Positions 1 to 64,000 of a DNA stretch of 64,000 bases are shown piece by piece. The position numbers were made by a program, and so were the translations under genes. The DNA lies in contig CADAUA010000003.1 in NCBI GenBank assembly GCA_902791035.1, positions 62,001-126,000 of the forward strand. Reading direction: 5' to 3'. The DNA is from an uncultured Coriobacteriaceae bacterium. GTDB lineage: Bacteria; Actinomycetota; Coriobacteriia; Coriobacteriales; Atopobiaceae. Below the pieces are notes generated by a model, which did not search any database, had not been told where the DNA came from, and saw only the letters and a list, made by a program, of their open reading frames with translations. Numbering within the stretch: position 1 is the first letter of the stretch; every line of letters starts with the position of its first letter.

Positions 1-215
1 ATGCCACCGGCTACACGCGCTACGTGCGTTCCGCGGCCTATGCGGCTACGGCAGCCGGCGCGGACGGCCTGGAGATAGAGGTGCACGACAAGCCCTCCGA
101 GGCCTGGTCCGATGGCGCCCAGGCCCTCACGCCCAGCCAGTTCGCAGATGCCATGCGGCGTGTCGCGCTGATCCGCCAAGCCGTGACCGCCGACATCTCG
201 GAGGAGGATCGCTGA
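1..215 (+). CDS. aroF: DAHP synthase (3-deoxy-7-phosphoheptulonate synthase), C-terminal fragment cut by the window edge
   Basis: Only the last ~70 residues are present; the reading frame is open from the first base and ends in TGA at 213-215. The visible residues include AAGADGLEIEVHDKP and SDGAQALTPSQF, which match the end of type I-beta DAHP synthases (AAGADGLxxEVHPxPxxALSDGxQSLTPxxF). The enzyme condenses PEP and erythrose 4-phosphate, the committed step of the shikimate pathway. The stop overlaps the tyrA start by one base (TGATG), so translational coupling is likely. Any ACT or regulatory domain would lie outside the window. Confidence 0.85.
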   Translation, partial: ATGYTRYVRSAAYAATAAGADGLEIEVHDKPSEAWSDGAQALTPSQFADAMRRVALIRQAVTADISEEDR

Positions 216-1174
216 TGCCTTCCTCCCCAAGCGACAAGGACGTCCAGCTGACCCAGGTGCCCGAGGGCATCATGCCCGCAGTGCCACCCGAGCAGGCCGT
301 CTCCGTACCCGAGGGCGCCACCTTCGTCCCCGGCCGTATCGGCATCGTGTGCCTTGGCCTCATGGGCGGCTCCTTCGCACGCGCCGAGCACCTGGGCGGC
401 CACGAGGTCTATGCCTGGAACCGCACCAAGTCCACGCTCGACTTCGCCATGATCGACACGGTGGACGGCGAGCTCACCGACGAGACCATCCCCACCTGCG
501 AGCTCCTGATCCTGTCCGGCTACCCCGCCATGACCGTCGAGTGGCTGCAGGAGAAGGCCGACCTCATCTCGCCGGGCGCCATCGTCATCGACACCGTAGG
601 CGTCAAGCGGGCCATATGCGAGCAGTGCTTCCCAATCGCGGAGGGGCGCCCCTGGCATTTCGTGGGCTGCCACCCCATGGCGGGCACCCAGTATTCTGGC
701 TACGCCCACTCCAGGGCAAACATGTTCCACAACGCCCCCATGGTGGTTGTTCCGCCGGACACCCTCCAGGGCCTCGAGCGCCTCGACGTGCTGGACCGCT
801 TGGAGCGCCTCCTCTCCCCCTGCGGCTTCGGCACCTTCACCGTGACCACCGCTGCCAACCACGACGCTGTCATAGCCTTCACGTCGCAGCTGGCGCACGT
901 GGTCTCAAATGCCTACGTCAAGAGCCCCCAGGCCACGACCCACAAGGGCTTCTCCGCAGGGTCCTACAAGGACCTCACCCGCGTAGCGCGCCTCAACGCC
1001 ACCATGTGGACCGAGCTCTTCCTGGACGACGCGGACTTCCTCTCCCAGGAGATCGGTACCCTCATAGATAACCTGCAGCAGTACAAGGATGCCATCGACC
1101 AGCGCGATGCCGAGCGCCTCCACGACCTCCTCGCCGAGGGTGACCGCCGCAAGAGGGAGGTCGAGGGCAAGTGA
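215..1174 (+). CDS. tyrA: Prephenate dehydrogenase
   Basis: 319 residues. It oxidises prephenate to 4-hydroxyphenylpyruvate with NAD(P)+, the tyrosine branch, in the cytoplasm. A Rossmann nucleotide loop is seen near residues 42-54 (RIGIVCLGLMGGS), followed by the family signature FVGCHPMAGTQYSGY near 150 and a helical half with HDAVIAFTSQLAHVVSNA and FSAGSYKDLTRVARL. There is no C-terminal ACT domain. The first ~40 residues are a non-conserved Pro/Val-rich extension, so a downstream start is possible, but the ATG at 215 overlaps the aroF stop and is the coupled position. It sits second in the aromatic operon and its own stop overlaps the aroB GTG start. Confidence 0.9.
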   Translation: MPSSPSDKDVQLTQVPEGIMPAVPPEQAVSVPEGATFVPGRIGIVCLGLMGGSFARAEHLGGHEVYAWNRTKSTLDFAMIDTVDGELTDETIPTCELLILSGYPAMTVEWLQEKADLISPGAIVIDTVGVKRAICEQCFPIAEGRPWHFVGCHPMAGTQYSGYAHSRANMFHNAPMVVVPPDTLQGLERLDVLDRLERLLSPCGFGTFTVTTAANHDAVIAFTSQLAHVVSNAYVKSPQATTHKGFSAGSYKDLTRVARLNATMWTELFLDDADFLSQEIGTLIDNLQQYKDAIDQRDAERLHDLLAEGDRRKREVEGK

Positions 1175-2265
1175 GCCAGAACGCAGAGAAGCTCGTGCAC
1201 GTGGATACCCCCTCGCGAGCCTACGACGTGCACGTGGGCGTGGGCATCCTCGCCGAGGTGGGCGCCATTACCCGCGAGGCCGCGGGTGGCGAGCGTGCCT
1301 GCATCATAGCGGACTCCAACGTCTGGCCTCTCTATGGCGAGAAGGTCGTGGCCTCCCTCACCGAGGCCGGCTATGACGTGTCGCATCTGACCTTCCCGGC
1401 CGGCGAGCGGTCCAAGAACCTGAGCACGCTGGGAGACCTCCTGGAGGGCCTGGCGGGCCTCCAGCTCACGCGGGACGACGTGGTCGTGGCCATGGGCGGC
1501 GGCGTCACGGGTGACATGGCAGGCTTCGCCGCCGCCAGCTACCTGCGAGGCTGCAAGGTCGTGCAGGTGCCCACCTCGCTCCTCGCCATGGTGGACTCCT
1601 CCGTGGGCGGCAAGGTGGCCGTGGACCTCAGGGCCGGCAAGAACCTAGCGGGGGCCTTCTTCCAGCCCCGCGCTGTGGTGGCAGACGTTGCCTGCCTCAA
1701 GACCATCTCCCATGACCTGCTCACCGACTCCTGTGGCGAGGTGATCAAGCATGCCGTGCTGGCAGATGGCGCGCTCCTGGACGAGCTTGCCATCAGTCCC
1801 CTCAACGGCCCCACGCGCTCGGACGAGGAGGTCGCGACCATAGTGGCCCAGAACGTCCGGATCAAGCGGAATGTCGTGAGCGCCGACGAGGGCGAGCGGG
1901 GCCTGCGCCAGACCCTCAACCTGGGGCACACCATCGGCCACGCCATCGAGGCGGCGAGCGACTTCAGTATGGGCCACGGCTCTTGCGTGGCGGCCGGCCT
2001 CTGTTGCATGGCCCGCGCCTGCGAGGCCAAGGGCTGGACCTACCCGGATGTGGTCGAGCGCATCACGGCAGCCGTCCACGCGCACGGCCTCCCCACAAAC
2101 AGCCACATAGACCACGAGACCCTCTTCCACTACGCCACGCACGACAAGAAGCGCCACGGGGACACGATGAACATCGTCGTGCCGCGCGGGATCGAGGACG
2201 TGGTCGTGCGTCGGGTGACGTTGCCCGAGCTCCGCGAACTTATCGACCTTGGTTGCGGGGCCTAG
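1171..2265 (+). CDS. aroB: 3-dehydroquinate synthase
   Basis: 364 residues. It converts DAHP to 3-dehydroquinate with NAD+ and a divalent metal. Diagnostic stretches are the nucleotide loop MGGGVTGDMAGFAAASYLRG around residue 110, PTSLLAMVDSSVGGKVAVD just after it, and the metal-binding LNLGHTIGHAIE region around residue 250. The start is GTG inside GTGA, overlapping the tyrA stop by four bases. Only two bases separate its stop from the aroA ATG. Length and motifs are normal for the family. Confidence 0.95.
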   Translation: MSQNAEKLVHVDTPSRAYDVHVGVGILAEVGAITREAAGGERACIIADSNVWPLYGEKVVASLTEAGYDVSHLTFPAGERSKNLSTLGDLLEGLAGLQLTRDDVVVAMGGGVTGDMAGFAAASYLRGCKVVQVPTSLLAMVDSSVGGKVAVDLRAGKNLAGAFFQPRAVVADVACLKTISHDLLTDSCGEVIKHAVLADGALLDELAISPLNGPTRSDEEVATIVAQNVRIKRNVVSADEGERGLRQTLNLGHTIGHAIEAASDFSMGHGSCVAAGLCCMARACEAKGWTYPDVVERITAAVHAHGLPTNSHIDHETLFHYATHDKKRHGDTMNIVVPRGIEDVVVRRVTLPELRELIDLGCGA

Positions 2266-2267
2266 CC

Positions 2268-3569
2268 ATGGACGTGACCATCCACCCGTCTGAGCTGCAC
2301 GGCACCGTGGAGGCGGTCTCCTCCAAGTCGGAGGCCCACCGCCTGCTCATCGTGGCCGCCCTCTGCGCCGGGACGACCAACCTCGACTGCCGCACCACCT
2401 CCAAGGACATAGACGCGACTGCCGACTGCCTGCGCGCCCTTGGCGCGCGCGTCGCCCGCACCCGGACGGGCTTCCGCGTGGTACCCATACCCGGCACACC
2501 CGAGACGGACAACCTCCGTCAGGCGACCGCCGACGCCGTCCTCGACGTGGGCGAGTCCGGCTCCACCCTGCGCTTCATGCTACCCCTGGTGGCTGCCCTC
2601 GGTCGCGGCGCCTCAATCACCGGCCACGGCCGCCTGGCCGAGCGCCCCCTCTCCCCCCTCTACGAGGAGCTGGCGGCTCACGGTGCCACGCTCTCCCCCC
2701 AAGGGGCCTTCCCGCTCGATGTGTCTAGCACGGTGCGGCCCGGACGCTACACCCTTCCGGGCAACGTCTCGTCTCAGTACGTGAGCGGCCTCCTCATGGC
2801 CGCCCCTGTCATGGGCGGCCCCGTGGAGGTCGTAGTACAGAAGCCCGTGGAATCCAGGCCCTACATAGACATGACCGTTGCGGCCCTGGCCACCTTTAGC
2901 GTCCACGTAGCCTGCGAGTCAACGGCAGATGCCCTTGTCTATACGGTTGGTCCGGACGCGCCCGTCTCGCCCGGCACCGTTACCGTGGGCGGCGACTGGT
3001 CCAACTCCGCCTTCTGGCTCGCCGCAGGCGCCTTCGGTGAGAAGCCCATTACCGTGTCGGGCCTCGACCTCGCCTCCACCCAGGGAGACCGCGCCATCAT
3101 GGCGGCACTGGCCCTCCTGGGCGCAGCCGTCACTCGCGTCCACGGAAGGGTGACCGTGGAGAAGGACGACCTCAGGGCACGCACGCTCGACGTGAGGAGC
3201 TGCCCGGACCTGGTGCCGCCCCTCGCCGCCGTGGCCGCCCTCTGCCCCGGCGAGACCCGCGTCACCGGTGCGGCGCGCCTGCGACTCAAGGAGTCGGACC
3301 GCCTGCAGACTGTCTCTGCCGCGCTCGATGCCATGGGCGCGGACGTCACACCCACAGACGACGGCCTCCTGATCCGCGGTGTGGGCCAGCTTGCCGGCGG
3401 CACCGTGGATGCGGCAAACGACCACCGCATCGCCATGATGGCAGCCATCGCCGCAACCCAGGCCGCAGGTCCCACGACCATCCTGGGGGCGGAATGCGTG
3501 CAGAAGTCCTATCCGGGCTTCTTTGACGACTTCCGCGCCCTGGGCGGCCAGCTTTCCATCGCATCCTAG
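2268..3569 (+). CDS. aroA: 3-phosphoshikimate 1-carboxyvinyltransferase (EPSP synthase)
   Basis: 433 residues, starting at ATG 2268 directly after the aroB stop. The open frame extends upstream antisense to nothing useful, and that extension has no EPSP synthase similarity. The enzyme transfers the enolpyruvyl group of PEP to shikimate 3-phosphate. Family features are SSKSEAHRLLI near the N-terminus, the ESGSTLRFMLPL loop (usually NSGTTxR), RLKESDRLQT and NDHRIAMM near the C-terminus. The S-for-A/T change in the GSTLR loop is within known variation; glyphosate sensitivity cannot be decided from this alone. An 8-base gap leads to aroC. Confidence 0.95.
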   Translation: MDVTIHPSELHGTVEAVSSKSEAHRLLIVAALCAGTTNLDCRTTSKDIDATADCLRALGARVARTRTGFRVVPIPGTPETDNLRQATADAVLDVGESGSTLRFMLPLVAALGRGASITGHGRLAERPLSPLYEELAAHGATLSPQGAFPLDVSSTVRPGRYTLPGNVSSQYVSGLLMAAPVMGGPVEVVVQKPVESRPYIDMTVAALATFSVHVACESTADALVYTVGPDAPVSPGTVTVGGDWSNSAFWLAAGAFGEKPITVSGLDLASTQGDRAIMAALALLGAAVTRVHGRVTVEKDDLRARTLDVRSCPDLVPPLAAVAALCPGETRVTGAARLRLKESDRLQTVSAALDAMGADVTPTDDGLLIRGVGQLAGGTVDAANDHRIAMMAAIAATQAAGPTTILGAECVQKSYPGFFDDFRALGGQLSIAS

Positions 3570-3577
3570 GAGCCACA

Positions 3578-4711
3578 ATGCCTTCCACCATGGGAACCGC
3601 ACTCAAGCTAACGCTCTTCGGCCAGTCCCACTCCGAGGCCGTGGGCTGCGTCGTGGAGGGGTTGCCCTCGGGATTCGTCGTGGACCGGGAGGAGCTCAGC
3701 CGCTTCATGGCACGGCGAGCCCCCGGCCAGGGCGTCTGGACCACGCCCCGCAAGGAGGCCGACGAGCCCCGGATCGTGGGCGGCCTCAACCCCCTGGGTG
3801 CGACCTGCGGCGCGCCCCTTGCGGTGGTGATAGAGAACACCAACACCCGGTCCCACGACTACGACAACCTCATGGCAGTGCCCCGTCCGGGGCATGCGGA
3901 CTTCACCGCCTGGTCCAAGTGGCACGGCAACCAGGACGTCCCCGGCGGCGGGCACTTCTCTGCGCGTCTGACGGCGCCGCTCTGTGCCGCGGGGGGCATA
4001 GCCCTCCAGATGCTCGCCTCCAAGGGGGTACGCGTGCGCGCCCACCTCTGCCAGGTGGGGTCTGCCCTCGACGAACGCTTCGACGCCCTGGACAACTCCC
4101 CCGCGGCCCAAGCTCACCTGGCGGCCCAGATGGAGGCGGTGGGCGCCACGTCCGTGCTGCCCACCGTCGACCCTGCCGCCTCCGAGGCCATGCTGGCCCA
4201 GATCGACGCGGCCCGCAGAGACCTGGACTCCGTGGGCGGTGCCATCGAGTGCGTTGCCACGGGGCTTCCCGCAGGCATCGGGTCGCCCATGTTCGACGGC
4301 ATGGAGAACACCATAGCCCGCGCGGCCTTTGGAATCCCCGCCGTCAAGGCAATCGAGTTCGGCCGCGGCTTCGAGGTGGCAGGGCTTCTGGGCCACGAGA
4401 ACAACGACCCCTACCAGGTGCGTGCGGGCTCGTGCGTCCCCACCACGAACAACGCGGGAGGGATCCTCGGCGGCATCACATCAGGTGCCCCCCTCCTCTT
4501 CCGCCTGGCCGTCAAGCCCACGTCGAGCATCGCGCGGCCCCAGCAGTCGGTAGAGCTGACCACCATGCAGCCAGCCGAGCTCCAGGTGCATGGCCGCCAC
4601 GACCCCTGCGTCGTACCGCGCGCCGTCCCCGTGGTAGAGGCGGTCTGCGCCTTGGCCATCCTGGACTCCTGGCTCGCCTGGCCTCCCGAGGGCCAACCCT
4701 TCGAGCTCTAG
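3578..4711 (+). CDS. aroC: Chorismate synthase
   Basis: 377 residues. It catalyses anti-1,4-elimination of phosphate from EPSP using reduced FMN. The N-terminal signature is LTLFGQSHSEAVG (more often GxSHG), followed by RPGHADFTAWSKW, GGGHFSARLTAP and the C-terminal PTTNNAGGILGGITSG. The GGGHFSxRLTAP form is the one common in Firmicutes and Bacteroidetes rather than the enterobacterial GGGRxSxRET. The gene lies between aroA and pheA in the operon with a normal start after a short AGGAG-like site. Confidence 0.93.
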   Translation: MPSTMGTALKLTLFGQSHSEAVGCVVEGLPSGFVVDREELSRFMARRAPGQGVWTTPRKEADEPRIVGGLNPLGATCGAPLAVVIENTNTRSHDYDNLMAVPRPGHADFTAWSKWHGNQDVPGGGHFSARLTAPLCAAGGIALQMLASKGVRVRAHLCQVGSALDERFDALDNSPAAQAHLAAQMEAVGATSVLPTVDPAASEAMLAQIDAARRDLDSVGGAIECVATGLPAGIGSPMFDGMENTIARAAFGIPAVKAIEFGRGFEVAGLLGHENNDPYQVRAGSCVPTTNNAGGILGGITSGAPLLFRLAVKPTSSIARPQQSVELTTMQPAELQVHGRHDPCVVPRAVPVVEAVCALAILDSWLAWPPEGQPFEL

Positions 4712-4736
4712 CACCAACCCGAGAGAAGGAACCCAC

Positions 4737-5882
4737 ATGCAGGACCTCAAGGACATCCGCAAGAGGATCGACGATATAGACACGACCATCAGCACCCTCT
4801 TCGAGGAGCGCATGGCCTGCGCTGGCCAGGTGGCCGAGTACAAGCGTGGCACAGGCAAGCCCGTCTACGACGCCGCCCGCGAGCGCGACAACATCCAGCG
4901 AGCGTCGGACCGCGTGGCACCGGAGCGCGCCCACTATGCCGCCGTTCTGGAGTCCCTTCTCATGGAGGCCTCCCGCGACCAGCAGTACCGCCAGCTTGGA
5001 ATGAGCAGCGACTCCGCGACCGTGGTCGCGGCGGCCCTGGCCTCCCAGCCGCCCTACTTCCCCGAGCGTGCCTTCGTGGCCTGCCAGGGCGTGGAGGGCG
5101 CCTACGCCCAGATAGCCGTGGACAGGCTCTTCAAGCACGCGAACATCGCCTACTTCGAGAACTGGGAGAACGTCTTCGAGGCCGTGGAGCGCGGCGTCTG
5201 CAAATTCGGCGTCCTGCCCATAGAGAACTCCACGGCGGGCTCGGTGAACCACGTCTTCGACCTCATGATGCAGCACGACTTCCACATCGTCCGCACCTGC
5301 CGGCTCAAGATAGACCACAACCTACTGGTCAAGCCCGGCACCCGCAAGGAGGACGTCCACATCGTCTACAGCCACCAGCAGGCAATCAGCCAGTGCGCGG
5401 ACTACCTGGCCCAGTTCAAGAACGTGCGTGTGCACGTCACGGAGAACACCGCCATGGCGGCCCAGATGGTAGCCGAGTCCGACCGCGCGGACGTGGCGGC
5501 GCTTGCCTCGGCCAGCTGTGCCGAGCTCTACGGCCTGGACGTCGCGGACCGCACCGTACAGGACATGAAGAACAACTACACCCGCTTTGCCTGCATCGCC
5601 AAGGACCTGACCATCTACCCCGGGGCCGACAGGTCCACCCTCATGATCGCCACCCGCCACGAGCCAGGTGCCCTCTACAAGGTCCTCGCCCGCTTCTATG
5701 CCCTGGACATTAACATCGTCAAGTTGGAGAGCCGCCCCATCCCCGAGCGCGAGTTCGACTTCATGTTCTACTTCGACGTGGACTGCCCAGCCGCGGCACC
5801 GGAGTTCCAGACCCTCATGAACTCCCTCACCGACGTCTGCGAGGAGTTCCGCTACCTGGGCTCCTACTCGGAGATCATCTGA
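4737..5882 (+). CDS. pheA: Bifunctional chorismate mutase / prephenate dehydratase
   Basis: 381 residues. Residues ~1-85 form an all-helical AroQ-class chorismate mutase (IRKRIDDIDTTI at the N-terminus, then a Tyr-Lys segment). Residues ~100-280 are the prephenate dehydratase domain, with FGVLPIENSTAGSVNHVF and the catalytic TRF triplet in NNYTRFACI. Residues ~295-380 are an ACT domain containing the phenylalanine-binding ESRP motif, so feedback inhibition by phenylalanine is expected. The preceding site AGAAGGAACCC is a good ribosome site. The TGA stop overlaps the next ATG by one base (TGATGG). Confidence 0.93.
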   Translation: MQDLKDIRKRIDDIDTTISTLFEERMACAGQVAEYKRGTGKPVYDAARERDNIQRASDRVAPERAHYAAVLESLLMEASRDQQYRQLGMSSDSATVVAAALASQPPYFPERAFVACQGVEGAYAQIAVDRLFKHANIAYFENWENVFEAVERGVCKFGVLPIENSTAGSVNHVFDLMMQHDFHIVRTCRLKIDHNLLVKPGTRKEDVHIVYSHQQAISQCADYLAQFKNVRVHVTENTAMAAQMVAESDRADVAALASASCAELYGLDVADRTVQDMKNNYTRFACIAKDLTIYPGADRSTLMIATRHEPGALYKVLARFYALDINIVKLESRPIPEREFDFMFYFDVDCPAAAPEFQTLMNSLTDVCEEFRYLGSYSEII

Positions 5883-7168
5883 TGGCCGCCCTGCAGCTGG
5901 AGGGCCTTGCCCCCTATGGGCTCCTGGGCAGTAAGTTGGGCCACAGCTGGTCGCCCCAGATCCACGCACGGCTGGGCACCACCCCCTACGTCCTGCACGA
6001 GCTGGAGCCAGACCAGGTAGGAGCCTTCGTGCGCAGGGGCGACTGGCTGGGTCTCAACGTCACCATCCCCTACAAGTCGGATGCCGCCCGCCTGGCAGAC
6101 GAGCGCAGCCCCCGCGTCGAGCGGCTCGGAGTCGCGAACACCCTCATGCGCCGCCCTGACGGCACCATCTACGCCGAGAACACCGACGTGCTGGGCTTCT
6201 CCTTCATGCTCGACCGTCTGTGCAGGCAGTCCCTGGGCGGACCTGCGTCCGAAGTGCTCCCGGGCCGTCCGGCACTTGTCCTTGGCAGCGGCGGCGCATC
6301 GCAGGCAGTCCAGGCGGCCCTCGCGGACATAGGCGTACCGGTCACGGCGATCTCCCGTACGGGGAGGGACGACTACGCGAGCATCCCCACCCGCCACGCC
6401 GACGCCGAGCTCATCGTGAACACGACACCCGTAGGAATGTTCCCTAAGTGCCCGGCATCACCCCTTACGGACGAGACGCTGGCCAGTCTCCCCCACCTGC
6501 AGGCCATCCTCGACGTCGTGTACAACCCCCGCCGCACCGGGATCTGCCTCCAGGCCGAGCGGTTGGGCATCCCCTGGGCAAGCGGGCTCGGCATGCTCGT
6601 CTCGCAGGCCTGGTACTCCTCAGGCCTCTGGCAGGGTCGCAGCCTGGACGAGGCCCTGGTGGAGGCCATAGAGCGGCGGATATCCAGCCAGACCCAGAAC
6701 GTCATACTCCTGGGCATGCCGGGTGTGGGCAAGACCACGACCGGCCGTGCCCTGGCCCGCATGCTTGGCCGACCCTTCGTGGACATCGACGCCGCGATTC
6801 AGGCCGAGGAGGGCCTACCCGCAGGCGACATCATCCGCACGCGGGGTGAGGCGGCCTTCCGAGAGGTCGAGACGCGCGTGACGGCCACCTACGGGGCCCG
6901 CTCCGGACTCGTCATCGCCTGTGGCGGGGGCGTCGTGACGCGTCAGCGCAACTTTCCACTCCTCCACCAGAACGGGACGATCGTCCTTCTCCAGCGGCCC
7001 CTCGACCAGCTCGGCACCAGCGGGAGGCCCGTGTCCCAGGCGAAGGGCGTGCAGAGGCTGGCCGAAGAGAGGATGCCGGCCTATCACGCATGGGCAGACG
7101 TAGAGGTCTCCTGCACCGGTACACCCACGGGCGATGCCGACCTTATCCGCGGGCTTCTTGGCCTCTGA
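5882..7168 (+). CDS. aroEK: Shikimate dehydrogenase - shikimate kinase fusion
   Basis: 428 residues in one uninterrupted frame. Residues 1-~260 are AroE: LGSKLGHSWSPQIH substrate loop, NVTIPYK with the catalytic lysine, ENTDVLGF with the catalytic aspartate, VLGSGGASQAVQAAL cofactor loop and IVNTTPVGMFP. Residues ~275-428 are AroK: Walker A GMPGVGKTT, VDIDAAI, RGEAAFREVE and GGGVV. The two steps are separated by none in the pathway (dehydroshikimate to shikimate to shikimate 3-phosphate), so the fusion may favour channelling or simply fix stoichiometry. The kinase half is complete but compact. The stop at 7166-7168 is followed by a 224 bp gap before the AroQ fusion gene. Confidence 0.92.
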   Translation: MAALQLEGLAPYGLLGSKLGHSWSPQIHARLGTTPYVLHELEPDQVGAFVRRGDWLGLNVTIPYKSDAARLADERSPRVERLGVANTLMRRPDGTIYAENTDVLGFSFMLDRLCRQSLGGPASEVLPGRPALVLGSGGASQAVQAALADIGVPVTAISRTGRDDYASIPTRHADAELIVNTTPVGMFPKCPASPLTDETLASLPHLQAILDVVYNPRRTGICLQAERLGIPWASGLGMLVSQAWYSSGLWQGRSLDEALVEAIERRISSQTQNVILLGMPGVGKTTTGRALARMLGRPFVDIDAAIQAEEGLPAGDIIRTRGEAAFREVETRVTATYGARSGLVIACGGGVVTRQRNFPLLHQNGTIVLLQRPLDQLGTSGRPVSQAKGVQRLAEERMPAYHAWADVEVSCTGTPTGDADLIRGLLGL

Positions 7169-7392
7169 GAGACCCAACCGCTAGGCGCCTGCATCCCTAC
7201 GTCCAACCGAAACACGCCCGACCTAAACGTCCACTTACGAATAGGAGCCCCTCGTCCACCAGATTCACACGCGCGTAATCCACTCGCGGCACCACCAGCC
7301 CCTAGACTGGGCACAGGACAAACCTAAACGGGACTCCAGCGCTGGGTAGAGACGGGGCTCTATCTGCCGAGAGGATGAGAAGGTAAAAGCAG
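7169..7392 (+). other. 224 bp intergenic region before the EIIB-AroQ gene
   Basis: This breaks the otherwise gapless aromatic operon. No coding frame, strong terminator or convincing sigma-70 promoter was recognised. The only clear signal is the ribosome site GAGAAGG at 7377-7383 ahead of the ATG at 7393. The gap is long enough to hold an independent promoter for the downstream fusion gene, but none can be pointed to with confidence. Confidence 0.4.
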
Positions 7393-8340
7393 ATGGATGA
7401 GCAGGACATCGCCAACCAGGTGCTCGGGGCCGTCGGAGGAAAGGCCAACGTCATTGGCAACGACATCTGCATGACGAGGCTTCGAATCCTCATGAACGAT
7501 CCCGCACAGGCAGACATACCCACGCTCACACAGATTTCCGGCGTCCTCGGCATCGTGCGCCGCGGCACGCGCAGCATCGAGGTGGTGTTCGGCCCTGGCC
7601 GCGTGGAGGGGGTGCATGACGAGCTCGCCCACCTGACGGGGGTGGATGGCACGGACCGGGCTCTGCTTGACCTGGGACGCGAATCCGTTCACCCCATGAA
7701 CGTGCAGATCAACGGCAGCATCAACTCCACCAAGGAGGCCACCCCCGTGAAGACCACACGACGCCAGCCCAACGAGGAGGAGCTCAGCGAGCTCTCCCAG
7801 CTACTCGACTCCGACCTCCTTAAGGACGATCCGTCAACTGACGACCCATCGGAGGACTTCGAAGACGATGACGAGCCCACCGTGCATGGGCCTGGCCTGC
7901 GGGTGCTCGTGATCAATGGCCCCAACATAAACATGTTGGGCGTCCGCGAGCCCCAGATCTACGGCACCAAGGGCTACGAGGCCCTTCTGGCCCTCTGCAA
8001 GCAGGCGGCAGCCGACGCGGGCTTCTCGGAGTGCATCTGCTACCAGTCCAACCATGAGGGCGACCTCGTAGATGCCATCCAGGACGCCTTCGGGACCTTT
8101 GACGGCATCGTCATCAACCCCGCCGCCTACACCCACACCTCGGTGGCCCTTCTCGACGCGGCCAAGGCCGTCAAGCTGCCCATAGTGGAGGTCCACATCT
8201 CCAAGATCGACGAGCGCGAGGAGTTCCGCCAGGTCTCCTACATCCGCGACGCCTGCTTCGAGACCGTGACCGGCATGGGCATCGAAGGATATCGCAAGGC
8301 CATCTTCGACCTCTACGACCACATCGCCAGCCAGCAATAG
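7393..8340 (+). CDS. aroQ: PTS EIIB-like domain fused to type II 3-dehydroquinate dehydratase
   Basis: 315 residues. Residues ~169-315 are a complete type II dehydroquinase, which removes water from 3-dehydroquinate. It keeps the flexible-loop Arg185 and Tyr190 (MLGVREPQIYG), Asn242 and His248 (INPAAYTHTS) and His268 (VEVHIS). Residues ~3-83 are unexpected: GGKANV, then DICMTRLR with Cys26, then ISGVLGIV and VVFGPGRVEGVHDEL. These match, in order, the glucose/beta-glucoside-type PTS EIIB fold, in which the Cys in CxTRLR is phosphorylated. A ~85-residue acidic, Ser/Asp/Glu-rich linker joins the halves. No ribosome site supports an internal start, so both parts should be one polypeptide. Dehydroquinase activity is secure; a regulatory or phosphoacceptor role for the EIIB part is inference. 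Confidence 0.9.
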   Translation: MDEQDIANQVLGAVGGKANVIGNDICMTRLRILMNDPAQADIPTLTQISGVLGIVRRGTRSIEVVFGPGRVEGVHDELAHLTGVDGTDRALLDLGRESVHPMNVQINGSINSTKEATPVKTTRRQPNEEELSELSQLLDSDLLKDDPSTDDPSEDFEDDDEPTVHGPGLRVLVINGPNINMLGVREPQIYGTKGYEALLALCKQAAADAGFSECICYQSNHEGDLVDAIQDAFGTFDGIVINPAAYTHTSVALLDAAKAVKLPIVEVHISKIDEREEFRQVSYIRDACFETVTGMGIEGYRKAIFDLYDHIASQQ

Positions 8341-8361
8341 GCCAAGTCACCACAAACAAGC

Positions 8362-8397
8362 ACTCCCCTGATGCCCAGTTCCCAGCACCAGGGGAGT
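8362..8397. repeat. Hairpin, variant of the dispersed AGTAC/GTACT palindrome family
   Basis: Arms ACTCCCCTG (8362-8370) and CAGGGGAGT (8389-8397) are perfectly complementary, extended by TGC/GCA after one mismatch. It lies between convergent aroQ (+) and the cyclo-ligase gene (-), so it may act as a terminator for either. Its half-site CACCAGGGGAGTAC is the same as the copy at 31925-31957, but here the arms are arranged so that the AGT ends face outward. Confidence 0.6.
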
Positions 8398-8419
8398 ACC
8401 CATTTATCCCTAAAGTACC

Positions 8420-9010
8420 TTATCGGCAGTGCCAAACCATCGCGTCGGTCACGAGCACGTCCACGGGGACATCCTGGCCGCCGTGCGGCAGGGGGTTGCT
8501 CGAGAGCTCCATGGAGCGGGCCAGACCGATCTTCTCTCCAGGGTAGTACCACAGGAAGCGGTCGTAGAGGCCGTCATCCTCGCCCACTCTATAGCCATCC
8601 GCGTCGAACACGAGGCCCGGCACCAGACACACCGACCCCACGAGCTGACCGGGGGTGAGCACGTCCGCCTCGGAGCCCTTGGCCACCAGCCCACCTAGGC
8701 CGTCAGGCTCTAGGTCGTCCCAAGAGGACACCTCGCAGAAGCGCAGCTCGCCCAGCTGCCCAAGCGGCACGGCCACCCTGCGCCCCTGGGCCCACAGCTC
8801 TTCAGCCAAGGTACGCGTGTCCACCTCCCCGGGAAGGCTCACGTGCAGGAGCACCATGCCCGCCGACGCGAACACATCAAGCGAGCGCAGGCGCTGCAGG
8901 ATGCGCTCGTCCAGGTTCAGGGCGCCGAAGGCACCGGTCCTCTCGCGCGCTCGCAGGTACTCCGCCCGCAACGCGGACTTGTCAGCATCGGCCCCGCATG
9001 TGCTTCCCAT
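8420..9010 (-). CDS. 5-formyltetrahydrofolate cyclo-ligase
   Basis: 196 residues. It uses ATP to convert 5-formyl-THF to 5,10-methenyl-THF, returning a storage form to the active folate pool. The arrangement is typical: a basic N-terminal helix (KSALRAEYLRAR), LHVSLPGEVDTRTL, then PGLVFDADGYRVG and the end DVLVTDAMVW. The normally glycine-rich ATP loop (GxGGGYYDR) reads GEDDGLYDR here, with two glycines replaced by Asp, so catalytic competence is not certain. It is a single gene facing away from the metallopeptidase gene. It connects functionally to the folate cluster at 58.8-64 kb. Confidence 0.85.
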   Translation of the reverse strand: MGSTCGADADKSALRAEYLRARERTGAFGALNLDERILQRLRSLDVFASAGMVLLHVSLPGEVDTRTLAEELWAQGRRVAVPLGQLGELRFCEVSSWDDLEPDGLGGLVAKGSEADVLTPGQLVGSVCLVPGLVFDADGYRVGEDDGLYDRFLWYYPGEKIGLARSMELSSNPLPHGGQDVPVDVLVTDAMVWHCR

Positions 9011-9104
9011 AGTGCCCCTTTCAGGTATCGTAGGAACACTCTATCCCACGCAAATGGTGCTTGTGGCCAGAAATCACAAGTCGTGACCATCCTGGAGGCA
9101 TTCC

Positions 9105-9866
9105 GTGACCTATCGTCCACATTATCGCACGTGGGTGTGCACCCTACCCTGCGGAATCGATGTTCACGTAGCGAAAAGAAACGTCAAGCGCCTGACGCTC
9201 AGGGTCAGGCCCGATGCCACGGTAGCACTCACGCAGCCCCTTGGCCTCCCTGATGCCCAGGCGCGTGACTTCCTCTTGCAGAGGGAGGCGTGGGTCGTCC
9301 GCAAGCTCGCAGAGGTGGAAAACTCCACCAAGGGCCTCCCGACCACCTTCCGGACGGGCGAGACCGTCCGCCTCTGGGGCCGGCCCCTCACCATCCAGAC
9401 CGCTACATCGGTCGGCAGGACCACCTACCGTGCCATGGTTCGCGACGACGCTCTCGTCATCGAGGCCCCACCGGGCCACGAGGACGACCCTGCCCACGCC
9501 TACCAGCGATCGCACGCCTTCGACGTCCTTCTCTCGGACCAGATCAGGGACCGGTTGCGGGAGATCCTGCCCCGACGCCAGGCCCAGGTAGGCCGCAGCG
9601 CCACGCGGGTACGCCTGCGCCGCATGACCTCCCGCTGGGGCTCCTGCAACGTGAGGACCGGGGCCGTCACACTCAACCTGGACCTCGGGGAGCGCGACCC
9701 CCGCTGCCTGGACGCCGTGGTTACCCACGAGCTCTGCCATCTCCTGGACCCCCACCACGACGAGCGCTTCAACCACCTCATGGACGCGCTCGTTCCCGAC
9801 CGACGCGAGGTCCGCGCCATCCTGGCAGCCTGGCCGCCGCGCCCATCGCCTCCCCGCTTGCCCTAG
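9105..9866 (+). CDS. YgjP-type (DUF45) zinc metallopeptidase
   Basis: 253 residues from a GTG start preceded by CTGGAGG at 9091-9097. The C-terminal third carries the family core MTSRWGSCN, then HELCHLLDPHHDERF near residues 207-221, giving an HExxH zinc site with a third downstream His. YgjP/SprT-like proteins are putative metal-dependent peptidases of unknown substrate; no signal peptide or membrane segment is seen, so it should be cytoplasmic. It is followed 57 bp later by trpS. Function beyond the fold is unknown. Confidence 0.82.
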   Translation: MTYRPHYRTWVCTLPCGIDVHVAKRNVKRLTLRVRPDATVALTQPLGLPDAQARDFLLQREAWVVRKLAEVENSTKGLPTTFRTGETVRLWGRPLTIQTATSVGRTTYRAMVRDDALVIEAPPGHEDDPAHAYQRSHAFDVLLSDQIRDRLREILPRRQAQVGRSATRVRLRRMTSRWGSCNVRTGAVTLNLDLGERDPRCLDAVVTHELCHLLDPHHDERFNHLMDALVPDRREVRAILAAWPPRPSPPRLP

Positions 9867-9923
9867 AATGTAGGTTTGCAAGTGGGCGCATCCACGCCCT
9901 TGTCGAGACACACGGGAGCACAC

Positions 9924-10973
9924 ATGCCCAACGAGGGAAGCTACGAGGCGGCACTCAAGCGCAGTGACGAGATAAACGCGGACCTGCCGCTGCATCCACA
10001 GAACTACACCATGCTCACCGGCGACAGGCCCACCGGCCGGCTGCACCTAGGCCACTACTTCGGGACCATCCGCGAGCGCGTGCGCCTGCAGGACCTGGGC
10101 GTGCAGACGAACATCATCATCGCCGACTACCAGGTGATCACCGACCGCGACACCACCGAGCACATCCAGGACAACGTCTACAACATGGTCATGGACTACA
10201 TGGCCTGCGGCATCGACCCTGCCAAGACCATGATCTTCACCCATTCCGCCGTGCCCGCGGAGAACCAGCTCATGCTCCCCTTCCTCTCCCTCGTCTCCGA
10301 GGCCGAGATGGAGCGCAACCCCACCGTCAAGGCCGAGCAGGCCGCCTCGGGCCACACGCTCACGGGGCTCCTCCTCACCTACCCCGTGCACCAGGCCTGC
10401 GACATCCTCTTCTGCAAGGGCAACATCGTCCCCGTGGGCCGCGACCAGCTCCCCCACATCGAGATAACCTCCAAGATCGCCCGTCGCTTCAACGAGCGCT
10501 ACGGCCAGGTATTCCCGGACGTGGCGGGGCTCCTCACCTCCACGCCGCTCCTCCCCGGCCTCGACGGCCGCAAGATGTCCAAGTCCTACGGCAACGCCAT
10601 CTCCCTCTGCATGACCGAGCAGGACACCGCCAAGCTCATCAAGAAGTCCAAGACCGACCCGGAGCGCAACATCACCTTCGACCCCGAGAACCGCCCCGGT
10701 GTGAGCGCCCTCCTCACCACGGCTGCCATCTGCACCGGTCGCACCGAGCAGGACATAGCCGAGGAGATAGGCATGGGCGGCTCCGGCCAGCTGAAGAAGT
10801 ACGTGACCGAGGCGGTCAACGGCTACTTTGCCCCCATCCGCGAGCGCAGGCGCCAGTACGAGAAGGATCTGGACTACGTGAAGGACGTCCTGCACGACGG
10901 CAACGCCCGCGCGAACGCCATAGCCGAGAACACCCTGAACGAGGTCCGCGAGGCCATGGGCATGGTCTACTAG
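9924..10973 (+). CDS. trpS: Tryptophanyl-tRNA synthetase
   Basis: 349 residues with ATG at 9924; an in-frame extension to 9876 has no ribosome site and is not conserved. It is a class I synthetase with the HIGH-type motif GRLHLGHYFGT near residue 38 and KMSKS near residue 215. The mid-protein segments HSAVPAENQLMLPFL and YPVHQACDILF are typical. No T-box or leader peptide is visible in the short upstream gap. A terminator hairpin follows at 11010. Confidence 0.94.
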   Translation: MPNEGSYEAALKRSDEINADLPLHPQNYTMLTGDRPTGRLHLGHYFGTIRERVRLQDLGVQTNIIIADYQVITDRDTTEHIQDNVYNMVMDYMACGIDPAKTMIFTHSAVPAENQLMLPFLSLVSEAEMERNPTVKAEQAASGHTLTGLLLTYPVHQACDILFCKGNIVPVGRDQLPHIEITSKIARRFNERYGQVFPDVAGLLTSTPLLPGLDGRKMSKSYGNAISLCMTEQDTAKLIKKSKTDPERNITFDPENRPGVSALLTTAAICTGRTEQDIAEEIGMGGSGQLKKYVTEAVNGYFAPIRERRRQYEKDLDYVKDVLHDGNARANAIAENTLNEVREAMGMVY

Positions 10974-11009
10974 GCCCTGGGTCCGACCGGAAACGCCTGG
11001 CTACACAGA

Positions 11010-11043
11010 GGAGGCGTCCCTGCCAGCGGCGAGGGGCGCCTCC
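11010..11043 (+). terminator. Rho-independent-like terminator after trpS
   Basis: Arms GGAGGCG (11010-11016) and CGCCTCC (11037-11043) are followed by CTTCTTGT. The loop is long (20 nt) and may hold an inner CCT/AGG pairing. Confidence 0.6.
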
Positions 11044-11093
11044 CTTCTTGTACCCGTCGACCAGTCGCAGCGGCCAAGCCGCCCGCACCTGGC

Positions 11094-12137
11094 TCAGATC
11101 ATCCCGAATGCCTTGAGCACCACGAGCGCAAAGACCACCAAGAGCGCGGCAAAGACCAGGAGGAGCACCTTCCACTGCCAGATGCCCCTCAGGCACTCGG
11201 GGCCGAACCCCGCAAGGAAGGCACCAAAGCCCACTGGTGCCCCTGCCACGTCGTAATCCAGCCCCAGCTCCGTCACGGCGTCCAAGGTGGAGAGGGTGGC
11301 GAAGGTGTTCGTGACGAGGAGGACCCTGCCCTGGGTCCGCCGCGCCGCGAGCAGTCTGGAGATGCCAGCCACGCGCTCCACCACGGGGCCGGGCGTGGTC
11401 TCGACCAAGACCTGCCTGCGCTGGACCTCCCCCGCCGATGTGATGTACTCCAGCATGAGCTCCGACTCGTCGTGCTTGTCGCCCAGGTCGCGCCCGCCCT
11501 GGATCACCAGATGGGAGGAGGGGTCCTCCAGGTGTTCGTCGAGCGCCAGGTCCAGCCTATGCAGGACAGGCCGGGTAATGTCCTCCCCATCTTCCAGGCG
11601 GTCCCCCATGGCCACGATGTAGGCATAGTGGCCCTCCCCCTGACGCAAGTTGAGGAACCACGTGACCAGATAGACCGCAAAGCAGACGCTGGCCACGAGG
11701 AAGAGGCCCGCCACCACGAGATAGGCGGGGCTCCTCATGCCGTCGGACCCGCTGCCACGCAGGAGGGGCCAGAGCAAGAGGAAGGCAGGGTAGGCAAGCG
11801 ACACCACCAGCCAAGCCACTCGCCCTGGGCTCGTCCCCTCGGTCTGCACCGCATGGAAGGCCCCCGCGATCGACGTGACGACCATGAGGACCGGGAACAT
11901 CACGACCAGCCCCGCGTACACCAGGATCACGATGAGGGCGAGGAGCTCGCCCACGGTCGCGTTTGGCGCCATGAGGAGCGTGTAGGTGAGCTGGACGCCC
12001 AAGGCCAGGAGGGCGGTCATGAACGCGATGCCCAGATAGGGGCTGCATCGATCCACCTTGAGCTGCCTGTGCATCCAGAGTATGCCCACCACGGCAACCA
12101 CCAGGCTGCCGCCAGCAAGCATCGAAACCGCGTCCAT
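11094..12137 (-). CDS. Membrane protein with a YdcF/DUF218-like domain
   Basis: 347 residues. The first ~165 residues hold about five hydrophobic helices. Residues ~170-310 match the DUF218 pattern: AYIVAMGDRLEDG, RPVLHRLDLALDEHL, HLVIQGGRDLGDKHDESELMLEYI, VLVETTPGPVVE and VLLVTNTFATLSTLDA. A last hydrophobic segment ends the protein. DUF218 proteins (YdcF, ElyC, SanA) include factors linked to envelope and undecaprenyl-carrier metabolism, but no reaction can be assigned. It is 22 bp downstream of the ornithine carbamoyltransferase gene in what looks like one transcript; a role in arginine metabolism is not implied by the domain. Confidence 0.75.
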   Translation of the reverse strand: MDAVSMLAGGSLVVAVVGILWMHRQLKVDRCSPYLGIAFMTALLALGVQLTYTLLMAPNATVGELLALIVILVYAGLVVMFPVLMVVTSIAGAFHAVQTEGTSPGRVAWLVVSLAYPAFLLLWPLLRGSGSDGMRSPAYLVVAGLFLVASVCFAVYLVTWFLNLRQGEGHYAYIVAMGDRLEDGEDITRPVLHRLDLALDEHLEDPSSHLVIQGGRDLGDKHDESELMLEYITSAGEVQRRQVLVETTPGPVVERVAGISRLLAARRTQGRVLLVTNTFATLSTLDAVTELGLDYDVAGAPVGFGAFLAGFGPECLRGIWQWKVLLLVFAALLVVFALVVLKAFGMI

Positions 12138-12158
12138 CGCCCCTCCGCTACCTCGCCG

Positions 12159-13151
12159 CTACTTGAGCGTGGCGTACATCACTGCCTTGATCGTGTGCAT
12201 GCGGTTGCCGGCCTCCTGGAAGACCCTGGAGCGCGGCCCCTCGAAGACCTCGTTCGTGACCTCGAGCTCGGGCAGGCCGAACTTCTCGTAGACCTGCTCG
12301 CCGATGGCCGTGTTGCGGTCGTGGAAGCTGGGCAGGCAGTGCATGAAGATGGCGTCAGGCGCGGCCTTGGACATGACCTCGGCCGTCACCTGATAGGGCG
12401 AAAGGAGCTCGATGCGCTTCGCCCAGAGCTCTGCCGGCTCGCCCATGGAGACCCAGATGTCGGTGTACACCGCGCTGGCCCCAGCCACGCCCTCGTCCAC
12501 GTCCTCGGTTATCGTGACCGTGGAGCCGTTCTCCGAAGCGATGGCGCGACACTGCTCCACGAGATCCGCGGACGGCATCTGCTCGGCGGGACCACAGGCA
12601 GCGAAGTCGATGCCCAACTTGGCGCACACCACCATGAGGGAGTTGCCCACGTTGTTGCCGGCATCGCCCATGAAGGTGAGCTTGCGGCCACGCACGTCGC
12701 CAAAGACCTCCTGCATCGTCAGGACGTCTGCCAGCATCTGGGTGGGGTGGAACTCGTTGGTGAGGCCGTTCCATACCGGCACGCTCGCATACTCGGCCAG
12801 CGTCTCCACGCGGTCCTGGCCGAAGCCGCGGTACTCGATGCCGTCGAACATCTCGGAGAGGACGCGAGCGGTATCAGCGATGGACTCCTTCTTGCCGATC
12901 TGGGAGCCCGAGGGGTCGAGGTAGACCGCATGCATGCCCAGGTCGGCCGCAGCCACCTCGAAGGAGCAGCGGGTCCTCGTGGAGGTCTTCTCGAAGATGA
13001 GGGCCACGTTCCTGCCCTCGAGGTAGCGGTGAGGCTCGCGCGCCAGCTTCTTGCGCTTGAGCTCCGCCGAGAGCTCCAGGAGATAGCGGATCTCCTCCGG
13101 CGTGAAGTCCAGGAGCTTGAGGAAGTCCCTACCCGAAAGGTCGACAGCCAT
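12159..13151 (-). CDS. argF/arcB: Ornithine carbamoyltransferase
   Basis: 330 residues. It interconverts ornithine plus carbamoyl phosphate and citrulline. Motifs are the carbamoyl phosphate loop STRTRCSFE near residue 57, SGSQIGKKES, HPTQMLADV, FMGDAGNNVGNSL and the ornithine-binding HCLPSFHD near 270. It lies directly downstream of arginine deiminase, so the catabolic direction (citrulline phosphorolysis) is the likely one. Carbamate kinase and an arginine/ornithine antiporter are not in the window, so the ATP-yielding step must be encoded elsewhere. Length is normal. Confidence 0.93.
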   Translation of the reverse strand: MAVDLSGRDFLKLLDFTPEEIRYLLELSAELKRKKLAREPHRYLEGRNVALIFEKTSTRTRCSFEVAAADLGMHAVYLDPSGSQIGKKESIADTARVLSEMFDGIEYRGFGQDRVETLAEYASVPVWNGLTNEFHPTQMLADVLTMQEVFGDVRGRKLTFMGDAGNNVGNSLMVVCAKLGIDFAACGPAEQMPSADLVEQCRAIASENGSTVTITEDVDEGVAGASAVYTDIWVSMGEPAELWAKRIELLSPYQVTAEVMSKAAPDAIFMHCLPSFHDRNTAIGEQVYEKFGLPELEVTNEVFEGPRSRVFQEAGNRMHTIKAVMYATLK

Positions 13152-13240
13152 GCGTTTCCTCTCTCGCGTGCGCGGCCAGCCGCGCTGCCATCGTTACGTT
13201 ACCAAACGCCCATGGTACCAGCGCGGCCGCCCCGTCCCTC

Positions 13241-14494
13241 CTACGAGAGGTCGTCTCGCCAAAACGCCATGCTCATGCAGTGGGGGCCGCCACGGCCGCG
13301 GCTGAGCTCCGCCGAGGGCACCTCCAGGAGCTGGATGCCCGCCTTGTAGAGGATGTCGTTCGTCACGCTGTTGCGCTGGTACACGAAGACCTTGCCCGGC
13401 TCCACAGCCAGCGTGTTGGACCCGTCGTTCCACTGCTCGCGAGCGGCCGCGATGGGGTCGCCACCGCCACACTTGATGAGGCGCACGGCCGGAAGCCCCA
13501 GGGCCCGCGCGAGGATGTTGTCAAGGTCGCCCTCCATCTGGCGGATCCGCACGTCCCCCTCGCGGCGCCCGCGCGTGAGCTCGAAGACCCGCAGGGTTCC
13601 CAGGATGCCGGGGTGCACGGTGAAGGTGTCCACGTCCACCTGGGTGAAGACCGTGTCCAGGTGCATGAAGGTGCGCTTGCGCGGGATCGAGAAGGCATAG
13701 ACCCGCTCGATGCCCGAGGGCATCTCCCCCCACAGGAGCTCATGGGCCAGGAGGTCGATCCCCGCGGCCTCCGTGCGCTCGCTCATGCCCACCCCGATGG
13801 TGGAGGCATTGAGGACCAGGATGTCGCCGCCTTCCACATGGTAGGGGTTCGACCGGTCGTACCAGCGCGGGGTGTCCGCGTACTCGGGGTGGTAGCGGAA
13901 CACGAAGTCGCCATAGAGCGTCTCGCGGCGGCGCGTGCTGGTGTACATGCGGTTGATGCTCACGCCAGAGCGGATGATCGAGAAGGAGTCGCGCGTGAAG
14001 TAGGTGTTGGGGATGGGGTCCACCACGAGCGACCCCGAGGTGCCGTCTCCGATGCTCACTAAGTCGGCCAAGGACCCAGCCTGGGCGGGCGTAAGGTCGA
14101 GCTCGTCGGCCCGGATGCCCACGAAGGTCTTCTGCACGAACTCGCGCGTATCCTCGATGGAGTCCAGGCGCTCGCGCACGGCATCGATCACGTGGCGGCC
14201 CGAGGCGTGGCACTCCGCGATCCATCGGTCGGTGAACTCCGGGCGGGCCTCAGGATGTGCCTCCAGCGCCTCGGCCACCAGGTCCTCCAGGTAGAGGACC
14301 TCCACGCCCTGCTCGCGTAGCATGCGGGCGAACGTGTCGTGCTCCTCCTGGGCAACGCGCAGGTAGGGGATGTCGTCAAAGAGCAGCGGCATGAGGTTGT
14401 CTGGCGAGAGGTTGAGCAGCTCCTCACCCGGACGGTGAAGCATGACCTTGCGCAGCTTGCCTATCTCCGAGCATACGTGCAGACCCTTTGGCAT
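13241..14494 (-). CDS. arcA: Arginine deiminase
   Basis: 417 residues. It hydrolyses arginine to citrulline and ammonia. Seen in order: KVMLHRPGEELLNLSPDN near the N-terminus, PNTYFTRDSFSII (usually YFTRDPF), SINRMYTSTRRRET, EGGDILVLN, GMSERTEA, HLDTVFTQVDVDTF and the terminal catalytic cysteine in GGPHCMSM. The ribosome site GGGAGG precedes the ATG. It is first in an arcA-argF-DUF218 unit transcribed leftward and is divergent from ppk across 146 bp. Confidence 0.94.
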   Translation of the reverse strand: MPKGLHVCSEIGKLRKVMLHRPGEELLNLSPDNLMPLLFDDIPYLRVAQEEHDTFARMLREQGVEVLYLEDLVAEALEAHPEARPEFTDRWIAECHASGRHVIDAVRERLDSIEDTREFVQKTFVGIRADELDLTPAQAGSLADLVSIGDGTSGSLVVDPIPNTYFTRDSFSIIRSGVSINRMYTSTRRRETLYGDFVFRYHPEYADTPRWYDRSNPYHVEGGDILVLNASTIGVGMSERTEAAGIDLLAHELLWGEMPSGIERVYAFSIPRKRTFMHLDTVFTQVDVDTFTVHPGILGTLRVFELTRGRREGDVRIRQMEGDLDNILARALGLPAVRLIKCGGGDPIAAAREQWNDGSNTLAVEPGKVFVYQRNSVTNDILYKAGIQLLEVPSAELSRGRGGPHCMSMAFWRDDLS

Positions 14495-14640
14495 TTCCTA
14501 CCTCCCGTTATGTCCTGCTCACCTTAACACCATACCCCAGTTCCATGAGCGCTTACACACCACGTCGTTTCACGCTGGTATCATTGGAAGGCGTGTAAGG
14601 TCGCGGGCGGCGCCCGCTTGACGTGGGGAGGAAGAATCTC

Positions 14641-17304
14641 ATGAGCGATACCGAGAAGGCCGGAGCGGCGCTTGAGGATGCGCAGGCGTCCCAGGACGCG
14701 GAGCACGCCAAGTCCCTCGAGCGGGCGGTGGCCAAGTTCGCCGACACCGCAACCGAGACCGACGAGGGCGGCAAGGTCCGCAAGCGGGACTTCAGCTACA
14801 CCCAGAACCGCGAGCTCAGCTGGCTGCGCTTCGACAACCGGGTGCTCGACGAGGCCTTCGACGATACGGTCCCCGTCTTCAACCGACTGACCTTCGTCTC
14901 CATCTTCGGCTCAAACCTTGACGAGTGGTTCATGATCCGCATCGGCGGCCTCACCGACCTGGCCTCGATCAAGGCCCAGCCCCGTGACAACAAGTCCAAC
15001 CTCACCCCCTCCGAGCAGCTCGACCAGATCTTCTCGGAGCTCCCCGGCTACATCGCCCGCCAGGAGGAGGCCTTCGACCTCGTGGAGGGCAAGCTGGCCG
15101 AGAAGGGCCTGGTGCGCGTGAGCCCGGCCGACTACACCGACGACGACCGCCGCGAGCTCTCCAAGTACTTCGAGAACCACCTGGCACCCATCATCTCGCC
15201 CATGGTGGTGGACCCGCGCCACCCCTTCCCCAACCTCCGCAACGGCCGCCTCTTCGTGGCCTGCTCCCTCGAGGGTGGGGCCGAGCAGGGCGTGATCGGC
15301 CTCGTGGAGGTGCCCGCCACCGAGGCGCGCGTCGTCCCCCTCTCCACCACCGCCAAGACCTACCGCTACACCCTGATCGAGGACGTCCTCAGGACCTTCC
15401 TGGGCAAGTGCTTCGGTGACTACACGCCCAAGAAGATGGCTACCCTGCGCGTGACCCGCAACGCCGACATCGACCCCGACGGCGAGGGCGTGGAGGAGGA
15501 AGAGGACTACCGCCAGCACATGAAGAAGGTCCTCAAGCTCCGCCAGCGCCTCCAGCCCGTGCGCCTGGAGATCCAGGGCGAGCTCGGCCGCAAGGCGGAG
15601 GCCTTCATCGCAGGCGAGCTCGGGCTGGAGGACCGCCGCGTCTTCCGCGTGGGCATGCCGCTCGACCTTGGCTACGTCTTCGGCCTCGAGGGCTGCATAC
15701 CCGACTGGGCTCATGCGGAGTCCGTCGAGCAGCCCTTCGAGCCCCAGCCCTCTCCGATGGTGGACCTCTCCCGTCCCATCCATCCGCAGGTCGAGGACCA
15801 CGACGTCCTTCTTACCTACCCCTACGAGTCCATGGACCCGCTGCTCCGCCTCCTGCGCGAGGCCAGCGCCGACGACGCCTGCATCTCCATCAAGATCACC
15901 CTCTACCGCGTGGCCAAGCGCTCCCACCTCTGCGAGAGCCTGATTGCCGCGGCCGAGAACGGCAAGGACGTGACCGTCCTCATGGAGCTGCGCGCCCGCT
16001 TCGACGAGGCGAACAACATCGCCTGGGCCGAGCGCCTGGAGGATGCCGGCTGCACAGTGATCTACGGTGCGGAGGGCTACAAGTGCCACTCCAAGATCTG
16101 CCAGATCACCTACCACGATGGGTCGTCCTTCTCGCGCGTGACCTGCCTGGGCACGGGCAACTTCAACGAGAAGACCGCCAAGCTCTACTCCGACTTCATG
16201 CTGATCACGGCCAACCCCAAGATCGGCGAGGACGGCAACACCTTCTTCCGCAATCTCTCGATCGGCAACCTGCGCGGCTCCTACCAGCTCCTGGGCGTCT
16301 CCCCCACCAGCCTCAAGCCCCTCGTCATGCGAGGGATCGACCGCGAGATCGAGCGTGCGCGCGCCGGCAAGGGTGCCCAGGTCTTCCTCAAGATGAACTC
16401 CCTCACCGACCGCGACGTGATCGACAAGATCTCCGAGGCATGCGAGGCGGGCGTCCGCGTGCTCATGATCGTGCGCGGCATCTGCTGCATCAAGGCCAAC
16501 GTGCCCGGAAAGACCGACGGCCTGGAGGTGCGCGAGATCGTGGGCCGCTTCCTGGAGCACGCCCGCATCTACGCCTTTGGCGAGCAGCTGGACACCGTCT
16601 ACCTCTCCTCGGCCGACATGATGACGCGGAACACCGAGCGGCGCGTGGAGATCGCCTACCCCGTGCTCGACCCCGTGTGCCGCTCGCTCGTGCTCACCTT
16701 CGTCAACCTCCAGCTGGCCGACAACGTGAAGGCGCGCCGCCTGACCGCCGAGGGCACCTGGGAGAAGATCCCCGTGGAGGAGGGCGCCCCCCGCGTGTGC
16801 GCCCAGGAGCTCCTGCTTGCCATCGCCTACCATCGCGCGAACCTTGGCTCCCAGTACGCCCAGGCCATCACGCCTGTCTCCCGCATCATCCCCGAGATGA
16901 ACCGCGAGGAGCTCGAGAAGCTCATCGCCCTGCCCGAGTCCGAGCCCGAGGCGCCGCGCGACAAGGTCCCGGAGCGGGCCAAGGTGCGCGTTGCAGAGCC
17001 CGACGCACGCCCGGTGGCTAAGGCCGTGGCGGCAGCCAAGGCGGCCCGCGTGGAGCGCGCCCAGGCCGTCGTGGACGCGGCCGCACGCGAGCAGCAGACG
17101 CCCGCACCCGAGGCTTCCGCGCCTGCCGCCGAGCCGGCGACGCAGCCCAAGCCCGCGCCTGCGACTGCAGCTCCGACTGCACCTGCGAAGGCTCCTGCTG
17201 CAGCCACCGCACCAAAGCAGCACCACAGCCGCCTGGAGGTGGCCTTCTCGCTCATCGGGCGCGGCTTTGCTACACTCTTCGGCGGACCTATGGACGAGGA
17301 CTAG
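14641..17304 (+). CDS. ppk: Polyphosphate kinase 1 with a long low-complexity C-terminal tail
   Basis: 887 residues from ATG 14641, preceded by GGGGAGGAAG. It makes polyphosphate from ATP, reversibly. N-terminal FSYTQNRELSWLRFDNRVLDEA and FNRLTFVSIFGSNLDEWFM are classic PPK1. The phosphoryl-accepting histidine sits in GYKCHSKICQI near residue 487, followed by NFNEKTAKLYSDF; the second active-site domain carries DMMTRNTERRVEI. The core ends near residue 766. The remaining ~121 residues are Ala/Pro/Glu-rich and finish with a short hydrophobic/amphipathic stretch (LEVAFSLIGRGFATLFGG). PPK1 is usually ~690-740 residues, so the tail is unusual. Confidence 0.93.
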   Translation: MSDTEKAGAALEDAQASQDAEHAKSLERAVAKFADTATETDEGGKVRKRDFSYTQNRELSWLRFDNRVLDEAFDDTVPVFNRLTFVSIFGSNLDEWFMIRIGGLTDLASIKAQPRDNKSNLTPSEQLDQIFSELPGYIARQEEAFDLVEGKLAEKGLVRVSPADYTDDDRRELSKYFENHLAPIISPMVVDPRHPFPNLRNGRLFVACSLEGGAEQGVIGLVEVPATEARVVPLSTTAKTYRYTLIEDVLRTFLGKCFGDYTPKKMATLRVTRNADIDPDGEGVEEEEDYRQHMKKVLKLRQRLQPVRLEIQGELGRKAEAFIAGELGLEDRRVFRVGMPLDLGYVFGLEGCIPDWAHAESVEQPFEPQPSPMVDLSRPIHPQVEDHDVLLTYPYESMDPLLRLLREASADDACISIKITLYRVAKRSHLCESLIAAAENGKDVTVLMELRARFDEANNIAWAERLEDAGCTVIYGAEGYKCHSKICQITYHDGSSFSRVTCLGTGNFNEKTAKLYSDFMLITANPKIGEDGNTFFRNLSIGNLRGSYQLLGVSPTSLKPLVMRGIDREIERARAGKGAQVFLKMNSLTDRDVIDKISEACEAGVRVLMIVRGICCIKANVPGKTDGLEVREIVGRFLEHARIYAFGEQLDTVYLSSADMMTRNTERRVEIAYPVLDPVCRSLVLTFVNLQLADNVKARRLTAEGTWEKIPVEEGAPRVCAQELLLAIAYHRANLGSQYAQAITPVSRIIPEMNREELEKLIALPESEPEAPRDKVPERAKVRVAEPDARPVAKAVAAAKAARVERAQAVVDAAAREQQTPAPEASAPAAEPATQPKPAPATAAPTAPAKAPAAATAPKQHHSRLEVAFSLIGRGFATLFGGPMDED

Positions 17305-17319
17305 CACAGAGAGCGACAT

Positions 17320-18648
17320 ATGGCAGCACAGACACTGAGCCTCCGGGTCGAGCGCATGGCGTACGGCCCGGAGGCCGTCTCTCATACCGAGGACGGCAAG
17401 GCGGTACTTCTCACCGGCGGTGTGCCCGGCGACCTGGTGGAGGCGGAGGTCGACTCCGACCAGCCTCGCGTGGCTCATGCCCACGTGACACGTGTGATCG
17501 AGCCCTCCACCGACCGCGTGGTGCCCGCATGCCCCTATGCGGGCATGTGCGGCGGATGCCCCTGGGCCGCACTCTCGCGTCCGGCGCAGCTGGCCGCCAA
17601 GCGGGCTGCGGTTGTGGACTCGCTCGCCCGCATCGGCCACATGGAAAGGGATCGCGCGGAGGCCCTCGTGGCGCCCTGCGAGGCACCCAGCGAGGACTGG
17701 GGCTATCGCAACAAGGTCGAACTGGGCTTCGAGCGCACTGCCAGGCGCACGGCTATCGGCATGCACGCCATCGGGGGCTCTGGGCTCGTACGCGTGAAGT
17801 CCTGTCTGCTCCTCGACAAGGCGCACGCCGGGACCGTCAAGAGCGTCTCCGGGGCAGTGAGCTATCTTGCCACCTCGCATCAGCTGGACTTCGAGCGCCT
17901 GGCAATCCGCGCCTCCAGGCGCACCAGGGACGTCGAGGTGGCCCTCTGGACGGAGCCGGGCGCCTTCCCTCGCAACCAGGCCGCAAAGATCATCTCGGAC
18001 AGCACGCGCAACAGCTCCATCGTGCGCGTGATGACCAAGGGGCCCACAAAGGCCCGCAAGATCGCTGGCGTGGAGTGCCTCTCCGGCCACGGCTTCTGGA
18101 GCGAGCGCGTGGGCGACGAGCTCATGCGGGTGTCTGCGCCGTCCTTCTTCCAGGTGAACACCAAGGGCGCGGAGCGCCTCGTGGAGCTCGTGCTCGACGC
18201 GTTGGAGCCCCAGGAGGACGACGAGGCAATGGACCTCTACTGCGGTGCCGGCACCTTCACGCTGCCGCTCGCGCGCAGGACGGGCTTCGTGTCGGCCGTG
18301 GAGTCCTATGGGCCGGCAGTCCGCGACCTGCGCCGAAACCTCGAGTCCGCAGGGCTCGACAACGTGGACCCCATCGGCGGGGACGCGGGACGCGAGTTCC
18401 CTGATACCGATGCCGACGTCATCGTGGTCGACCCGCCCCGGGCGGGCCTTGCCGCAGACGTCGTGGCGAGGCTCTCCGAGCAACCCGCCCGGACGATAGC
18501 CTACGTGTCCTGCGACCCAGCGACCCTGGCCCGCGACCTCGAGCGCTTCTCGGCGGAGGGGGCCTTCGAACCCGTACGCGTGACTCCCGTGGACCTCTTC
18601 CCGCAGACCTTCCATGTGGAGACGGTAACCAAGCTCGTCAGGTGCTGA
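17320..18648 (+). CDS. TrmA/RlmD-family 23S rRNA or tRNA (uracil-5-)-methyltransferase
   Basis: 442 residues. It is a SAM-dependent RNA m5U methyltransferase. An N-terminal TRAM-like beta domain (residues ~1-60) is followed by a cysteine cluster, CPYAGMCGGCPW near 70-80, with a later cysteine near 164 that would complete a [4Fe-4S] site as in RlmD. The catalytic half has FFQVNTKGAE, DLYCGAGTFTLPLA, VDPPRAGL and the nucleophile in YVSCDPATLARDL. The exact target uridine cannot be told from sequence. It lies 15 bp after ppk and may be cotranscribed. Confidence 0.87.
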   Translation: MAAQTLSLRVERMAYGPEAVSHTEDGKAVLLTGGVPGDLVEAEVDSDQPRVAHAHVTRVIEPSTDRVVPACPYAGMCGGCPWAALSRPAQLAAKRAAVVDSLARIGHMERDRAEALVAPCEAPSEDWGYRNKVELGFERTARRTAIGMHAIGGSGLVRVKSCLLLDKAHAGTVKSVSGAVSYLATSHQLDFERLAIRASRRTRDVEVALWTEPGAFPRNQAAKIISDSTRNSSIVRVMTKGPTKARKIAGVECLSGHGFWSERVGDELMRVSAPSFFQVNTKGAERLVELVLDALEPQEDDEAMDLYCGAGTFTLPLARRTGFVSAVESYGPAVRDLRRNLESAGLDNVDPIGGDAGREFPDTDADVIVVDPPRAGLAADVVARLSEQPARTIAYVSCDPATLARDLERFSAEGAFEPVRVTPVDLFPQTFHVETVTKLVRC

Positions 18649-18747
18649 GGGCAGGTGGGCACGGATCCATTCTCATAGCACGACAGTGGGAATAAGCCGC
18701 AGGTAGAGGCCCCAAACGGACACTTTCCGTCCTCTTTCGATTCACCG

Positions 18748-18776
18748 TTGCGCACCGCGCGCCAAACGTGTAAAAA
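18748..18776 (+). promoter_or_regulatory. Probable sigma-70 promoter for the ferredoxin gene
   Basis: TTGCGC (18748-18753) is followed after 17 bp by TAAAAA (18771-18776), 48 bp upstream of the ferredoxin ATG. Match to consensus is moderate. Confidence 0.45.
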
Positions 18777-18824
18777 GAGTCATGGACTTGGGTAAGGGGC
18801 CCGAGACTGGAGAGAGGAACAACC

Positions 18825-19010
18825 ATGAAGGCTTCTGTGAACGAGGATTGCATCGGCTGCGGTATGTGCGAGGGCACCTGCCCCGACGTCTTCTCCATCG
18901 GTGACGAGGGTGTCGCCGTTGCCGTCGAGGACGAGATCCCGGCTGACGCCGAGGATGCCGCCCAGGAGGCTGCGGACAACTGCCCCGTCTCCGCCATCAC
19001 CGTCGAGTAG
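18825..19010 (+). CDS. Small [4Fe-4S] ferredoxin
   Basis: 61 residues. The cluster motif CIGCGMCEGTCP (residues 9-20) and the distal NCPVSAI give the four cysteines of a single-cluster, Thermotoga/Desulfovibrio-type ferredoxin. It is very acidic, as usual for such electron carriers. The redox partner is unknown; the radical SAM enzyme at 30.4 kb is one possible user but not linked by position. A good GAGAGAGGAAC ribosome site and a monocistronic layout (promoter before, terminator after) suggest strong independent expression. Confidence 0.93.
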   Translation: MKASVNEDCIGCGMCEGTCPDVFSIGDEGVAVAVEDEIPADAEDAAQEAADNCPVSAITVE

Positions 19011-19034
19011 CACACAGGCACACCGGTACCAAGG

Positions 19035-19068
19035 GATGGGGGCCCAAGGGGTCCCCATCTTTAGTTTT
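19035..19068 (+). terminator. Rho-independent terminator after the ferredoxin gene
   Basis: GATGGGG (19035-19041) pairs with CCCCATC (19053-19059), followed by TTTAGTTTT. Confidence 0.8.
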
Positions 19069-19081
19069 ATGGGCGCGGGGC

Positions 19082-19112
19082 GTGGGCACTAGAGGCTACT
19101 CCCCTACCGCCC
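19082..19112. repeat. Degenerate copy of the GTACT-loop palindrome
   Basis: GTGGGCAC at 19082-19089, a central CTACTCCCC and a closing GCCC follow the layout of the 20769 copy, but pairing of the arms is poor. It lies just ahead of maf. Confidence 0.4.
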
Positions 19113-19155
19113 GGTTTGCATCTGGGCTAGGACTTCGACCGGCTGGAGGACAGCG

Positions 19156-19776
19156 ATGATTCTGGCGTCGGCGTCGCCAAGGCGCAGGGAGCTCGTGGAG
19201 GGCGTGGGGCTCGTGCCTACGGTCATGCCCTCCACGATCGACGAGACCCCGCAGGAGGGCGAGGACCCTGAGCACCTGGTAAGGCGTCTGGCGGAGGGCA
19301 AGCTCGAGGTCGCCCTCCCCCACCTCCTCGCCCAGCCCCAGGAGCGCACCGCCCTGGCGGCGGACACCATCGTGTGGACACCCGATGGACAGGTGCTGGG
19401 CAAGCCGCAGGGCCCTGAGGATGCGGCAGGCATGCTCCGTGCGCTCTCGGGCTGCACCCACCACGTCTCCACGGGGGTGGCCTGTGCGGCCCTCGTGGAG
19501 GGCGAGCTGCGCACCACGTCCTTCGTCGAGCGTACGGCCGTGACCTTCCATGAGCTCACCGACGCCCAAATCGCCGCCTACGTTGCCACGGGCGAGCCGC
19601 TCGACAAGGCCGGCGCCTACGGCATCCAGGGAGAGGGCCGCCTGCTCGTGAGCCGCATAGAGGGCGACTACTTCAACGTGGTGGGCCTCCCCGTCTCCCG
19701 CACGGTTCGCGAGCTCGGCCAGCTGCTTGGCGAGAAGGACCTTGTTGCCAGCGTCATACAGAGGAGCGTGCGATGA
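19156..19776 (+). CDS. maf: Maf-family nucleoside triphosphate pyrophosphatase
   Basis: 206 residues. The N-terminal LASASPRRRELV loop, ALAADTIVW with the metal-binding aspartate, GKPQGPEDAAGMLRALSG and the GAYGIQGEG motif near 155 are diagnostic. Maf proteins hydrolyse non-canonical or m5-pyrimidine NTPs to monophosphates and were first noted for septum effects. The start follows CTGGAGG. Its stop overlaps the start of the P1 peptidase gene by four bases (ATGA), so the two are coupled. Confidence 0.92.
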   Translation: MILASASPRRRELVEGVGLVPTVMPSTIDETPQEGEDPEHLVRRLAEGKLEVALPHLLAQPQERTALAADTIVWTPDGQVLGKPQGPEDAAGMLRALSGCTHHVSTGVACAALVEGELRTTSFVERTAVTFHELTDAQIAAYVATGEPLDKAGAYGIQGEGRLLVSRIEGDYFNVVGLPVSRTVRELGQLLGEKDLVASVIQRSVR

Positions 19777-20756
19777 GTCACGCAATCGACCAGCGAATCG
19801 TCAGCATCACCCAGATACCCGGCGTCTTTGCCGCACATGCTACCAACTCCGAGGGAGGCACGGGCTGCACCGTCATCATCTGTCCCAAGGGTGCCACCGG
19901 TGGCGTGGACGTGCGCGGAGGCGCCCCGGCAACGCGGGAGACGGACCTCCTGCGGCCCGAGGAGACGGTCCAGCAGCTCCACGCGGTCGTCCTGTCCGGC
20001 GGCAGCGCCTATGGCCTCGCGGCATCCTGCGGCGTGGCGGAAGAGCTGGAGCGCCACGGGATCGGTCTTGACGTGGGAGTTGGTGTGGTTCCCATCGTGA
20101 CGTCCGCCTGCCTCTTCGACCTCCCCTGCGGCGATCCGCATGCACGACCCACGGCAGCTGACGGGGCCGAAGCGACCCGAGCGGCGCTCGAGAGCCCCGA
20201 GGTACCCTTGGCCCGCGGCAACGTGGGTGCGGGGACCGGTGCCACTGTGGGCAAGCTGGGCGGGCCATCGCTCGCCATGAAGAGCGGCCTCGGCGAGGAC
20301 GTGGAGTCCGCGGGGCAGCTCGTGTGCGGGGCCATCGCGGCGGTCAACGCGGCAGGAGACGTCGTGGACCCCGACACGGGCGAGCAGATCGCGGGTATGA
20401 GGTCGCCCCAGGGTGGCCTCGCGAGCACCACGGAAGCCCTTCTCGCGCTAACGAGCAATCCCACGGGCTTCGACAGGACGAACACGACCATAAGCTGCAT
20501 CGTCACCAACGCCCGCCTGACCAAGCCCCAGGCCACCAAGGTGGCCCAGATGGCGGCCGATGCCTACGCGCACGCGATCCGTCCCACCCACACCACGAAC
20601 GACGGCGACACGGTCTTCGTCATGGCCACGGGAGAGGTCGATGCCCTCGTGGACGTGGTGGGGGTCCTGGCCACGCGTGCCCTGGAGCGCGCCATCGCCG
20701 ACGCGGCCAGAAGCGCCACAGGTGCCTACGGGCTCCCCGCAGCCCGCGACCTCTAG
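19773..20756 (+). CDS. P1 family (S58/DmpA-type) peptidase
   Basis: 327 residues. An N-terminal nucleophile-type self-processing hydrolase: VVLSGGSAYGLAA near residue 75, GNVGAGTGATVGK near 150 at the region where such proteins cleave themselves, and NTTISCIVTNARLTK later. Relatives include DmpA aminopeptidase and 6-aminohexanoate oligomer hydrolases, so the natural substrate cannot be named. No signal peptide is seen. It is translationally coupled to maf. Confidence 0.85.
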   Translation: MSHAIDQRIVSITQIPGVFAAHATNSEGGTGCTVIICPKGATGGVDVRGGAPATRETDLLRPEETVQQLHAVVLSGGSAYGLAASCGVAEELERHGIGLDVGVGVVPIVTSACLFDLPCGDPHARPTAADGAEATRAALESPEVPLARGNVGAGTGATVGKLGGPSLAMKSGLGEDVESAGQLVCGAIAAVNAAGDVVDPDTGEQIAGMRSPQGGLASTTEALLALTSNPTGFDRTNTTISCIVTNARLTKPQATKVAQMAADAYAHAIRPTHTTNDGDTVFVMATGEVDALVDVVGVLATRALERAIADAARSATGAYGLPAARDL

Positions 20757-20768
20757 CCCTCCGGCAGA

Positions 20769-20801
20769 GTGGGCACCAAGGGGTACTCCCTTGGTGCCCA
20801 C
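20769..20801. repeat. 33 bp perfect palindrome with GTACT loop, between convergent genes
   Basis: The 14 bp arm GTGGGCACCAAGGG (20769-20782) and its exact complement (20788-20801) flank the loop GTACT. There is no T-tract on either side, although the position between convergent genes fits a bidirectional terminator. Related copies lie at 31925, 42984, 30132, 19082 and 8362. Confidence 0.85.
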
Positions 20802-20807
20802 CAGCAA

Positions 20808-22166
20808 CTACCTGCCGTTGAGGTAGTCCTCCGTTGTCGCAGGCACGGCATCTCGCCCGCCCAGGATGTGTCCCTCTTCGAGGGCCTTGTCTCCAGGCGC
20901 GTAGACCGCGTCGACGGCCGTGTAGTTGTCTGGGTTCGAGAGCACCAGAACCGAGTTCTGCGCGCCAGCCAAGGCCGCCCCACAGAGCGCATCCCACCAG
21001 CCGCGACCGTCCGCCACGCACATGTTCGTGACTTCCATGCCCCTCAGGATCTCATACCTGGCTATCTCGGCCGATGTGTCGATGGCCGTGTCGCCGGCCA
21101 GGCGAAGCGGAATCCCGGCACCTGCCCCTATCAGCTGGGCGCGCACGCCCGTGGGCACCGAGTCAGGACCGCCGACGATGATGGAATGCTTGAACCTATG
21201 GGCCTTGATGGCCGCCGCCGTCGCGTCGGAGAGCGCGCCGTTGGCCTCGTTCAGCAGTATGGGCATTCCCATGGCATATGCGTAGGGGGCGATCGAGAGG
21301 GCGTCCCAGAATCCGCTCACCGTGGCCACGATGCAGGTGTCGTTCCAACGGAATCCCATCTCGTTCGCGGCATCGAGGGCGTCCACGGCGGTGGCAGGGG
21401 CGTTCTGGCCCCACACGCGCACCACGTCACCCTTCGTCGCATAGCCCCCGATCTCGCGCTCCACGCCCTCCGACACGGCCGCAGTCCCTCCCATGAGCAC
21501 GATGTGCTCCGGCTGCAGGCGCTCCAGCTCCTCCCTCGTCTGGGGAGCCAGGCTCTTGCTCGGGGTGATAAGGACCGGAGCCTTGAGGAGCCCGGCAAGC
21601 CCCGCCGCCGAGAGGGCATCCCAGTAGCCCTCGCTCGACGCCACGACCGCATAGCCGCCCCTCCCGTCCGCGAAGACGCCGTCGGCCCGGACTATCCTCT
21701 GCATTGTGTCGAGCGCCGTCTGGCCCCACAGACGTACCCATTCACCCTCACCACGTGCAGGCTCGTCGGCATAGACCTCCAGCGAGCGGTTGACGATGAC
21801 CTTGTTGCCCAGTCGGTCCTCCAGGGTGTACGTGAGCGTGTAGGTACCCTCGCCGAGGTTGGCGACCTCCTCGCGTGTCCAGGCGACCGCCCTGCCCTGC
21901 GAGTCCGTGACCTCCCACGATACGCCGCGGGAGAGATCGACCTTGTTGCCAAGCTCCTCCGCAAGGTCCGCGATCGGGTCGAGGAGTGCCAGGTCGGCCT
22001 TCCTCACGCGTAGCTTGGAGTCGATCGTGATGGTCTGCGAGAGCGCGTCCAGACCGTCCTCCCCCAGCGCCACCACCGGTCCGGTCAGGGTCGCGGCCCC
22101 GGCTACCGTCCCCAAGAAAGACCGACGTGACATGTTCCTACAGGGGTTCTGCGGCACTTCCATCAT
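20808..22166 (-). CDS. Tat-exported cell wall-binding repeat 2 (CWB2) protein
   Basis: 452 residues from ATG 22166; the adjacent ATG at 22163 has slightly better spacing from GGAGG, and one at 22133 begins at the signal itself. The N-terminus carries SRRSFLGT plus a hydrophobic stretch, a twin-arginine signal. Residues ~45-135 form a beta-rich segment (SWEVTDSQGRAV, LGEGTYTLTYTLED). Residues ~145-450 hold three CWB2 units, each with a WGQ or LAGD element, a GYWDALS-type core and an IVGG/LMGG turn. CWB2 modules bind anionic wall polymers in clostridial S-layer proteins, so a non-covalently wall-attached surface protein is expected. Its ligand is unknown. Confidence 0.85.
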   Translation of the reverse strand: MMEVPQNPCRNMSRRSFLGTVAGAATLTGPVVALGEDGLDALSQTITIDSKLRVRKADLALLDPIADLAEELGNKVDLSRGVSWEVTDSQGRAVAWTREEVANLGEGTYTLTYTLEDRLGNKVIVNRSLEVYADEPARGEGEWVRLWGQTALDTMQRIVRADGVFADGRGGYAVVASSEGYWDALSAAGLAGLLKAPVLITPSKSLAPQTREELERLQPEHIVLMGGTAAVSEGVEREIGGYATKGDVVRVWGQNAPATAVDALDAANEMGFRWNDTCIVATVSGFWDALSIAPYAYAMGMPILLNEANGALSDATAAAIKAHRFKHSIIVGGPDSVPTGVRAQLIGAGAGIPLRLAGDTAIDTSAEIARYEILRGMEVTNMCVADGRGWWDALCGAALAGAQNSVLVLSNPDNYTAVDAVYAPGDKALEEGHILGGRDAVPATTEDYLNGR

Positions 22167-22270
22167 GGCCTCCGTCCAGAGTCGTGTCCATGACCAAGCT
22201 GCTACCCCGCCGACCTGCGAGAATAACGCTCAAAGATGGTCAATTCTCGCCACACTTGTACAAATAAGAG

Positions 22271-22298
22271 AGGGCCTCCCCGAGGAGGCCCTCCGTCG
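22271..22298 (-). terminator. Terminator for the GT2/glf transcript
   Basis: AGGGCCTCC (22271-22279) pairs with GGAGGCCCT (22284-22292). On the minus strand it runs into CTCTTATTT. Confidence 0.75.
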
Positions 22299-22317
22299 TC
22301 CCGCCATCAAGCCAGCC

Positions 22318-23340
22318 CTAGTTGAACTTGACGACCTTCTGGGCTATGCGATAGATGCCCACGCCCACGGCAGGCGGCAGCGTGCCGGCGATGCCGATGG
22401 GGCTCATCCGCACCGCGTGGTACATGCGCTCGTCGTAGGCCTTGAGGTCGTCCCAGAGCGCCCTCATCTGGTCCTGGGCATCCGGACGGTCGCTCAGGTC
22501 CGAGAAGACCATGCAGATGCCCCATATGACCGTGAGATAGTCCATCATGTACTTCTGCAGCTTCTGGGACTCCACGTCGTCGTACACGTGGTAGGCCTGC
22601 ATCATCACGCGCGCCACCCGCCAGTAGTGGTCGATGCGGCTGGTGAGGACCTTCTCGTTCACGGACTGGTCGTCGCGGCCGATGAAGTACCGGTAGAGGT
22701 CCACGTCCAGGTAGTAGAGCGTCTTGCACTTGGGGAAGGGCACGTAGGCGTAGACGTTGTCCACGTAGAACGTGTGGGCAGGCATCTGGAGGTTGGCCTC
22801 GCGCAGGGTCTCCGTGCGATACGTGAGCGTATGCATGAGCAGGAACTGCGACTGAGAGAAGTGGCCGATCTGGTTCCAGGTGAACACACGGCCCACGGGC
22901 AGGACCTTGCGGTAGCCCACGGCATTCTCTGTGTTATCCGCCACGTGCTCGTACACGTAGTTGGTGATCACGAGGTCCACGCGCTCCCCCAGCTTGAGGA
23001 AGCTCCTCAGCGTGGCGAGAAGGGCCTGGAGGGCATCGGCATCCACCCAGTCGTCGGAGTCCACGTTCTTGAAGTAGGCACCGTCGGCGTTTGCCACGGC
23101 CTTCATGACCGCCACGCCATGGCCGCCGTTCTCCTGGTGCACCGCCTTGATGAGCCCCGGATAGCGCGCCTGCCACTCGTCCGCCTTGGCAGGCGTCTCG
23201 TCCTTCTGCGAGCCATCGTCCACGATCACGATCTGGACGTCCTCGGCGTACCCCGAGCCCTCCAGGATGGACGTGATGCACTTGTCCATGTACTCCGCGG
23301 AGTTGTAGCAGGGAATGCCGAAGGTGATGGTCTTCTTCAT
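22318..23340 (-). CDS. Family 2 glycosyltransferase
   Basis: 340 residues starting at MKKTITF (ATG 23340); an upstream in-frame extension has no similarity. A GT-A fold is shown by TFGIPCYNSAEYMDKCI, IVIVDDGSQKDE and the DxD-like FKNVDSDDWVD near residue 95. The C-terminal half is helical with aromatic-rich segments but no clear membrane span. It sits 19 bp downstream of UDP-galactopyranose mutase, which suggests it uses UDP-galactofuranose or builds a galactan/surface glycan. The acceptor is unknown. Confidence 0.85.
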   Translation of the reverse strand: MKKTITFGIPCYNSAEYMDKCITSILEGSGYAEDVQIVIVDDGSQKDETPAKADEWQARYPGLIKAVHQENGGHGVAVMKAVANADGAYFKNVDSDDWVDADALQALLATLRSFLKLGERVDLVITNYVYEHVADNTENAVGYRKVLPVGRVFTWNQIGHFSQSQFLLMHTLTYRTETLREANLQMPAHTFYVDNVYAYVPFPKCKTLYYLDVDLYRYFIGRDDQSVNEKVLTSRIDHYWRVARVMMQAYHVYDDVESQKLQKYMMDYLTVIWGICMVFSDLSDRPDAQDQMRALWDDLKAYDERMYHAVRMSPIGIAGTLPPAVGVGIYRIAQKVVKFN

Positions 23341-23359
23341 GTGTTGCCGTCCTCCGCGC

Positions 23360-24562
23360 CTAGTTGTGCTGGGCCACGAGCTCGTCCGAGAGGTCGAGCG
23401 CAGAGGCCGTGACACCGTCCATGTCGTAGTAGCGGTACTCGGCCAGACGGCCCACCAGGTGGAAGTTGAGGATGCCGCTCACGCGCTCGCGGTACTTGGC
23501 GTAGAGGGCCTTGGTCTCGGGTTCCAGGATGGCGTAGTAGGGGGTCTGCCCACTGCCAGGCTCATAGGACTTGGAGTACTCGCGCATGATGGTCGTGCGG
23601 CCCGGCACCACCTGGCCCGTCATGTTCTTGAACTCCGTGATGCGCGTGTAGTCCTCGGTGGTCGTGTAGTTGACCGTGCCCACCGGCTGGAACTGGTCCT
23701 GTGGCAGGGTCTCGAAGACCATGTCGAGCGTACGGTAGGGCAAGGCCCCGAGGTCGAGGTCAAAGAGCTCGTCGATGGGACCGGTGTAGACGACCTCGCC
23801 GCCATAGGGCTTGCCGCACACGACGAGCTCGCCCGTACGGACCGACACGATGTCGCGGGCGTCCACGCCCAGGAAGACGCTGATAAGGTCGTGGTCCAGC
23901 ATCCGCTCGAAGAGCTTGGTGTAGCCCTCGGCAGGCATGCCCTGATGCGGCGCCTGGGGGAAGTAGCGGTCGTCGTCGCCCACGAAGACGGGCACGCGAC
24001 CCGTGATGGAGGGATCGATCTGGTCCGGCGTCTTGCCCCACTGCTTCATGGTGTAGTAGAGGAAGACGTTCTGGTACACGAAGTCCGCCACCTCGGCCAG
24101 CTCCGGGTCGTTCTTCTCGCGGAGCTCCATGATGGGGACCTTCTTGTCGTGGCCAAAGGTCGCCACGAGCTTCTGGTAGAGGCGTTCGCCCTTCTCGTCG
24201 CCAAAGGCCATCTTGAGCGAGGTATGGTTGAAGGGCACCGGCATCAGCTGACCGTGGATGTTTGCCAGCACCTTGTGCTGGTAGGGAGTCCACTCGGTAA
24301 AGCGCGAGAGGAACTCATGCACGCGGTCGTTGGTGGTGTGGTAGATGTGCGGGCCGTACTTGTGGATCAGAATGCCCGCGTCGTCCAGGCAGTCGTAGGC
24401 GTTGCCCGCAATGTGGTTCCGGCGCTCGAGGATGGCGACCTTCATCCCGCAGGACTCCGCGAGCCTGCGTGCGCAGACCGCACCGGCGTAACCCGCACCC
24501 ACCACGATCGCGTCGTACGAATCGGGGTTGAAGCCTGCGGGCAGACCGTTGACGATACCCAT
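23360..24562 (-). CDS. glf: UDP-galactopyranose mutase
   Basis: 400 residues. It interconverts UDP-galactopyranose and UDP-galactofuranose using reduced FAD. The FAD-binding segment DAIVVGAGYAGAVCARRLAE lies near residue 20, followed by HIAGNAYD and HKYGPHIYHT; the C-terminal half has VGTVNYTTTEDYTRITEFK and RTTIMREYSKSY. The ATG at 24562 follows GGAAGGA; the frame is open further upstream but that part is not conserved. Together with the GT2 gene it points to galactofuranose-containing surface polysaccharide. Confidence 0.93.
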   Translation of the reverse strand: MGIVNGLPAGFNPDSYDAIVVGAGYAGAVCARRLAESCGMKVAILERRNHIAGNAYDCLDDAGILIHKYGPHIYHTTNDRVHEFLSRFTEWTPYQHKVLANIHGQLMPVPFNHTSLKMAFGDEKGERLYQKLVATFGHDKKVPIMELREKNDPELAEVADFVYQNVFLYYTMKQWGKTPDQIDPSITGRVPVFVGDDDRYFPQAPHQGMPAEGYTKLFERMLDHDLISVFLGVDARDIVSVRTGELVVCGKPYGGEVVYTGPIDELFDLDLGALPYRTLDMVFETLPQDQFQPVGTVNYTTTEDYTRITEFKNMTGQVVPGRTTIMREYSKSYEPGSGQTPYYAILEPETKALYAKYRERVSGILNFHLVGRLAEYRYYDMDGVTASALDLSDELVAQHN

Positions 24563-24673
24563 TACATTCCTTCCGGTATTGCGCACGACCGCGGTCCTTG
24601 CGCACTCAAGCGGCGATTTGTGCGCGAAGGCCGCACACGCGTCGATGTTCTGTGCGATTCTAGCACGCGCCCC

Positions 24674-24679
24674 TATAAT
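24674..24679 (+). promoter_or_regulatory. -10 element (TATAAT) of the pta promoter
   Basis: A perfect TATAAT lies 97 bp upstream of the pta ATG. The -35 region is poor (TTCTGT at 24648 or TGTGCG at 24651), so an activator may be involved. It lies in the 213 bp divergent region between glf and pta. Confidence 0.6.
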
Positions 24680-24775
24680 GGGCGATGGGCTTCGCGTTGG
24701 GGAGCGGAAGAGCACCGTTCACACAAGCCAACCGAAGTCTTGGACACAATTCGTGCACAGAGAGGGAGTTTTGGG

Positions 24776-25750
24776 ATGAGTGAGTTTCTAGACCGCATGA
24801 AGGCGGCCGCCAAGGCCAACAAGAAGACCATCGTCCTCCCCGAGGGCGAGGATCCGCGCACCATCGAGGCCGCCAAGGCCATCGTGGAGGAGGGCATCGC
24901 CAACCTGGTGATCCTGGGCGACCCCGAGCAGATCCACGTGGACGGTGTCACCGTCATCGACCCCAAGACCGCCGAGAAGCACGAGGCCTATGCGGAGAAG
25001 TTCGCCGAGCTCCGCGCCAAGAAGGGCGTCACCATCGAGCAGGCCCGCGCCCAGATGGACGACAACACCTACTTCGGCACCATGATGGTCAAGATGGGCG
25101 ACGCCGATGGCCTCGTGTCCGGCGCCTGCCACTCCACGGCCAACACCCTGCGTCCCGCCCTGCAGATCCTGAAGACCGCCCCCGGCACCAAGCTGGTCTC
25201 GGCCTTCTTCATCATGTGCACCCCTGCTACCCAGTACGGTGACGCCGGCACCCTCCTCTTTGCCGACTGCGGCCTGAACATCGACCCCAGCGCCGAGGAG
25301 CTCTCCGAGATCGCCATCGCCTCCGCCGCCTCCTGGAAGACCTACATGGGCACCGACGCCAAGGTCGCCATGCTCTCCTTCTCCACCAAGGGCTCTGCCA
25401 AGGGCGAGGTGCCCGAGAAGGTCCAGCAGGCCACCGAGCTCGCACACCAGAAGGCCCCCGAGCTGGCCCTCGACGGCGACCTGCAGCTCGACGCCGCCCT
25501 CGTGCCCGAGGTCGCGTCCCTCAAGGCCCCCGGCTCCACCGTGGCCGGCCACGCCAACGTGCTCGTTTTCCCCGACCTCGAGGCCGGCAACATCGGCTAC
25601 AAGCTGGTTCAGCGTTTCTCCGGCGCCGAGGCCTACGGCCCCATCCTGCAAGGCATCGCCAAGCCGGTCAACGACCTCAGCCGCGGCTGCTCTGCCGCCG
25701 ACATCGTGGGCGTCGTGGCCATCACCGCCGTTCAGGCCCAGATGGCGTAA
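24776..25750 (+). CDS. pta: Phosphate acetyltransferase
   Basis: 324 residues from ATG 24776, preceded by GAGAGGGAG. It converts acetyl-CoA and phosphate to acetyl phosphate, feeding AckA at 32-33 kb. It is a short, catalytic-domain-only Pta: KTIVLPEGEDPRTIEAA at the N-terminus, DADGLVSGACHSTANTLRPAL in the middle, SFSTKGSAKG, and FPDLEAGNIGYKLVQRF with NDLSRGCSAADIV near the end. pta and ackA are separated by ~6 kb and lie on opposite strands, so they are not one operon here. Confidence 0.94.
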   Translation: MSEFLDRMKAAAKANKKTIVLPEGEDPRTIEAAKAIVEEGIANLVILGDPEQIHVDGVTVIDPKTAEKHEAYAEKFAELRAKKGVTIEQARAQMDDNTYFGTMMVKMGDADGLVSGACHSTANTLRPALQILKTAPGTKLVSAFFIMCTPATQYGDAGTLLFADCGLNIDPSAEELSEIAIASAASWKTYMGTDAKVAMLSFSTKGSAKGEVPEKVQQATELAHQKAPELALDGDLQLDAALVPEVASLKAPGSTVAGHANVLVFPDLEAGNIGYKLVQRFSGAEAYGPILQGIAKPVNDLSRGCSAADIVGVVAITAVQAQMA

Positions 25751-25784
25751 GCCTGCACGCATCGCACGACTCGCATCGCACACT

Positions 25785-25816
25785 AGGGGGCGGCGCTTCG
25801 GCACCGTCCCCTTTTT
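25785..25816 (+). terminator. Rho-independent terminator after pta
   Basis: A GC-rich stem (GGGGGCGG against CCGTCCCC, one mismatch) with an apical CGCTTCGGCA is followed by TTTTT at 25812-25816. Confidence 0.8.
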
Positions 25817-25841
25817 GTGTGGCTCCGGGCCGAGCCTCCGG

Positions 25842-25955
25842 CCACGCTTAGGCGGGGTTATGCGTGATCACTCGCATCTATCTGAGCATCCGTCCACGCT
25901 TAGGTGCGGTTATACGTGATCACTCGCATGTGTCGGAGCTTTCAGCCACGCTTAG
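25842..25955. repeat. 52 bp tandem repeat (2.2 copies) between pta and rpiB
   Basis: The start CCACGCTTAG occurs at 25842, 25894 and 25946, exactly 52 bp apart. Each full unit contains a near-palindrome around CGTGATCACTCGCAT. Within the 313 bp pta-rpiB gap the array lies after the pta terminator; the rest holds only the rpiB ribosome site AAGGAGGG. Confidence 0.85.
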
Positions 25956-26063
25956 ACCAGCCGCGCGGCCCTCGGCTGATTTCCGCCGTTGCCCGCCTTC
26001 CCTCTCCACAGGCTCGCAGCTTTGCTATGTTCTTCTCAACGTAACCTCGGCCAAGGAGGGCCC

Positions 26064-26525
26064 ATGAAGATTGCCATGGCAAACGACCACGCCGGAACCG
26101 ACCTCAAGGACCAGATCAAGGAGTGGCTCGAGTCCCAGGGCTACGAGGTGGTGGACTTCGGCACGTTCGACCACGAGTCCTGCGACCTCTCGGACTTCGT
26201 CCTTCCCGCGACCTTGGCTGTGGCCAAGGGCGAGTGCGACCGCGGCATCTTCGTGGACGGCGTGGGCTACGGCTCCGCCATGATCGCGAACAAGGTCCGT
26301 GGCATCTTTGCCTGCGTCTGCCAGGATCCCGTGTGCGCCGAGCTCGCCCGCCAGCACAACGACGCGAACGTCCTCTGCATCGGCGGCAAGCTCATAGGCC
26401 CCGTCCTCGCCATGGCCGTGGTCAAGACCTGGATGACAACCGACCCGCTCACTGCCGACAAGTACGTGCGCCGGCGCGACAAGGTGGCGGCGATCGACGA
26501 GAAGTACACCCAACCGATCGCCTAA
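26064..26525 (+). CDS. rpiB: Ribose-5-phosphate isomerase B / RpiB-LacAB family isomerase
   Basis: 153 residues from ATG 26064, preceded by AAGGAGGG. Family features are MANDHAG at the N-terminus, DFGTFDHESCDLSDF, IANKVRGIFACVC, ARQHNDANVLCIGGKLIG and a C-terminal helix. It should interconvert ribose 5-phosphate and ribulose 5-phosphate or a related sugar phosphate. The catalytic-cysteine motif CGTGIG of E. coli RpiB reads DGVGYG here, with Asp at the cysteine position; a nearby acidic residue replaces Cys in some actinobacterial RpiBs, so activity is possible but substrate choice is uncertain. Its stop codon overlaps the first unit of a 51 bp repeat array. Confidence 0.87.
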   Translation: MKIAMANDHAGTDLKDQIKEWLESQGYEVVDFGTFDHESCDLSDFVLPATLAVAKGECDRGIFVDGVGYGSAMIANKVRGIFACVCQDPVCAELARQHNDANVLCIGGKLIGPVLAMAVVKTWMTTDPLTADKYVRRRDKVAAIDEKYTQPIA

Positions 26526-26750
26526 GCGTCCCGACTTTCCCGAACCGGGACACTTAGGACGGTTAGGCCCGCCTAAGCGTCCCGCCCTTCCCGAACCGGG
26601 ACGCTAGCGACGGTTAGAGCTGCCTAAGCGTCCCACCCTTCCCGAACCGGGACACTAGCGACGGTTAGGCCCGCCTAAGCGTCCCGCCCTTCCCGAACCG
26701 GGACACTTCGGACGGTTAGGCCCGCCTAAGCGTCCCGACTTTCCCGTCCC
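26521..26750. repeat. 51 bp tandem hairpin array (4.5 copies) at the end of rpiB
   Basis: CCTAAGCGTCCC begins at 26521, 26572, 26623, 26674 and 26725, a constant 51 bp spacing. Each unit holds an inverted repeat, CCTAAGcGTCCCG against CGGGACaCTTAGG, around a ~12 nt loop, with small changes between units. The first unit supplies the rpiB TAA stop. The 346 bp gap to pckA holds this array and the pckA terminator, and no gene. Confidence 0.9.
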
Positions 26751-26773
26751 GCCCCCTCCGCTGCAGACGCAAA

Positions 26774-26828
26774 GGCGCCCGCCCCTCCCCCAGGCCTTGC
26801 CGCATGGCCAGAGAGAAGGACGGGCGCC
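26774..26828 (-). terminator. Terminator-like hairpin after pckA
   Basis: GGCGCCCG (26774-26781) pairs with CGGGCGCC (26821-26828), with an inner GGCC/GGCC stem. On the minus strand TTTGCGT follows. Confidence 0.6.
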
Positions 26829-26871
26829 GCATCTCTGCAGCTAGAACCCCGGCGCTACTTTGTCCGCAACC

Positions 26872-28503
26872 CTATCCCAGTGGGTGCGGGCCGGCGGCAC
26901 GGACCTCCGGGCTCATGGTCTGGAGGCGCTTCTCGGCGTTCTCCTCGAACATGCGCGCGAGCTTCTCGGCGGTCTTGTCGTACTCGGCACGGTCGGCCCA
27001 GGTGTTGCGGGCGTTCAGCAGCTCGGAAGGCACGCCCGGGCACGCGGTGGGCACATCGAGGTTGAAGCGCTCGTCATGCACGAAGTCGCAGTCGTCGATG
27101 AGGCCGGACTGGGCCGCCTCCACCATCTTGCGCGTGTAGGCGAGCTTGATGCGGCTGCCCACGCCATAGGGGCCGCCGGACCAGCCGGTGTTGATCAGGT
27201 AGACGCGGGTGCCACCCTTCTCGATGCGCTCGCCCAGCATCTGGGCGTAGATGTTGGGGTCGAGCGGCATGAAGGGCTCGCCGAAGAGGCTGGAGAAGGT
27301 GGGCGTGGGCTCCTTGATGCCGCGCTCGGTACCGGCGACCTTGCTCGTGAAGCCCGTCATGAAGTGGTACATGGCGGCGTTGTTGTCGAGCTTGGAGATG
27401 GGCGGCAGCACACCGAAGGCGTCCGCCGTGAGGAAGATCACGACATCGGGCGTGCGCTTTGCCTTGCCCGTGGCCACGGCGTTGCTGATGTACTCCACCG
27501 GGTAGGCGCAGCGGCCGTTCTCCGTGAGGGCGTCGTCGTCGTAGTCGGCCACGCGGGTCCTCTCGTCAAGCACGACGTTCTCCACCACGGAGCCGAAGCG
27601 TATGGCATCCCAGATCTGGGGCTCGGTCTCGTGCTTGATGCGGATGGTCTTGGCATAGCAGCCGCCCTCGATGTTGAAGACGTCCTCGTCGGACCAGCCG
27701 TGCTCGTCGTCGCCGATGAGCATGCGGTCCTCGGCGGCCGAGAGCGTGGTCTTGCCGGTGCCCGAGAGGCCAAAGAAGACCGTGGTGCCGTGGCTGCGCG
27801 GGTTCATGTTGCAGGAGCAGTGCATGGTAAGGACGTTGTTCTCGGTGGGCAGCAGGTAGTTCATGACCGAGAAGATCGACTTCTTTATCTCGCCCGAGTA
27901 CTGCGTGCCCACGACCAGGATCTCGCGACGGCGGAAGTTGATAAGGACCGCTGCCTCGGAGTTCGTGTTGTGGATCGCCGGGTCGAGCTTGAGGCGCGGG
28001 GCCGCCATGACCACGAAGTCCGCCTGGCCGAAGTCCAGGAGCTCGCGGTCCGTGGGACGCACCAGCATCTGGCGCATGAAGAGGGCCTGGCTGGCCAGCT
28101 CGCAGATGCCCAAGATCTTGCGCGAGTAGCGGCGGTCGGCACCGGCCAGCGCGTGCACCAGGAAGAGCCTGCGCTCGGAGAGGTAGCTGATGACCTCCTC
28201 GCGGACGCGCATGTAGTTCTCCTCGGAGAAGGGCACGTTGACGTTGCCCCACGCGATGCGATCGTGCACGTCGGGCGTGTCCACGATAAAGCGGTCATGC
28301 GGCGAGCGGCCCGTGTACTTTCCCGTGGTCACCGAGAGGGCACCGGTGCTGGTGAGCACACCCTCACCGCGCGAGACGGCCGTCTCCACGAGCACGGCAG
28401 GAGACGCGTCGATGACAGTCCTGTCGTCGGTATGGTGGATTCCGTACTTCTTGAGCTCCTCGACGATCACTGGAACCTCCGATCGCTTAGGGCGCAGGTT
28501 CAC
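26872..28503 (-). CDS. pckA: Phosphoenolpyruvate carboxykinase (ATP)
   Basis: 543 residues from a GTG start at 28503 preceded by GAGAAGG. It interconverts oxaloacetate plus ATP and PEP plus CO2 plus ADP. The kinase-1a loop FFGLSGTGKTTLSA near 255 and IGDDEHGWSDEDVFNIEGGCYAKTI just after it define the ATP-dependent class; RSPHDRFIVD lies near the N-terminus. In fermenters of this type the enzyme often runs toward oxaloacetate, but direction cannot be read from sequence. It is a single gene divergent from the aldose epimerase gene. Confidence 0.95.
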   Translation of the reverse strand: MNLRPKRSEVPVIVEELKKYGIHHTDDRTVIDASPAVLVETAVSRGEGVLTSTGALSVTTGKYTGRSPHDRFIVDTPDVHDRIAWGNVNVPFSEENYMRVREEVISYLSERRLFLVHALAGADRRYSRKILGICELASQALFMRQMLVRPTDRELLDFGQADFVVMAAPRLKLDPAIHNTNSEAAVLINFRRREILVVGTQYSGEIKKSIFSVMNYLLPTENNVLTMHCSCNMNPRSHGTTVFFGLSGTGKTTLSAAEDRMLIGDDEHGWSDEDVFNIEGGCYAKTIRIKHETEPQIWDAIRFGSVVENVVLDERTRVADYDDDALTENGRCAYPVEYISNAVATGKAKRTPDVVIFLTADAFGVLPPISKLDNNAAMYHFMTGFTSKVAGTERGIKEPTPTFSSLFGEPFMPLDPNIYAQMLGERIEKGGTRVYLINTGWSGGPYGVGSRIKLAYTRKMVEAAQSGLIDDCDFVHDERFNLDVPTACPGVPSELLNARNTWADRAEYDKTAEKLARMFEENAEKRLQTMSPEVRAAGPHPLG

Positions 28504-28687
28504 GCCCTTCTCACAGTTTCCTTTTGCATACCCATCTTATGGGCCCTCACCGCATCCACACACCTTCATCACCTGACTGTTAACAAAGGGCGAACGAAGG
28601 CTACGAGTCGGGGAACGGTAGTCTGCACCAAGAAGTACCTGCCTGTACTACCCTAAGCCAAGGGAAGCACAGACGAAGGGACCCAAC

Positions 28688-29569
28688 ATGTCCACGATCA
28701 CGACCATCTCGGACGGAAACCTTACGGCACGCGTCGACTCCAAGGGTGCCCAGCTCATGGGCCTCGCACTCGGCGGGGCGGAGTACCTCTGGCAGGGCGA
28801 CGAGCGCTGGTGGCCGCGTCGTGCCCCCGTGCTCTTCCCCATCGTCGGCGTAATCCGCGACGGGCACGCCACGAGCGCCCAGGGGGACGTGACGCTCGGC
28901 CGCCACGGCCTGGCGCGCAACTACGAGCACGCGATCGTGGAGGAGACCCCCTCGAGCGTGACCTACGAGCTCGCGTCCACGCCCGAGACACGCGAGAAGT
29001 TCCCCTACGACTTCCGGCTGAACATGAGCTACTCCCTTGCCGACGGCAAGCTGGAGCAGGCCTTCACCGTCACGAACACGGGGAGCGTGCCCCTCCCCCA
29101 CACCCTGGGCGCCCACCCCGCCTTCAACGTGCCCATGCCGGGCTGCGAAGACGGTTTCGACCAGTACGAGCTCCGCTTCACCCGTCCCTGGACCTGCGAC
29201 GCCCCCGGCATAACCCCGGAGGGCTACCACGACTTCCAGCACACCCACCGCGTGGTCGACGGCACGGACAGCCTACCACTCTCCCACAAGCTCTTCTCCG
29301 ACCTTCTCACCGTCACCCTGGTGGACGTGCCGGACTCCACCGCCACCCTGGTGGGACCCGCGGGCCACGGCGTGACGCTTGAGTTCCCGGGTTTCGGCTA
29401 CCTGGGTGTTTGGTCCGCAAACGAGACGGCCCCCTTCGTTGCCGTGGAGCCTTGGGTGGGCTGCGCCACCGCCCTCGACGAGTCCGACGTCTTTGAGGAC
29501 AAGCGCGGCATGATGGTGCTCCAGCCGGGCGAGTCTGCAACGCATGCCCTCACGATAAGGCCCTTCTAG
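28688..29569 (+). CDS. Aldose 1-epimerase family protein (LacX-like)
   Basis: 293 residues. A galactose-mutarotase-like beta-sandwich is indicated by AQLMGLALGGAEYLW, RRAPVLFPIVG, LGRHGLARN and LGAHPAFNVP near residue 138, which contains the histidine expected at the sugar ring. LacX/YeaD-like members act on free or phosphorylated hexoses, and which one applies is unknown. A GAAGGGACC ribosome site precedes the ATG. The next gene starts within 70 bp. Confidence 0.85.
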   Translation: MSTITTISDGNLTARVDSKGAQLMGLALGGAEYLWQGDERWWPRRAPVLFPIVGVIRDGHATSAQGDVTLGRHGLARNYEHAIVEETPSSVTYELASTPETREKFPYDFRLNMSYSLADGKLEQAFTVTNTGSVPLPHTLGAHPAFNVPMPGCEDGFDQYELRFTRPWTCDAPGITPEGYHDFQHTHRVVDGTDSLPLSHKLFSDLLTVTLVDVPDSTATLVGPAGHGVTLEFPGFGYLGVWSANETAPFVAVEPWVGCATALDESDVFEDKRGMMVLQPGESATHALTIRPF

Positions 29570-29639
29570 CGTGTGTGGCGCCCTCCCACAGCTCACACTC
29601 CCCTGCGGACAACCCGGGCCCATCGCGCCTGGGCTCAGC

Positions 29640-30125
29640 ATGCGCTTAGCCACGGAAGCTGACCTTGATGCCGCGGCAGAGCTCTATGCCCGCGCACGGT
29701 CCTTCATGCGGTCCTACGGCAACACGGCGCAGTGGGTCGGCGGCTATCCCAGCCGCGCGGACGCCGCTGCGGACCTAGCGACCGGCGCGCTCTGGGTCTG
29801 CCACGACGAGGCGGGCGCCATCCTCGCCGTCCTCATCCTCCTGCCCGGGCCCGAGCCCACGTATGCCCAGATCGAGGGCCTGCCCTGGCTCAACGACGAT
29901 CCCTACCTCGTGATGCACCGCATCGCCGTGGGCGTCTCGGGCCGGGGCGTGGGAGGTGCCTGCATGCGTTGGGTGGCGGCGCAAGCCCCCAACGTCCGGG
30001 CCGACACCCACGAGGTCAACCTGCCCATGCAGCGCGTACTGGAGCGCGCCGGTTTCCAGCGGCGCGGGATCATCCACATAGCGGACGGCACGCCGCGAAT
30101 CGCCTACCACTACGCGCGGGACTAA
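29640..30125 (+). CDS. GNAT family N-acetyltransferase
   Basis: 161 residues if started at MRLATEADLD (ATG 29640). A GTG at 29571, two bases after the epimerase stop, would add 23 proline-rich residues and cannot be excluded. The acetyl-CoA binding region is MHRIAVGVSGRGVGGACMRW near residue 100 (usual V/I..RGxGxG/A), followed by ADTHEVNLPMQRVLERAGFQRRGII, the standard end of the fold. The substrate is unknown. A terminator lies about 80 bp downstream. Confidence 0.82.
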   Translation: MRLATEADLDAAAELYARARSFMRSYGNTAQWVGGYPSRADAAADLATGALWVCHDEAGAILAVLILLPGPEPTYAQIEGLPWLNDDPYLVMHRIAVGVSGRGVGGACMRWVAAQAPNVRADTHEVNLPMQRVLERAGFQRRGIIHIADGTPRIAYHYARD

Positions 30126-30131
30126 CGTCTC

Positions 30132-30165
30132 GCCACAGGGCCGAAGGGGGTACTCCCTTAGTGGC
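30132..30165. repeat. Degenerate GTACT-loop palindrome
   Basis: The core AAGGG-GGTACT-CCCTT (30144-30159) lies inside GCCAC...GTGGC outer arms with uneven spacing. It is a weaker relative of the copy at 20769. Confidence 0.5.
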
Positions 30166-30203
30166 CGTTCCCGCTGGTCGCGCCTCCAGAAGCCTTCACG
30201 CTA

Positions 30204-30233
30204 CGCCCTCCCGTCCCTCGGGAGGGCGGTTTT
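30204..30233 (+). terminator. Rho-independent terminator after the GNAT gene
   Basis: The perfect 10 bp stem CGCCCTCCCG (30204-30213) with loop TCCCT and its complement (30219-30228) is followed by GTTTTG. Confidence 0.85.
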
Positions 30234-30276
30234 GTCTCCCCTTTGTAAACCCCTTTGAAGAGTTTTCTATACAGGG

Positions 30277-30304
30277 TTGACTTTTTTTGAAACGGGTCTA
30301 AAAC
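30277..30304 (+). promoter_or_regulatory. Probable promoter of the radical SAM gene
   Basis: TTGACT (30277-30282) and TAAAAC (30299-30304) are 16 bp apart, 72 bp upstream of the ATG. A T7 run directly follows the -35. Confidence 0.5.
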
Positions 30305-30375
30305 TGACTACGTCCAATAGGGTTGGGTCGCGTGCAGCGTACACAACCCGCTTCAGTGAGAGGAAAGGACACCGC

Positions 30376-31857
30376 ATGCAGTCTAAGCTCGCACACGCGG
30401 CCGAGCGCAAGGCCTTCGAGGTCGTGCTCGACCAGTTCATCAATGCCCCCGAGGGCCCCCAGCGCGAGAAGGTCTTCGAGCGCTTCCTAGACATGGGCGG
30501 CAAGCTCCTCGCCGACACCGCGCCCGACATGGGCTTGTCACTGCGCAAGGCCTTCTATCCGGGCTCCAAGTGGGAGAAGCTCGTTCTCTCCCTGCCCGAG
30601 CGTGTGGACCACAACATCCTGCGCACCGCCGTGGTGAACGGTGCCTACGAGGCTGCCTTCCGAGGACTCCGCCAGACCACCCAGTCCGCCGAGAAGTACC
30701 AGTGCAACGTGCCCTGGATCATCATCTTCGACCCCACCTCAGCCTGCAACATGCACTGCGTGGGCTGCTGGGCCGCGGACTACTCCAAGTCCCTCAACCT
30801 GACCTTCGACGAGTGCGACAGCCTCGTCTCGCAGGCCAAGGAGCTGGGCACCCACTGGTTCATGATGACCGGCGGTGAGCCCATGGTGCGCTGGAAGGAC
30901 GTCGTGCGCCTGGCCGAGAAGCACAACGACTGCATCTTCTCGCTCTACACCAACGGCACCCTGATTAACCAGAAGGTCTGCGACGACTGCAAGCGCGTGG
31001 GCAACATCCTCTTCTCCGTGTCGCTCGAGGGCTTCGAGGAGGCCAACGACGGTCGCCGTGGCGATGGCTGCTTCAACAAGGTCATGGCCGCCTTCGACCT
31101 CATGCGCGCCAATGGCGTGCCCTTCGGCGTGTCCACCGCCTACACCCGCAACAACGTGGAGTCCATCACCTCCGACGCCTACTACAAGATGCTGGAGGAG
31201 AAGGGCGTGCTCTGGGCCTGGTACTTCCACTACATGCCCGTGGGCGAGGGCGCCAACGCCGACCTCATGCCCACGCCCGAGCAGCGCGAGTACATGATCA
31301 AGCGCATCCGCGAGATCCGCGACTACGAGGGCGGCTACTCCGTCATGTCGCTGGACTTCCAGAACGACGGCGAGTTCGTGGGCGGCTGCATTGCCGGCGG
31401 CCGCGTCTTCTGCCACATCACCGCCCGTGGCGACGTGGAGCCCTGCGTCTTTATCCACTACTCTAACGCCAACATCAAGGAGCAGTCCCTCATCGAGTGC
31501 CTGCAGCAGCCCATGTTCCAGGCCTACCGCAAGCACTGGCCCTGGAACGACAACATGCTGGAGCCCTGCCCCATGCTGGAGAACCCCGAGGTCCTGCCGG
31601 TGATGGTGCACGAGGCAAACGCCCAGAGCACCGAGTACGTGACCCCCGAGAGCGTCGACCACCTGTGCGAGCGCACCGCCCCCTATGCCAAGGTCTGGAA
31701 GGAGCACGCTGACAAGATCTGGCTGGAGGAGCACCCCACTGGCAAGAAGGTCTATGAGGACGACATCTCCATGATGCCCGTGGACCAGAAGGCCAAGATG
31801 CTGGCCGAGAAGGACGCCACACTCGACGCCGAGGAGCTCGCCTCCGTCAGCAAGTAG
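30376..31857 (+). CDS. Radical SAM protein with SPASM-like C-terminus, function unknown
   Basis: 493 residues from ATG 30376, preceded by GAGAGGAAAGG. The [4Fe-4S]/SAM motif CNMHCVGC (CxxxCxxC) lies near residue 130 after a ~110-residue helical leader. MMTGGEPMVRW, SLYTNGTLI and NILFSVSLEG complete the TIM-barrel core. Later cysteines in GGCIAGGRVFCHITARGDVEPCVF resemble a SPASM/twitch auxiliary cluster site. An ~80-residue charged tail ends the protein. No peptide precursor gene is seen nearby, so a RiPP role is not supported. The monocistronic layout between two strong terminators suggests a stand-alone enzyme. Confidence 0.82.
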   Translation: MQSKLAHAAERKAFEVVLDQFINAPEGPQREKVFERFLDMGGKLLADTAPDMGLSLRKAFYPGSKWEKLVLSLPERVDHNILRTAVVNGAYEAAFRGLRQTTQSAEKYQCNVPWIIIFDPTSACNMHCVGCWAADYSKSLNLTFDECDSLVSQAKELGTHWFMMTGGEPMVRWKDVVRLAEKHNDCIFSLYTNGTLINQKVCDDCKRVGNILFSVSLEGFEEANDGRRGDGCFNKVMAAFDLMRANGVPFGVSTAYTRNNVESITSDAYYKMLEEKGVLWAWYFHYMPVGEGANADLMPTPEQREYMIKRIREIRDYEGGYSVMSLDFQNDGEFVGGCIAGGRVFCHITARGDVEPCVFIHYSNANIKEQSLIECLQQPMFQAYRKHWPWNDNMLEPCPMLENPEVLPVMVHEANAQSTEYVTPESVDHLCERTAPYAKVWKEHADKIWLEEHPTGKKVYEDDISMMPVDQKAKMLAEKDATLDAEELASVSK

Positions 31858-31888
31858 TGTCACAGAAGTGTCAGTCACCTTTGTGACA

Positions 31889-31918
31889 GGGCGCCCCTGG
31901 GAGACCGGGGGCGCCCTT
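31889..31918 (+). terminator. Terminator after the radical SAM gene
   Basis: GGGCGCCCC (31889-31897) pairs with GGGGCGCCC (31908-31916), followed by TTAT. A second small stem, GTCACA...TGTGAC, precedes it. Confidence 0.7.
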
Positions 31919-31924
31919 ATGCTA

Positions 31925-31957
31925 GCGGGCACCAGGGGAGTACCCCCTGGTGCCCGC
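31925..31957. repeat. 33 bp perfect palindrome with AGTAC loop
   Basis: Arm GCGGGCACCAGGGG (31925-31938), loop AGTAC and the exact complement (31944-31957). It lies between the convergent radical SAM and ackA genes, as the 20769 copy does between its convergent pair. Confidence 0.85.
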
Positions 31958-31981
31958 CGGTAGCCGAACCTGTCTCAGCAA

Positions 31982-33163
31982 CTACTTGCCCAGAAGCTCC
32001 TCGACGTCCAGCGCGATCATGAGCTCCTCGTTCGTGGGAACCACGAGCACCTTGATCTTGGAGTCATCGGCGGAGATCACGCGCGGCTCGTCGGAGCGGA
32101 CCTTGTTCTTCTCCGGGTCGAGCTTGACGCCCAGCCACTCGAGCTCCTTGGCCACGCCCATGCGCATGGTGTCGGAGTTCTCGCCGATACCGGCCGAGAA
32201 GGCCATGGTGTCGAAGCCGTGCATGGACTGGGCCATCTCGGCGATGAGCTGGGAGGTGCGGTAGTAGAACATGTCGAGTGCCATCTGGCAGTTGGCATCG
32301 CCCTTGTTGGCACCCTCCTCGATGTCACGGGAGTCGGAGGATACGCCGGAGAGGGCGAGCAGGCCGGACTGCTTGTTCATCATGGTGTCGACCTCGTCGA
32401 TGGTGTAGCCCCCCTCGCGCACCAGGTAGCACACGGTGGCAGGGTCGATGGTGCCGCAGCGGGTGCCCATGATCAGGCCGTCCAGCGGGGTGAGGCCCAT
32501 GGTGGTATCGAGCTCCTTGCCGTCCTCGATGGCGGAGAGGGAGGCGCCGGAACCCAGGTGGCAGCTCACGAGCTTGTGCACGTCGTCGCCCAGGAAGGCC
32601 TTGGTGGAGCGCCAGATGTAGCGGTGCGAGGTACCGTGGGCACCGTACTTGCGGATGTGCAGCTTGTCCACGACGTCGCGCGGGAGGGCGTAACGCCAGG
32701 CCTTCTCGGGGATGTTGTAGTGGAAGGAGGAGTCGGCCACGATCACGTTGCCGATGGAGGGGAACATGTCGCGGCAGATCTCGATGACGTCGGCCTCGGC
32801 GTAGTTGTGGAGCGGCGCCAGCGGGGCGACCTCGCGGACCCAGCCCAGGGTCTCGTCCGTCACGACCTTGGACTCGGGGAAGTACCAGCCACCCTGAACG
32901 ACGCGGTGGCCGATGCCCTCGATCTTGTCGGTGTCGAAGCCGGCGTCGGCCAGGATGTCGAAGACGTGCTTGACGGCCGTCTTGTGGTCCGGAAGGGCGA
33001 CCTCCATCTTCTGCTTGTCGCCACCGTGGACGTTGTAGCCGATGAAGGAACCGTCTATGCCGATGCGCTCGCAGTTGCCCTTGGCGTAGACCTCACGGGT
33101 CTTGGTGTCGAGCAGCTGGAACTTGAGCGACGAGCTGCCGGCGTTGATGACCAGAACGTTCAT
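31982..33163 (-). CDS. ackA: Acetate kinase
   Basis: 393 residues; ATG 33163 begins MNVLVINAGSSSLKFQL, the standard N-terminal phosphate motif. A longer open frame to 33259 has no ribosome site. It transfers phosphate from acetyl phosphate to ADP, completing the Pta-AckA route for substrate-level ATP. Other signatures are HRVVQGGWYF, YGAHGTSHRYI, HLGSGASL and FSAGIGENS. A GGAGACAC site precedes the start. A TATGAT candidate -10 on the minus strand lies at 33219-33224. Confidence 0.95.
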   Translation of the reverse strand: MNVLVINAGSSSLKFQLLDTKTREVYAKGNCERIGIDGSFIGYNVHGGDKQKMEVALPDHKTAVKHVFDILADAGFDTDKIEGIGHRVVQGGWYFPESKVVTDETLGWVREVAPLAPLHNYAEADVIEICRDMFPSIGNVIVADSSFHYNIPEKAWRYALPRDVVDKLHIRKYGAHGTSHRYIWRSTKAFLGDDVHKLVSCHLGSGASLSAIEDGKELDTTMGLTPLDGLIMGTRCGTIDPATVCYLVREGGYTIDEVDTMMNKQSGLLALSGVSSDSRDIEEGANKGDANCQMALDMFYYRTSQLIAEMAQSMHGFDTMAFSAGIGENSDTMRMGVAKELEWLGVKLDPEKNKVRSDEPRVISADDSKIKVLVVPTNEELMIALDVEELLGK

Positions 33164-33252
33164 GTGTCTCCTCTCGAGGGGCGTCCCTACGCCCGACCTC
33201 ACTACACACAGCATGACCATCATAACCCCGCAGGTGGTAGCACACGCGAGAC

Positions 33253-33299
33253 ACACCAAACCCGCGTGCCCAGAAGTCCTCGGCGCGCGGGCTTGGTGT
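33253..33299 (-). terminator. Large hairpin between the C_GCAxxG gene and ackA
   Basis: ACACCAAaCCCGCG (33253-33266) pairs with CGCGGGcTTGGTGT (33286-33299) with one mismatch. It would terminate the rnd-xse-HIT-C_GCAxxG transcript ahead of the ackA promoter, although no long T-tract follows. Confidence 0.6.
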
Positions 33300-33335
33300 A
33301 ACCTCGGGCAAGAAGGACGTGGCTACAGGCGAGGT

Positions 33336-33758
33336 CTAGTCCTCGAAGCGCCCGTGGAAGAGTGTCTCCTCCACTACGTGTGCGCCCGTCTTGACGCAGT
33401 CGTTGCAGGGCATGAGGACCACGCCCGTGTCGCGACCCTTGATCTGGCAGCAGCGCGTAGCACCCACCCGCTGGCCGAAGGCCGCCACGAGCTCCCGCGA
33501 GATCTTGTACGTGGAGCCCTTGCTGTTGGGCCTCTCCAGGTCGCCTGTGGAGTTGGCGAATCCCGCCAGCACGCAGGCGCCGGAAGCCGCGCCACAGGTA
33601 CCCTCCATGCCGCCCATGCCCAACCCCAGGCCCTCGCAGGCCTTGAACATGGTGGGCTCGTCCACGCCCACGAGGTCGGCGTAGGTGCAGGCCACGGCCT
33701 GTGCGCAGTTGTAGCCCCTGCGATGCCTGGCGTCCGCCTCCGCCACCCTACTCTGCAT
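33336..33758 (-). CDS. C_GCAxxG_C_C family cysteine-rich protein
   Basis: 140 residues from ATG 33758, which overlaps the end of the HIT gene by 11 bp. The family pattern is visible: CAQAVACTYADL near the N-terminus, GLGMGGMEGTCGAASGAC near 60, CCQIKGRD and CNDCV near the C-terminus. Relatives may bind a metal or redox cofactor but no reaction is established. The open frame extends upstream into the HIT gene in another frame; that part is not conserved. It is last in the operon. Confidence 0.85.
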   Translation of the reverse strand: MQSRVAEADARHRRGYNCAQAVACTYADLVGVDEPTMFKACEGLGLGMGGMEGTCGAASGACVLAGFANSTGDLERPNSKGSTYKISRELVAAFGQRVGATRCCQIKGRDTGVVLMPCNDCVKTGAHVVEETLFHGRFED

Positions 33759-34107
33759 GGCCGGCCCCCTCAGGCCCCTCGTCGGTGAGCTTGCGGCCAC
33801 CGAGCACGTGCAGGTGCAGGTGATGGACTGTCTGGCCGGCGTCATCTCCCGTGTTGGCTATCACGCGGAAGCCCGTCTTGTCAACGCCCGTGGCCTTGGC
33901 CACTTCATCCACGCCGTGCACGAGGGCAGCCAGCGTCTCTGCCGGCACGCCGTCCACCAGGTTCGCGTAGTGCCTCTTGGGCACCACCAGAACGTGCACG
34001 GGCGCCAGCGGGTTCATGTCCCGGAAGGCCGTCACCTGGTCGTCCTCGTAGACGTAGTCGCTCTCGATCTCATGGTTCGCGATCTTGCAGAAGATGCAGT
34101 CAGACAT
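33748..34107 (-). CDS. HIT family (HinT-like) nucleotide-binding protein
   Basis: 119 residues. CIFCKIANHEI at the N-terminus, HVLVVPKRHYANL, and the histidine triad HHLHLHVLGGR near residues 98-108 place it in the HinT branch, purine nucleoside phosphoramidate hydrolases with a catalytic middle histidine. It sits 10 bp downstream of xseB and overlaps the next gene. Confidence 0.93.
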   Translation of the reverse strand: MSDCIFCKIANHEIESDYVYEDDQVTAFRDMNPLAPVHVLVVPKRHYANLVDGVPAETLAALVHGVDEVAKATGVDKTGFRVIANTGDDAGQTVHHLHLHVLGGRKLTDEGPEGAGHAE

Positions 34108-34117
34108 GTCCTTCTCC

Positions 34118-34399
34118 CTAGTCCTGGGGCCGCTCGTCCAGAAACGCCGTTGCCGGCGCCGACACCGTGTCTATGGTAGGCTCCCCGCCCTCGGTCTCAT
34201 CGAGAAGGACGCGTACCTTCTGTTCGGCCGTGGTCAGACGCGCCCGCAGGGTCTTGAGGAGCTCCACCCCGCGCTCGTAGCGCTCCAGCGACTCCTCGAG
34301 CTCTAGGTCGCCTGCCTCCAGTGCGCGCACGATCTGCTCCAGCTCTATGGACATCTCCTTGAACGTCATCTCGTTGACGTCGCGATATGCCTCCGCCAT
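34118..34399 (-). CDS. xseB: Exodeoxyribonuclease VII small subunit
   Basis: 93 residues. The conserved helical core (FKEMSIELEQIVRALEAGDLELEESL, then YERGVELL) is unmistakable. It forms the nuclease with XseA, degrading single-stranded DNA to oligonucleotides. The ATG at 34399 overlaps the stop of xseA by one base, so subunit synthesis is coupled. The C-terminal ~20 residues are variable. Confidence 0.93.
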   Translation of the reverse strand: MAEAYRDVNEMTFKEMSIELEQIVRALEAGDLELEESLERYERGVELLKTLRARLTTAEQKVRVLLDETEGGEPTIDTVSAPATAFLDERPQD

Positions 34400-35850
34400 C
34401 AGTCCTCCCCCCGGGCAGCCACGCCGGACTGCCCCTCGTCATCCAAAAGCCCCGTCACGCTGGCACGGAAGCCGCCGTGCGCAAGCGCCACGCTCACCGA
34501 ATCCCCCACCGCAAGCTTCGCGGCATCCGTGACCACATGACCCCGGGTATCCCTCGCGAGGGCATAGCCACGCCCCAGCACGCGCAGAGGCGAGAGGGCG
34601 TCCAGGCTGGCCGCCGCACGCCCCAGACCTTCCTCATAGGGACGCAGGAGCCTGGCTCCGACACCCGCAACCAGCCTCTCATCACGACCCACGTCCTCGC
34701 GTCGCCGGGCTACCACCCTGGGAAGGGTCCGCCGCAGCCGCAGGCCCTTGTCGTCCAGGTCCCTACCGCTCCGTTCGAACAGACGGGGCAGGGCGTCCAC
34801 CAGGCGCTGCTCGGTCTGGAGAAGCTCCTCGCCCCGCCGGTCCACCATGTAGCGGGGATCCTGGATGCATCGGTGCGAGGCCAGGGACTCGACCCTCTGC
34901 CTCATCCGGGCCACCTCCCCGCCGAGCGACTTCCTCATGAGCCGCTCCTGGGCATCCAGACCCTGGCCGTTGGCAACCACCGCGTCCTGGGCGGCCTTGG
35001 CCAGGCGGCGCGCCCTCTGCTCGGTGAGCCTCTGCAGGTCCGCCATGTCGGGCGCCACGGACTCGGCTGCCGCCGTGGGCGTGGAGCAGCGACGGTCGGC
35101 CACCATGTCGCAGATGGAGACGTCCGGCTCGTGGCCTATGCCGGTGATCACCGGCACGGGGCAGGCCGCGACCGCACGAGCTAACGCCTCGTCGTTGAAG
35201 CACATGAGGTCCTCGAAGGATCCACCGCCGCGCACGAGGAGGATGGCATCCGGCCGCGATGCCGCCGCTCGGGCCAGCGCCCGGATTATCGTGGCTGGCG
35301 CCTCGGTGCCCTGGACGCTGCACCCCACGCAGTCCAGCTCCACCAGGGGGTTGCGACGCGCCAGCGTGCGTCGCACGTCCTCGATCACGGAGCCGGAGAG
35401 CGACGTGACCACGCAGACCCTGGTGCAGAAGGGAGGGATGAGCCTCTTGCGTGCCGGGTCCATGAGGCCCTCAGCCTCAAGCTTTCGCGCCAGGGCGGCC
35501 ACCTTCTGCCTGAGGGCGCCCTCTCCCGCCAGCTCCAGCCTCCTGGCCACGAAGCTCAGCTTGCCCGTGCCCTGGTACACCTGGAAACCGCCATGGAGCA
35601 CGATCTCCAAGCCGTCGCGCAGCTCATAGCCCTCGCGCAGGAAGGTCTGGTACACGCCCTTCCAGGCGATTACTGCCATGGAGGAGGCGTCGTCCTTCAC
35701 GTTGAAGTAGCAATGGCCGGAGCGGGCATTGGGTCCGCGGAAGCCGGAAACCTCGCCTCGCACGGCCATGGGCGGAAGCTCCTCCACGGCACCCTTGGCG
35801 GCAAGCACGGCATCGGCCACGCTAAGGGGCTCGCGACCCCTCGTCTCCAT
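34399..35850 (-). CDS. xseA: Exodeoxyribonuclease VII large subunit
   Basis: 483 residues from ATG 35850; an upstream GTG at about 35874 is also possible. An N-terminal OB-fold (residues ~10-110, with VRGEVSGF and HCYFNVKD) precedes the catalytic domain: TSLSGSVIEDVRRTL, LVRGGGSFEDLMCFNDE, TGIGHEPDVSICDMVADRR and STPTAAAE. A coiled C-terminal region and a final GRGYALARD segment follow. It is typical in length and order and is cotranscribed with xseB. Confidence 0.93.
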   Translation of the reverse strand: METRGREPLSVADAVLAAKGAVEELPPMAVRGEVSGFRGPNARSGHCYFNVKDDASSMAVIAWKGVYQTFLREGYELRDGLEIVLHGGFQVYQGTGKLSFVARRLELAGEGALRQKVAALARKLEAEGLMDPARKRLIPPFCTRVCVVTSLSGSVIEDVRRTLARRNPLVELDCVGCSVQGTEAPATIIRALARAAASRPDAILLVRGGGSFEDLMCFNDEALARAVAACPVPVITGIGHEPDVSICDMVADRRCSTPTAAAESVAPDMADLQRLTEQRARRLAKAAQDAVVANGQGLDAQERLMRKSLGGEVARMRQRVESLASHRCIQDPRYMVDRRGEELLQTEQRLVDALPRLFERSGRDLDDKGLRLRRTLPRVVARRREDVGRDERLVAGVGARLLRPYEEGLGRAAASLDALSPLRVLGRGYALARDTRGHVVTDAAKLAVGDSVSVALAHGGFRASVTGLLDDEGQSGVAARGED

Positions 35851-35863
35851 GTCGCCCAGCACG

Positions 35864-36559
35864 CTAGTCACGGTTCCTCGTGGCGTTGGCGTAGTAGAGC
35901 AGTTGCAGGATGGACACGAGCGCCGCCGCCACATAGGTCAGGGCTGCGGCCGTGAGCACCTGCTTGGCGCCCTTCTGGTCCAGGCCCTGGCCGTTGGCCC
36001 CCAGATAGGCCACGGCCCTGCGCGAGGCATCTATCTCCACGGGGAGGGTCACCAGCTGGAAGATGACCGTGATGGCAAAGATCCACACAGCCAGCCGCAT
36101 GAGTCCTGCGAGGTTCATGAAGACGCCCAGGAAGAAGAGGATCATCCAGGACTGCGATGCGAAGTTCACAGCCGGCACGAGCGCCGTGCGGATCTTGATG
36201 GGCCCGTAGCCCTGGGCCGTCTGCACGGCATGCCCCGCCTCGTGGCAGGCCACGGCGACCGAGGCCACGGAGGCCTGCCCGTAGTTGGCAGGCGACAGGT
36301 GGAGCTTGTTGTCCCGCGGGTCATAGAAGTCCGTGAGGGTGCCCGCCACATGGGTTATGCCCACGGCCGAGGCCCCCTCCTCATCGAGCATGCGGCGCGC
36401 CACCTCGGCGCCCGTGCCCTGTATGCGCGCCGGCACCTTGGACCACTTGGCGTACATCCGCTTGATGTAGCCCTGCGTGAGGGCACCCAGCACCAGCGAG
36501 ACGATCACGATGAGCCAATAGCCCATGTCCCCGCCGTAGTAGCCGTACCCATAACCCAT
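35864..36559 (-). CDS. Membrane zinc metallopeptidase (YugP/Zn_peptidase_2 family)
   Basis: 231 residues. The N-terminus has a Gly/Tyr run and one transmembrane helix. HEAGHAVQTAQGY near residue 106 gives the HExxH zinc site; two or three hydrophobic segments follow and the C-terminus is again membrane-spanning. YugP-type proteins are poorly characterised membrane proteases. It is 13 bp upstream of the xseA start, in the same direction. Confidence 0.88.
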   Translation of the reverse strand: MGYGYGYYGGDMGYWLIVIVSLVLGALTQGYIKRMYAKWSKVPARIQGTGAEVARRMLDEEGASAVGITHVAGTLTDFYDPRDNKLHLSPANYGQASVASVAVACHEAGHAVQTAQGYGPIKIRTALVPAVNFASQSWMILFFLGVFMNLAGLMRLAVWIFAITVIFQLVTLPVEIDASRRAVAYLGANGQGLDQKGAKQVLTAAALTYVAAALVSILQLLYYANATRNRD

Positions 36560-36663
36560 GAGGTCCCCCTTCCGTGAGTGATTGGGGACATTCTACCCAA
36601 GCGACGGGACACAAATCCGGCTCGCAGGCAGGCTTGTCAGCCAAGGGGTCGAAGGGGCAGGCC

Positions 36664-37842
36664 CTAGAGCACCTCTACGCGCCCACCCTTGACCGTGAGC
36701 CCCGTCTCACCGTCCAACAGGCGCTCCAGGTCGCGCCCCACCACCTCGTAGCGCCAGCCCGTAGCCAGGCGCGACCGCTTGCGGTTGGTCAGGAACTGCG
36801 CCAGGTCCTCCCGAGAGGCCAGCAGGGCGTTTGCCACCCCTGTCCTATCGGAGACGACCCGCACGAAGGCATACATGAGGTCCACCACGGCCTCGGCGTC
36901 GCCCGAGGCGTGCGCGTGATGCTCCACCGCGGGGCACTGGTCGGCGGGCACCGCCAGGCCACGCGAGACCGCCGCCACGATGGCCGAGACGTCGCGGGCG
37001 CTCATCTGCTCCGTGCCGCGGACCCTCCTCAGGCGCTCGCCGCTCTGCGGGCATCTCTTGGCTATCTCCACGATGAGCTCGTCGGAGCAGACCCACTTCT
37101 TGGGCACGTCGCGGTCCGCCGCGGCCTCCTCGCGCCAGGCGCAGACCTCTCGCGCCACGGCGAGCTGCCGGCGCGTGAGAGCACCCGAGCGCTTGAGCTT
37201 GAGGTAGGCCTTCCTGGGGTCACGCTTGACCTTCTCCACAGAAGCGACCTCCTCCATCTCGGGCCGCACCCAGGAGAGCCGGTCCAGCTCCACGAGCCGG
37301 CGCATCTGTCGCTCGTAGATGCCCGGCAGGTAGAGGACGTCGTCCTCGGCATAGCGCAGCTGCTCGTCGTCGAGCGGTCGACGCGACCAGTCCGTGAGGG
37401 CCTCGGCCTTGGGCAGGCGGATTCCGCAGTACTCCTCCACCAACGTCCCGTAGCTCACCTGGTGGCGCATGCCCAGGAAGCCCGCCGCCAGCTGAGTGTC
37501 GAAGACCGGGGCCACCTCGCAGCCCATGCCGTCGAGAAGGACCTCCAGGTCCTGGCCGCAGGCGTGGAAGACCTTGGTCACCCTCGGGTCCTCCAGAATC
37601 TCTGCCAGCGGCGAGAGGTCGTGGATGAGGATGGGATCGATGGCTGCGGACTGGTCGCCATAGCAAACCTGCACGAGGCAGAGCCTAGGCCTATAGGTCC
37701 TCTCGCGCAGGAACTCCGTGTCTACCGCCAGAACTTTGGCCGCCCGTGCGCGCTCGCAGTAGGCGCGCAGGCCCTCATCTGTGGATATGTACAAGCCGTC
37801 TGCCTCTCGGGGTGCCGTGGGAGCCACCCATTGGGATACCAT
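36664..37842 (-). CDS. rnd: Ribonuclease D
   Basis: 392 residues if started at MVSQWVAP (ATG 37842); another ATG at 37878 is possible. A DEDD 3'-5' exonuclease domain is shown by VLAVDTEFLRE (Exo I), VFHACGQDLEVLLDGMG (Exo II) and RYAEDDVLYL (Exo III). HRDC-like regions lie toward the C-terminus (VCAWREEAAADRDVPKKWV). It processes structured RNA 3' ends, including tRNA precursors. Its start region faces the lipid kinase gene across ~70 bp. Confidence 0.9.
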   Translation of the reverse strand: MVSQWVAPTAPREADGLYISTDEGLRAYCERARAAKVLAVDTEFLRERTYRPRLCLVQVCYGDQSAAIDPILIHDLSPLAEILEDPRVTKVFHACGQDLEVLLDGMGCEVAPVFDTQLAAGFLGMRHQVSYGTLVEEYCGIRLPKAEALTDWSRRPLDDEQLRYAEDDVLYLPGIYERQMRRLVELDRLSWVRPEMEEVASVEKVKRDPRKAYLKLKRSGALTRRQLAVAREVCAWREEAAADRDVPKKWVCSDELIVEIAKRCPQSGERLRRVRGTEQMSARDVSAIVAAVSRGLAVPADQCPAVEHHAHASGDAEAVVDLMYAFVRVVSDRTGVANALLASREDLAQFLTNRKRSRLATGWRYEVVGRDLERLLDGETGLTVKGGRVEVL

Positions 37843-37911
37843 CACGATGTCACTCAAACGCCACACGTCATGATACATGCATGACGGTAGGCATCTCCCG
37901 GGAGGCAGGCC

Positions 37912-38883
37912 GTGCGCGCCCTCATCATCCACAATCCAAGGTCTGGCTTTGGCTCGGACGCCGTCTTCGAGTTCGAGCGCTCCCTCCTTCGCGAGGGCGA
38001 CGAGTGCACGGTCCGCATCCTCTCTCGCGACTTCCGGACCCGCGAGGCCGTGGCCGACGCCGCCAGCTACGACGTGGTGGTCCTTTCGGGCGGCGATTCC
38101 ACGGTTACCAGCCTCATGCATGCGTTGATCGGCACCGACGTGCCCGTCTGCGTGTTCCCCTCGGGCACCGAGAACCTCCTCAGCGCCACCATAGGCAACG
38201 CGCCGGAGCCAGCGGCCCTGGCGCGCGCCTGCCGCGTGGGCAAGACCGCCCTCCTGGATCTCACCCGCACGTCATGGCTCGCCACGGACGGCACTCGGCA
38301 CACCAGCGGCGTGGGGCTTCTCGCCGGCGTGGGGTACGACATGCAGCTCCTCCACTCGTCGCTCACGGCACCGGGGACCTTTGGCAACGCGTTCTTCTTT
38401 GCCACCACGCTGCAGAGCACCCATCCCACGGTGGCAAGCATCCAGGTTACGGTGGACGGACAGGAGCATTCCTACCGCGGCATCTCCTGCCTGGTGGCCC
38501 ACGACACTCTGCTCCCCGGCGACGTCCAGGCCGTCCCCGGCAACCGCCTGGACGACGCCCTCCTGGACGTCATCGTGCTGGAGGCCCCGGGCGAGGACAC
38601 CAAGTCCCCCAACCGTCGCGGCCTCATAGACGACGAGGGCAACCCCGTGGGCCGCCCGATCCTGCGGACGCTACGAGGCCGCCATGTGGACGTACAGGTG
38701 AGCAAGGACATGCCCTTCTGCATCGACGGCAACCAGACGGCCGACCTGGTACGGAGCTTCTCTGCCGAGGAACTCCCCAGGGCCTGCCGCGTGATCGTGG
38801 ACACCATGAGCCCCTACTGTCCCAAGGACGACGCAGCCCCGCGCTTCTCTGGCACGGACGAAATCGCCTACCCCGAGGGATAG
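37912..38883 (+). CDS. Diacylglycerol kinase-family lipid kinase
   Basis: 323 residues from GTG 37912, preceded by GGGAGGCAGG. The DAGK catalytic fold is indicated by HNPRSGFG at the N-terminus, VVLSGGDSTVTSLMHAL near residue 60 and FPSGTENLLS near 84. The usual GGDGT nucleotide loop reads GGDST. YegS-like and DgkB-like enzymes phosphorylate diacylglycerol or other lipids; the substrate here is unknown. The C-terminal half is a beta-sandwich of family type, without membrane segments. Confidence 0.85.
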   Translation: MRALIIHNPRSGFGSDAVFEFERSLLREGDECTVRILSRDFRTREAVADAASYDVVVLSGGDSTVTSLMHALIGTDVPVCVFPSGTENLLSATIGNAPEPAALARACRVGKTALLDLTRTSWLATDGTRHTSGVGLLAGVGYDMQLLHSSLTAPGTFGNAFFFATTLQSTHPTVASIQVTVDGQEHSYRGISCLVAHDTLLPGDVQAVPGNRLDDALLDVIVLEAPGEDTKSPNRRGLIDDEGNPVGRPILRTLRGRHVDVQVSKDMPFCIDGNQTADLVRSFSAEELPRACRVIVDTMSPYCPKDDAAPRFSGTDEIAYPEG

Positions 38884-38933
38884 GCGATCACCCATAGGCT
38901 GATGTCTAGCAGGACGCTCCAGGCTCGGACGGG

Positions 38934-39995
38934 CTACTCTGCGTCCTGCGGGAAGCGGACCCCCACCTGCCGGCGGATCTCGTCCATGACCGCCAGGGAC
39001 TGCAGGGTGACCTTCTCCCACCCCGCCACGGCCTCCAGTGCCTGGGTCTCTCCGCGCACGGCCCGGCAGAAGTCGTCGAGCTCGCAGGCCATGTCGTTCT
39101 CGGGCGTGGGCTCGCAGGCCACGGGCTCACCCGCACCAGCCTCCGAGTGGTAGACCATGGCCGAACCCTCATGGCGATGGACCGCGAGGTCGTGTGGCCC
39201 AGAGGTGTCCTGCCAGGTGAGCGTGGCCTCCTCGCCCGCCACCTGGGAGGGCAGCACGTCGTCCATCACCTTGCCGTAGGCGAGCGAGACGACCTTGTCT
39301 CCATAGCCAAGCAGGGCCTCGCCCGAGAGGTCCACCATGCCGCAGGGGTCGTCGTCGGCACTGCCCGGCACCCGGCAGGTCACCCCCAGGGCGCGCACCT
39401 CCGCAGGCACGCCAAAGAGCGCCACCGCCGGCTCCACGCAGTAGACGCCGATGTCCATGAGGGCACCTTCCGCCAGGTGTGGGTCGAACACGTTCACGCG
39501 CTCCCCCGCACGAAGGCGCGCCATACGGGAAGTCACCTTTGCAAAGCGAATCGTAGCCGAGCGCACGGGGCCTAGGTCGGCCGCCTCGCGACGTATCGCT
39601 TCGAAGGCGGGGACGTGCAGGTTTCGCATGGCCTCCAACGCGACGACCCCCGTCTGGTGTGCCGCACCGAACACCTCGCACGCCTGGCGCTCGTTTGGCG
39701 CCAGGGACTTCTCCACGAGCACATGCTTGCCCGCCCTTGCAAGGGCCATGGCCTGCGGCACGTGCACAGCGTTTGGAGAGGCGATGTAGACGGCATCCAC
39801 CTGGTGGCAGGCGCCCAAGGCCTCGAGCGAGTCGAAGGCAAGCCGCGCCCTGTGCCTCTGCCCGAAGGCCTCGGCCCGAGCCAGGTCCCTCGAGTAGCAG
39901 GCCACGAGCTCCGCGCCCTCGTAGCCGCCCAGCGCGTCCAGGAAGCGCTCGCATATGGCGCTCGTGCCGATGGTGGCGAACCTGACCTTGTCCAT
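38934..39995 (-). CDS. Gfo/Idh/MocA family oxidoreductase
   Basis: 353 residues from ATG 39995. An N-terminal Rossmann domain (FATIGTSAICERFLDAL) contains AVYIASPNAVHV and the GKHVLVEKSLAPN motif whose lysine is catalytic in this family. The C-terminal alpha/beta domain has GALMDIGVYCVEPAVALFG. Members oxidise or reduce sugars, inositols or pyrroles with NAD(P); no substrate hint comes from the neighbours, which are unrelated. Length is typical. Confidence 0.87.
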   Translation of the reverse strand: MDKVRFATIGTSAICERFLDALGGYEGAELVACYSRDLARAEAFGQRHRARLAFDSLEALGACHQVDAVYIASPNAVHVPQAMALARAGKHVLVEKSLAPNERQACEVFGAAHQTGVVALEAMRNLHVPAFEAIRREAADLGPVRSATIRFAKVTSRMARLRAGERVNVFDPHLAEGALMDIGVYCVEPAVALFGVPAEVRALGVTCRVPGSADDDPCGMVDLSGEALLGYGDKVVSLAYGKVMDDVLPSQVAGEEATLTWQDTSGPHDLAVHRHEGSAMVYHSEAGAGEPVACEPTPENDMACELDDFCRAVRGETQALEAVAGWEKVTLQSLAVMDEIRRQVGVRFPQDAE

Positions 39996-40117
39996 ATTCC
40001 TCCCTCTGCCGGAAACCAGCCTCAGGGTACATCGCACGGTCACACTTGGCAGTCGGCATGTGCCCTTACGTCGGCAAACTGCTAGAGTCTTGTGGCATAC
40101 GAGACGATTGGAGCCCC

Positions 40118-40834
40118 ATGTACTCTTTTGACAGCCGGGTCCGCTACAGCGAGTGCGACGAGAAGTGCGACCTCTCCATCCTCGGCCTCATGGACTACCT
40201 GCAGGACTGCGCCTGCTTCCAGATACAGGACTTCGGTCGCGGCGTCGAGACCCTCTCCGAGGAGGGACTCGCCTGGATCGTGGGTATCTGGGAGATCGAG
40301 ATCGAGCGTCTTCCCCGCTACTGCGAGGATATCCGCATAAGCACCTGGAACTACGAGACCAAGCGCCTGCAGGCCATGCGCTGCGTGACCATCAGCGACA
40401 AGGCTGGCAACCAGCTCGTGCGCGCCGACTCCCAGTGGTTCATCTACGACGCCGACAAGGGCCGCGTGGTCCGGATTCCCGAGTCCGAGCTCGTCCACTA
40501 CACCGGCGAGCCCCGGCTCGACATGCCTCCCCTGCCCCGCAGGCTGACCACGGAGGGCGACTTCCGCGAGGCCCCGGCGGTGACCGTGTCCGAGCAGCAC
40601 CTGGACACCAACCACCACATGAACAACGCCCAGTACGTCCTGATCGCTCAGGAGTCGCTGGCGGCTCTCGGGCTCACGCTCGACCTCTACCGCATCACAG
40701 TCCAATACCGCAAGATGGCCTGGCTGGGCGACACCATCCAGCCGCGCGTGTACGAGTGCGACAGGGGCTACGTGGTGGACCTCGTCTCCGACGAGGGCGA
40801 GACCTACGCCTGCGTGAAGATGGAGGCGAGATGA
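40118..40834 (+). CDS. Acyl-ACP thioesterase
   Basis: 238 residues from ATG 40118, preceded by GGAGCC. It is a double-hotdog protein: the N-terminal YSECDEKCDLSILGLMDYLQDCA and the C-terminal HLDTNHHMNNAQYVLIAQ, the latter carrying the Asn and His expected at the active site. It should release fatty acids from acyl carrier protein. The chain length released cannot be predicted. Its stop overlaps the Nudix start (ATGA). Confidence 0.87.
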   Translation: MYSFDSRVRYSECDEKCDLSILGLMDYLQDCACFQIQDFGRGVETLSEEGLAWIVGIWEIEIERLPRYCEDIRISTWNYETKRLQAMRCVTISDKAGNQLVRADSQWFIYDADKGRVVRIPESELVHYTGEPRLDMPPLPRRLTTEGDFREAPAVTVSEQHLDTNHHMNNAQYVLIAQESLAALGLTLDLYRITVQYRKMAWLGDTIQPRVYECDRGYVVDLVSDEGETYACVKMEAR

Positions 40835-41253
40835 GCAAGAAGGTCGTGCCCGTGGCGGCGGGCATTCTCTGGAAAGACGACAAGGTCCTCGCATGCCAGC
40901 GCGACGCCGAGGGAAATGCCGGCAAGTGGGAGTTCCCCGGTGGGCGTGTGGAGGCCGGCGAGACGGCCGAGCAGGCACTGCGCCGCGAGCTATCCGAGGA
41001 GCTCGACCTGAGCGTCTCCACCTGCTGGCCCTACGACAAGGTCGAGATGGACTACCCGGACTTCCGGCTCTCCATGGACCTCTTCGTGTGTCCCCTCGCG
41101 GCGGGGACGGAGCCCGAGCCTCGCGTCCACTCGGCCCTGAGATGGCTCTCCCAGTCGGAGCTCCTGGACGTGGACTGGCTGCCGGCCGACCTTGTGGTCG
41201 CCCGCTCCCTGGGGCAGTTCTGGGACGCGGCCTTCTTTGCCGAGACCCTGTGA
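40831..41253 (+). CDS. Nudix hydrolase (MutT-like NTP pyrophosphohydrolase)
   Basis: 140 residues. The Nudix box is complete near residues 37-60: GGRVEAGETAEQ followed by RRELSEELDL. The arrangement VPVAAGILWKDDKVLACQR at the start and ALRWLSQSELLDVDWLPAD near the end fits MutT/CTP-type sanitising enzymes that hydrolyse oxidised nucleotides. It is coupled to the thioesterase gene by a four-base overlap; a functional link between the two is not obvious. Confidence 0.9.
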   Translation: MSKKVVPVAAGILWKDDKVLACQRDAEGNAGKWEFPGGRVEAGETAEQALRRELSEELDLSVSTCWPYDKVEMDYPDFRLSMDLFVCPLAAGTEPEPRVHSALRWLSQSELLDVDWLPADLVVARSLGQFWDAAFFAETL

Positions 41254-41284
41254 CCCCCCGGCATACCTGAGAGGACACCGCATC

Positions 41285-42103
41285 ATGGCAGAATACGGAA
41301 CACCCACGAGCAACGACAAGGGCATCGTGCCCGCGCAGCCCGTCATACAGAGCGCCAGCGCCACGACCTCGCCGGACAACAGCAACTCCGGCCCCATGGC
41401 CTATGTGGTCACGGCCATCGTACTCGCTGTCCTGCTCCTCCTGGCCGGAAGCCTCGGCTCGTGCGCCACCTCGGTTCTGGACGCCGTGGGAGACGACTAC
41501 TGGTCAGGCCACGGCTACACCGACGCGCCAGGCACCTCCGACCCCTATGGCATCGAGGACCGCCAGAACCAGAGGACGGACTCGGGCCAGACGACCGAGC
41601 CTGAGACCGTCTCGGTGACAGACGCCCTGGACCTCAACCTGAGCGTCTACGAGGGGCCCCTCTCATCGTATGTGTCCGCATCGGACTACGCGGGCACCGA
41701 GCAGGCCGTGACGGACTACGTCCGCTCGATCCTCTCCGTGGACGAGCAGGCTACCACGGTCGTCGTCCAATGCCTGAGGGCGGCCGCGCGGGACGAGGCC
41801 ACGCGCTCGCACAGCATCCGAGCCGCCATCGAGGCCGCGGACGCGGCACAGCGCGACATCGCCGCACTCGAGGCACCGGTAGCCACCAAGGGCGACACCG
41901 ACCTTCTTGCCACCGAGATGCAGGCGGCACGCGACTGTGCGGCAAACCGCTGGGCGGCGATCTCGCAGGAGCTCAGCCTCCTGGATACCACGGATGAGCT
42001 GTCGTACGCAGACCTCAGCGATGCCGACGCCCAGGCTCGCACCGCCTCCGACGACGCCACGACCGCCATCACCTACGTCCTGATAGACTCCACGGCCAAC
42101 TAG
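41285..42103 (+). CDS. Hypothetical single-pass membrane protein
   Basis: 272 residues, not recognised. ATG 41285 follows GAGAGGACACC. Residues ~1-38 are polar; a hydrophobic segment (VVTAIVLAVLLLLAGSLGSC, ~40-59) ends in LGSC, which could be a lipobox, though the long polar N-terminus makes a simple type-II anchor more likely. The rest is extracytoplasmic: a Thr/Ser/Gln-rich linker (~70-120), then a helical, Ala/Asp-rich domain (~125-272) with repeated Asp-Ala-Ala patterns. It lies between the Nudix gene and thyA with short gaps. Confidence 0.65.
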   Translation: MAEYGTPTSNDKGIVPAQPVIQSASATTSPDNSNSGPMAYVVTAIVLAVLLLLAGSLGSCATSVLDAVGDDYWSGHGYTDAPGTSDPYGIEDRQNQRTDSGQTTEPETVSVTDALDLNLSVYEGPLSSYVSASDYAGTEQAVTDYVRSILSVDEQATTVVVQCLRAAARDEATRSHSIRAAIEAADAAQRDIAALEAPVATKGDTDLLATEMQAARDCAANRWAAISQELSLLDTTDELSYADLSDADAQARTASDDATTAITYVLIDSTAN

Positions 42104-42135
42104 CAGCGACCCGCCACGACCACATCGGGAGACCC

Positions 42136-42984
42136 ATGAGCAAGGCAGACGACATCTTCATCTCCATGTGCTCCGACATCATCGAGCACGGCACCACCAC
42201 CGAGGGTCAGCGCGTTCGCCCCCACTGGGAGGACGGCACCCCCGCCTACACCATCAAGCGCTTTGGCGTGTGCAACCGCTACGACCTGCGCGAGGAGTTC
42301 CCCGCGCTCACCCTGCGCCGTACCGCCCTCAAGAGCTGCATGGACGAGGTCCTGTGGATCTACCAGCGCAAGTCGAACAACGTCCACGACCTCAAGCCCC
42401 ACATCTGGGACGAGTGGGCGGACGAGACGGGCTCCATCGGCAAGGCATACGGCTACCAGGTGGCCCAGGTGAGCCACTATGCCGACGGCGACTACGACCA
42501 GATGGACCGCGTCCTCAAGGACCTGCGCGAGAACCCCTACTCCCGCCGCATCATGACCAACCTCTACAACTTCCACGACCTCTCCGAGATGCACCTCTAT
42601 CCCTGCGCCTACAACGCCATCTACAACGTGACGCAGGATCCCGGGGAGGGCCGTCCGACGCTCAACATGCTGCTCGTGCAGCGCAGCCAGGACGTGCTCG
42701 CCGCAAACAACTGGAACGTGTGCCAGTACGCCATCCTCCTCATGATGGTCGCACAGGTGGAGGGCATGATCGCGGGCGAGCTCGTCCACATGATTGCCGA
42801 CGCCCACATCTACGACCGCCACGTGGACGTGGTGCGCGAGCTCATCGGCCGCCCCACCCATCCGGCACCTGTCGTCCGCCTCAACCCCGAGGTCAGGGAC
42901 TTCTACGACTTCACGACCGACGACCTGATCGTGGAGGGCTACGAGCACGGCCCCCAGGTCACGAATATCCCCATCGCCATCTAG
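42136..42984 (+). CDS. thyA: Thymidylate synthase, phage phi3T / Bacillus ThyA-like subclass
   Basis: 282 residues. It methylates dUMP to dTMP with methylene-THF, producing dihydrofolate for DfrA. The catalytic cysteine sits in LYPCAYNAIYNV, where the usual PCH is replaced by Cys-Ala; VQRSQD, NWNVCQYAILL and DAHIYDRHVDVV follow. The Cys-nonHis form and the C-terminal NPEVRDFYDFTTDDL resemble the phi3T/B. subtilis ThyA type rather than E. coli ThyA. It is 51 bp upstream of dfrA with a palindrome between. Confidence 0.9.
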   Translation: MSKADDIFISMCSDIIEHGTTTEGQRVRPHWEDGTPAYTIKRFGVCNRYDLREEFPALTLRRTALKSCMDEVLWIYQRKSNNVHDLKPHIWDEWADETGSIGKAYGYQVAQVSHYADGDYDQMDRVLKDLRENPYSRRIMTNLYNFHDLSEMHLYPCAYNAIYNVTQDPGEGRPTLNMLLVQRSQDVLAANNWNVCQYAILLMMVAQVEGMIAGELVHMIADAHIYDRHVDVVRELIGRPTHPAPVVRLNPEVRDFYDFTTDDLIVEGYEHGPQVTNIPIAI

Positions 42985-43016
42985 TGGGCACAAAGGGATA
43001 CTCCCTTTCTGCCCAC
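42984..43016. repeat. 33 bp palindrome with ATACT loop inside the thyA-dfrA gap
   Basis: Arm GTGGGCACAAAGGG (42984-42997), loop ATACT and complement CCCTTTCTGCCCAC with one mismatch. Unlike the 20769 and 31925 copies it lies between two genes of the same operon; its first G is the last base of the thyA stop. Confidence 0.8.
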
Positions 43017-43035
43017 TCTCAACCTGGAGGCAACC

Positions 43036-43524
43036 ATGAACGCCATCGTATCCGTCACGCGCGACTGGGCCATCGGACTCGAGGGTGGCCTACTCGTGCA
43101 TGGCAAAGCAGACATGCATAGGTTCGTGGAGCTCACCATGGGCGGCACCGTCCTCATGGGGCGCAAGACCCTCGAGAGCTTCCCGGGCGGGCCACTGAAG
43201 GGCCGCCGCAACGTGGTGCTCTCGCGCGACCCGCACTTCTGCCCCGAGGGTGCCGAGTGCTACCGCTGCATGGACGACGCCCTCACGGCCGTGGCCGGCG
43301 AGGATCCAGACAAGGTCTGGCTCATAGGCGGCGCCTCCATCTACAAGGCCCTTATCGACGAGTGCGCCCGCGCCTACGTGACCAAGAACGACGTGGTTCT
43401 GCCCGCGGACGCCTGGTTCCCCGACCTTGACGCTGACCCCGCCTGGCAGGTGGAGACGGTCGAGCTCGGCGGCACGACCAAGCGCGGCATCCCCTTCGAG
43501 TTCGTGACCTACCGGCATGTCTAG
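43036..43524 (+). CDS. dfrA: Dihydrofolate reductase
   Basis: 162 residues from ATG 43036, preceded by CTGGAGG. It reduces dihydrofolate to THF with NADPH. AIVSVTRDWAIG at the N-terminus, the catalytic Asp in GKADMHRF, TVLMGRKTLESFPGG, RRNVVLSRD and VWLIGGASIY are standard, although the LPW triad before the catalytic Asp is replaced (LLVHGKAD). Pairing with thyA is the common arrangement. Confidence 0.92.
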   Translation: MNAIVSVTRDWAIGLEGGLLVHGKADMHRFVELTMGGTVLMGRKTLESFPGGPLKGRRNVVLSRDPHFCPEGAECYRCMDDALTAVAGEDPDKVWLIGGASIYKALIDECARAYVTKNDVVLPADAWFPDLDADPAWQVETVELGGTTKRGIPFEFVTYRHV

Positions 43525-43530
43525 CAAAAG

Positions 43531-43557
43531 GGGCGGGGAGCACGCGGCTCCCCGCCC
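43531..43557. terminator. Bidirectional terminator between dfrA and the surface protein gene
   Basis: GGGCGGGGAG (43531-43540), loop CACGCGG, CTCCCCGCCC (43548-43557). On the minus strand CTTTTG follows, so it best serves the leftward surface protein gene. Confidence 0.75.
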
Positions 43558-43581
43558 ATAGGCCAACCGACACCGGGCCGT

Positions 43582-45552
43582 CTACCCATTCACCGCCCAG
43601 CTTGGTCTCCCCTCGGTGGGAAAGTCGGTGTCGAACACCATATATCTGAGGTCAGCCTGGGACACGTCCCAGCCCTCGAGCGCGGTCGCATCCTTGAGGG
43701 ATTTGCAGCCATAAAACATACCCCCGATATATACCACGTGCGAGGTGTCCCAGCCCGCCAGGGGCGAGACGTCAGTAAGGGATGTGCAGTCTTCGAACAT
43801 GCCGGCGATGTTGGTCACAGCCGAGATGTCCCAGCTCGCAAGGGGCGAGATATCAGTGAGGGATGTGCAGCCGTCGAACATGATGGACATGTTGGTAACG
43901 TGCGAGGTGTCCCAGCCCGCAAGGGGCGAGAGATCAGTGAGGGATGCGCAGCCGTAGAACATGCTGGACATGTTGGTAACGTGCGAGGTGTCCCAGCCCG
44001 CAAGGGGCGAGAGATCAGTGAGGGACGCCCAGCCTTGGAACATGCCGGACATGTTAGTAACATTCGAGGTGTCCCAGCCCGCAAGGGGCGATAGGTCGCC
44101 GCGTCTCCCGCCGTTAGTGACGAACATATGGCCCATGTTGATCACGTGCGAGGTGTCCCAGCCCGCAAGGGGCGAGAGGTCGACGAGGGACGTGCAGCCG
44201 CCGAACATGTCCTCCATGTTGGTCACAGCCGTGGTGTCCCAGCCCGCCAGGGCGGAGACATCCGTGAGATGCGTGAAGCCTGCGAAGAGCTCTGATGAGT
44301 CTGGTGCCATGTGGATAGTGCCCGAGCTCTCCACTTTGGTCACTCCGGACTTGTCGAAGCTAGCCCACCAGTTGTCTGTGCCATCAGGAATCTCGATGGA
44401 GGTCAGCGTGCCCTCGCCGCGCCAAGAGTCAACGGGCCTCACGTAGAGAGTATTGTCCGCGATCCGCCACTCGCAGGTGCCCCAGACGGTCCAGGTCCCG
44501 GCGTCGTCCGCGAAGGGACCGGGGTCGGAGGGGGTCCCGGGATCGGCCGTGAGGTGGTCCCACTCAGCCTCGCTCACGGCGGCGGGGCCGCCGATCACGT
44601 GGCCGGAGGTGACGCGGGAGTCCTGGTAGCCGCTGTACACCGCGTCCACGGCCTGCGTCTGGCCCGGGTTCATGATGGCGAGGACGGAGTCGAAGGCGCC
44701 GGCGAGGGGCGCGGCGCAGAGGGCGTCCCAGTAGCCGTCGCCCGTGGCCACGCACATGTGGGAGGTGGTCATGCCCTCGCCGAGCTCCCACTTGGCTATC
44801 TCCGCGGAGGTCTTGACGGCGTTCTCGCCGGCGAGGCGCACGACCTGCTTGCCGGCGAGCTGGCCCTCGACCTCGCCCGAGACGGCCGCGGTGCCCCCCA
44901 CGATCACGACGCGGTCGAACCCCTGGACGTCAGCCAGGGTGGCGTCGTCCAGCATGTTGCGGCCGTCCGTGAGGAAGATCGGGGCGTGCCTGGCCCAGGC
45001 GTAGGGGGCTATGGACAGGGCGTCCCAGTAGCCCGTCCAGGTGGCCACGACGCAGGTGTCGCCCCAGCCGCCCCTGGACTCGTAGGCCTCGCGTGCCGTG
45101 TCGCGCGCGGTGTCTCCGTAGACGCGGGTGACCTCGCACTTCTCTCCGCACGTGGCACGCACCTCGTCCAGCACTAAGTCGGCGACAGCCGCCGGGCCGC
45201 CCAGCACGACCACCCTGCTCGGGGCCAGCCTCTCGAGCTGCTCGGCCGTCTCGTCGCGCAGGTACGACGTCGGCGTGATCAGCACGGGTGCGCCGTCGAG
45301 TCCCGCCAGGCCGGAGCCCGCGAGGGCGTCCCAGTAGCCGTCGCCCGTGGCCAGGCAGACCGTCCCACCGCGCCCGTCCGGGAAGGCGCCGTCCGCCTCG
45401 AGGACCCTCTCCATCGTCCCGTACGCGTTCTGCCCCCAGAGCCTGTCCCAGCTCGCGCCCTCAGCGAGCGCCGCCCTTGGCGACGCCGCCACGAGCACCG
45501 CCAGCGCGAGCGCCACGAGCGCCCTCAGCCGACTCCCGTACCCCTTGCCCAT
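43582..45552 (-). CDS. CWB2 surface protein with DUF285/BspA-type leucine-rich repeats
   Basis: 656 residues from ATG 45552 (a GTG at 45567 is also in frame, but GGAGG lies between them). A Sec signal peptide (residues ~1-31, ending ALAEG) is followed by three CWB2 units (~35-330: WGQNAYGTMERV, GYWDALAGSG, VVVLGGPAAV and repeats). A linker leads to ~8 tandem 27-residue repeats (~430-640) of the form LSPLAGWDTSHVTNM then MFYGCASLTD, the surface protein repeat family TIGR02167/DUF285. Repeat 2 has VTNGGRRGD in place of the GGCTSL core. There is no LPxTG signal; CWB2 provides wall attachment. A role in adhesion is inferred from the family. See the poly-G tract upstream. Confidence 0.88.
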   Translation of the reverse strand: MGKGYGSRLRALVALALAVLVAASPRAALAEGASWDRLWGQNAYGTMERVLEADGAFPDGRGGTVCLATGDGYWDALAGSGLAGLDGAPVLITPTSYLRDETAEQLERLAPSRVVVLGGPAAVADLVLDEVRATCGEKCEVTRVYGDTARDTAREAYESRGGWGDTCVVATWTGYWDALSIAPYAWARHAPIFLTDGRNMLDDATLADVQGFDRVVIVGGTAAVSGEVEGQLAGKQVVRLAGENAVKTSAEIAKWELGEGMTTSHMCVATGDGYWDALCAAPLAGAFDSVLAIMNPGQTQAVDAVYSGYQDSRVTSGHVIGGPAAVSEAEWDHLTADPGTPSDPGPFADDAGTWTVWGTCEWRIADNTLYVRPVDSWRGEGTLTSIEIPDGTDNWWASFDKSGVTKVESSGTIHMAPDSSELFAGFTHLTDVSALAGWDTTAVTNMEDMFGGCTSLVDLSPLAGWDTSHVINMGHMFVTNGGRRGDLSPLAGWDTSNVTNMSGMFQGWASLTDLSPLAGWDTSHVTNMSSMFYGCASLTDLSPLAGWDTSHVTNMSIMFDGCTSLTDISPLASWDISAVTNIAGMFEDCTSLTDVSPLAGWDTSHVVYIGGMFYGCKSLKDATALEGWDVSQADLRYMVFDTDFPTEGRPSWAVNG

Positions 45553-45606
45553 GTTCCCTCCAGTCACGTCATCCGCGCCCCGTCGGCGCGGGTCGCCAAG
45601 ACGCTA

Positions 45607-45618
45607 CCCCCCCCCCCC
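45607..45618. repeat. Homopolymer C12 (G12 on the coding strand) upstream of the CWB2-LRR gene
   Basis: Twelve consecutive C lie 55-66 bp before the start codon of the leftward surface protein gene. Such tracts slip readily in replication and can alter promoter spacing. Confidence 0.85.
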
Positions 45619-45651
45619 GCATTGCGGGACTGTTACGCGGGCCCCAGCGCC

Positions 45652-45670
45652 GGGCGGGCAGCCGGGCGGG
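45652..45670 (+). other. G-quadruplex-like motif
   Basis: Four GGG runs (45652, 45656, 45664, 45668) with loops of 1, 5 and 1 nt fit the classic G4 pattern; more G runs follow at 45685-45697. It lies ~100 bp upstream of the surface protein gene, on the strand opposite its coding strand. Confidence 0.55.
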
Positions 45671-45778
45671 CGGTAGGCAGTGCAGGGGCGGGCGGGGCAC
45701 CACGCCCCCGTACCCCACTGGCACTCTGGTAGCCATACCCTTCAGACCACTGATTGACCTGAGCTAGCATGCCGCGGT

Positions 45779-46030
45779 GTACTGACTCCGCACGTTGGGC
45801 GGGAATATCCGCCACAATCCCCAACCCCAGTACGGTCATGGCGGTGTTTGCCCAGCTAACAGCTCAGGGCGGCGTACTGACTCCGCACGCTGGGAGGGAA
45901 TATCCGCCACAATCCGCAACCCCGGAACGGTCCTAGCGGCATAACCGCAGGTAACGAAGTCAGGCGTCGCACTGACTTCGCCCACCCGACGGCAAGTATC
46001 GCCGGAACTCCTAACCTCAGTACGGTGCCC
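45779..46030. repeat. 95 bp tandem repeat (2.7 copies)
   Basis: GTACTGACTCCGCACG begins at 45779 and 45874, and a diverged GCACTGACTTCGCCCA at 45969, each 95 bp apart. Units share GGGAATATCCGCCACAATCC, then AACCCC(A/G)G and ACGGTC. The third copy is weaker. The 659 bp gap 45553-46211 holds C12, the G4 motif, this array and a terminator, and no convincing gene. Confidence 0.85.
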
Positions 46031-46141
46031 CCACATGTAGGGTGAACGCGCAGCCTCGGCAGGCTCCTCCGACATGTGGGGCGGCCAAGGGACGACAAGC
46101 CCTGCCAGGCTGGCAGTCGACTAAGCTGGCGGTCGAAACAA

Positions 46142-46173
46142 GAGAGGGGCGCCCGACTTTCCCCGGGCGCCCC
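46142..46173 (-). terminator. Terminator after the kinase-like gene
   Basis: GAGGGGCGCCCG (46142-46153) pairs perfectly with CGGGCGCCCCTC (46162-46173); on the minus strand TCTTGTTT follows. Confidence 0.85.
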
Positions 46174-46211
46174 TCGCGCTTGTCAGCCTGCGCGACTGCC
46201 GCTAGTCGCGA

Positions 46212-46985
46212 CTACTCGAAGTCGTTGGCGACGTCAATCCAGGAGCGCAGGTACTCCTCCTGGGCCTTGCGACCACGCGAGAGCTCGGCCGCCGCCACGA
46301 CCGGCAGCCAGTACTGGATCTTCTGCTTGGGGATGTCCGCCTTGACGGAGTAGAGGTCGAGGTACTTGTCGGCCGCCTCCGGGAACTCCTGGGTGAGCAG
46401 GATGTAGGTCATGGCCGCATCGGCCTCGGGCAGGCCCTCGGTCACGTGAGTCCAGTCGCAGAAGAAGTAGTCGCCGTTCTCCCCCACCACGATGTTCGTG
46501 GGGTTGAAGTCGCCGTGGCACACGGCATGGCCGTGGCGCATGCGGTCGGCGCGCATCTGCAGGTCATAGCGCTGCGACGGATCGAGCTCCTTCACGCGCC
46601 CGATCATGCGCTTGAGCTTGTCGGACTGCTGGTTGAGGGCGGCCGGGGCCTTGGTGCCCTGGACCTTGAGCTGCAGGTCCACGAAGGTCTCGAGTAGCTC
46701 ATCGAACTTCTCGGTGCCCTTGGCCTCCTCCATGAGCTCGTGGAGCGTCGTGCCGGGGAAGTACTTCATCGCGATGGCCCAGGAGCCCTCGTCGGTCTTG
46801 GAGACCTCCAGGACCTCGGGAGTGTTGAGGTCGGTCGTGGCGATGCGGGCCAGGTTCAGCGCCTCGCGGAAGACGTCCTGGGCCGGCTTGGTGGGCACGA
46901 ACACCTTGACGATGCGGTAGCCGTCCTGGTACACGACCTTGTTGTGCCTGCGGGCAAGCGCGACCTTGTTGTCAGAGAGCTGCAT
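46212..46985 (-). CDS. APH/choline kinase-like phosphotransferase
   Basis: 257 residues. It is a protein-kinase-like fold of the aminoglycoside/choline phosphotransferase group: IAMKYFPGTTLHELM hinge-like segment near residue 73, the catalytic HGDFNPTNIV near 158 and the metal-binding DW in YFFCDWTHVTEGLPEADAA. The N-terminal lobe is short, with a lysine-rich start (VYQDGYRIVKVF). The substrate is unknown: small-molecule, sugar or lipid phosphorylation are all possible, and antibiotic resistance should not be assumed. It is 33 bp downstream of adhE. Confidence 0.8.
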   Translation of the reverse strand: MQLSDNKVALARRHNKVVYQDGYRIVKVFVPTKPAQDVFREALNLARIATTDLNTPEVLEVSKTDEGSWAIAMKYFPGTTLHELMEEAKGTEKFDELLETFVDLQLKVQGTKAPAALNQQSDKLKRMIGRVKELDPSQRYDLQMRADRMRHGHAVCHGDFNPTNIVVGENGDYFFCDWTHVTEGLPEADAAMTYILLTQEFPEAADKYLDLYSVKADIPKQKIQYWLPVVAAAELSRGRKAQEEYLRSWIDVANDFE

Positions 46986-47018
46986 TTGTAAGCCTCCTAG
47001 ATGGCCGTATGGTGTGGA

Positions 47019-49646
47019 CTAGTCCTCGTACGAGCTGGCCGGACGGCCGTAGTAGGCGTCGAGGTAGAGCTCCTTGATCTCGGACACGAGCGGGTAGCGC
47101 GGGTTGGCGCCGGTGCACTGGTCGTTGAAGGCGTTGAGGCTCATCTCGTCCAGGGTGTCCAGGAAGTACTGCTCGTCCACGCCGTACTCGGCGATGGTGT
47201 GCTTGACGCCCACGTGGTCGAAGAGGTCCTGGATCTTGAGAAGGAACTTCTCGAAGACCTCCTGGTCGTCCGCACCCTCCACGCCGCAGAAGCGCGCCGC
47301 GGTGGCATAGCGGTGCAGGGTCTTGGGATGGTCGTACTGCGGGAAGGTGCCCATGCGGGTGGGACGCTCGGCCGCGTTGTAGCGCATGACGCGCTGCAGG
47401 ATGACGGCGTTGGCCCAGCCGTGCGGGATGTGGTGATAAGCGCCCAGCTTGTGGGCCATGGAGTGGTTGACACCCAGGAAGGCGTTGGCGAAGGCCAGAC
47501 CGCCCAGCGTGGAGGCGTTGGCCATGTGGTCGCGGGCCTCCACGTCGTTGGGGTTGTCGTAGGCGCGCGGCAGGTACTCGAAGACCAGCTTCATGCCGTT
47601 GAGGGCGAAGGAGTCCGTGTAGTCGGACGCCATCATGGAAACATAGGCCTCGAGGCAGTGCGTGAGCACGTCCACGCCGGAGGCGGAGGTCAGGCCCTTG
47701 GGCTGGGTCATCATGTTGTCGGTGTCGACGATGGCCACGTTGGGCATGAGCTCGTAGTCGGTCACGGGGTACTTGATGCCGGTGTTCGCGTCGGTGATGA
47801 TGGCGAAGGGCGTGACCTCGGAGCCGGTGCCGGAGGAGGTGGGGATGGCCACGAACAGGGCCTTCTTGCCCATCTTGGGGAAGTCGTAGACGCGCTTGCG
47901 GATGTCCATGAAGTCCATGGCCATGTCCTCGAACTTCTCGTCCGGGTTCTCGTACATGGACCACATGATCTTGCCGGCGTCCATTGCGGACCCGCCGCCG
48001 ATGGCGATGATGCAGTCGGGCTCGAAGGCGCGCAGGAGCTCCTCGCCGCGCTCGGCGTCCTGCAGCTTGGGGTCGGGGCTGATGGACCAGAAGGAGGAGT
48101 GCGCGATGCCCTGCTCGTCCAGTGAGGCCTCGATCTTCTTCGTGAAGCCAGACTTGTAGAGGAAGGAGTCGGTCACGATGAAGGCGCGCTTCTTGCCGTA
48201 GACCTGCGAGAGCTCGCGCAGGGCCACGGGCATGCAGCCCTTCTTGAAGTAGACCTTCTCGGGAGTACGGAGCCACAGCATGTTCTCACGCCTCTCTGCC
48301 ACAGACTTGATGTTGAGGAGGTGCTGCGGGCCCACGTTGCCCGAGACGGAGTTGCCGCCCCAGGAACCGCAGCCGAGGGTGAGCGAGGGCGGAAGCTTGA
48401 AGTTGTAGAGGTCGCCGATGCCGCCCTGCGAGGACGGGGTGTTGATGAGCACGCGGCAGGTCTTCATCGCATGGGCGTGCTTGGCGATCTTCTCCTTCTC
48501 GTTCACGTCGATGTAGAGCGAGGAGGTGTGGCCGTAGCCACCGTCGGCCACGAGGCGGGCGGCCTTGGCCAGGGCCTCGTCGAAGTCCTTGGCGTGGTAC
48601 ATGCCGAGGACGGGCGAGAGCTTCTCGTGCGCCATCTCCTCGGACGGGTCCACGGACTCGACCTCGCCGATGAGGACCTTGGTGGACTTGGGCACCTCGA
48701 CGCCGGCGATCTGGGCGATCCTGTATGCGGACTGGCCCACGATCTTGGCGTTCACGGAGCCGTTGATGATGACGGTCTTGCGGACCTTGTCGAGCTCCTC
48801 GCCCTCCAGGAAGTAGCAGCCACGGGCCTTGAACTCGGCCTTGGCCTCCTCGTACACGTCGTCCAGGATCGTGACGGACTGCTCGGAGGCGCAGATCATG
48901 CCGTTGTCGAAGGTCTTGGAGTGGATGATCGAGTTCACGGCCAGCTTGATGTCGGCCGAGGAGTCGATGATCACGGGCGTGTTGCCGGGACCGACGCCCA
49001 GGGCCGGCTTGCCGGAGCTATAGGCCGCGTTGACCATGCCCGGACCACCGGTGGCCAGGATGATGTCGGCGTCGTGCATGAGTTCGTTTGTGAGCTCCAG
49101 GGAGGGAGACGGGATCCAGTCGATGATGCCCTTGGGGCAGCCGGCGGCCTCTGCGGCCTCGCGCACGATGCGGGCGGCCTCGATGGTGCACTTCTTGGCA
49201 CGCGGGTGCGGGGAGATGATGATGGCGTTGCGGGTCTTGAGGCAGATGAGCGTCTTGAAGATGGCCGTGGAGGTCGGGTTCGTGGTGGGGATGACCGCCG
49301 CCACGATGCCGATGGGCTCGGCGACCTTCTTGTACCCGAAGGAGGGGTCGTCCTCGATCACGCCGCAGGTCTTCATGTCCTTGTACTTGCTGTAGATGTA
49401 CTCGGAGGCAAAGTGGTTCTTGATCACCTTGTCTTCCATGAGGCCCATGCCGGTCTCCTCGACCGCCATCTGGGCGAGCGGGATACGGGCCTTGTTTGCG
49501 GCCATGGCCGCCTCGTAGAAGATCTTGTCCACCTGCTCCTGGGTGAACGTGGCGAACTCTGCCTGTGCTGCGCGCATCTCCTTGATGCGCTCGACCAGTG
49601 CGTCCACGGAGTCGATCGTGGGCACTTTGGTCTCTTCCTCTGCCAT
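47019..49646 (-). CDS. adhE: Bifunctional acetaldehyde-CoA / alcohol dehydrogenase
   Basis: 875 residues from ATG 49646, preceded by TAGGAGG. The N-terminal half (~1-450) is a CoA-acylating aldehyde dehydrogenase with the thiolate in FDNGMICASEQSV near 255. The C-terminal half (~460-875) is an iron-dependent alcohol dehydrogenase: AIGGGSAMDAGK, GLTSASGVDVLTHCLEAY and HSMAHKLGAYHHIPHG with the metal histidines. It reduces acetyl-CoA to ethanol in two NADH-dependent steps and forms spirosomes in other bacteria. It is a key redox outlet alongside Pta/AckA. A TGTG-N7-CACA palindrome lies ~150 bp upstream. Confidence 0.95.
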   Translation of the reverse strand: MAEEETKVPTIDSVDALVERIKEMRAAQAEFATFTQEQVDKIFYEAAMAANKARIPLAQMAVEETGMGLMEDKVIKNHFASEYIYSKYKDMKTCGVIEDDPSFGYKKVAEPIGIVAAVIPTTNPTSTAIFKTLICLKTRNAIIISPHPRAKKCTIEAARIVREAAEAAGCPKGIIDWIPSPSLELTNELMHDADIILATGGPGMVNAAYSSGKPALGVGPGNTPVIIDSSADIKLAVNSIIHSKTFDNGMICASEQSVTILDDVYEEAKAEFKARGCYFLEGEELDKVRKTVIINGSVNAKIVGQSAYRIAQIAGVEVPKSTKVLIGEVESVDPSEEMAHEKLSPVLGMYHAKDFDEALAKAARLVADGGYGHTSSLYIDVNEKEKIAKHAHAMKTCRVLINTPSSQGGIGDLYNFKLPPSLTLGCGSWGGNSVSGNVGPQHLLNIKSVAERRENMLWLRTPEKVYFKKGCMPVALRELSQVYGKKRAFIVTDSFLYKSGFTKKIEASLDEQGIAHSSFWSISPDPKLQDAERGEELLRAFEPDCIIAIGGGSAMDAGKIMWSMYENPDEKFEDMAMDFMDIRKRVYDFPKMGKKALFVAIPTSSGTGSEVTPFAIITDANTGIKYPVTDYELMPNVAIVDTDNMMTQPKGLTSASGVDVLTHCLEAYVSMMASDYTDSFALNGMKLVFEYLPRAYDNPNDVEARDHMANASTLGGLAFANAFLGVNHSMAHKLGAYHHIPHGWANAVILQRVMRYNAAERPTRMGTFPQYDHPKTLHRYATAARFCGVEGADDQEVFEKFLLKIQDLFDHVGVKHTIAEYGVDEQYFLDTLDEMSLNAFNDQCTGANPRYPLVSEIKELYLDAYYGRPASSYED

Positions 49647-49816
49647 GCTGCCTCCTATAGCTCGGTCCCCTCCTGCGGGGAAATGAAACGCCACGGTAGG
49701 ACACGACGATGCCAGGGTGCAGGCCCCAGCCTCACCTACTCAAGAGCATATCTGATTTGCAAGGCCGCGAAAAGGCAGGATGGATGTCCTCTGTGCTCAT
49801 AACACAAGTTAACGCC

Positions 49817-50479
49817 CTATCTCCGCACGACAATTGTGCGACTACACAAGCTGCGTCTGATCGTCCCCTCGAGCTCAAGCACCTTGGCATGGGCATCGTC
49901 CGTGGCCAGGCAGGTCACCCGATGCCAGGTACCGCCGGCATCGCACCAGTCCAGCCAAGGTCCGAAGCCGTCACGGAGGATGTCCGCCGCAGGCTGGTTG
50001 GAAGGATCGCCCGCGAGGCCCGGGTAGCGGACCTCACAGACCGCCGGATGGCAGGAGAGGTAGCTGGCGACCACGTGGGCCACGTCGCTCGCGCGCGACC
50101 AGCGCACGTGGTCCTCCAATTCCTGGGCAAGAAGGTCGTCCAGGAGCGGCTCGTCGCTTTGCTCCCACAGGAGCCGCTCCGCCGCGTGCTCGCGGCCGCG
50201 CGCCGAGGCCACGAGGACGTGCCCTTCGCGGGCCACGTAGGTAAGGGTCGCCCCATGCCGGAGGGCCTCCGACCCCGTGACACCGCAGGCTGTCACGTCG
50301 AGCACCACGGTGACACCGCCAGCCGCAAGCCCCCGCGGATTGATGCAGCCTATGGGATTTCCGCTAAGCAGCTTGCCGAAGACAGCGCCCTCCGCCGCAA
50401 GAAGGTCGCGCGCCTGAGACCAGGCCTCGGGCACAACCGCCCACACGCCCCGCGCCCCTATCGACTTCGGCCTGAACAT
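49817..50479 (-). CDS. Degenerate Cys/Met-metabolism PLP-fold protein lacking the catalytic lysine
   Basis: 220 residues from ATG 50479, preceded by GGGGAGG. VTVVLDVTACGVTGSEALRH aligns with the PLP-aspartate strand of cystathionine gamma-synthases (VVVDNTFATPYLQRPLELGAD). YLSCHPAVCEVRYPGLAGDP aligns with their C-terminal HPAVERVYYPGLPSHP. Between these, where SATKYLGGH carries the Schiff-base lysine, the sequence is YVAREGHVLVAS with no lysine. The usual ~130-residue N-terminal region is largely missing. The open frame, ribosome site and codon use look intact, so it may be a real pseudo-enzyme rather than decay. Function unknown. Confidence 0.55.
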   Translation of the reverse strand: MFRPKSIGARGVWAVVPEAWSQARDLLAAEGAVFGKLLSGNPIGCINPRGLAAGGVTVVLDVTACGVTGSEALRHGATLTYVAREGHVLVASARGREHAAERLLWEQSDEPLLDDLLAQELEDHVRWSRASDVAHVVASYLSCHPAVCEVRYPGLAGDPSNQPAADILRDGFGPWLDWCDAGGTWHRVTCLATDDAHAKVLELEGTIRRSLCSRTIVVRR

Positions 50480-50536
50480 CCGCCCTCCCCGACACTGAGG
50501 CGCTGACACCAAGGTATCGAACGCCCTTCTACCAAA

Positions 50537-50562
50537 GGGGAGGGACCAAGCGGCCCCTCCCC
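50537..50562 (-). terminator. Terminator after thrS
   Basis: GGGGAGGGACC (50537-50547) pairs with GGCCCCTCCCC (50552-50562), one mismatch; TTTGG follows on the minus strand. Confidence 0.7.
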
Positions 50563-50592
50563 TGTCATGCGATCCCTATCGAACCTTCGGAC

Positions 50593-52359
50593 CTAGCCGC
50601 GGCGCTCGTCTATCTCGGCCGTGATGTCCGCGATGAAGTCGTCGAGCTCGCGCTGGACGGTCTCGTTCGAGCGGTCGCGCACGGAGATGTTGCCGGCCTC
50701 GACCTCCTTCTCGCCCAGGATCAGCATGTAGGGCACGCGGTCGATGGAGCGGGCCTCGCGGATCTTGTAGCCGATCTTCTCGTCGCGGTCGTCGACCTTC
50801 ACGCGGATCTTGTGCGCACGCAGGACGTCGGCCACCTTGTACGAGTACTCGCGGGTCTTCTCGGACACGGGCAGGATCTTGACCTGGCAGGGAGCCAGCC
50901 AGGTGGGGAACTTGCCCTCGTACTGCTCGATGAGCATGCCGATGAACCGCTCGAAGGAGCCGAAGCCCGCGCGGTGGATCATGATGGGGCGCTTCTTGGA
51001 GCCGTCCTTGTCAACGTACTCGAGCTCGAAGTTCTGCGGGAGCTGGAAGTCCAGCTGGATGGTGCCGCACTGCCACTCGCGACCCAGGCAGTCCTGCAGG
51101 TGGAAGTCGATCTTGGGGCCGTAGAAGGCACCGTCGCCGGGGTTGAGCACGTAGTCCACGCCCATGGTCTCCAAGGCCTGCTTGAGGCCGGCCTCGGCGG
51201 CCTCCCAGTCCTCGTCGGAGCCCATGGAGTTCTCGGGGCGGGTGGAGAGCTCCACGCGGTAGGGGAAGCCGAACTGCTTGTAGTAGGCCGTGATCAGGTG
51301 CGCCACGTCGGTGACCTGCTCGGTGATCTGGTCCTGGCGGATGAAGAGGTGGGCGTCGTCCTGGGTGAAGGAGCGCACGCGGAAGAGGCCGTGCAGGGCG
51401 CCCTTGAGCTCGTGACGGTGGTCCTTGCCGGCCTCCGCCAGCTTGAGGGGCAGGTCACGGTAGGAGCGCGGACGGGACTTGTAGATGAGGCAGGCACCGG
51501 GGCAGTTCATCGGCTTGATGGCAAAGTCCTCGTCGTCGATGGACGTGGTGTACATGTTCTCCTTGTAGTGATCCCAGTGGCCCGAGGTCTCCCAGAGCTT
51601 GCGGGAGAGGATGACGGGGGTGTCCACCTGCTCGTAGCCGTACGCGTCCTGCATCTCGATCCAGTACTGCTTGAGCGCGTTGTAGACCTTCATGCCGTTG
51701 GGGAGCCAGAAGGGGAAGCCCGGACCGAAGTCCGAGAACATGAAGAGCTCCATCTCCTTGCCGATCTTGCGGTGGTCGCGCTTGGCGGCCTCCTCGAGCA
51801 GCTTGAAGTAGGCCTCCATGTCCTGCTTGGAGAGGAAGGCGACGCCGTTGATGCGGGTCAGCATCTTGTTCGAGGAGTCGCCCTTCCAATAGGCGCCGGA
51901 GACGCCCGTGAGCTTGAAGGCCTTGAGGGCCTTCGTGTAGGTGATGTGCGGGCCCACGCACATGTCGATGTACTCGCCCTGCTGGTAGAAGGTGATGCGG
52001 GCATCCGCGTCAAGGTCGCCTATGTGCTCGACCTTGTACTTCTCGCCGCGCTCCTCCATGAGCTTGACGGCCTCGTCGCGAGGGAGCTCGAAGGTTGTGA
52101 ACTTGAGGTTCTCCTTGCAGATCTTGGCCATCTCGGCCTCGATCGCGGGGAAGTCCTCCTCGGAGATCTTGACGCCCTCGGGAAGGTCCACGTCGTAGTA
52201 GAAGCCCTTCTCGGTGGCGGGGCCAAAGGCAAAGTCCGTGCCGGGATAGAGGCGCGCGATGGCCTGGGCCATGATGTGGGCGGCGGAGTGACGGACGACG
52301 TGCAGCTCCTCCTCGGGGGCGCACTCAGCAACGTGGCCGTCGTTGTACAGAACCTTCAT
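50593..52359 (-). CDS. thrS: Threonyl-tRNA synthetase lacking the N-terminal TGS domain
   Basis: 588 residues from ATG 52359 (MKVLYNDGH). The editing (N2) domain begins almost at once with HSAAHIMAQAI near residue 30 and ends with YIDMCVGPH. The class II core follows: NCPGACLIYK, RVRSFTQDDAHLF, GAFYGPKIDFHLQD, and an anticodon-binding domain (~480-588). Typical ThrRS has a ~60-residue TGS domain first (total ~640); only ~25 residues precede HSAAH here, and the upstream open frame does not look like TGS. Zinc Cys/His residues appear present. No T-box leader was recognised. Confidence 0.92.
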   Translation of the reverse strand: MKVLYNDGHVAECAPEEELHVVRHSAAHIMAQAIARLYPGTDFAFGPATEKGFYYDVDLPEGVKISEEDFPAIEAEMAKICKENLKFTTFELPRDEAVKLMEERGEKYKVEHIGDLDADARITFYQQGEYIDMCVGPHITYTKALKAFKLTGVSGAYWKGDSSNKMLTRINGVAFLSKQDMEAYFKLLEEAAKRDHRKIGKEMELFMFSDFGPGFPFWLPNGMKVYNALKQYWIEMQDAYGYEQVDTPVILSRKLWETSGHWDHYKENMYTTSIDDEDFAIKPMNCPGACLIYKSRPRSYRDLPLKLAEAGKDHRHELKGALHGLFRVRSFTQDDAHLFIRQDQITEQVTDVAHLITAYYKQFGFPYRVELSTRPENSMGSDEDWEAAEAGLKQALETMGVDYVLNPGDGAFYGPKIDFHLQDCLGREWQCGTIQLDFQLPQNFELEYVDKDGSKKRPIMIHRAGFGSFERFIGMLIEQYEGKFPTWLAPCQVKILPVSEKTREYSYKVADVLRAHKIRVKVDDRDEKIGYKIREARSIDRVPYMLILGEKEVEAGNISVRDRSNETVQRELDDFIADITAEIDERRG

Positions 52360-52516
52360 GTGATAAGACCTTCCCATGATGCGGCAGAAGCCGTTCCAGT
52401 GTACAACAGCGTGGGAGGACGCGCCCGCCAAGCGACAAACGCGCACGAAACCGCAAGGTCGCCCTCCCGTGCGCCGGCGCACAAGAGTGTCTGACACCCT
52501 TGGCCCGGAATGGGGA

Positions 52517-54025
52517 CTACCGGAGGTAGCGGGCCCGCAGATAGTCCAGATAGTACTGCACGTTCAGGTCCTCGCCCGTGGCCAAGCGCAGTTGCTCGGT
52601 GGCGGTGTAGGTCTGGCCGTTGCACCAGATGTGGTCCTCAAACCAGCCCCGTACGCCCGTGGGGTCGCCTGCCGCCAGTCGCTCGAAGGCGTCGGGGACG
52701 TCACGGCGCAGGGCATGCTCGTACTGGGCGCCGTACATGTCCCCCAGCGCATAGCCCTGGAAGTAGCCGATCCACCCGCTGGACCAATGGACGTCTTGGA
52801 GGATCCCCTCCCGCCGGTCGCGCGGACGCACGCCCAGGAGTTCCTCATAGCGTGCATCCCAGGCGTCCTCGAAGTCCTCCAGCGCCAGCCTGCCATCAAA
52901 GTAGTCGCGCTCCATCTCGTAGCGCACGATGATGTGGAGGGGATAGGTGAGCTCATCGGCCAGCTGACGGAGCGGACCTGGCGCTGGCTTGTTGAGAGCG
53001 AGGACGACCTGCTCGATGGGCACGTCGGCGAGCGAGGGCAGGAGCTCCCGAAGGGCAGGTTCCATGGCCTCCCAGAACTCGGGCGAACGGCACACGTGGT
53101 TCTCCATGAAGCGGGACTGGCTCTCGTGCATGGTGCCGTCGATACCGCCCCAGATGCCCGCGGCCTGCACCTCGGGCGACGATGAGTAGCTGTACATGGA
53201 GTGGCCCGACTCGTGGCAGATCGTGGTGACCAGATGGAAGAGCGGGACCGCGGGATCCGAGAAGGTAGAGGCGCGCGAGTCCGAGGGGCCCATCATGACC
53301 GAGACGGGGTGGTGCACGCGGAAGTTGGTGATGCGGGCCGGATCCGCGCCTATCGCGCGCTGGGCCGCTCTCAGCAGGGCGTCCTCCACATGCCGCGTAC
53401 GGTCAGCCTCCGCAAGGTCGAGCACATGCTCGTCCACGCCCTCCCAGAAGGCCGCGGACTCCTCAAGGATATGGGGTACCGCAGCCTTTACCTGCGAGAA
53501 GAAGCCGTCCACCTGCTCCACTGCGTAGCCGGTGCCAAAGCGGTCCAGCAGCACCTGGAAGGGGCGGGCGGCAGGGTCGAGCGCATCCGCTATGCGCGAG
53601 AAGACCTCGAACTCCCGGCGCAGATACGGCAGGAAGGCCTTGAAGTCATCTGCCTGGTAGCACTCCTCCCAGCCTCGCTGGCACTCCGCGTTTGCACGAC
53701 CCAGCTCGGAGCGCAGGGTCTCCGGCAGGGTATGCGTATCGTCATAGCGACGCACCAGGTAGCGGGCCACACCGCGGTCGAGGTCGGAAGGGAAGTCCTT
53801 GTCAGCTAGGGCGCGCAGTCCCTCTACGACGTCGCGCACGTCACACCTGTCTAGAAGCTCTCCGCGCAGGCGCTCCACGTAGGCGCCGGCCTCGGACTCC
53901 CAGTCGAAGCCCGCCGTCGGGCAGGCGCACCAGCGGTCGTAGTAGGTCACGTTGTCGAAGAACTCAAGGTAGCGCAGGTCCCGCACGTACTCGCGCGCCT
54001 TGGCCAGAAGCTCCTGTGTGGTCAT
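52517..54025 (-). CDS. M32 (Taq-type) metallocarboxypeptidase
   Basis: 502 residues. The zinc site is CHESGHSMYS near residue 260, followed by GTMHESQSRFMEN, both hallmarks of M32 carboxypeptidases, which release C-terminal amino acids. The protein is otherwise helical, with no signal peptide, so it should be cytoplasmic. DIMxGPSDSR-like material (MMGPSDSRAS) precedes the zinc site. A GGGGAGACC ribosome site precedes the ATG. Downstream is a 157 bp gap to thrS, which is transcribed the same way but reads away from it. Confidence 0.9.
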   Translation of the reverse strand: MTTQELLAKAREYVRDLRYLEFFDNVTYYDRWCACPTAGFDWESEAGAYVERLRGELLDRCDVRDVVEGLRALADKDFPSDLDRGVARYLVRRYDDTHTLPETLRSELGRANAECQRGWEECYQADDFKAFLPYLRREFEVFSRIADALDPAARPFQVLLDRFGTGYAVEQVDGFFSQVKAAVPHILEESAAFWEGVDEHVLDLAEADRTRHVEDALLRAAQRAIGADPARITNFRVHHPVSVMMGPSDSRASTFSDPAVPLFHLVTTICHESGHSMYSYSSSPEVQAAGIWGGIDGTMHESQSRFMENHVCRSPEFWEAMEPALRELLPSLADVPIEQVVLALNKPAPGPLRQLADELTYPLHIIVRYEMERDYFDGRLALEDFEDAWDARYEELLGVRPRDRREGILQDVHWSSGWIGYFQGYALGDMYGAQYEHALRRDVPDAFERLAAGDPTGVRGWFEDHIWCNGQTYTATEQLRLATGEDLNVQYYLDYLRARYLR

Positions 54026-54199
54026 GGTCTCCCCTTCCTCACTCCCAGTCTAGCCCGCAGTCTAGACCGAGGTCAGACCTTTTGTCACCAACCTCTGGGA
54101 TGGACGTCGCCGGGGCCTCACGCGCAGCCAGGTCCCATGTCACACGAGGTCGGGCCCCGTGTTACCTAACGGAGGCCTAGCCTTTCTGACGCCCACGGT

Positions 54200-54342
54200 T
54201 GCACCCGCGAGTGCGCTGGGAGGGGCCCGCACGGTCCCGAACCCCATCCCGGGTGCAGAAACAGGCCGCTATTGGGCGGCTTTCTGCACCCGGAATGGGG
54301 TTTCGGACCTCCGCAAGGCGTTACCAGCACATCGCGGGTGCA
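54200..54342. repeat. Nested long inverted repeat (143 bp)
   Basis: The inner arms 54233-54269 and 54276-54309 pair through GGTCC, CGAA, CCCCAT, CGGGTGCAGAAA and GCCGC around the loop TATTGG. Outer arms begin TGCACCCGCGA at 54200 and end TCGCGGGTGCA at 54342, with interrupted pairing between. It lies in the 441 bp gap 54026-54466, which otherwise holds nothing recognised. Confidence 0.8.
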
Positions 54343-54466
54343 CGGCCACGCCCGGCAGTGTGCCTGCTGGCCGAACGTGGCAAGAAGGTCTGGCTGCCTG
54401 TCGCAAGGGAGGGCCCCGGCGCGCGAGGCGTCGGGGCCCAGAGTCACACGCTCAGGAGGATGGGGG

Positions 54467-57400
54467 TTAGTCCTGGTCGTGCTTCCTCTTGGAACCAAAG
54501 AGCGCAGCCAGGCCACCGGCAAGAAGTGCGCCTATGCCAGCGATGCTTGTGGGATCGCCCGTATTGGGAGTCGCAGCCTTGGTGGCCTCGGAAGTCTTCA
54601 TGTGCTCGGGCTTAGCAGCCTTATTGGTCGCGGGCTTCGCGGGCTCTGCGGGCTTGCTGGGCTCAGGGTTCTTCTCCCACTGGGCCACCACCGTGGTGTC
54701 GTCGCTCATGGGTGCCGTGGGGTCGAAGTCCGCACCATCGGCGGTCTTCCACCCCTTGAAGGTGTAGCCGTCGCGCTTGAGCTCGGGGAGCTTCGCCGCG
54801 TCGCCGTAGGCCACCTGGACCTGATCGGTCTCGTTCTTGCCGTCGCCGTCCGCATCGTAGCCATGATCGACAGTCACGGCATAGACCGGTACCACGTCGA
54901 TCGTGTCGTTGCCGGAAGCCTTCGCATCAGACGCCGCGGCCTCGACGGCCATGAGGCGCATATGCCTGGGCGCGGCCTTCTTTGAGCCAGCGTCCTCGGC
55001 GAGCTTCCAACCGCGCTTGCCGGGACGTGCGTTCATGTCGTACACAAGGTCAAAGGCAACGTCCTTGGAGTCCTTGGCCAGACGGTACTCCCTGCCCTGC
55101 TCTGCACTGAACTTGGCGATGTAGGTCTCGTAGTCCTTGAGGGTCACCGTCGTGCGGCAGGTGCCCGTCGCGTCATCGTAGACAATGGCGCTGTGGTCGA
55201 AGGTGCCGTCCGCAAGGTCGTACTGGCTGGTGGTGCCGCTCTTCTCGTCGTGCACCTTGACCTGGCCCGTCACGGGCGCTACGTCCCAAACCGCCATCTG
55301 GTACTGGCCCACGGACTCCAGACCCCACTTGCCGTTGGCGTACTCAAGCTCGTAGCTCAGCGGCACAGTGGTGAGGCCATTCTCGCTCACGTAGAACTTG
55401 GACGCGTCCTCGCCATTGAGCTTGTTGATGTAGGCTTGCTGACCCTGGCCCACAATGGTGAGGTGGGCGTGGGTACCATCGTACTCCACGGTGTAGGTGC
55501 CATCCAGAATCTCATAGGCCTTGATCAGATTGCCGTCACGGTCGGTCACGTAGACGGCCGGCTCGCCCATGGCGGCGTTCACGTCGTCGGTGGTGAGGGC
55601 GATGTCCTTCACGGAGATGTCGGCCACCCAGGTGCCGTCCCAGTCGTCCGCGCTCTTGCCGCCCATCCACTGGGGTGTGGGGTTATCGGCGTCGAAGTAC
55701 ATGTAGAGCGTCACAGGCGTGGTGTCAACTGCGGCGTAGGGCTTGCCCGTCTCCTGGGCGTACTTCTTGGCGTAGTACTCAATGTCGTCGGCGGAGAGGG
55801 TCACCGTGTACCCCACGACGCCATCCTCACCCTTGACGAGCTTGCCACGGGCATAGTGACCGGCCTCGAGCGGGTACTCCGCCACGGCGTCGCCATCGGT
55901 GTCGTTTAGGTAGATATCGGCCATGCAGTTCTCGGCGATCTCGTCGTCGGTGGGCTCGGCCACTTCGGCCACCGTCACGGTCGCCCGGTAGTCGCCGGAG
56001 AAGTCGCCCACCTTCTGGCCGCCCATCCACTGGGGCGTGGGGTTGGTGGCGTCGAAGTGCATGTAGAGCACCTGGGCCCTGGGGTCGACGGCGTAGAGGT
56101 CGCGACCGGTCTCACCCGCGTACTTGGACGCGTAGTACTTGAGATCGTCCGCGTCGACGCTCACCTTGTAGGTGACGGTGCCGTCCGCAGCCTTCTCGAG
56201 ATTCCAGCGGGTGTAGTGGCCGGCCTCCAGCTTGTACTTCTTGGCGACCTTGTCGGAGCCCTGCTCGTAGACGTTGACGTAGCAGGACTTGGCCACCTCG
56301 GCGTCCGTGGGTTCCGCGATCTCGCGGACGTTCACGTCGGCCACCCAGGTGCCGTCCCAGTCGTCGGCGCTCTTGCCGCCCATCCACTGGGGCGTGGGGT
56401 TGTCGGCGTCGAAGTACATGTAGAGCCAGGCGGGCTTGGCCTTGTACGCGTAGACGTTCTTGCCGCTCTCCTTGCCATACTTCTCGGCATAGTAGGCCAG
56501 GTCCTTCTTGGAGAGGGTCACGGCGTAGCCGTAGGAGCCGTCCTTGCCGCGGGTCAGCTTCTGGCGGGTGTAGTGGCCGGCCTCCAGGTCGTACTGGGCC
56601 ACGGGGTCCTCGGAGCCCTCGGCGTAGACGTTGACGTAGCAGTTCTCGGCGACCTCTTCGTCGGTGGGCTCTGCCACCTCGGCAAGGTTCACCTTAGCCA
56701 CCCAGTGGGACACGTCGCTATCCGAGGCGTTCTCGCCGGCAATCCACTGGTGGGGGTTGGTGCTCGTGTTCCAGAACATGGTGAGCCAGGCGGGACTGGG
56801 ATCAACGGCGTAGTAGTCCTTGCCCGTCTGCTTGGCGTACTTGGCCGCATAGTACTTGAGGTCATCCTTGGAGACGGTCACGTAGTAGGTGTAGGAGCCG
56901 TCCGCGCCCTGCTCCACCTTGCCAGGCGTGTAGTGGCCCTCCTCCAGGTCCAGATAGCCCTGGTAGGTGCCGTCCACGTAGAAGCCAACGCGGGCCTGCA
57001 GGGCCACGGTGGCGGCATCGGGTGCCGTCACTACCTCGGGGGCCTCGGGGCCCTTGAAGGTGAGCTTGCACTTGTTGTTGGGGCTGGCCACCCACTGCTG
57101 GGCAGAAGCGTCCCACTGCAGATAGATGTGCTGGTTGGAGTAGCCCATGCGGAACTCGTAGTCGGCCGCGTTGGCTCCCGCAGGCAGGTACTCCGCCATT
57201 TTGGCCTCGTCGGCGTAGTCCAGGTTGACCATGACCTGGTAGGTGCCGTTGGACTGCGTTACCTTGCTCACATAGTCCACCGTGTCCGCCTTGACGGCCA
57301 CGGTGCTGTAGGTCTTGCCATCGTCGATGCTCAGCTGGATGAGCTCCTTGCCCGCCAGGTCCTTCTCCACAGAGAAGGTCGGGGCGATCGCGGCTTCATC

Positions 57401-57727
57401 GGCGGCAGACGCCGCCCCGGGCGCCTGGGACACGGTGGCCTGTGGAGCAGCTGCAGCGTCAGCTACCATGGCAGACGCCCCATCGGCCTCGCCAGCGGCC
57501 TGGCCGTTCACGTCAGCTGCCTCGTCGGCTTTGTCGGTCGCATCGGACGCCTGGTCGGCATCCTGTGCCTCTGCCATGTGCTGGGGTTCCGCCTTCTGCT
57601 GCACGACGGCGGTCTGCCGCACGTCGGCAGCGGTGGCTGCGTCCTCGGCCAGCGCGGGAACCGCGCCGACGCTCAGCGATAGGGCCGCCGTTATGGCGGC
57701 AGCGGCAATCCTGCCGTGTACGTTCAT
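54467..57727 (-). CDS. Large sortase-anchored surface protein with ~119-residue repeated modules
   Basis: 1086 residues. A Sec signal peptide (~1-28) is followed by an Ala/Asp-rich linker (to ~110). Residues ~125-915 form a series of related modules. Four are close copies of ~119 residues, each with LEAGHYTR, YYVTVSKDDLKYYA-type, NPTPQWMGG and VAEPTDEEVAENC elements; an N-terminal and two C-terminal ones are more diverged. Residues ~960-1025 are a Listeria-Bacteroides (InlB) repeat (LPELKRDGYTFKGWKT). The end is a Pro/Lys linker, ATPNTGDPTS, a hydrophobic segment and SKRKHDQD, a sortase signal with TPNTG in place of LPxTG. No sortase is in the window. Role: probable adhesin or stalk. Confidence 0.85.
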   Translation of the reverse strand: MNVHGRIAAAAITAALSLSVGAVPALAEDAATAADVRQTAVVQQKAEPQHMAEAQDADQASDATDKADEAADVNGQAAGEADGASAMVADAAAAPQATVSQAPGAASAADEAAIAPTFSVEKDLAGKELIQLSIDDGKTYSTVAVKADTVDYVSKVTQSNGTYQVMVNLDYADEAKMAEYLPAGANAADYEFRMGYSNQHIYLQWDASAQQWVASPNNKCKLTFKGPEAPEVVTAPDAATVALQARVGFYVDGTYQGYLDLEEGHYTPGKVEQGADGSYTYYVTVSKDDLKYYAAKYAKQTGKDYYAVDPSPAWLTMFWNTSTNPHQWIAGENASDSDVSHWVAKVNLAEVAEPTDEEVAENCYVNVYAEGSEDPVAQYDLEAGHYTRQKLTRGKDGSYGYAVTLSKKDLAYYAEKYGKESGKNVYAYKAKPAWLYMYFDADNPTPQWMGGKSADDWDGTWVADVNVREIAEPTDAEVAKSCYVNVYEQGSDKVAKKYKLEAGHYTRWNLEKAADGTVTYKVSVDADDLKYYASKYAGETGRDLYAVDPRAQVLYMHFDATNPTPQWMGGQKVGDFSGDYRATVTVAEVAEPTDDEIAENCMADIYLNDTDGDAVAEYPLEAGHYARGKLVKGEDGVVGYTVTLSADDIEYYAKKYAQETGKPYAAVDTTPVTLYMYFDADNPTPQWMGGKSADDWDGTWVADISVKDIALTTDDVNAAMGEPAVYVTDRDGNLIKAYEILDGTYTVEYDGTHAHLTIVGQGQQAYINKLNGEDASKFYVSENGLTTVPLSYELEYANGKWGLESVGQYQMAVWDVAPVTGQVKVHDEKSGTTSQYDLADGTFDHSAIVYDDATGTCRTTVTLKDYETYIAKFSAEQGREYRLAKDSKDVAFDLVYDMNARPGKRGWKLAEDAGSKKAAPRHMRLMAVEAAASDAKASGNDTIDVVPVYAVTVDHGYDADGDGKNETDQVQVAYGDAAKLPELKRDGYTFKGWKTADGADFDPTAPMSDDTTVVAQWEKNPEPSKPAEPAKPATNKAAKPEHMKTSEATKAATPNTGDPTSIAGIGALLAGGLAALFGSKRKHDQD

Positions 57728-57878
57728 GAAACCATCCCCCTTGGGCTGGACTCAGGGCTCTCGCCCACTTCGTCATCCAGCCTAGAAGACGGTTGAATAG
57801 AATCTGAAAGCCATGAGTTATGCGGTTGTCAGGTTTGTTATACATGCGTAAGGTCACGTCGACGGCTCGGCCCCAGCC

Positions 57879-58130
57879 TGCAGACGATAGAAGCCAATTT
57901 CGGTCAGAAAGCCCGCAAACCCCAAACACCTGCCGCAGCCAAGAAACAAAATCGCAGGTCAGACGCCTGCAGGCAAGAAAGAGCGCGCAGACGACAGAAG
58001 CCATTTTCGGTCAAGCCGTGTGCCACCCCCAAACGTCTGCCGCCGCTACACACAAAAGCGCTGGTCATCGAACTGAAGGCCTGCAGACGATTGTCACCAT
58101 TTTCGGTAAGAGGGGCCATGCATCCCAAAT
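57879..58130. repeat. ~100 bp imperfect direct repeat (3 copies) upstream of the large surface protein
   Basis: GCAGACGA followed by a conserved CCA(A/T)TTTCGGT occurs at 57880, 57987 and 58083 (107 and 96 bp apart). Units also share CCCCAAAC..TCTGCCGC and a following CGC..GGTCA. The 506 bp gap 57728-58233 holds this array, the 58184 terminator and the surface gene leader. Short open frames across it encode only repeat peptides and are not believed. Confidence 0.8.
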
Positions 58131-58183
58131 GTCTGCCAGTTGTCGGCCCAGCGGTGCACCCCCAGAGACGGCCGCCACAACAA

Positions 58184-58209
58184 GGGAGGCCACCCGAAGG
58201 CGGCCTCCC
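58184..58209 (-). terminator. Terminator after the zinc-ribbon protein gene
   Basis: GGGAGGCC (58184-58191) pairs with GGCCTCCC (58202-58209); TTGTTG follows on the minus strand. Confidence 0.75.
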
Positions 58210-58233
58210 TGGCATGACGTCCTTGTCACTGTA

Positions 58234-58665
58234 CTACTGGATGCGCGTGCGGCAGTAGGGGCAGACCTTCCAGTCCGCGTTGAGCGGCCTGTGACAGGTG
58301 GGGCAGACGTTCCTCACCTGGGTGTTGCAGATGGGGCAGACCACGAAGTCGCGGTCGATGGGGGCACCGCACTTGGGGCAGATCCCGTAGTGCGAGAGCT
58401 GGTGCTCGCGCAGGGCGATGTCCAGGTCCTGCTCCTCGCGGTCGATAAGATAGGAGCTGGGCCGCAGAATCACGTAGGCCAGAAGCCCCACGATGGGGAT
58501 GACCGAGATGATGGCCCACATCCACCAGGGCTCGGCACCGCGACGCTGGGCATCGCGGATCACGTAGACGATGGAGAGCACGTACAGCATCACGATGCAA
58601 ATGACCATGAGGTAGAGGACCATGCGCACTTCGGGCGTAAGAATCTGGTCGATAAGCTCCTGCAT
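58234..58665 (-). CDS. Membrane protein with PLDc_N-like helices and double zinc ribbon
   Basis: 143 residues from ATG 58665, preceded by AAGGAGCAGGG. Two transmembrane helices occupy residues ~13-33 and ~45-67 (VLYLMVICIVMLYVLSIVYV and WWMWAIISVIPIVGLLAYVI), resembling the PLDc_N module. The C-terminus has two CxxC-type zinc ribbons: CPKCGAPI...CPICNTQ and CPTCHRPL...CPYCRTR. Such proteins are common and uncharacterised; the ribbons face the cytoplasm or outside depending on topology, which cannot be fixed here. It is downstream of folC. Confidence 0.8.
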   Translation of the reverse strand: MQELIDQILTPEVRMVLYLMVICIVMLYVLSIVYVIRDAQRRGAEPWWMWAIISVIPIVGLLAYVILRPSSYLIDREEQDLDIALREHQLSHYGICPKCGAPIDRDFVVCPICNTQVRNVCPTCHRPLNADWKVCPYCRTRIQ

Positions 58666-58796
58666 CCCTGCTCCTTTTAAGCTGTGATAGGAGGCGAACC
58701 CTGCGGCCCGCCCCGGATGTAACAAGAAGATTGTAGCAAAGTGGCATAGGCCCCGCACTCTCCGCGCAAAGCTCCATAGCGCTCAGCACACGCAAA

Positions 58797-58820
58797 AGGC
58801 CCGTCCCGTCGTAGGGCCCA
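58797..58820 (-). terminator. Weak terminator after folC
   Basis: A GGCCC/GGGCC stem around a ~11 nt loop is followed on the minus strand by TTTTG. It is short, so readthrough into the zinc-ribbon gene is plausible. Confidence 0.4.
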
Positions 58821-58834
58821 GCACGTCAGAGCGC

Positions 58835-60379
58835 CTAGCCCCGCAGCTCCTCGCGCGGGAGGTCCTTGCTCAGGTCCTCCCCGCCTCGCGCGTATTGCAC
58901 GCCCGGGCGCAGGATGCCTGCCACCTCGCCCGCCGTGGTTATGGATCCGCAGGCCACGAAGGGCTCGTCCGCGAGTGCCGCCACCGCCTCGCCGACCGAA
59001 GGGAAGACCCGCACAGGCTCCTTGCCGGCAGCAGAGAAGAGCTTGCCCAGCTCATTGGCGGCGAGTGCGCGAGGCGAAGCCGTCTGCGTGACGTAGACCT
59101 GCGGGAACTCCGGGGCCAAGAGGCGCACGATGCCCTCCACGTCCTTGTCGGCGAGAACCGCGCACAGGAGCGCCGGTCGGGATGCCACGTCGGGAGCTAC
59201 GCCCTGGACGGCCGTGAGGAAGGTCTGTACGCTCTGGGGGTTGTGACATGCGTCGATGAGGGCCACGGGATCCGGCCGCACCACGTCGAAGCGCCCCGGC
59301 GTCGGACAGCGGACCACTGAGTCGAAGAGTGCTTCGTCGTCCAACGGACGCCCTAGGAACTGTTCCGCAAGCTCGACCGCGCAGGCGATGTTTGCCGCCT
59401 GGTAGCCGGGCTTGAGGGCGGAGATGCCATCGTAGACGGTCCCCGAGTGGGTGCTCACGCGGAGGATGAGCGGCCCGCCGATGCGATCCGGACGTTGCTC
59501 CACCACATAGCTCGCGTGCGGCAGCTCCTCATGGGTGCGCGGCACGCCTGGGTGCATCTCGCCCGTGGCATCGGCCAGCCGAGCAGGACGCAGGAGCACC
59601 GGGGTCACGCCCGCCGCATCGCACTGCCCCAGGAAGACGTCCTCCACGCTGTCTGGCGTGGCCGTGCCCACGCCAAGCACGCAGGTACGGCCGGGCTTGA
59701 TGATGGCGGCCTTCTCGCCACTAATGGCCTCCAGGGTGTCACCCAGGATCCGCATGTGGTCGAGCCCCACACCCGTGACGGCAACGGACTCGATGGACCC
59801 AAAGGCGCTGGTCGCATCCCAGCGCCCACCCATGCCGCACTCCAGAACCGCCACGTCAACGCCTGCCTCGGCGTAGATCACGGCGGCTGCCACCGTGAGG
59901 GTGTCGAACTCCGTGATGTCGTATGGACGCTCGCCCCCTGCCGCACGCCGTTCGTTCACGCGACGGCCGGCCTCGTTCGCGGCGCTTATCCCGTGCGCGA
60001 AGGCCTCCTCGCCCACCGGCCGTCCGTCCACCTCCATGCGCTCGGTGTAGCTCACGAGCTCGGGCGAGGTATAGAGGGCGCAGCGCAGGCCCTCCCCCAT
60101 GAGGACGGCTGCCGTATAGCGGGCAGTGGAGGTCTTGCCGTTCGTCCCGGCAATCTGGATGCTCCGGAAGCCAAGGTCGGGATTGCCCAGCTCGGCCAGC
60201 ATGTCCTCCACGCTCTCCAGCATGGGCTGGATGCCAAAGCGCAGAGCCGAGTGCAGGAGGTCGAGCGACTCCTGATAGCTTATGGTCGGAACCTCAAATG
60301 GGGTCTGGTACATGAGAAGGTCATCCAATCGCAAATCTTGCGGGTGCTTGTCGAGTGTGGCTACGGGTCCCGCACGCAT
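58835..60379 (-). CDS. folC: Bifunctional folylpolyglutamate synthase / dihydrofolate synthase
   Basis: 514 residues if started at ATG 60379; ATGs at 60397 and 60313 are alternatives. YQESLDLLHSALRFGIQPML opens the conserved part. The P-loop IAGTNGKTSTARYTAAVL, the ECGMGGRWDATSAF loop, VTGVGLDHMRILGDTLEAI and LIDACHNPQS are all typical. It ligates glutamate to dihydropteroate and extends the polyglutamate chain of folates, retaining them in the cell. It is the last folate gene in the cluster, 74 bp after the FNT gene. Confidence 0.9.
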   Translation of the reverse strand: MRAGPVATLDKHPQDLRLDDLLMYQTPFEVPTISYQESLDLLHSALRFGIQPMLESVEDMLAELGNPDLGFRSIQIAGTNGKTSTARYTAAVLMGEGLRCALYTSPELVSYTERMEVDGRPVGEEAFAHGISAANEAGRRVNERRAAGGERPYDITEFDTLTVAAAVIYAEAGVDVAVLECGMGGRWDATSAFGSIESVAVTGVGLDHMRILGDTLEAISGEKAAIIKPGRTCVLGVGTATPDSVEDVFLGQCDAAGVTPVLLRPARLADATGEMHPGVPRTHEELPHASYVVEQRPDRIGGPLILRVSTHSGTVYDGISALKPGYQAANIACAVELAEQFLGRPLDDEALFDSVVRCPTPGRFDVVRPDPVALIDACHNPQSVQTFLTAVQGVAPDVASRPALLCAVLADKDVEGIVRLLAPEFPQVYVTQTASPRALAANELGKLFSAAGKEPVRVFPSVGEAVAALADEPFVACGSITTAGEVAGILRPGVQYARGGEDLSKDLPREELRG

Positions 60380-60453
60380 GCCGTCCGCCTTGTCCATGAG
60401 AGCGGCCGCAGCCACAAGCGTGACCGCGGCCGCCGCCCGTCCCTGTTCTGGCC

Positions 60454-61272
60454 CTACTTCTTGCCGCCCTTGAAGGCGTACCAGTACATGCAGCCGATCA
60501 GGACCACGCCGCCCAGGAGGTTGCCCAGCGTGGCCGCAGAGAGGTTGTAGAGGAAGCCACCAAGGTCCACGGCCACGGCCCCCTCCGGCGCGAAGCCCAT
60601 GGCCGAGGCGGCAATGCCCATGGGGATGAAGAACATGTTTGCCACGCAGTGCTCGAACCCGCATGCCACGAAGGCAGTGACGGGAAGCATCGCCGATAAG
60701 AGCTTGTCCACCGTGCTGTGCGCGCCAAAGCCCATCCACACGGCCAGGCACACCAGCATGTTGCAGAGCACGCCGCGGAAGAAGATGCTCCCCCAACCCA
60801 TGGTCACCTTGCCTGAGGCCACCTTGACCATGGCGGCACCCACGGCACCGTCGCCCATGCCGGCCACGCCGCTGAGCGCCACGACCAGCACCAGCAGGAG
60901 CGACCCCACCAGATTGCCCAGGTAGACCACTCCCCAGCTGGAGAGAAGCTCGCCCCAGGAGTAGCGTCCAGAGAGCCGCCCGCAGATCATGAGGCTGTTG
61001 CCCGTAAAGAGCTCGGCGCCAGCGCACAGCACCAGAAAGAGGCCCACGGAGAAGGCCAGACCCCCAAAGAACTGCGACCCGGCAAAGGAGAGCGTCCCAT
61101 CGGCCTTGACGAAGATCATGCTCAGGGCGCCGAATCCGATGAAGATGCCAGCCATCATGGCGAGGATGAACTGCCTGGCACGCGGCATTCGGGCCTTGCC
61201 GACACCTATCGTCTCGGCCTTCTCCTCGATCTGCCCGGGAGCCAGCGCGTCAACGGGATTGGGCTCTGCCAT
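60454..61272 (-). CDS. Formate/nitrite transporter (FNT) family channel
   Basis: 272 residues from ATG 61272, preceded by GAGGAGGT. Six hydrophobic segments and the FNT signatures are seen: FGALSMIFVKADG, LVLCAGAELFTGNSLM near residue 82, FFRGVLCNMLVCLAVWM near 165, and FEHCVANMFFIPMG near 205 with the conserved central-pore histidine. FNT channels carry formate, nitrite or hydrosulfide. Its place between folE and folC, in a cluster that includes formate-THF ligase, makes formate the likely solute. The ATG at 61299 is a possible alternative. Confidence 0.88.
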   Translation of the reverse strand: MAEPNPVDALAPGQIEEKAETIGVGKARMPRARQFILAMMAGIFIGFGALSMIFVKADGTLSFAGSQFFGGLAFSVGLFLVLCAGAELFTGNSLMICGRLSGRYSWGELLSSWGVVYLGNLVGSLLLVLVVALSGVAGMGDGAVGAAMVKVASGKVTMGWGSIFFRGVLCNMLVCLAVWMGFGAHSTVDKLLSAMLPVTAFVACGFEHCVANMFFIPMGIAASAMGFAPEGAVAVDLGGFLYNLSAATLGNLLGGVVLIGCMYWYAFKGGKK

Positions 61273-61311
61273 GGTTACCTCCTCCTTCGTGCCTGCCATA
61301 CGCCCAGTCTA

Positions 61312-61899
61312 CTAGAGACCGAGCAGCCGCATGGCCTCCTCGCGCGTACGGATGTCCGTCCGAAACACACCGCGCACCGCCGAGGTGACGGTCTGGGCTC
61401 CCGGCGTACGGATGCCCCTGATGGTCATGCAGGTGTGCTCGGCCTTGAGGACCACGAGCACCCCCTGCGGGTCGAGCTCCCGCACCATGGCGTCGGCGAT
61501 CTGCTGGGTCAGGCGTTCCTGGAGCTGGGGCCTGCGCGCGTAACCGTTGACGCAGCGAGCTATCTTGGAGAGTCCCGTGATGCGACCGTCTCGCGGGATG
61601 TAGGCCACGTGCGCCTTGCCCACGAAGGGCAGGATGTGGTGCTCGCACATGCTGGCAAAGGGGATGTCGCGCACGATGACCATGTCGTCGTTGTGCTCCT
61701 CGTGGAACTGCTTGCGCAGGTAGGCTGCGGGATCCTCCTGCAGCCCGCCAAAGATCTCCTCGCAGGCGCGCGCCACGCGGTCCGGAGTGCCCTGGAGGCC
61801 CTCGCGGTCGGGGTCCTCGCCGATACCGATCAGGAACTCGCGAACCGCCGCCTCGATGCGGGGCTTGTCGATCTGCTTGTACTGGAACTCCTCGGCCAC
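61312..61899 (-). CDS. folE: GTP cyclohydrolase I
   Basis: 195 residues. It converts GTP to dihydroneopterin triphosphate, the first step of pterin/folate synthesis. The zinc cysteines and histidines are in [20 protein letters not shown] and [30 protein letters not shown] is the most conserved stretch. Only one base separates its ATG from the folD stop, so the genes are coupled. Other pterin-branch genes (folB, folK, folP) are not in the window. Confidence 0.95.
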
Positions 61900-61900
61900 G

Positions 61901-62755
61901 TTAGGCCACCGTCCTCTCCGCAGCCTCCACCACGTGCGCCATCAGCACTGCCGTAGTCACGGAACCCACGCCGCCTGGCACGGGGGAAATGGCGCGCACG
62001 ATAGGCTCCACGGCATCGTAGTCCACGTCGCCCACGAGCTTCTGGGCTTCCTCGTCCCAGTTTATGCCCACGTCAACCACCACCTGGCCCGGACTCACGG
62101 CTCCGGCGCCCACGGTCTTGGCGTGGCCGGCGGCCGCTACAAGGACGTCTGCCTGGCGGCACTTGCCTGGCAGGTCACGCGTCTTTGTGTGGCACATGGT
62201 CACAGTGGCGTTGGCCGCCTGAAGCATCATGGAGACCGGCTTGCCTATGACGAGCGAGCGGCCCACCACCGTGACGTCCGCGCCACGCAGGGGCACCTCG
62301 TAGAACTTGAGAAGCTGCATGACGGCCTCGGCCGTGCAGGGCGGGAAGCCCTTGGGCCGGTTGGCAAAGACGCCAAAGAGCGAGCCCTCGGTGATACAGT
62401 CCACGTCCTTGGCGGGATCGAGGGCAGCGCAGGCAGCGGCCTCGTCCAGCGTCTTGGGCAGCGGACGAAACATCAGGCATCCGTGGATGGAGGTGTCTTC
62501 GTTGATGCGGCCGATAGCGGCCATGAGGTCCTCCTGCGCGCAGTCCTCCGGGAGAATGACGCGCTCAACCGCAACGCCACACTTCTCGGCGCGCTTGGTC
62601 GCGCCGCGCTCGTAGGAGAGGTCGTCGGCGCGCTCCCCCACCCGAAGTACCGCTAGCTTGGGCGTCACGCCCTTCTCCGTAAGCGCCGCCACGCGGGCCT
62701 TTAGCTCCTCGGTGAGGGCATCGGCCACGGGCTTGCCCCTTAGCGCTTGGGCCAT
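61901..62755 (-). CDS. folD: Bifunctional methylene-THF dehydrogenase / methenyl-THF cyclohydrolase
   Basis: 284 residues. It interconverts methylene-, methenyl- and 10-formyl-THF using NADP. The substrate region has [18 protein letters not shown] (the usual YVRxKxKxAExxG, with ERGATKR), then [47 protein letters not shown], and a C-terminal [10 protein letters not shown]. The ATG at 62755 lies inside the end of fchA (16 bp overlap), so translation is coupled. Confidence 0.93.
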
Positions 62756-63378
62756 CTGATCCCCCTCTCAACGGCAAGGTAGGTGGCGTCGGCCTTCTTG
62801 CAGCCGTCGTCCAGGAGGGCCTGCGTGCGGGCCACGAGGTCGTCTGCGTACTCGCGATCCCCCATGGACTTGGCGTTGATGAAGACGTTGAGGCTGGCGC
62901 CCTTGAGGGCTGCCGAGGCGAAGGCCGCACCCACCCCCACGTCCGAGATGGCGATGCGGGTGCCTATCTGGGCGAGCTCAGCGAGAAGGTCCACCACCTG
63001 GCAGGTCGTCTCCATGATCTGGAAGGGAGGCTCGCATGCGGTGCGCAGAGCCGCCTCCATCACCTCGGCCTTGAGGGTCTGCTCCTCGGGCGTGGCCTTG
63101 GGGAGGCCGTATGCGCGCGACAGGGGTTCGAAGGCCGCGGCGTCCGCATCAGACAGCTCGAGCAGCCGGTCGCGCAAAGCCTCCAGCTGCGGGATTATCT
63201 CCTTGACGCGGGGCTCCACCTCGGCGTACTTCTTCTTGCCCAGCGTGAGGTTGCCCACCATGGCGCCAAGCGACGCGGCAAGCGCACCGCACACGCTGGA
63301 GGCCCCGCCGCCACCAGGTGTAGGCGCCTTGGACGTTAGCTCTGCAGAGAACTCAGCGAGTGTTTGATCAGAGACCAC
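62740..63378 (-). CDS. fchA: Methenyl-THF cyclohydrolase / formimino-THF cyclodeaminase (FTCD C-terminal family)
   Basis: 212 residues from GTG 63378, placed by GAGGAGG five bases upstream; a longer open frame to 63501 runs through a palindrome and is rejected. LAEFSAELTSKAPTPGGGGASSVCGALAASLGAMVGNLTLG is the family N-terminal signature (given here for position only, residues ~5-45), with DADAAAFEPLSRAYGLPK and a helical C-terminal half. Alone, without the formiminotransferase domain, it matches clostridial FchA. Its activity overlaps that of FolD, so it may instead serve formimino-THF from histidine or purine breakdown. Confidence 0.85.
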   Translation of the reverse strand: MVSDQTLAEFSAELTSKAPTPGGGGASSVCGALAASLGAMVGNLTLGKKKYAEVEPRVKEIIPQLEALRDRLLELSDADAAAFEPLSRAYGLPKATPEEQTLKAEVMEAALRTACEPPFQIMETTCQVVDLLAELAQIGTRIAISDVGVGAAFASAALKGASLNVFINAKSMGDREYADDLVARTQALLDDGCKKADATYLAVERGIRWPKR

Positions 63379-63440
63379 GACGACCTCCTCAAGAAAGGTT
63401 GGGTCACAAAAGAAGCTACCTGTATTGTTCCGATTCGCGG

Positions 63441-63503
63441 GAGTGCTGGGGTTTGCAAAGGGAGCATCCGCAAAGCGCTGCTCCCCTGCAAACCCCAGCA
63501 CTC
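63441..63503. repeat. Long hairpin between fhs and fchA
   Basis: The 26-base arm at 63441-63466 (GAGTGCTGGGGTTTGCA, then a GGGAGCA end) and the 25-base arm at 63479-63503 are complementary except for one bulge, around a 12-base loop. It lies between genes of the same direction, and on the minus strand no T-tract follows. Confidence 0.85.
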
Positions 63504-63513
63504 ACCCTCACGG

Positions 63514-64000
63514 TTAAAACAAGCCCACGATCTTGCCCTCGGGCGTCACATCGATCTTCTCGGCGGCGGGCACCTTGGGAAGGCCGGGCATGGTCATGAT
63601 GTCGCCCGTGAGCGCCACCACGAAGCCGGCGCCGGCAGAGACCTTGAGGTTGCGAACGGTAATCCGGAAGCCCTCGGGAGCGCCCAGCTTGGTCTGGTCG
63701 TCCGTAAAGGAGTACTGGGTCTTGGCCATGCAGATGGGCAGCTTGTCGAAGCCCTGCTCCGTGAGCTCCTTGAGCTGCTTGGCCGCCTTGGTGGTGTAGT
63801 CCACGCCATCAGCATGGTAGATCTTGGTTGCGATGGCCTCGATCTTTTCGGCGATGGGGGCCTCGGCATCGTAGGCGAAGTGCAGCTCGGAGGGCTGGTC
63901 ACAGAGCTTTACGACCTCCTTGGCCAGGGCCTCGCCGCCCTCGCCGCCCTTGGCCCAGACCTCGGACAGACACACGTTCACGCCCAGCTCGTTGCACTTC
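63514..64000 (-). CDS. fhs: Formate-tetrahydrofolate ligase, C-terminal part cut by the window edge
   Basis: The frame is open to the right edge; ~161 residues are visible. KCNELGV, VCLSEVWAKGGEGGEALA, LPICMAKTQYSFTDDQTKLGAP, RNLKVSAGAGFVVALTGDIMTMPGLPKVPAA and the terminal GKIVGLF match formyl-THF synthetases. It activates formate with ATP to 10-formyl-THF. It would be the first of the fhs-fchA-folD-folE-FNT-folC series, although a long hairpin separates it from fchA. Confidence 0.92.
   Translation of the reverse strand, partial: KCNELGVNVCLSEVWAKGGEGGEALAKEVVKLCDQPSELHFAYDAEAPIAEKIEAIATKIYHADGVDYTTKAAKQLKELTEQGFDKLPICMAKTQYSFTDDQTKLGAPEGFRITVRNLKVSAGAGFVVALTGDIMTMPGLPKVPAAEKIDVTPEGKIVGLF

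Follow-up and report, generated by a model that had tools for sequence, protein, structure and literature searches.

For BIMEs, a mode of action that involves gyrase and further bound proteins is commonly assumed. Mycobacterial MIRU/VNTR loci are dispersed tandem units of ca. 50–100 bp that can overlap stop codons; Rickettsia palindromic elements (RPEs) insert inside genes and are single larger elements, not 51-bp arrays. Integron attC sites carry a GTT/AAC core triplet in both outer boxes, and the DtxR/IdeR box has a spacing of N1. BIMEs are defined (PMC2817692) by short modules, regular spacing and alternating orientation. CGTC-tagged REPs, Neisseria dRS3 included, have 8–9 bp stems and 4–5 bp loops, rarely cluster (PMC3733652, Table 1), and are reported in that paper, where RPEs are also named, to lack a dedicated transposase. 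For Pseudomonas fluorescens SBW25, PMC3116915 gives 61% of the REPs as doublets and 18% as singlets; most REPINs are single, 16 ordered tandem clusters of near-identical units lie beside RAYT genes, and a second mechanism of formation and special roles were suggested for these clusters. In the main text of a 2025 REP survey (PMC12306157), a word search gave no occurrence of Atopob-, Olsenella or Coriobacter-; among the best-ranked open-licence literature matches (subscription papers lying mostly outside this scope) there was no description of arrays of the present kind in Coriobacteria. The role of BIME-type repeats, and why bacteria keep them, is the question to which the arrays reported here speak.

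Window array: The DNA analysed (the window; 64,000 nucleotides of an uncultured Coriobacteriaceae bacterium) contains a class-1 array of period 51 bp and 4.5 units at 26519–26746 (TRF: the same limits, period 51, 4.5 copies, 89% matches), located between the convergent genes rpiB (LacAB_rpiB, PF02502; 26064–26525, plus strand) and pckA (PEPCK_ATP, PF01293; 26872–28470, minus strand, start as given by the codon-usage gene caller). It is best read as one copy of a lineage-specific, BIME-like binding array with no known transposase, a reading given about an even chance. The left edge is a lone right half of dyad A (CTAAGCG, 26522–26528); dyad B (TCCCG-N3-CGGGA) follows at 26538–26550, 26589–26601, 26640–26652 and 26691–26703, alternating with dyad A (CGGTTAG-N6-CTAAGCG) at 26560–26579, 26611–26630, 26662–26681 and 26713–26732, and the right edge is a lone left half of dyad B (TCCCG, 26742–26746). 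The exact 51 bp spacing given in the first-pass annotation was reproduced: CCTAAGCG begins at 26521, 26572, 26623, 26674 and 26725, in steps of exactly 51 bp, and is absent elsewhere from the plus strand of the 64 kb window. The A-B unit with up to 3 mismatches gave 8 matches in the window vs 0 in 100 shuffles. A stem of about 13 bp, assigned by the same annotation to each unit, was not recovered as such: 12, 10, 8, 11 and 3 of the 13 positions form Watson–Crick pairs in the successive units, the fifth of which is truncated; this 13-bp stem is confined to the window array, and it is the two shorter dyads that recur throughout the genome. Upstream of rpiB a class-2 array was located at 25832–25955, with 2.4 units of period 52 bp; two of these units have the degenerate A dyad CGCTTAG-N6-TTATRCG, and the second motif is a different one. 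Two other repeats lie in the window: a 95-bp repeat at 45774–45981 (2.2 copies, TRF) and an 81-bp coding repeat at 43739–44268, the minus strand of which reads NMSGMF..GCxSLTDLSPLAGWDTS-type repeats; as a guess, the latter is of surface-protein type.

The array supplies the stop codon of rpiB, as had been noted: TAA (26523–26525) is inside the first CTAAGCG. Because the typical array grammar presents read-through with TAA or TAG in two of the three frames, the stop codon is taken as an incidental by-product of array location. At the locus of a relative (L053) the rpiB frame ends at the same codon position (TQPLK-stop vs TQPIA-stop; compared by eye). Among named RpiB proteins, the closest (89%) comes from an uncultured Olsenella. 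Another relative (L055) has a syntenic convergent rpiB–pckA pair, and at that locus no A dyad was detected with up to 1 mismatch allowed.

Dispersed family: The first-pass annotation had proposed a search of the genome for the 51 bp unit; with the window array as query, 51 matches were obtained in the genome (2.69 Mb, 37 contigs), spread over many contigs and both strands. Seventeen stretches were fetched around these matches, and array boundaries were drawn by eye from TRF output and motif display. At least 26 class-1 arrays are present (25 displayed, the window array included, and a 26th in L227), the number being a minimum since arrays were located via similarity to the window array and unlike relatives may escape. 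The class-1 grammar is dyad A CGSTTAG-N6-CTAASCG, 9 bp, dyad B TCCCG-N3-CGGGA, 9 bp, 51 bp in total; it is kept despite many substitutions in some arrays (e.g., L010 at 3371 and L011). Centres of A and B are 25.5 bp apart in 116 cases from B to A and in 111 from A to B; 110 of the 125 A–A steps in the 26 arrays measure 51 bp, and those deviating by more than 2 bp (26, 31, 61, 62, 62, 64 and 89 bp) are few for a helical-phasing test. The A-9-B pattern (up to 3 mismatches, both strands together) gave 252 matches in the genome vs 0 for the reversed control. Strict A dyads number 96 in the genome, 86 of them in the 304 kb of array stretches analysed. Occurrences inside/outside arrays in these 304 kb, which were selected for array content yet reach kilobases past the arrays, were as follows: exact A, 94/0; exact B10, 77/0; exact half-sites H1 (GGACGSTTAG), 117/0, and H2 (CCCGCTTAG), 72/0; A with 1 mismatch, 122/4, and with 2 mismatches, 132/12, several of the mismatched A sites outside the listed arrays belonging to class-2 arrays; B with two mismatches, 119/10. 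Class-2 arrays (period 52, degenerate A dyad) were found, apart from that upstream of rpiB, at L016 4840–4952, in L027, at L018 9584–9655 and at L009 12578–12650; in L016 and L030 class 2 runs directly into class 1.

An array can equally be written as a 21-bp module, CTAASCG-N9-TCCCG, whose orientation strictly alternates and whose copies are separated by linkers of 6 bp and 3 bp (21 + 3 + 21 + 6 = 51). Lone half-dyads form 37 of the 52 array ends (21.4 expected for random ends, p = 1.5e-5), and 32 of the 52 when an exact B is required (p = 0.004); arrays thus end mostly inside a dyad, and the 21-bp module is therefore an apt description. The A half-site has two outer forms, H1 with GA before CGSTTAG and H2 with CC before CGCTTAG. 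Typing on both sides was possible for 104 of 151 units: 85 were mixed (60 + 25), 17 were H1–H1 and 2 were H2–H2.

Constraint on the arms: The strongest single result is the conservation of the arms amid drift of the units. Neighbouring units (51 bp offset) differ in 4.9% of comparisons in the arms, a figure that leaves out the degenerate third position (17.7%), and in 31.4% in linkers and spacers; the arms are the less variable part in 24 of 24 testable arrays, the 25th having too few columns. Were pairing selected, a change in one arm should bring a compensating change in the other; invariant pairs are uninformative on pairing, either way. With one unit taken per array, Watson–Crick pairing at the arm pairs was at most 1 standard deviation above the shuffled expectation. 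Between neighbouring units the seven A pairs changed on one side in 106 cases and on both sides in 11, and Watson–Crick pairing was kept in none of these 11; the five B pairs showed 109 single and 22 double changes, 7 of the 22 keeping it, and this is the part of the covariation test that leans to hairpins. Pairing at the degenerate S position was 0.57 vs 0.62 shuffled; among 148 dyads the position reads C-G in 90, G-G in 38, C-C in 17 and G-C in 1, so that G.G or C.C stand opposed in 55 of the 148 A dyads. The A flanks pair less than shuffled ones (0.19 vs 0.39 at −1) and the outer N6 pair of dyad A also pairs below shuffled, as though longer palindromes were avoided. The B arm TCCC lacks a pairing partner inside H1 modules and is nevertheless intact in 47 of 50 of them, as against 64 of 72 H2 modules.

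Half-sites conserved as sequence and largely independent of one another, as looked for in a protein-binding array, were thus found. Since the arm pairs show little or no covariation, the conservation of the arms as sequence would favour recognition of half-sites on duplex DNA over hairpins. Both dyads are palindromic, however, and hairpin formation is possible. Array RNA folds far better than shuffles (z = −6.0 for the plus strand, −4.3 for the minus strand); in G336, a genome from a different family of the order, two longer A hairpins stay paired though their outer bases differ, which looks like hairpin conservation, and in genus g50 flank position −1 pairs above shuffled (0.55 vs 0.39). Because the G336 hairpins, the g50 flank pairing and the RNA folding count against recognition on the duplex, that reading is given about an even chance.

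Proposed explanation: The arms would be half-sites that one or more sequence-specific proteins, acting as dimers, recognise in duplex DNA. Each array would then offer a platform of many such sites where transcription units end, with a possible effect on supercoiling, chromosome structure or read-through. Units may have reached new sites by a putative mobilising activity and then expanded locally by tandem duplication; such local expansion after arrival would explain the array-specific variants. We infer a binding protein for the arrays; none was found. Protein binding, minisatellite-like character and a structure at mRNA 3' ends had been offered side by side by the first-pass annotation: the first is favoured, on arms conserved as sequence, half-site types mixed within units and paired positions that covary little or not at all; the other two fare as described below.

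Possible selfish element of REP type: The modules may instead be recognised and moved as single strands by a transposase, whether lost, unrecognised or acting in trans, with arms kept for recognition by that transposase and not for a host function; this alternative is possible, though on the whole doubtful. Alternating inverted modules as in BIMEs and array ends at module ends agree with it, as does the reported lack of a dedicated transposase for the CGTC-tagged REPs too (PMC3733652). An array has moreover been inserted in moaA, and none is present at the syntenic rpiB–pckA locus of L055. Further in its favour, the genome has five IS200-like Y1_Tnp genes (Pfam; L133–L137, on contigs C31, C23, C17, C4 and C1), each with a different short repeat common to both flanks; 14-mers are shared between the flanks in all five, L133 having a single shared 14-mer outside the open frame. 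The five loci with their own flank repeats look like five parallel RAYT–REP systems. A link of the arrays to a Y1_Tnp transposase was rejected: within flanks of 1.0–1.5 kb, the A or B dyad was found at 0 of the 5 own loci and the A dyad at 0 of the 11 g50 loci, and genome G136 has A dyads yet no Y1_Tnp match (the search was by PF01797, which a gene outside the assembly or missed by that profile would escape). Against movement of this type stand also the count of 0 exact A sites outside arrays in 304 kb, vs 61% doublets and 18% singlets among the SBW25 REPs (PMC3116915), and the scant or missing covariation of the arms; a stem kept by compensatory change, a feature of RAYT REPs and BIMEs, was not seen (A 0/11, B 7/22).

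Array inside moaA: A moaA homologue (L019 6288–7655, minus strand; Radical_SAM and Mob_synth_C by Pfam) has an in-frame array insert that encodes five 17-residue repeats and amounts to an insertion experiment performed by nature. In an alignment with S. aureus MoaA, positions 220 and 237 of that protein match residues 244 and 359 of the query, which corresponds to an insert of ca. 98 residues; the third aligned piece is weak alone (i-Evalue 0.036), but Pfam Mob_synth_C resumes at residue 358. The homologue also has a glycine-rich unaligned stretch near residues 137–184. Where the usual unit has an in-frame TAG, the moaA units have a tyrosine codon (by eye). These units carry the arm variant GTAAGCG, which is not attributable to coding constraint alone because it also occurs in L020 outside a confident gene. 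A coding function for the arrays was considered, 51 being a multiple of 3 and many arrays being open in one frame, and was rejected: no array but that of moaA was seen within a confidently called gene, and 3 does not divide the periods 52, 61 and 73.

Placement and the possibility of a 3'-end RNA element: Gene context was obtained with our own codon-usage script, some calls of which are low-scoring, the gap in L012 (2271 bp) clearly missing a gene. With this proviso, of the 24 arrays not in moaA, 9 occupy convergent gaps, 11 tandem gaps and 4 divergent ones; the convergent class is over-represented (9 of 24 arrays vs 12 of 102 other gaps of at least 100 bp in the same stretches, p = 0.005). 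The median distance of arrays to gene 3' ends is 52 bp (n = 29), as against 203 bp for 5' ends (n = 19; p = 3.5e-6); 13 of the 29 three-prime ends and 0 of the 19 five-prime ends have an array within 35 bp. The neighbours are ordinary genes (e.g., those of a sigma-70 factor, seryl-tRNA synthetase, RecO and Dus); among the flanking proteins scanned with Pfam (30 of 33, of which 28 matched, plus pckA), none belonged to a transposase, integrase or phage family. Transcribed hairpins that stop transcription in both directions, or that protect mRNA 3' ends, would suit this proximity to 3' ends, the enrichment in convergent gaps, the RNA folding and the 7 of 22 double changes in dyad B that keep pairing. 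Such an RNA element is nevertheless improbable, and the mRNA 3' structure of the first-pass annotation is the less favoured of its suggestions that stand: 4 of the 24 arrays are in divergent gaps and one more is inside coding sequence; terminator-like sites (G+C-rich stem followed by a T run) number 0 in window positions 25700–27000; pairing is not the best-conserved feature, the A pairs showing G.G or C.C opposition in over a third of dyads and no compensation. At the gathering score Rfam gave no match in window positions 25700–26900 nor at four sample loci, and below that score three weak matches at the window array.

A neutral family of minisatellites, generated by slippage and functionless, is very unlikely: arrays are more uniform internally (68–100% matches in the 51-bp TRF rows) than other arrays are to the window array (65–84%), as slippage would have it, but the arms vary 6-fold less than the rest in all 24 testable arrays, which contradicts neutrality barring a conversion process that acts on the arms alone, and one grammar holds across 26 loci with ends at module ends. 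An assembly artefact by collapse or expansion of repeats is hardly credible for 26 arrays of different sequence and place, one of them in frame inside moaA, although in a genome of 37 contigs the unit numbers in arrays may be wrong.

Taxonomic range: In the other 394 genomes searched within the order the A-B pattern does not occur, except for one 3-mismatch match in G130. The strict A dyad was found in 9 of 140 genomes of the family, namely the own genome (96) and all 8 sampled species of genus g50 (2 to 6 each), and in 2 of the remaining 255 genomes of the order: G276 with one site, a count to be read beside the reversed-pattern control, where several genomes likewise have a single site, and G336, whose two CGCTTAG-N6-CTAAGCG dyads (L229 282–427) lie within longer stems in two tandem 73-bp units. 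In g50 the degenerate pattern gave 64 sites in 32 loci, 11 of which have a single site; the 30 steps that do not exceed 130 bp comprise 20 of 61 bp, 5 of 60, 62 or 63 bp and 5 of 72 to 86 bp, and the motifs beside the dyads are other than in the own genome. A is thus the conserved part, whereas period and second motif depend on the lineage. The A–A steps, 51–52 bp in the own genome, mostly 61–62 bp in the second genus and 73 bp in one genome of another family, are roughly whole helical turns. A phage or plasmid origin was rejected: plasmid (72,556) and phage (50,697) records gave no match, and viral contigs no exact A-B unit. With a looser two-dyad pattern, two IMG/VR viral contigs showed clusters of five and six TTAG-N6-CTAA dyads (L231 11747–11857; L232 347–501) at a spacing of ca. 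19–45 bp; the clusters are without the array grammar, a gene beside one of them reads as terminase (by eye), and they may serve as a lead only.

A wider proposal is put forward tentatively and is more apt to fail than to hold. According to it, a putative dimeric DNA-binding protein, common to at least two genera of the family, would read CGSTTAG-N6-CTAASCG dyads set in regular arrays, with a lineage-specific second dyad between them; the arrays would organise the ends of transcription units, the insertion in moaA would show continuing spread, and the whole would constitute a previously undescribed genome-wide platform.

Comparison with known systems: Two further candidates were rejected. For an integron attC array the third half-site position is C in 80% and G in 19%, which does not conform to the core-triplet rule; the DtxR/IdeR box resembles the half-site GGTTAG, but its spacing is N1 vs N6 here. 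MIRU/VNTR loci, which are direct repeats not known to have a two-dyad grammar, are set apart by description and not by sequence comparison. With RPEs the present family has in common a palindromic repeat in frame within conserved coding sequence, here moaA. Like BIMEs of E. coli and other bacteria, it consists of alternating modules that are intergenic, present at many loci and near gene 3' ends; unlike them, it has modules of 21 bp, hairpins that are not maintained, no linked RAYT, no exact single copies outside arrays in 304 kb and no GTAG tag seen here, a distinction likewise drawn by description and not by sequence comparison. Three features of the RAYT–REP family failed to appear: a linked transposase, a dominance of single copies or doublets, and a compensated stem. 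The CGTC-tagged REPs are likewise reported to lack a dedicated transposase, and the H1 half-site partly reads CGTCC on the other strand; stem and loop size set them apart, the B stem here being short (TCCCG/CGGGA) and its loop 3 bp long, and in the present family the tag does not adjoin the stem and the units cluster as a rule. To the question of why such repeats are kept, the family offers a rigid two-dyad grammar, a measured half-site constraint, occurrence in arrays and no linked transposase found. The nearest ordered arrays in the literature surveyed are the REPIN clusters of SBW25 (PMC3116915), which share with the present arrays highly ordered, tandem, near-identical units; unlike those clusters, the present arrays are not RAYT-linked and are the rule.

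Follow-up and report, generated by a model that had tools for sequence, protein, structure and literature searches.

Does the run of twelve G residues that precedes a cell-wall protein gene in this window (the whole 64-kb stretch of DNA analysed here) act as a random switch of the gene's expression, and if so, at what level? Positions 45607-45618 of the window read CCCCCCCCCCCC on the plus strand, giving a G12 tract on the coding (minus) strand that lies 55-66 nt 5' of the ATG, and the sequence thus bears out the length and position given in the earlier note, which had proposed phase variation of a 'CWB2-LRR' surface protein. This tract is the only run of at least eight identical bases in the window. 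A first-order Markov estimate gives 0.05 (C) and 0.014 (G) runs of at least 12 per window, and estimates built from longer runs place the expectation for this length lower still than the Markov figure. The genome to which the window belongs (G000; 2.69 Mb in 37 contigs, 99% complete) holds 25 G/C runs of length 7, three of length 8, two of length 9, two of length 10 and one of length 12, so that the window tract is the longest genome-wide. Geometric decay from lengths 7 to 8 predicts 0.4 runs of at least 9 and 0.0007 of at least 12, compared with five and one seen. The G12 tract is therefore beyond chance, and of the kind expected of a poly-G contingency sequence, i.e. a homopolymer of about eight or more that exceeds chance expectation. 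All eight G/C runs of at least 8 in this genome read as G on the contig minus strand (C1, C3, C6, C10, C14, C17 and C26); the runs of 7 split 15:10 by strand, and the one-sidedness of the longer runs is possibly chance.

The gene 3' of the tract (43582-45552, minus strand) encodes a protein of 656 aa, in which three CWB2 repeats (PF04122, 6e-39) and DUF285/BspA-type LRR repeats (PF03382, 3e-46), both far above the cut-off in profile matching, stand behind a signal peptide whose hydrophobic segment was recognised by script and by eye. This is the make-up of a CWB2 and BspA/DUF285 cell-wall protein, and the surface-protein label of the earlier note was right. From tract to start, the coding strand runs G12-TAGCGT-CTTGG...GGAGGG-AAC-ATG, with GGAGGG as the ribosome-binding site (45556-45561, minus strand). 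On the same strand, the preceding APH-like gene (46985-46212) is closed by a strong intrinsic terminator at its 3' side (46144-46175, minus strand), and the target gene therefore probably needs its own promoter within 45553-46143. The intergenic DNA between the terminator region and the target gene, about 590 nt long, holds repeat copies and then the tract. The repeat is 87 nt long and is present, upstream of the tract, in two copies that are 83% identical and have a 95-nt period (45774-45955, no strand assigned). They belong to an array (45774-46040) whose unit measures about 87-95 nt and which has, besides these two clear copies, a degenerate third; relatives that are 71% identical lie at G000:C11:44163-44313 and G000:C1:431111-431223 (beside rplX), and on these comparisons the 87-95-nt repeat is a dispersed intergenic element. 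No run of at least 7 was found near the start of the paralogues in the same genome or of the homologues examined in other genomes.

How might the tract bear on transcription? The hexamer TAGCGT (45601-45606, minus strand) abuts its 3' side and is a candidate -10 element of the form TANNNT, a motif enriched at the same place in long upstream sense tracts across the family (see below). At the place expected for a -35 element lies CCCGCA (45623-45628, minus strand), which would leave a 16-nt spacer to TAGCGT if placed as in the choline-binding protein locus L127, and which is weak and not consensus-like. No consensus promoter was detected at the target gene, the best scores falling below the shuffled background. 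A good -35 element is often missing from actinobacterial promoters of high GC content. A TANNNT is expected to abut a tract by chance in about 1-3% of cases; by itself, the abutting TAGCGT is suggestive only, and it may represent the -10 element of the target gene. Because there is neither a recognisable -35 nor a promoter that scores above shuffles, explanations that place the effect in the leader, or that invoke no effect at all, stay alive and are weighed below.

The tract also sits in a genome without mismatch repair of the MutS-MutL or NucS type. Profile models found no match to MutS1 or NucS in this 99%-complete assembly, and the same models match control genomes. This agrees with the published finding that neither NucS nor MutS-MutL is present in any of the Coriobacteriia analysed (PMC5290159). 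Assignment of the genome to this class comes from the closest named relative of the protein, which belongs to an uncultured Coriobacteriaceae, and is otherwise presumptive. Since MutS1 and NucS are absent, slippage at G12 would go uncorrected by MutS-MutL or NucS.

Taken together, we somewhat favour the view that G12 is a hypermutable poly-G contingency sequence and belongs to the promoter region of the CWB2/BspA-LRR gene, with a predicted role in switching. Under this model, replication slippage would change the G count and the change would stand uncorrected without MutS-MutL or NucS; since TAGCGT, the -10-like hexamer, follows the tract directly on its 3' side, any gain or loss of G would shift the distance from the -10 to the upstream contacts of RNA polymerase; and the altered spacing would turn transcription up, down or off, as a random on/off or dimmer switch. 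We infer that the length of G12 in this way sets the expression of the target gene.

Other long G tracts in the same genome were also located. One G10 (contig C6) is placed 8 nt before the start of a sugar-transferase gene (Bac_transf) within a capsule-type operon, and another (C1) precedes, by about 82-92 nt, a small gene beside a signal peptidase, while one G9 (C10) falls inside an MBOAT reading frame and a second (C14) near a contig end. Four tracts, among them the one in the window, could be assigned to a gene, and all four have G on the sense strand. The G9 of the MBOAT O-acyltransferase (L011 2629-2637; G000:C10:44628-44636) is near the 5' end of the frame, and could switch a cell-surface modification at the level of translation. 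A G10 is found at the 5' end of Bac_transf genes in two genera (L010 2456-2465, which is G000:C6:64955-64964, and L263), the proteins being 58% identical; in the G000 copy each of the three frames meets a stop codon no more than 12 nt 3' of the tract, and this G10 may therefore act as a promoter or ribosome-binding element.

Of the 140 family genomes, 101 have tracts of G10 or longer. To survey them, we compared loci of about 3 kb around 142 tracts of at least G10, three of them from the window's genome, with 78 exact-G7 controls, calling genes with a home-made caller (codon-scored open reading frames, longest start) that recovers the expected window genes. Of the 142 long tracts, 62 were found in sense at a gene's 5' end, compared with 19 of 78 controls (p 0.005), and the ratio of sense to antisense placement was 62:19 compared with 19:18 (p 0.01); with related loci removed, the p values were 0.015 and 0.029, respectively. 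Many of the tracts in the family had no called gene nearby, and 34 of 130 were left unassigned. Among the upstream sense tracts (n = 36 after removal of related loci), TANNNT abutted the 3' side in seven, one of them the window tract (1.25 expected), TTG[AC] occurred within 14 nt on the 5' side in eight (2.7 expected), and six combined a TTG[AC] on the 5' side with a TANNNT within 12 nt on the 3' side (0.47 expected; 0/1000 shuffles). No such enrichment of -35/-10-like motifs was seen in the other long tracts or in the exact-G7 controls. Locus L264, an extreme tract with Ns, and the low-complexity loci L177 and L241 were left out of this motif test. Among the clear examples are the choline-binding protein gene of L127 (TTGACA-ATGC-G11-TAACTT), L245 (TTGAC-G11-TATGTCC-TAGCCT, a 17-nt spacer) and L252 (an 18-nt spacer). 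Furthermore, domains linked to the cell surface, capsule or defence are found in the genes next to tracts (DUF285/LRR_5, choline-binding, collagen-binding, Big_8, Flg_new, Bac_transf and BrxA), and the families listed for 37 control genes include none of these. Signal peptides were not significantly enriched among the sense 5' targets (21/62 vs 4/19, p 0.40). The family evidence supports a transcriptional action of long upstream sense G tracts.

The survey also yielded tracts whose lengths can be compared. In genus g33, a conserved arrangement TTGCC/TTGAC/TTGTC-G(n)-11 nt-TANAAT stands upstream of an orthologous ABC-transporter gene in about 20 species, with proteins that are mostly 91-100% identical. 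The 20 uninterrupted tracts take five lengths (n = 8, 9, 10, 11 and 12), and a few species have interrupted ones. These loci (L331-L357) offer a ready-made natural series for studies of promoter spacing. In addition, genome G051 has two loci whose flanks are 98.6% identical over 361 nt and which carry G16 and G21 between TTGCGT and TAGACT. In this pair (L215 and L216) a gene for a secreted protein has its promoter and 5' end duplicated, the frame of the second copy diverging and stopping after 100 codons. A near-identical glycosyltransferase region occurs in two genera (L154 in G051 and L264 in G120), with G28 in one and a very long, N-flanked G run in the other. The g33 lengths of 8-12 and the G16/G21 pair of G051 indicate that, at least on an evolutionary timescale, tract length is what changes quickly at promoters of this kind; these comparisons are between species or between copies, the window's own genus being represented by one genome. 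By analogy, the window tract is itself likely to vary in length.

Could such tracts simply accumulate? Without mismatch repair, G runs would be expected to grow in non-coding DNA, and the tract could vary in length and leave expression unaffected. The absence of MutS1 and NucS fits this neutral account, as do the wide occurrence of G10+ tracts among the family genomes, many of them away from gene starts, and the failure to predict a good promoter at the target gene. Neutral growth would not, however, be expected to generate the sense bias and the -35/-10 association, which are absent in the G7 controls and other tracts, and it is also at odds with the association of tracts with surface, capsule and defence genes. 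We consider it rather unlikely.

Alternatively, the tract may vary and act after transcription, within the 5' leader, where folding, a G-quadruplex or a small-RNA target could tune translation. A position 55-66 nt before the ATG corresponds to a usual leader length, and two hairpins can form: a short one, CCGCGCC-GACGG-GGCGCGG (45573-45591, minus strand), which is present in the centroid fold, and a second, CCCGC-AAT-GCGGG, which extends into the tract. There is also a precedent in Helicobacter pylori, where, as cited in PMC4081817, the variable G-repeat in the leader of a chemotaxis receptor is targeted by a small RNA (Pernitzsch 2014). Against this, the whole leader is no more stable than its shuffles (z +1.3), it matches no Rfam family at threshold, and the tracts of the family go together with -10/-35-like hexamers. 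An effect at the level of the leader thus appears improbable.

We regard it as very improbable that the tract is an artefact of assembly or sequencing, such that its true length is shorter or its reported length is the consensus of mixed reads. It is true that the genome is a 37-contig draft, that G tracts are hard for Illumina sequencing (the G's-end effect, PMC9187656) and that the eight longest runs share a strand; but the tract lies well within a contig of 170 kb, flanked on either side by normal genes, and similar tracts are present in family genomes whose contigs are of chromosome size (G051, G087, G090 and G120).

Finally, translational phase variation, in which the tract would lie within an upstream-extended frame and slippage would move the gene in and out of frame, is the mode used at bifidobacterial pilus loci (PMC9187656) and would have a parallel in the MBOAT G9 of the same genome, but it is ruled out here, since a TAG stop (45604-45606, minus strand) abuts the tract as the first codon of the CDS frame on its 3' side at any tract length, so that slippage never puts an upstream start in frame, and since both the Shine-Dalgarno sequence and the signal-peptide start lie 3' of the tract. 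The coding frame of the target gene neither contains nor reads through the tract, as it would in a switch of the bifidobacterial pilus type; instead, the tract is of the contingency type that lies outside and upstream of the frame, where frameshift control is precluded. With frameshifting excluded, any effect of length must act on transcription or on the leader. The phase-variation reading of the earlier note is thus partly supported, by an exceptional tract on the sense strand, 5' of a secreted cell-wall protein, in a genome without MutS1 or NucS, and by family tracts that lie between -35-like and -10-like elements and differ in length at orthologous and duplicated promoters; the in-frame TAG narrows it to effects on the promoter or leader.

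If promoter-spacing control by G12 holds, a common class of gut actinobacteria would flip surface proteins at random through promoter G tracts, at a rate unchecked by mismatch repair; adhesion or immune recognition could then come to differ at strain level among the members of one clone, and a reference genome would display one state only. More interesting than the single window tract is the pattern across the family. It is an even question, in our judgement, whether the Coriobacteriia run a class-wide transcriptional phasome, with poly-G in the -35/-10 spacers of surface, capsule-transferase, transporter and defence genes and the window tract as one switch; if they do, gut communities would constantly hold expression variants. 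The system would also provide a clean natural experiment on how slippery tracts are kept, used or purged where repair is lacking. Switches based on poly-G in promoters are already known from other bacteria, and we found no report of homopolymeric tracts or phase variation in Coriobacteriia or Collinsella in the open-access literature, which is not proof of their absence from this class.

Among known systems, the Campylobacter phasome (PhasomeIt, PMC6321876) likewise has poly-G, of at least 7, as its dominant contingency repeat, but most of its tracts fall inside reading frames (82% in one data set, PMC6321876), whereas the window tract lies upstream. Closer in host is Bifidobacterium breve, also an actinobacterial gut commensal, with G11-G12 tracts at cell-surface structures (sortase-pilus loci bbr_0113 and bbr_1889, PMC9187656). 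There the tracts are intragenic and translational, in contrast to the intergenic window tract with its excluded translational effect; the same authors mention G tracts in promoter spacers, without detail (PMC9187656). Established promoter poly-G switches, as described in PMC7864442, include Neisseria meningitidis porA and Treponema pallidum tp0126. The tp0126 and tpr tracts of Treponema resemble the window tract, a putative promoter element, as poly-G in the promoters of surface-protein genes and are length-variable, with tp0126 working by 17-nt spacing (PMC7864442); they differ in that the effect is experimentally shown, and in belonging to an unrelated organism and protein family. The porA tract lies between -35 and -10 elements; the window tract, by comparison, is a predicted switch, has no recognisable -35 and belongs to an actinobacterium without mismatch repair. 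The likeness to porA lies in a poly-G run that belongs, putatively so in the window, to the promoter region of a gene for a surface protein and is expected to act through -35/-10 spacing.
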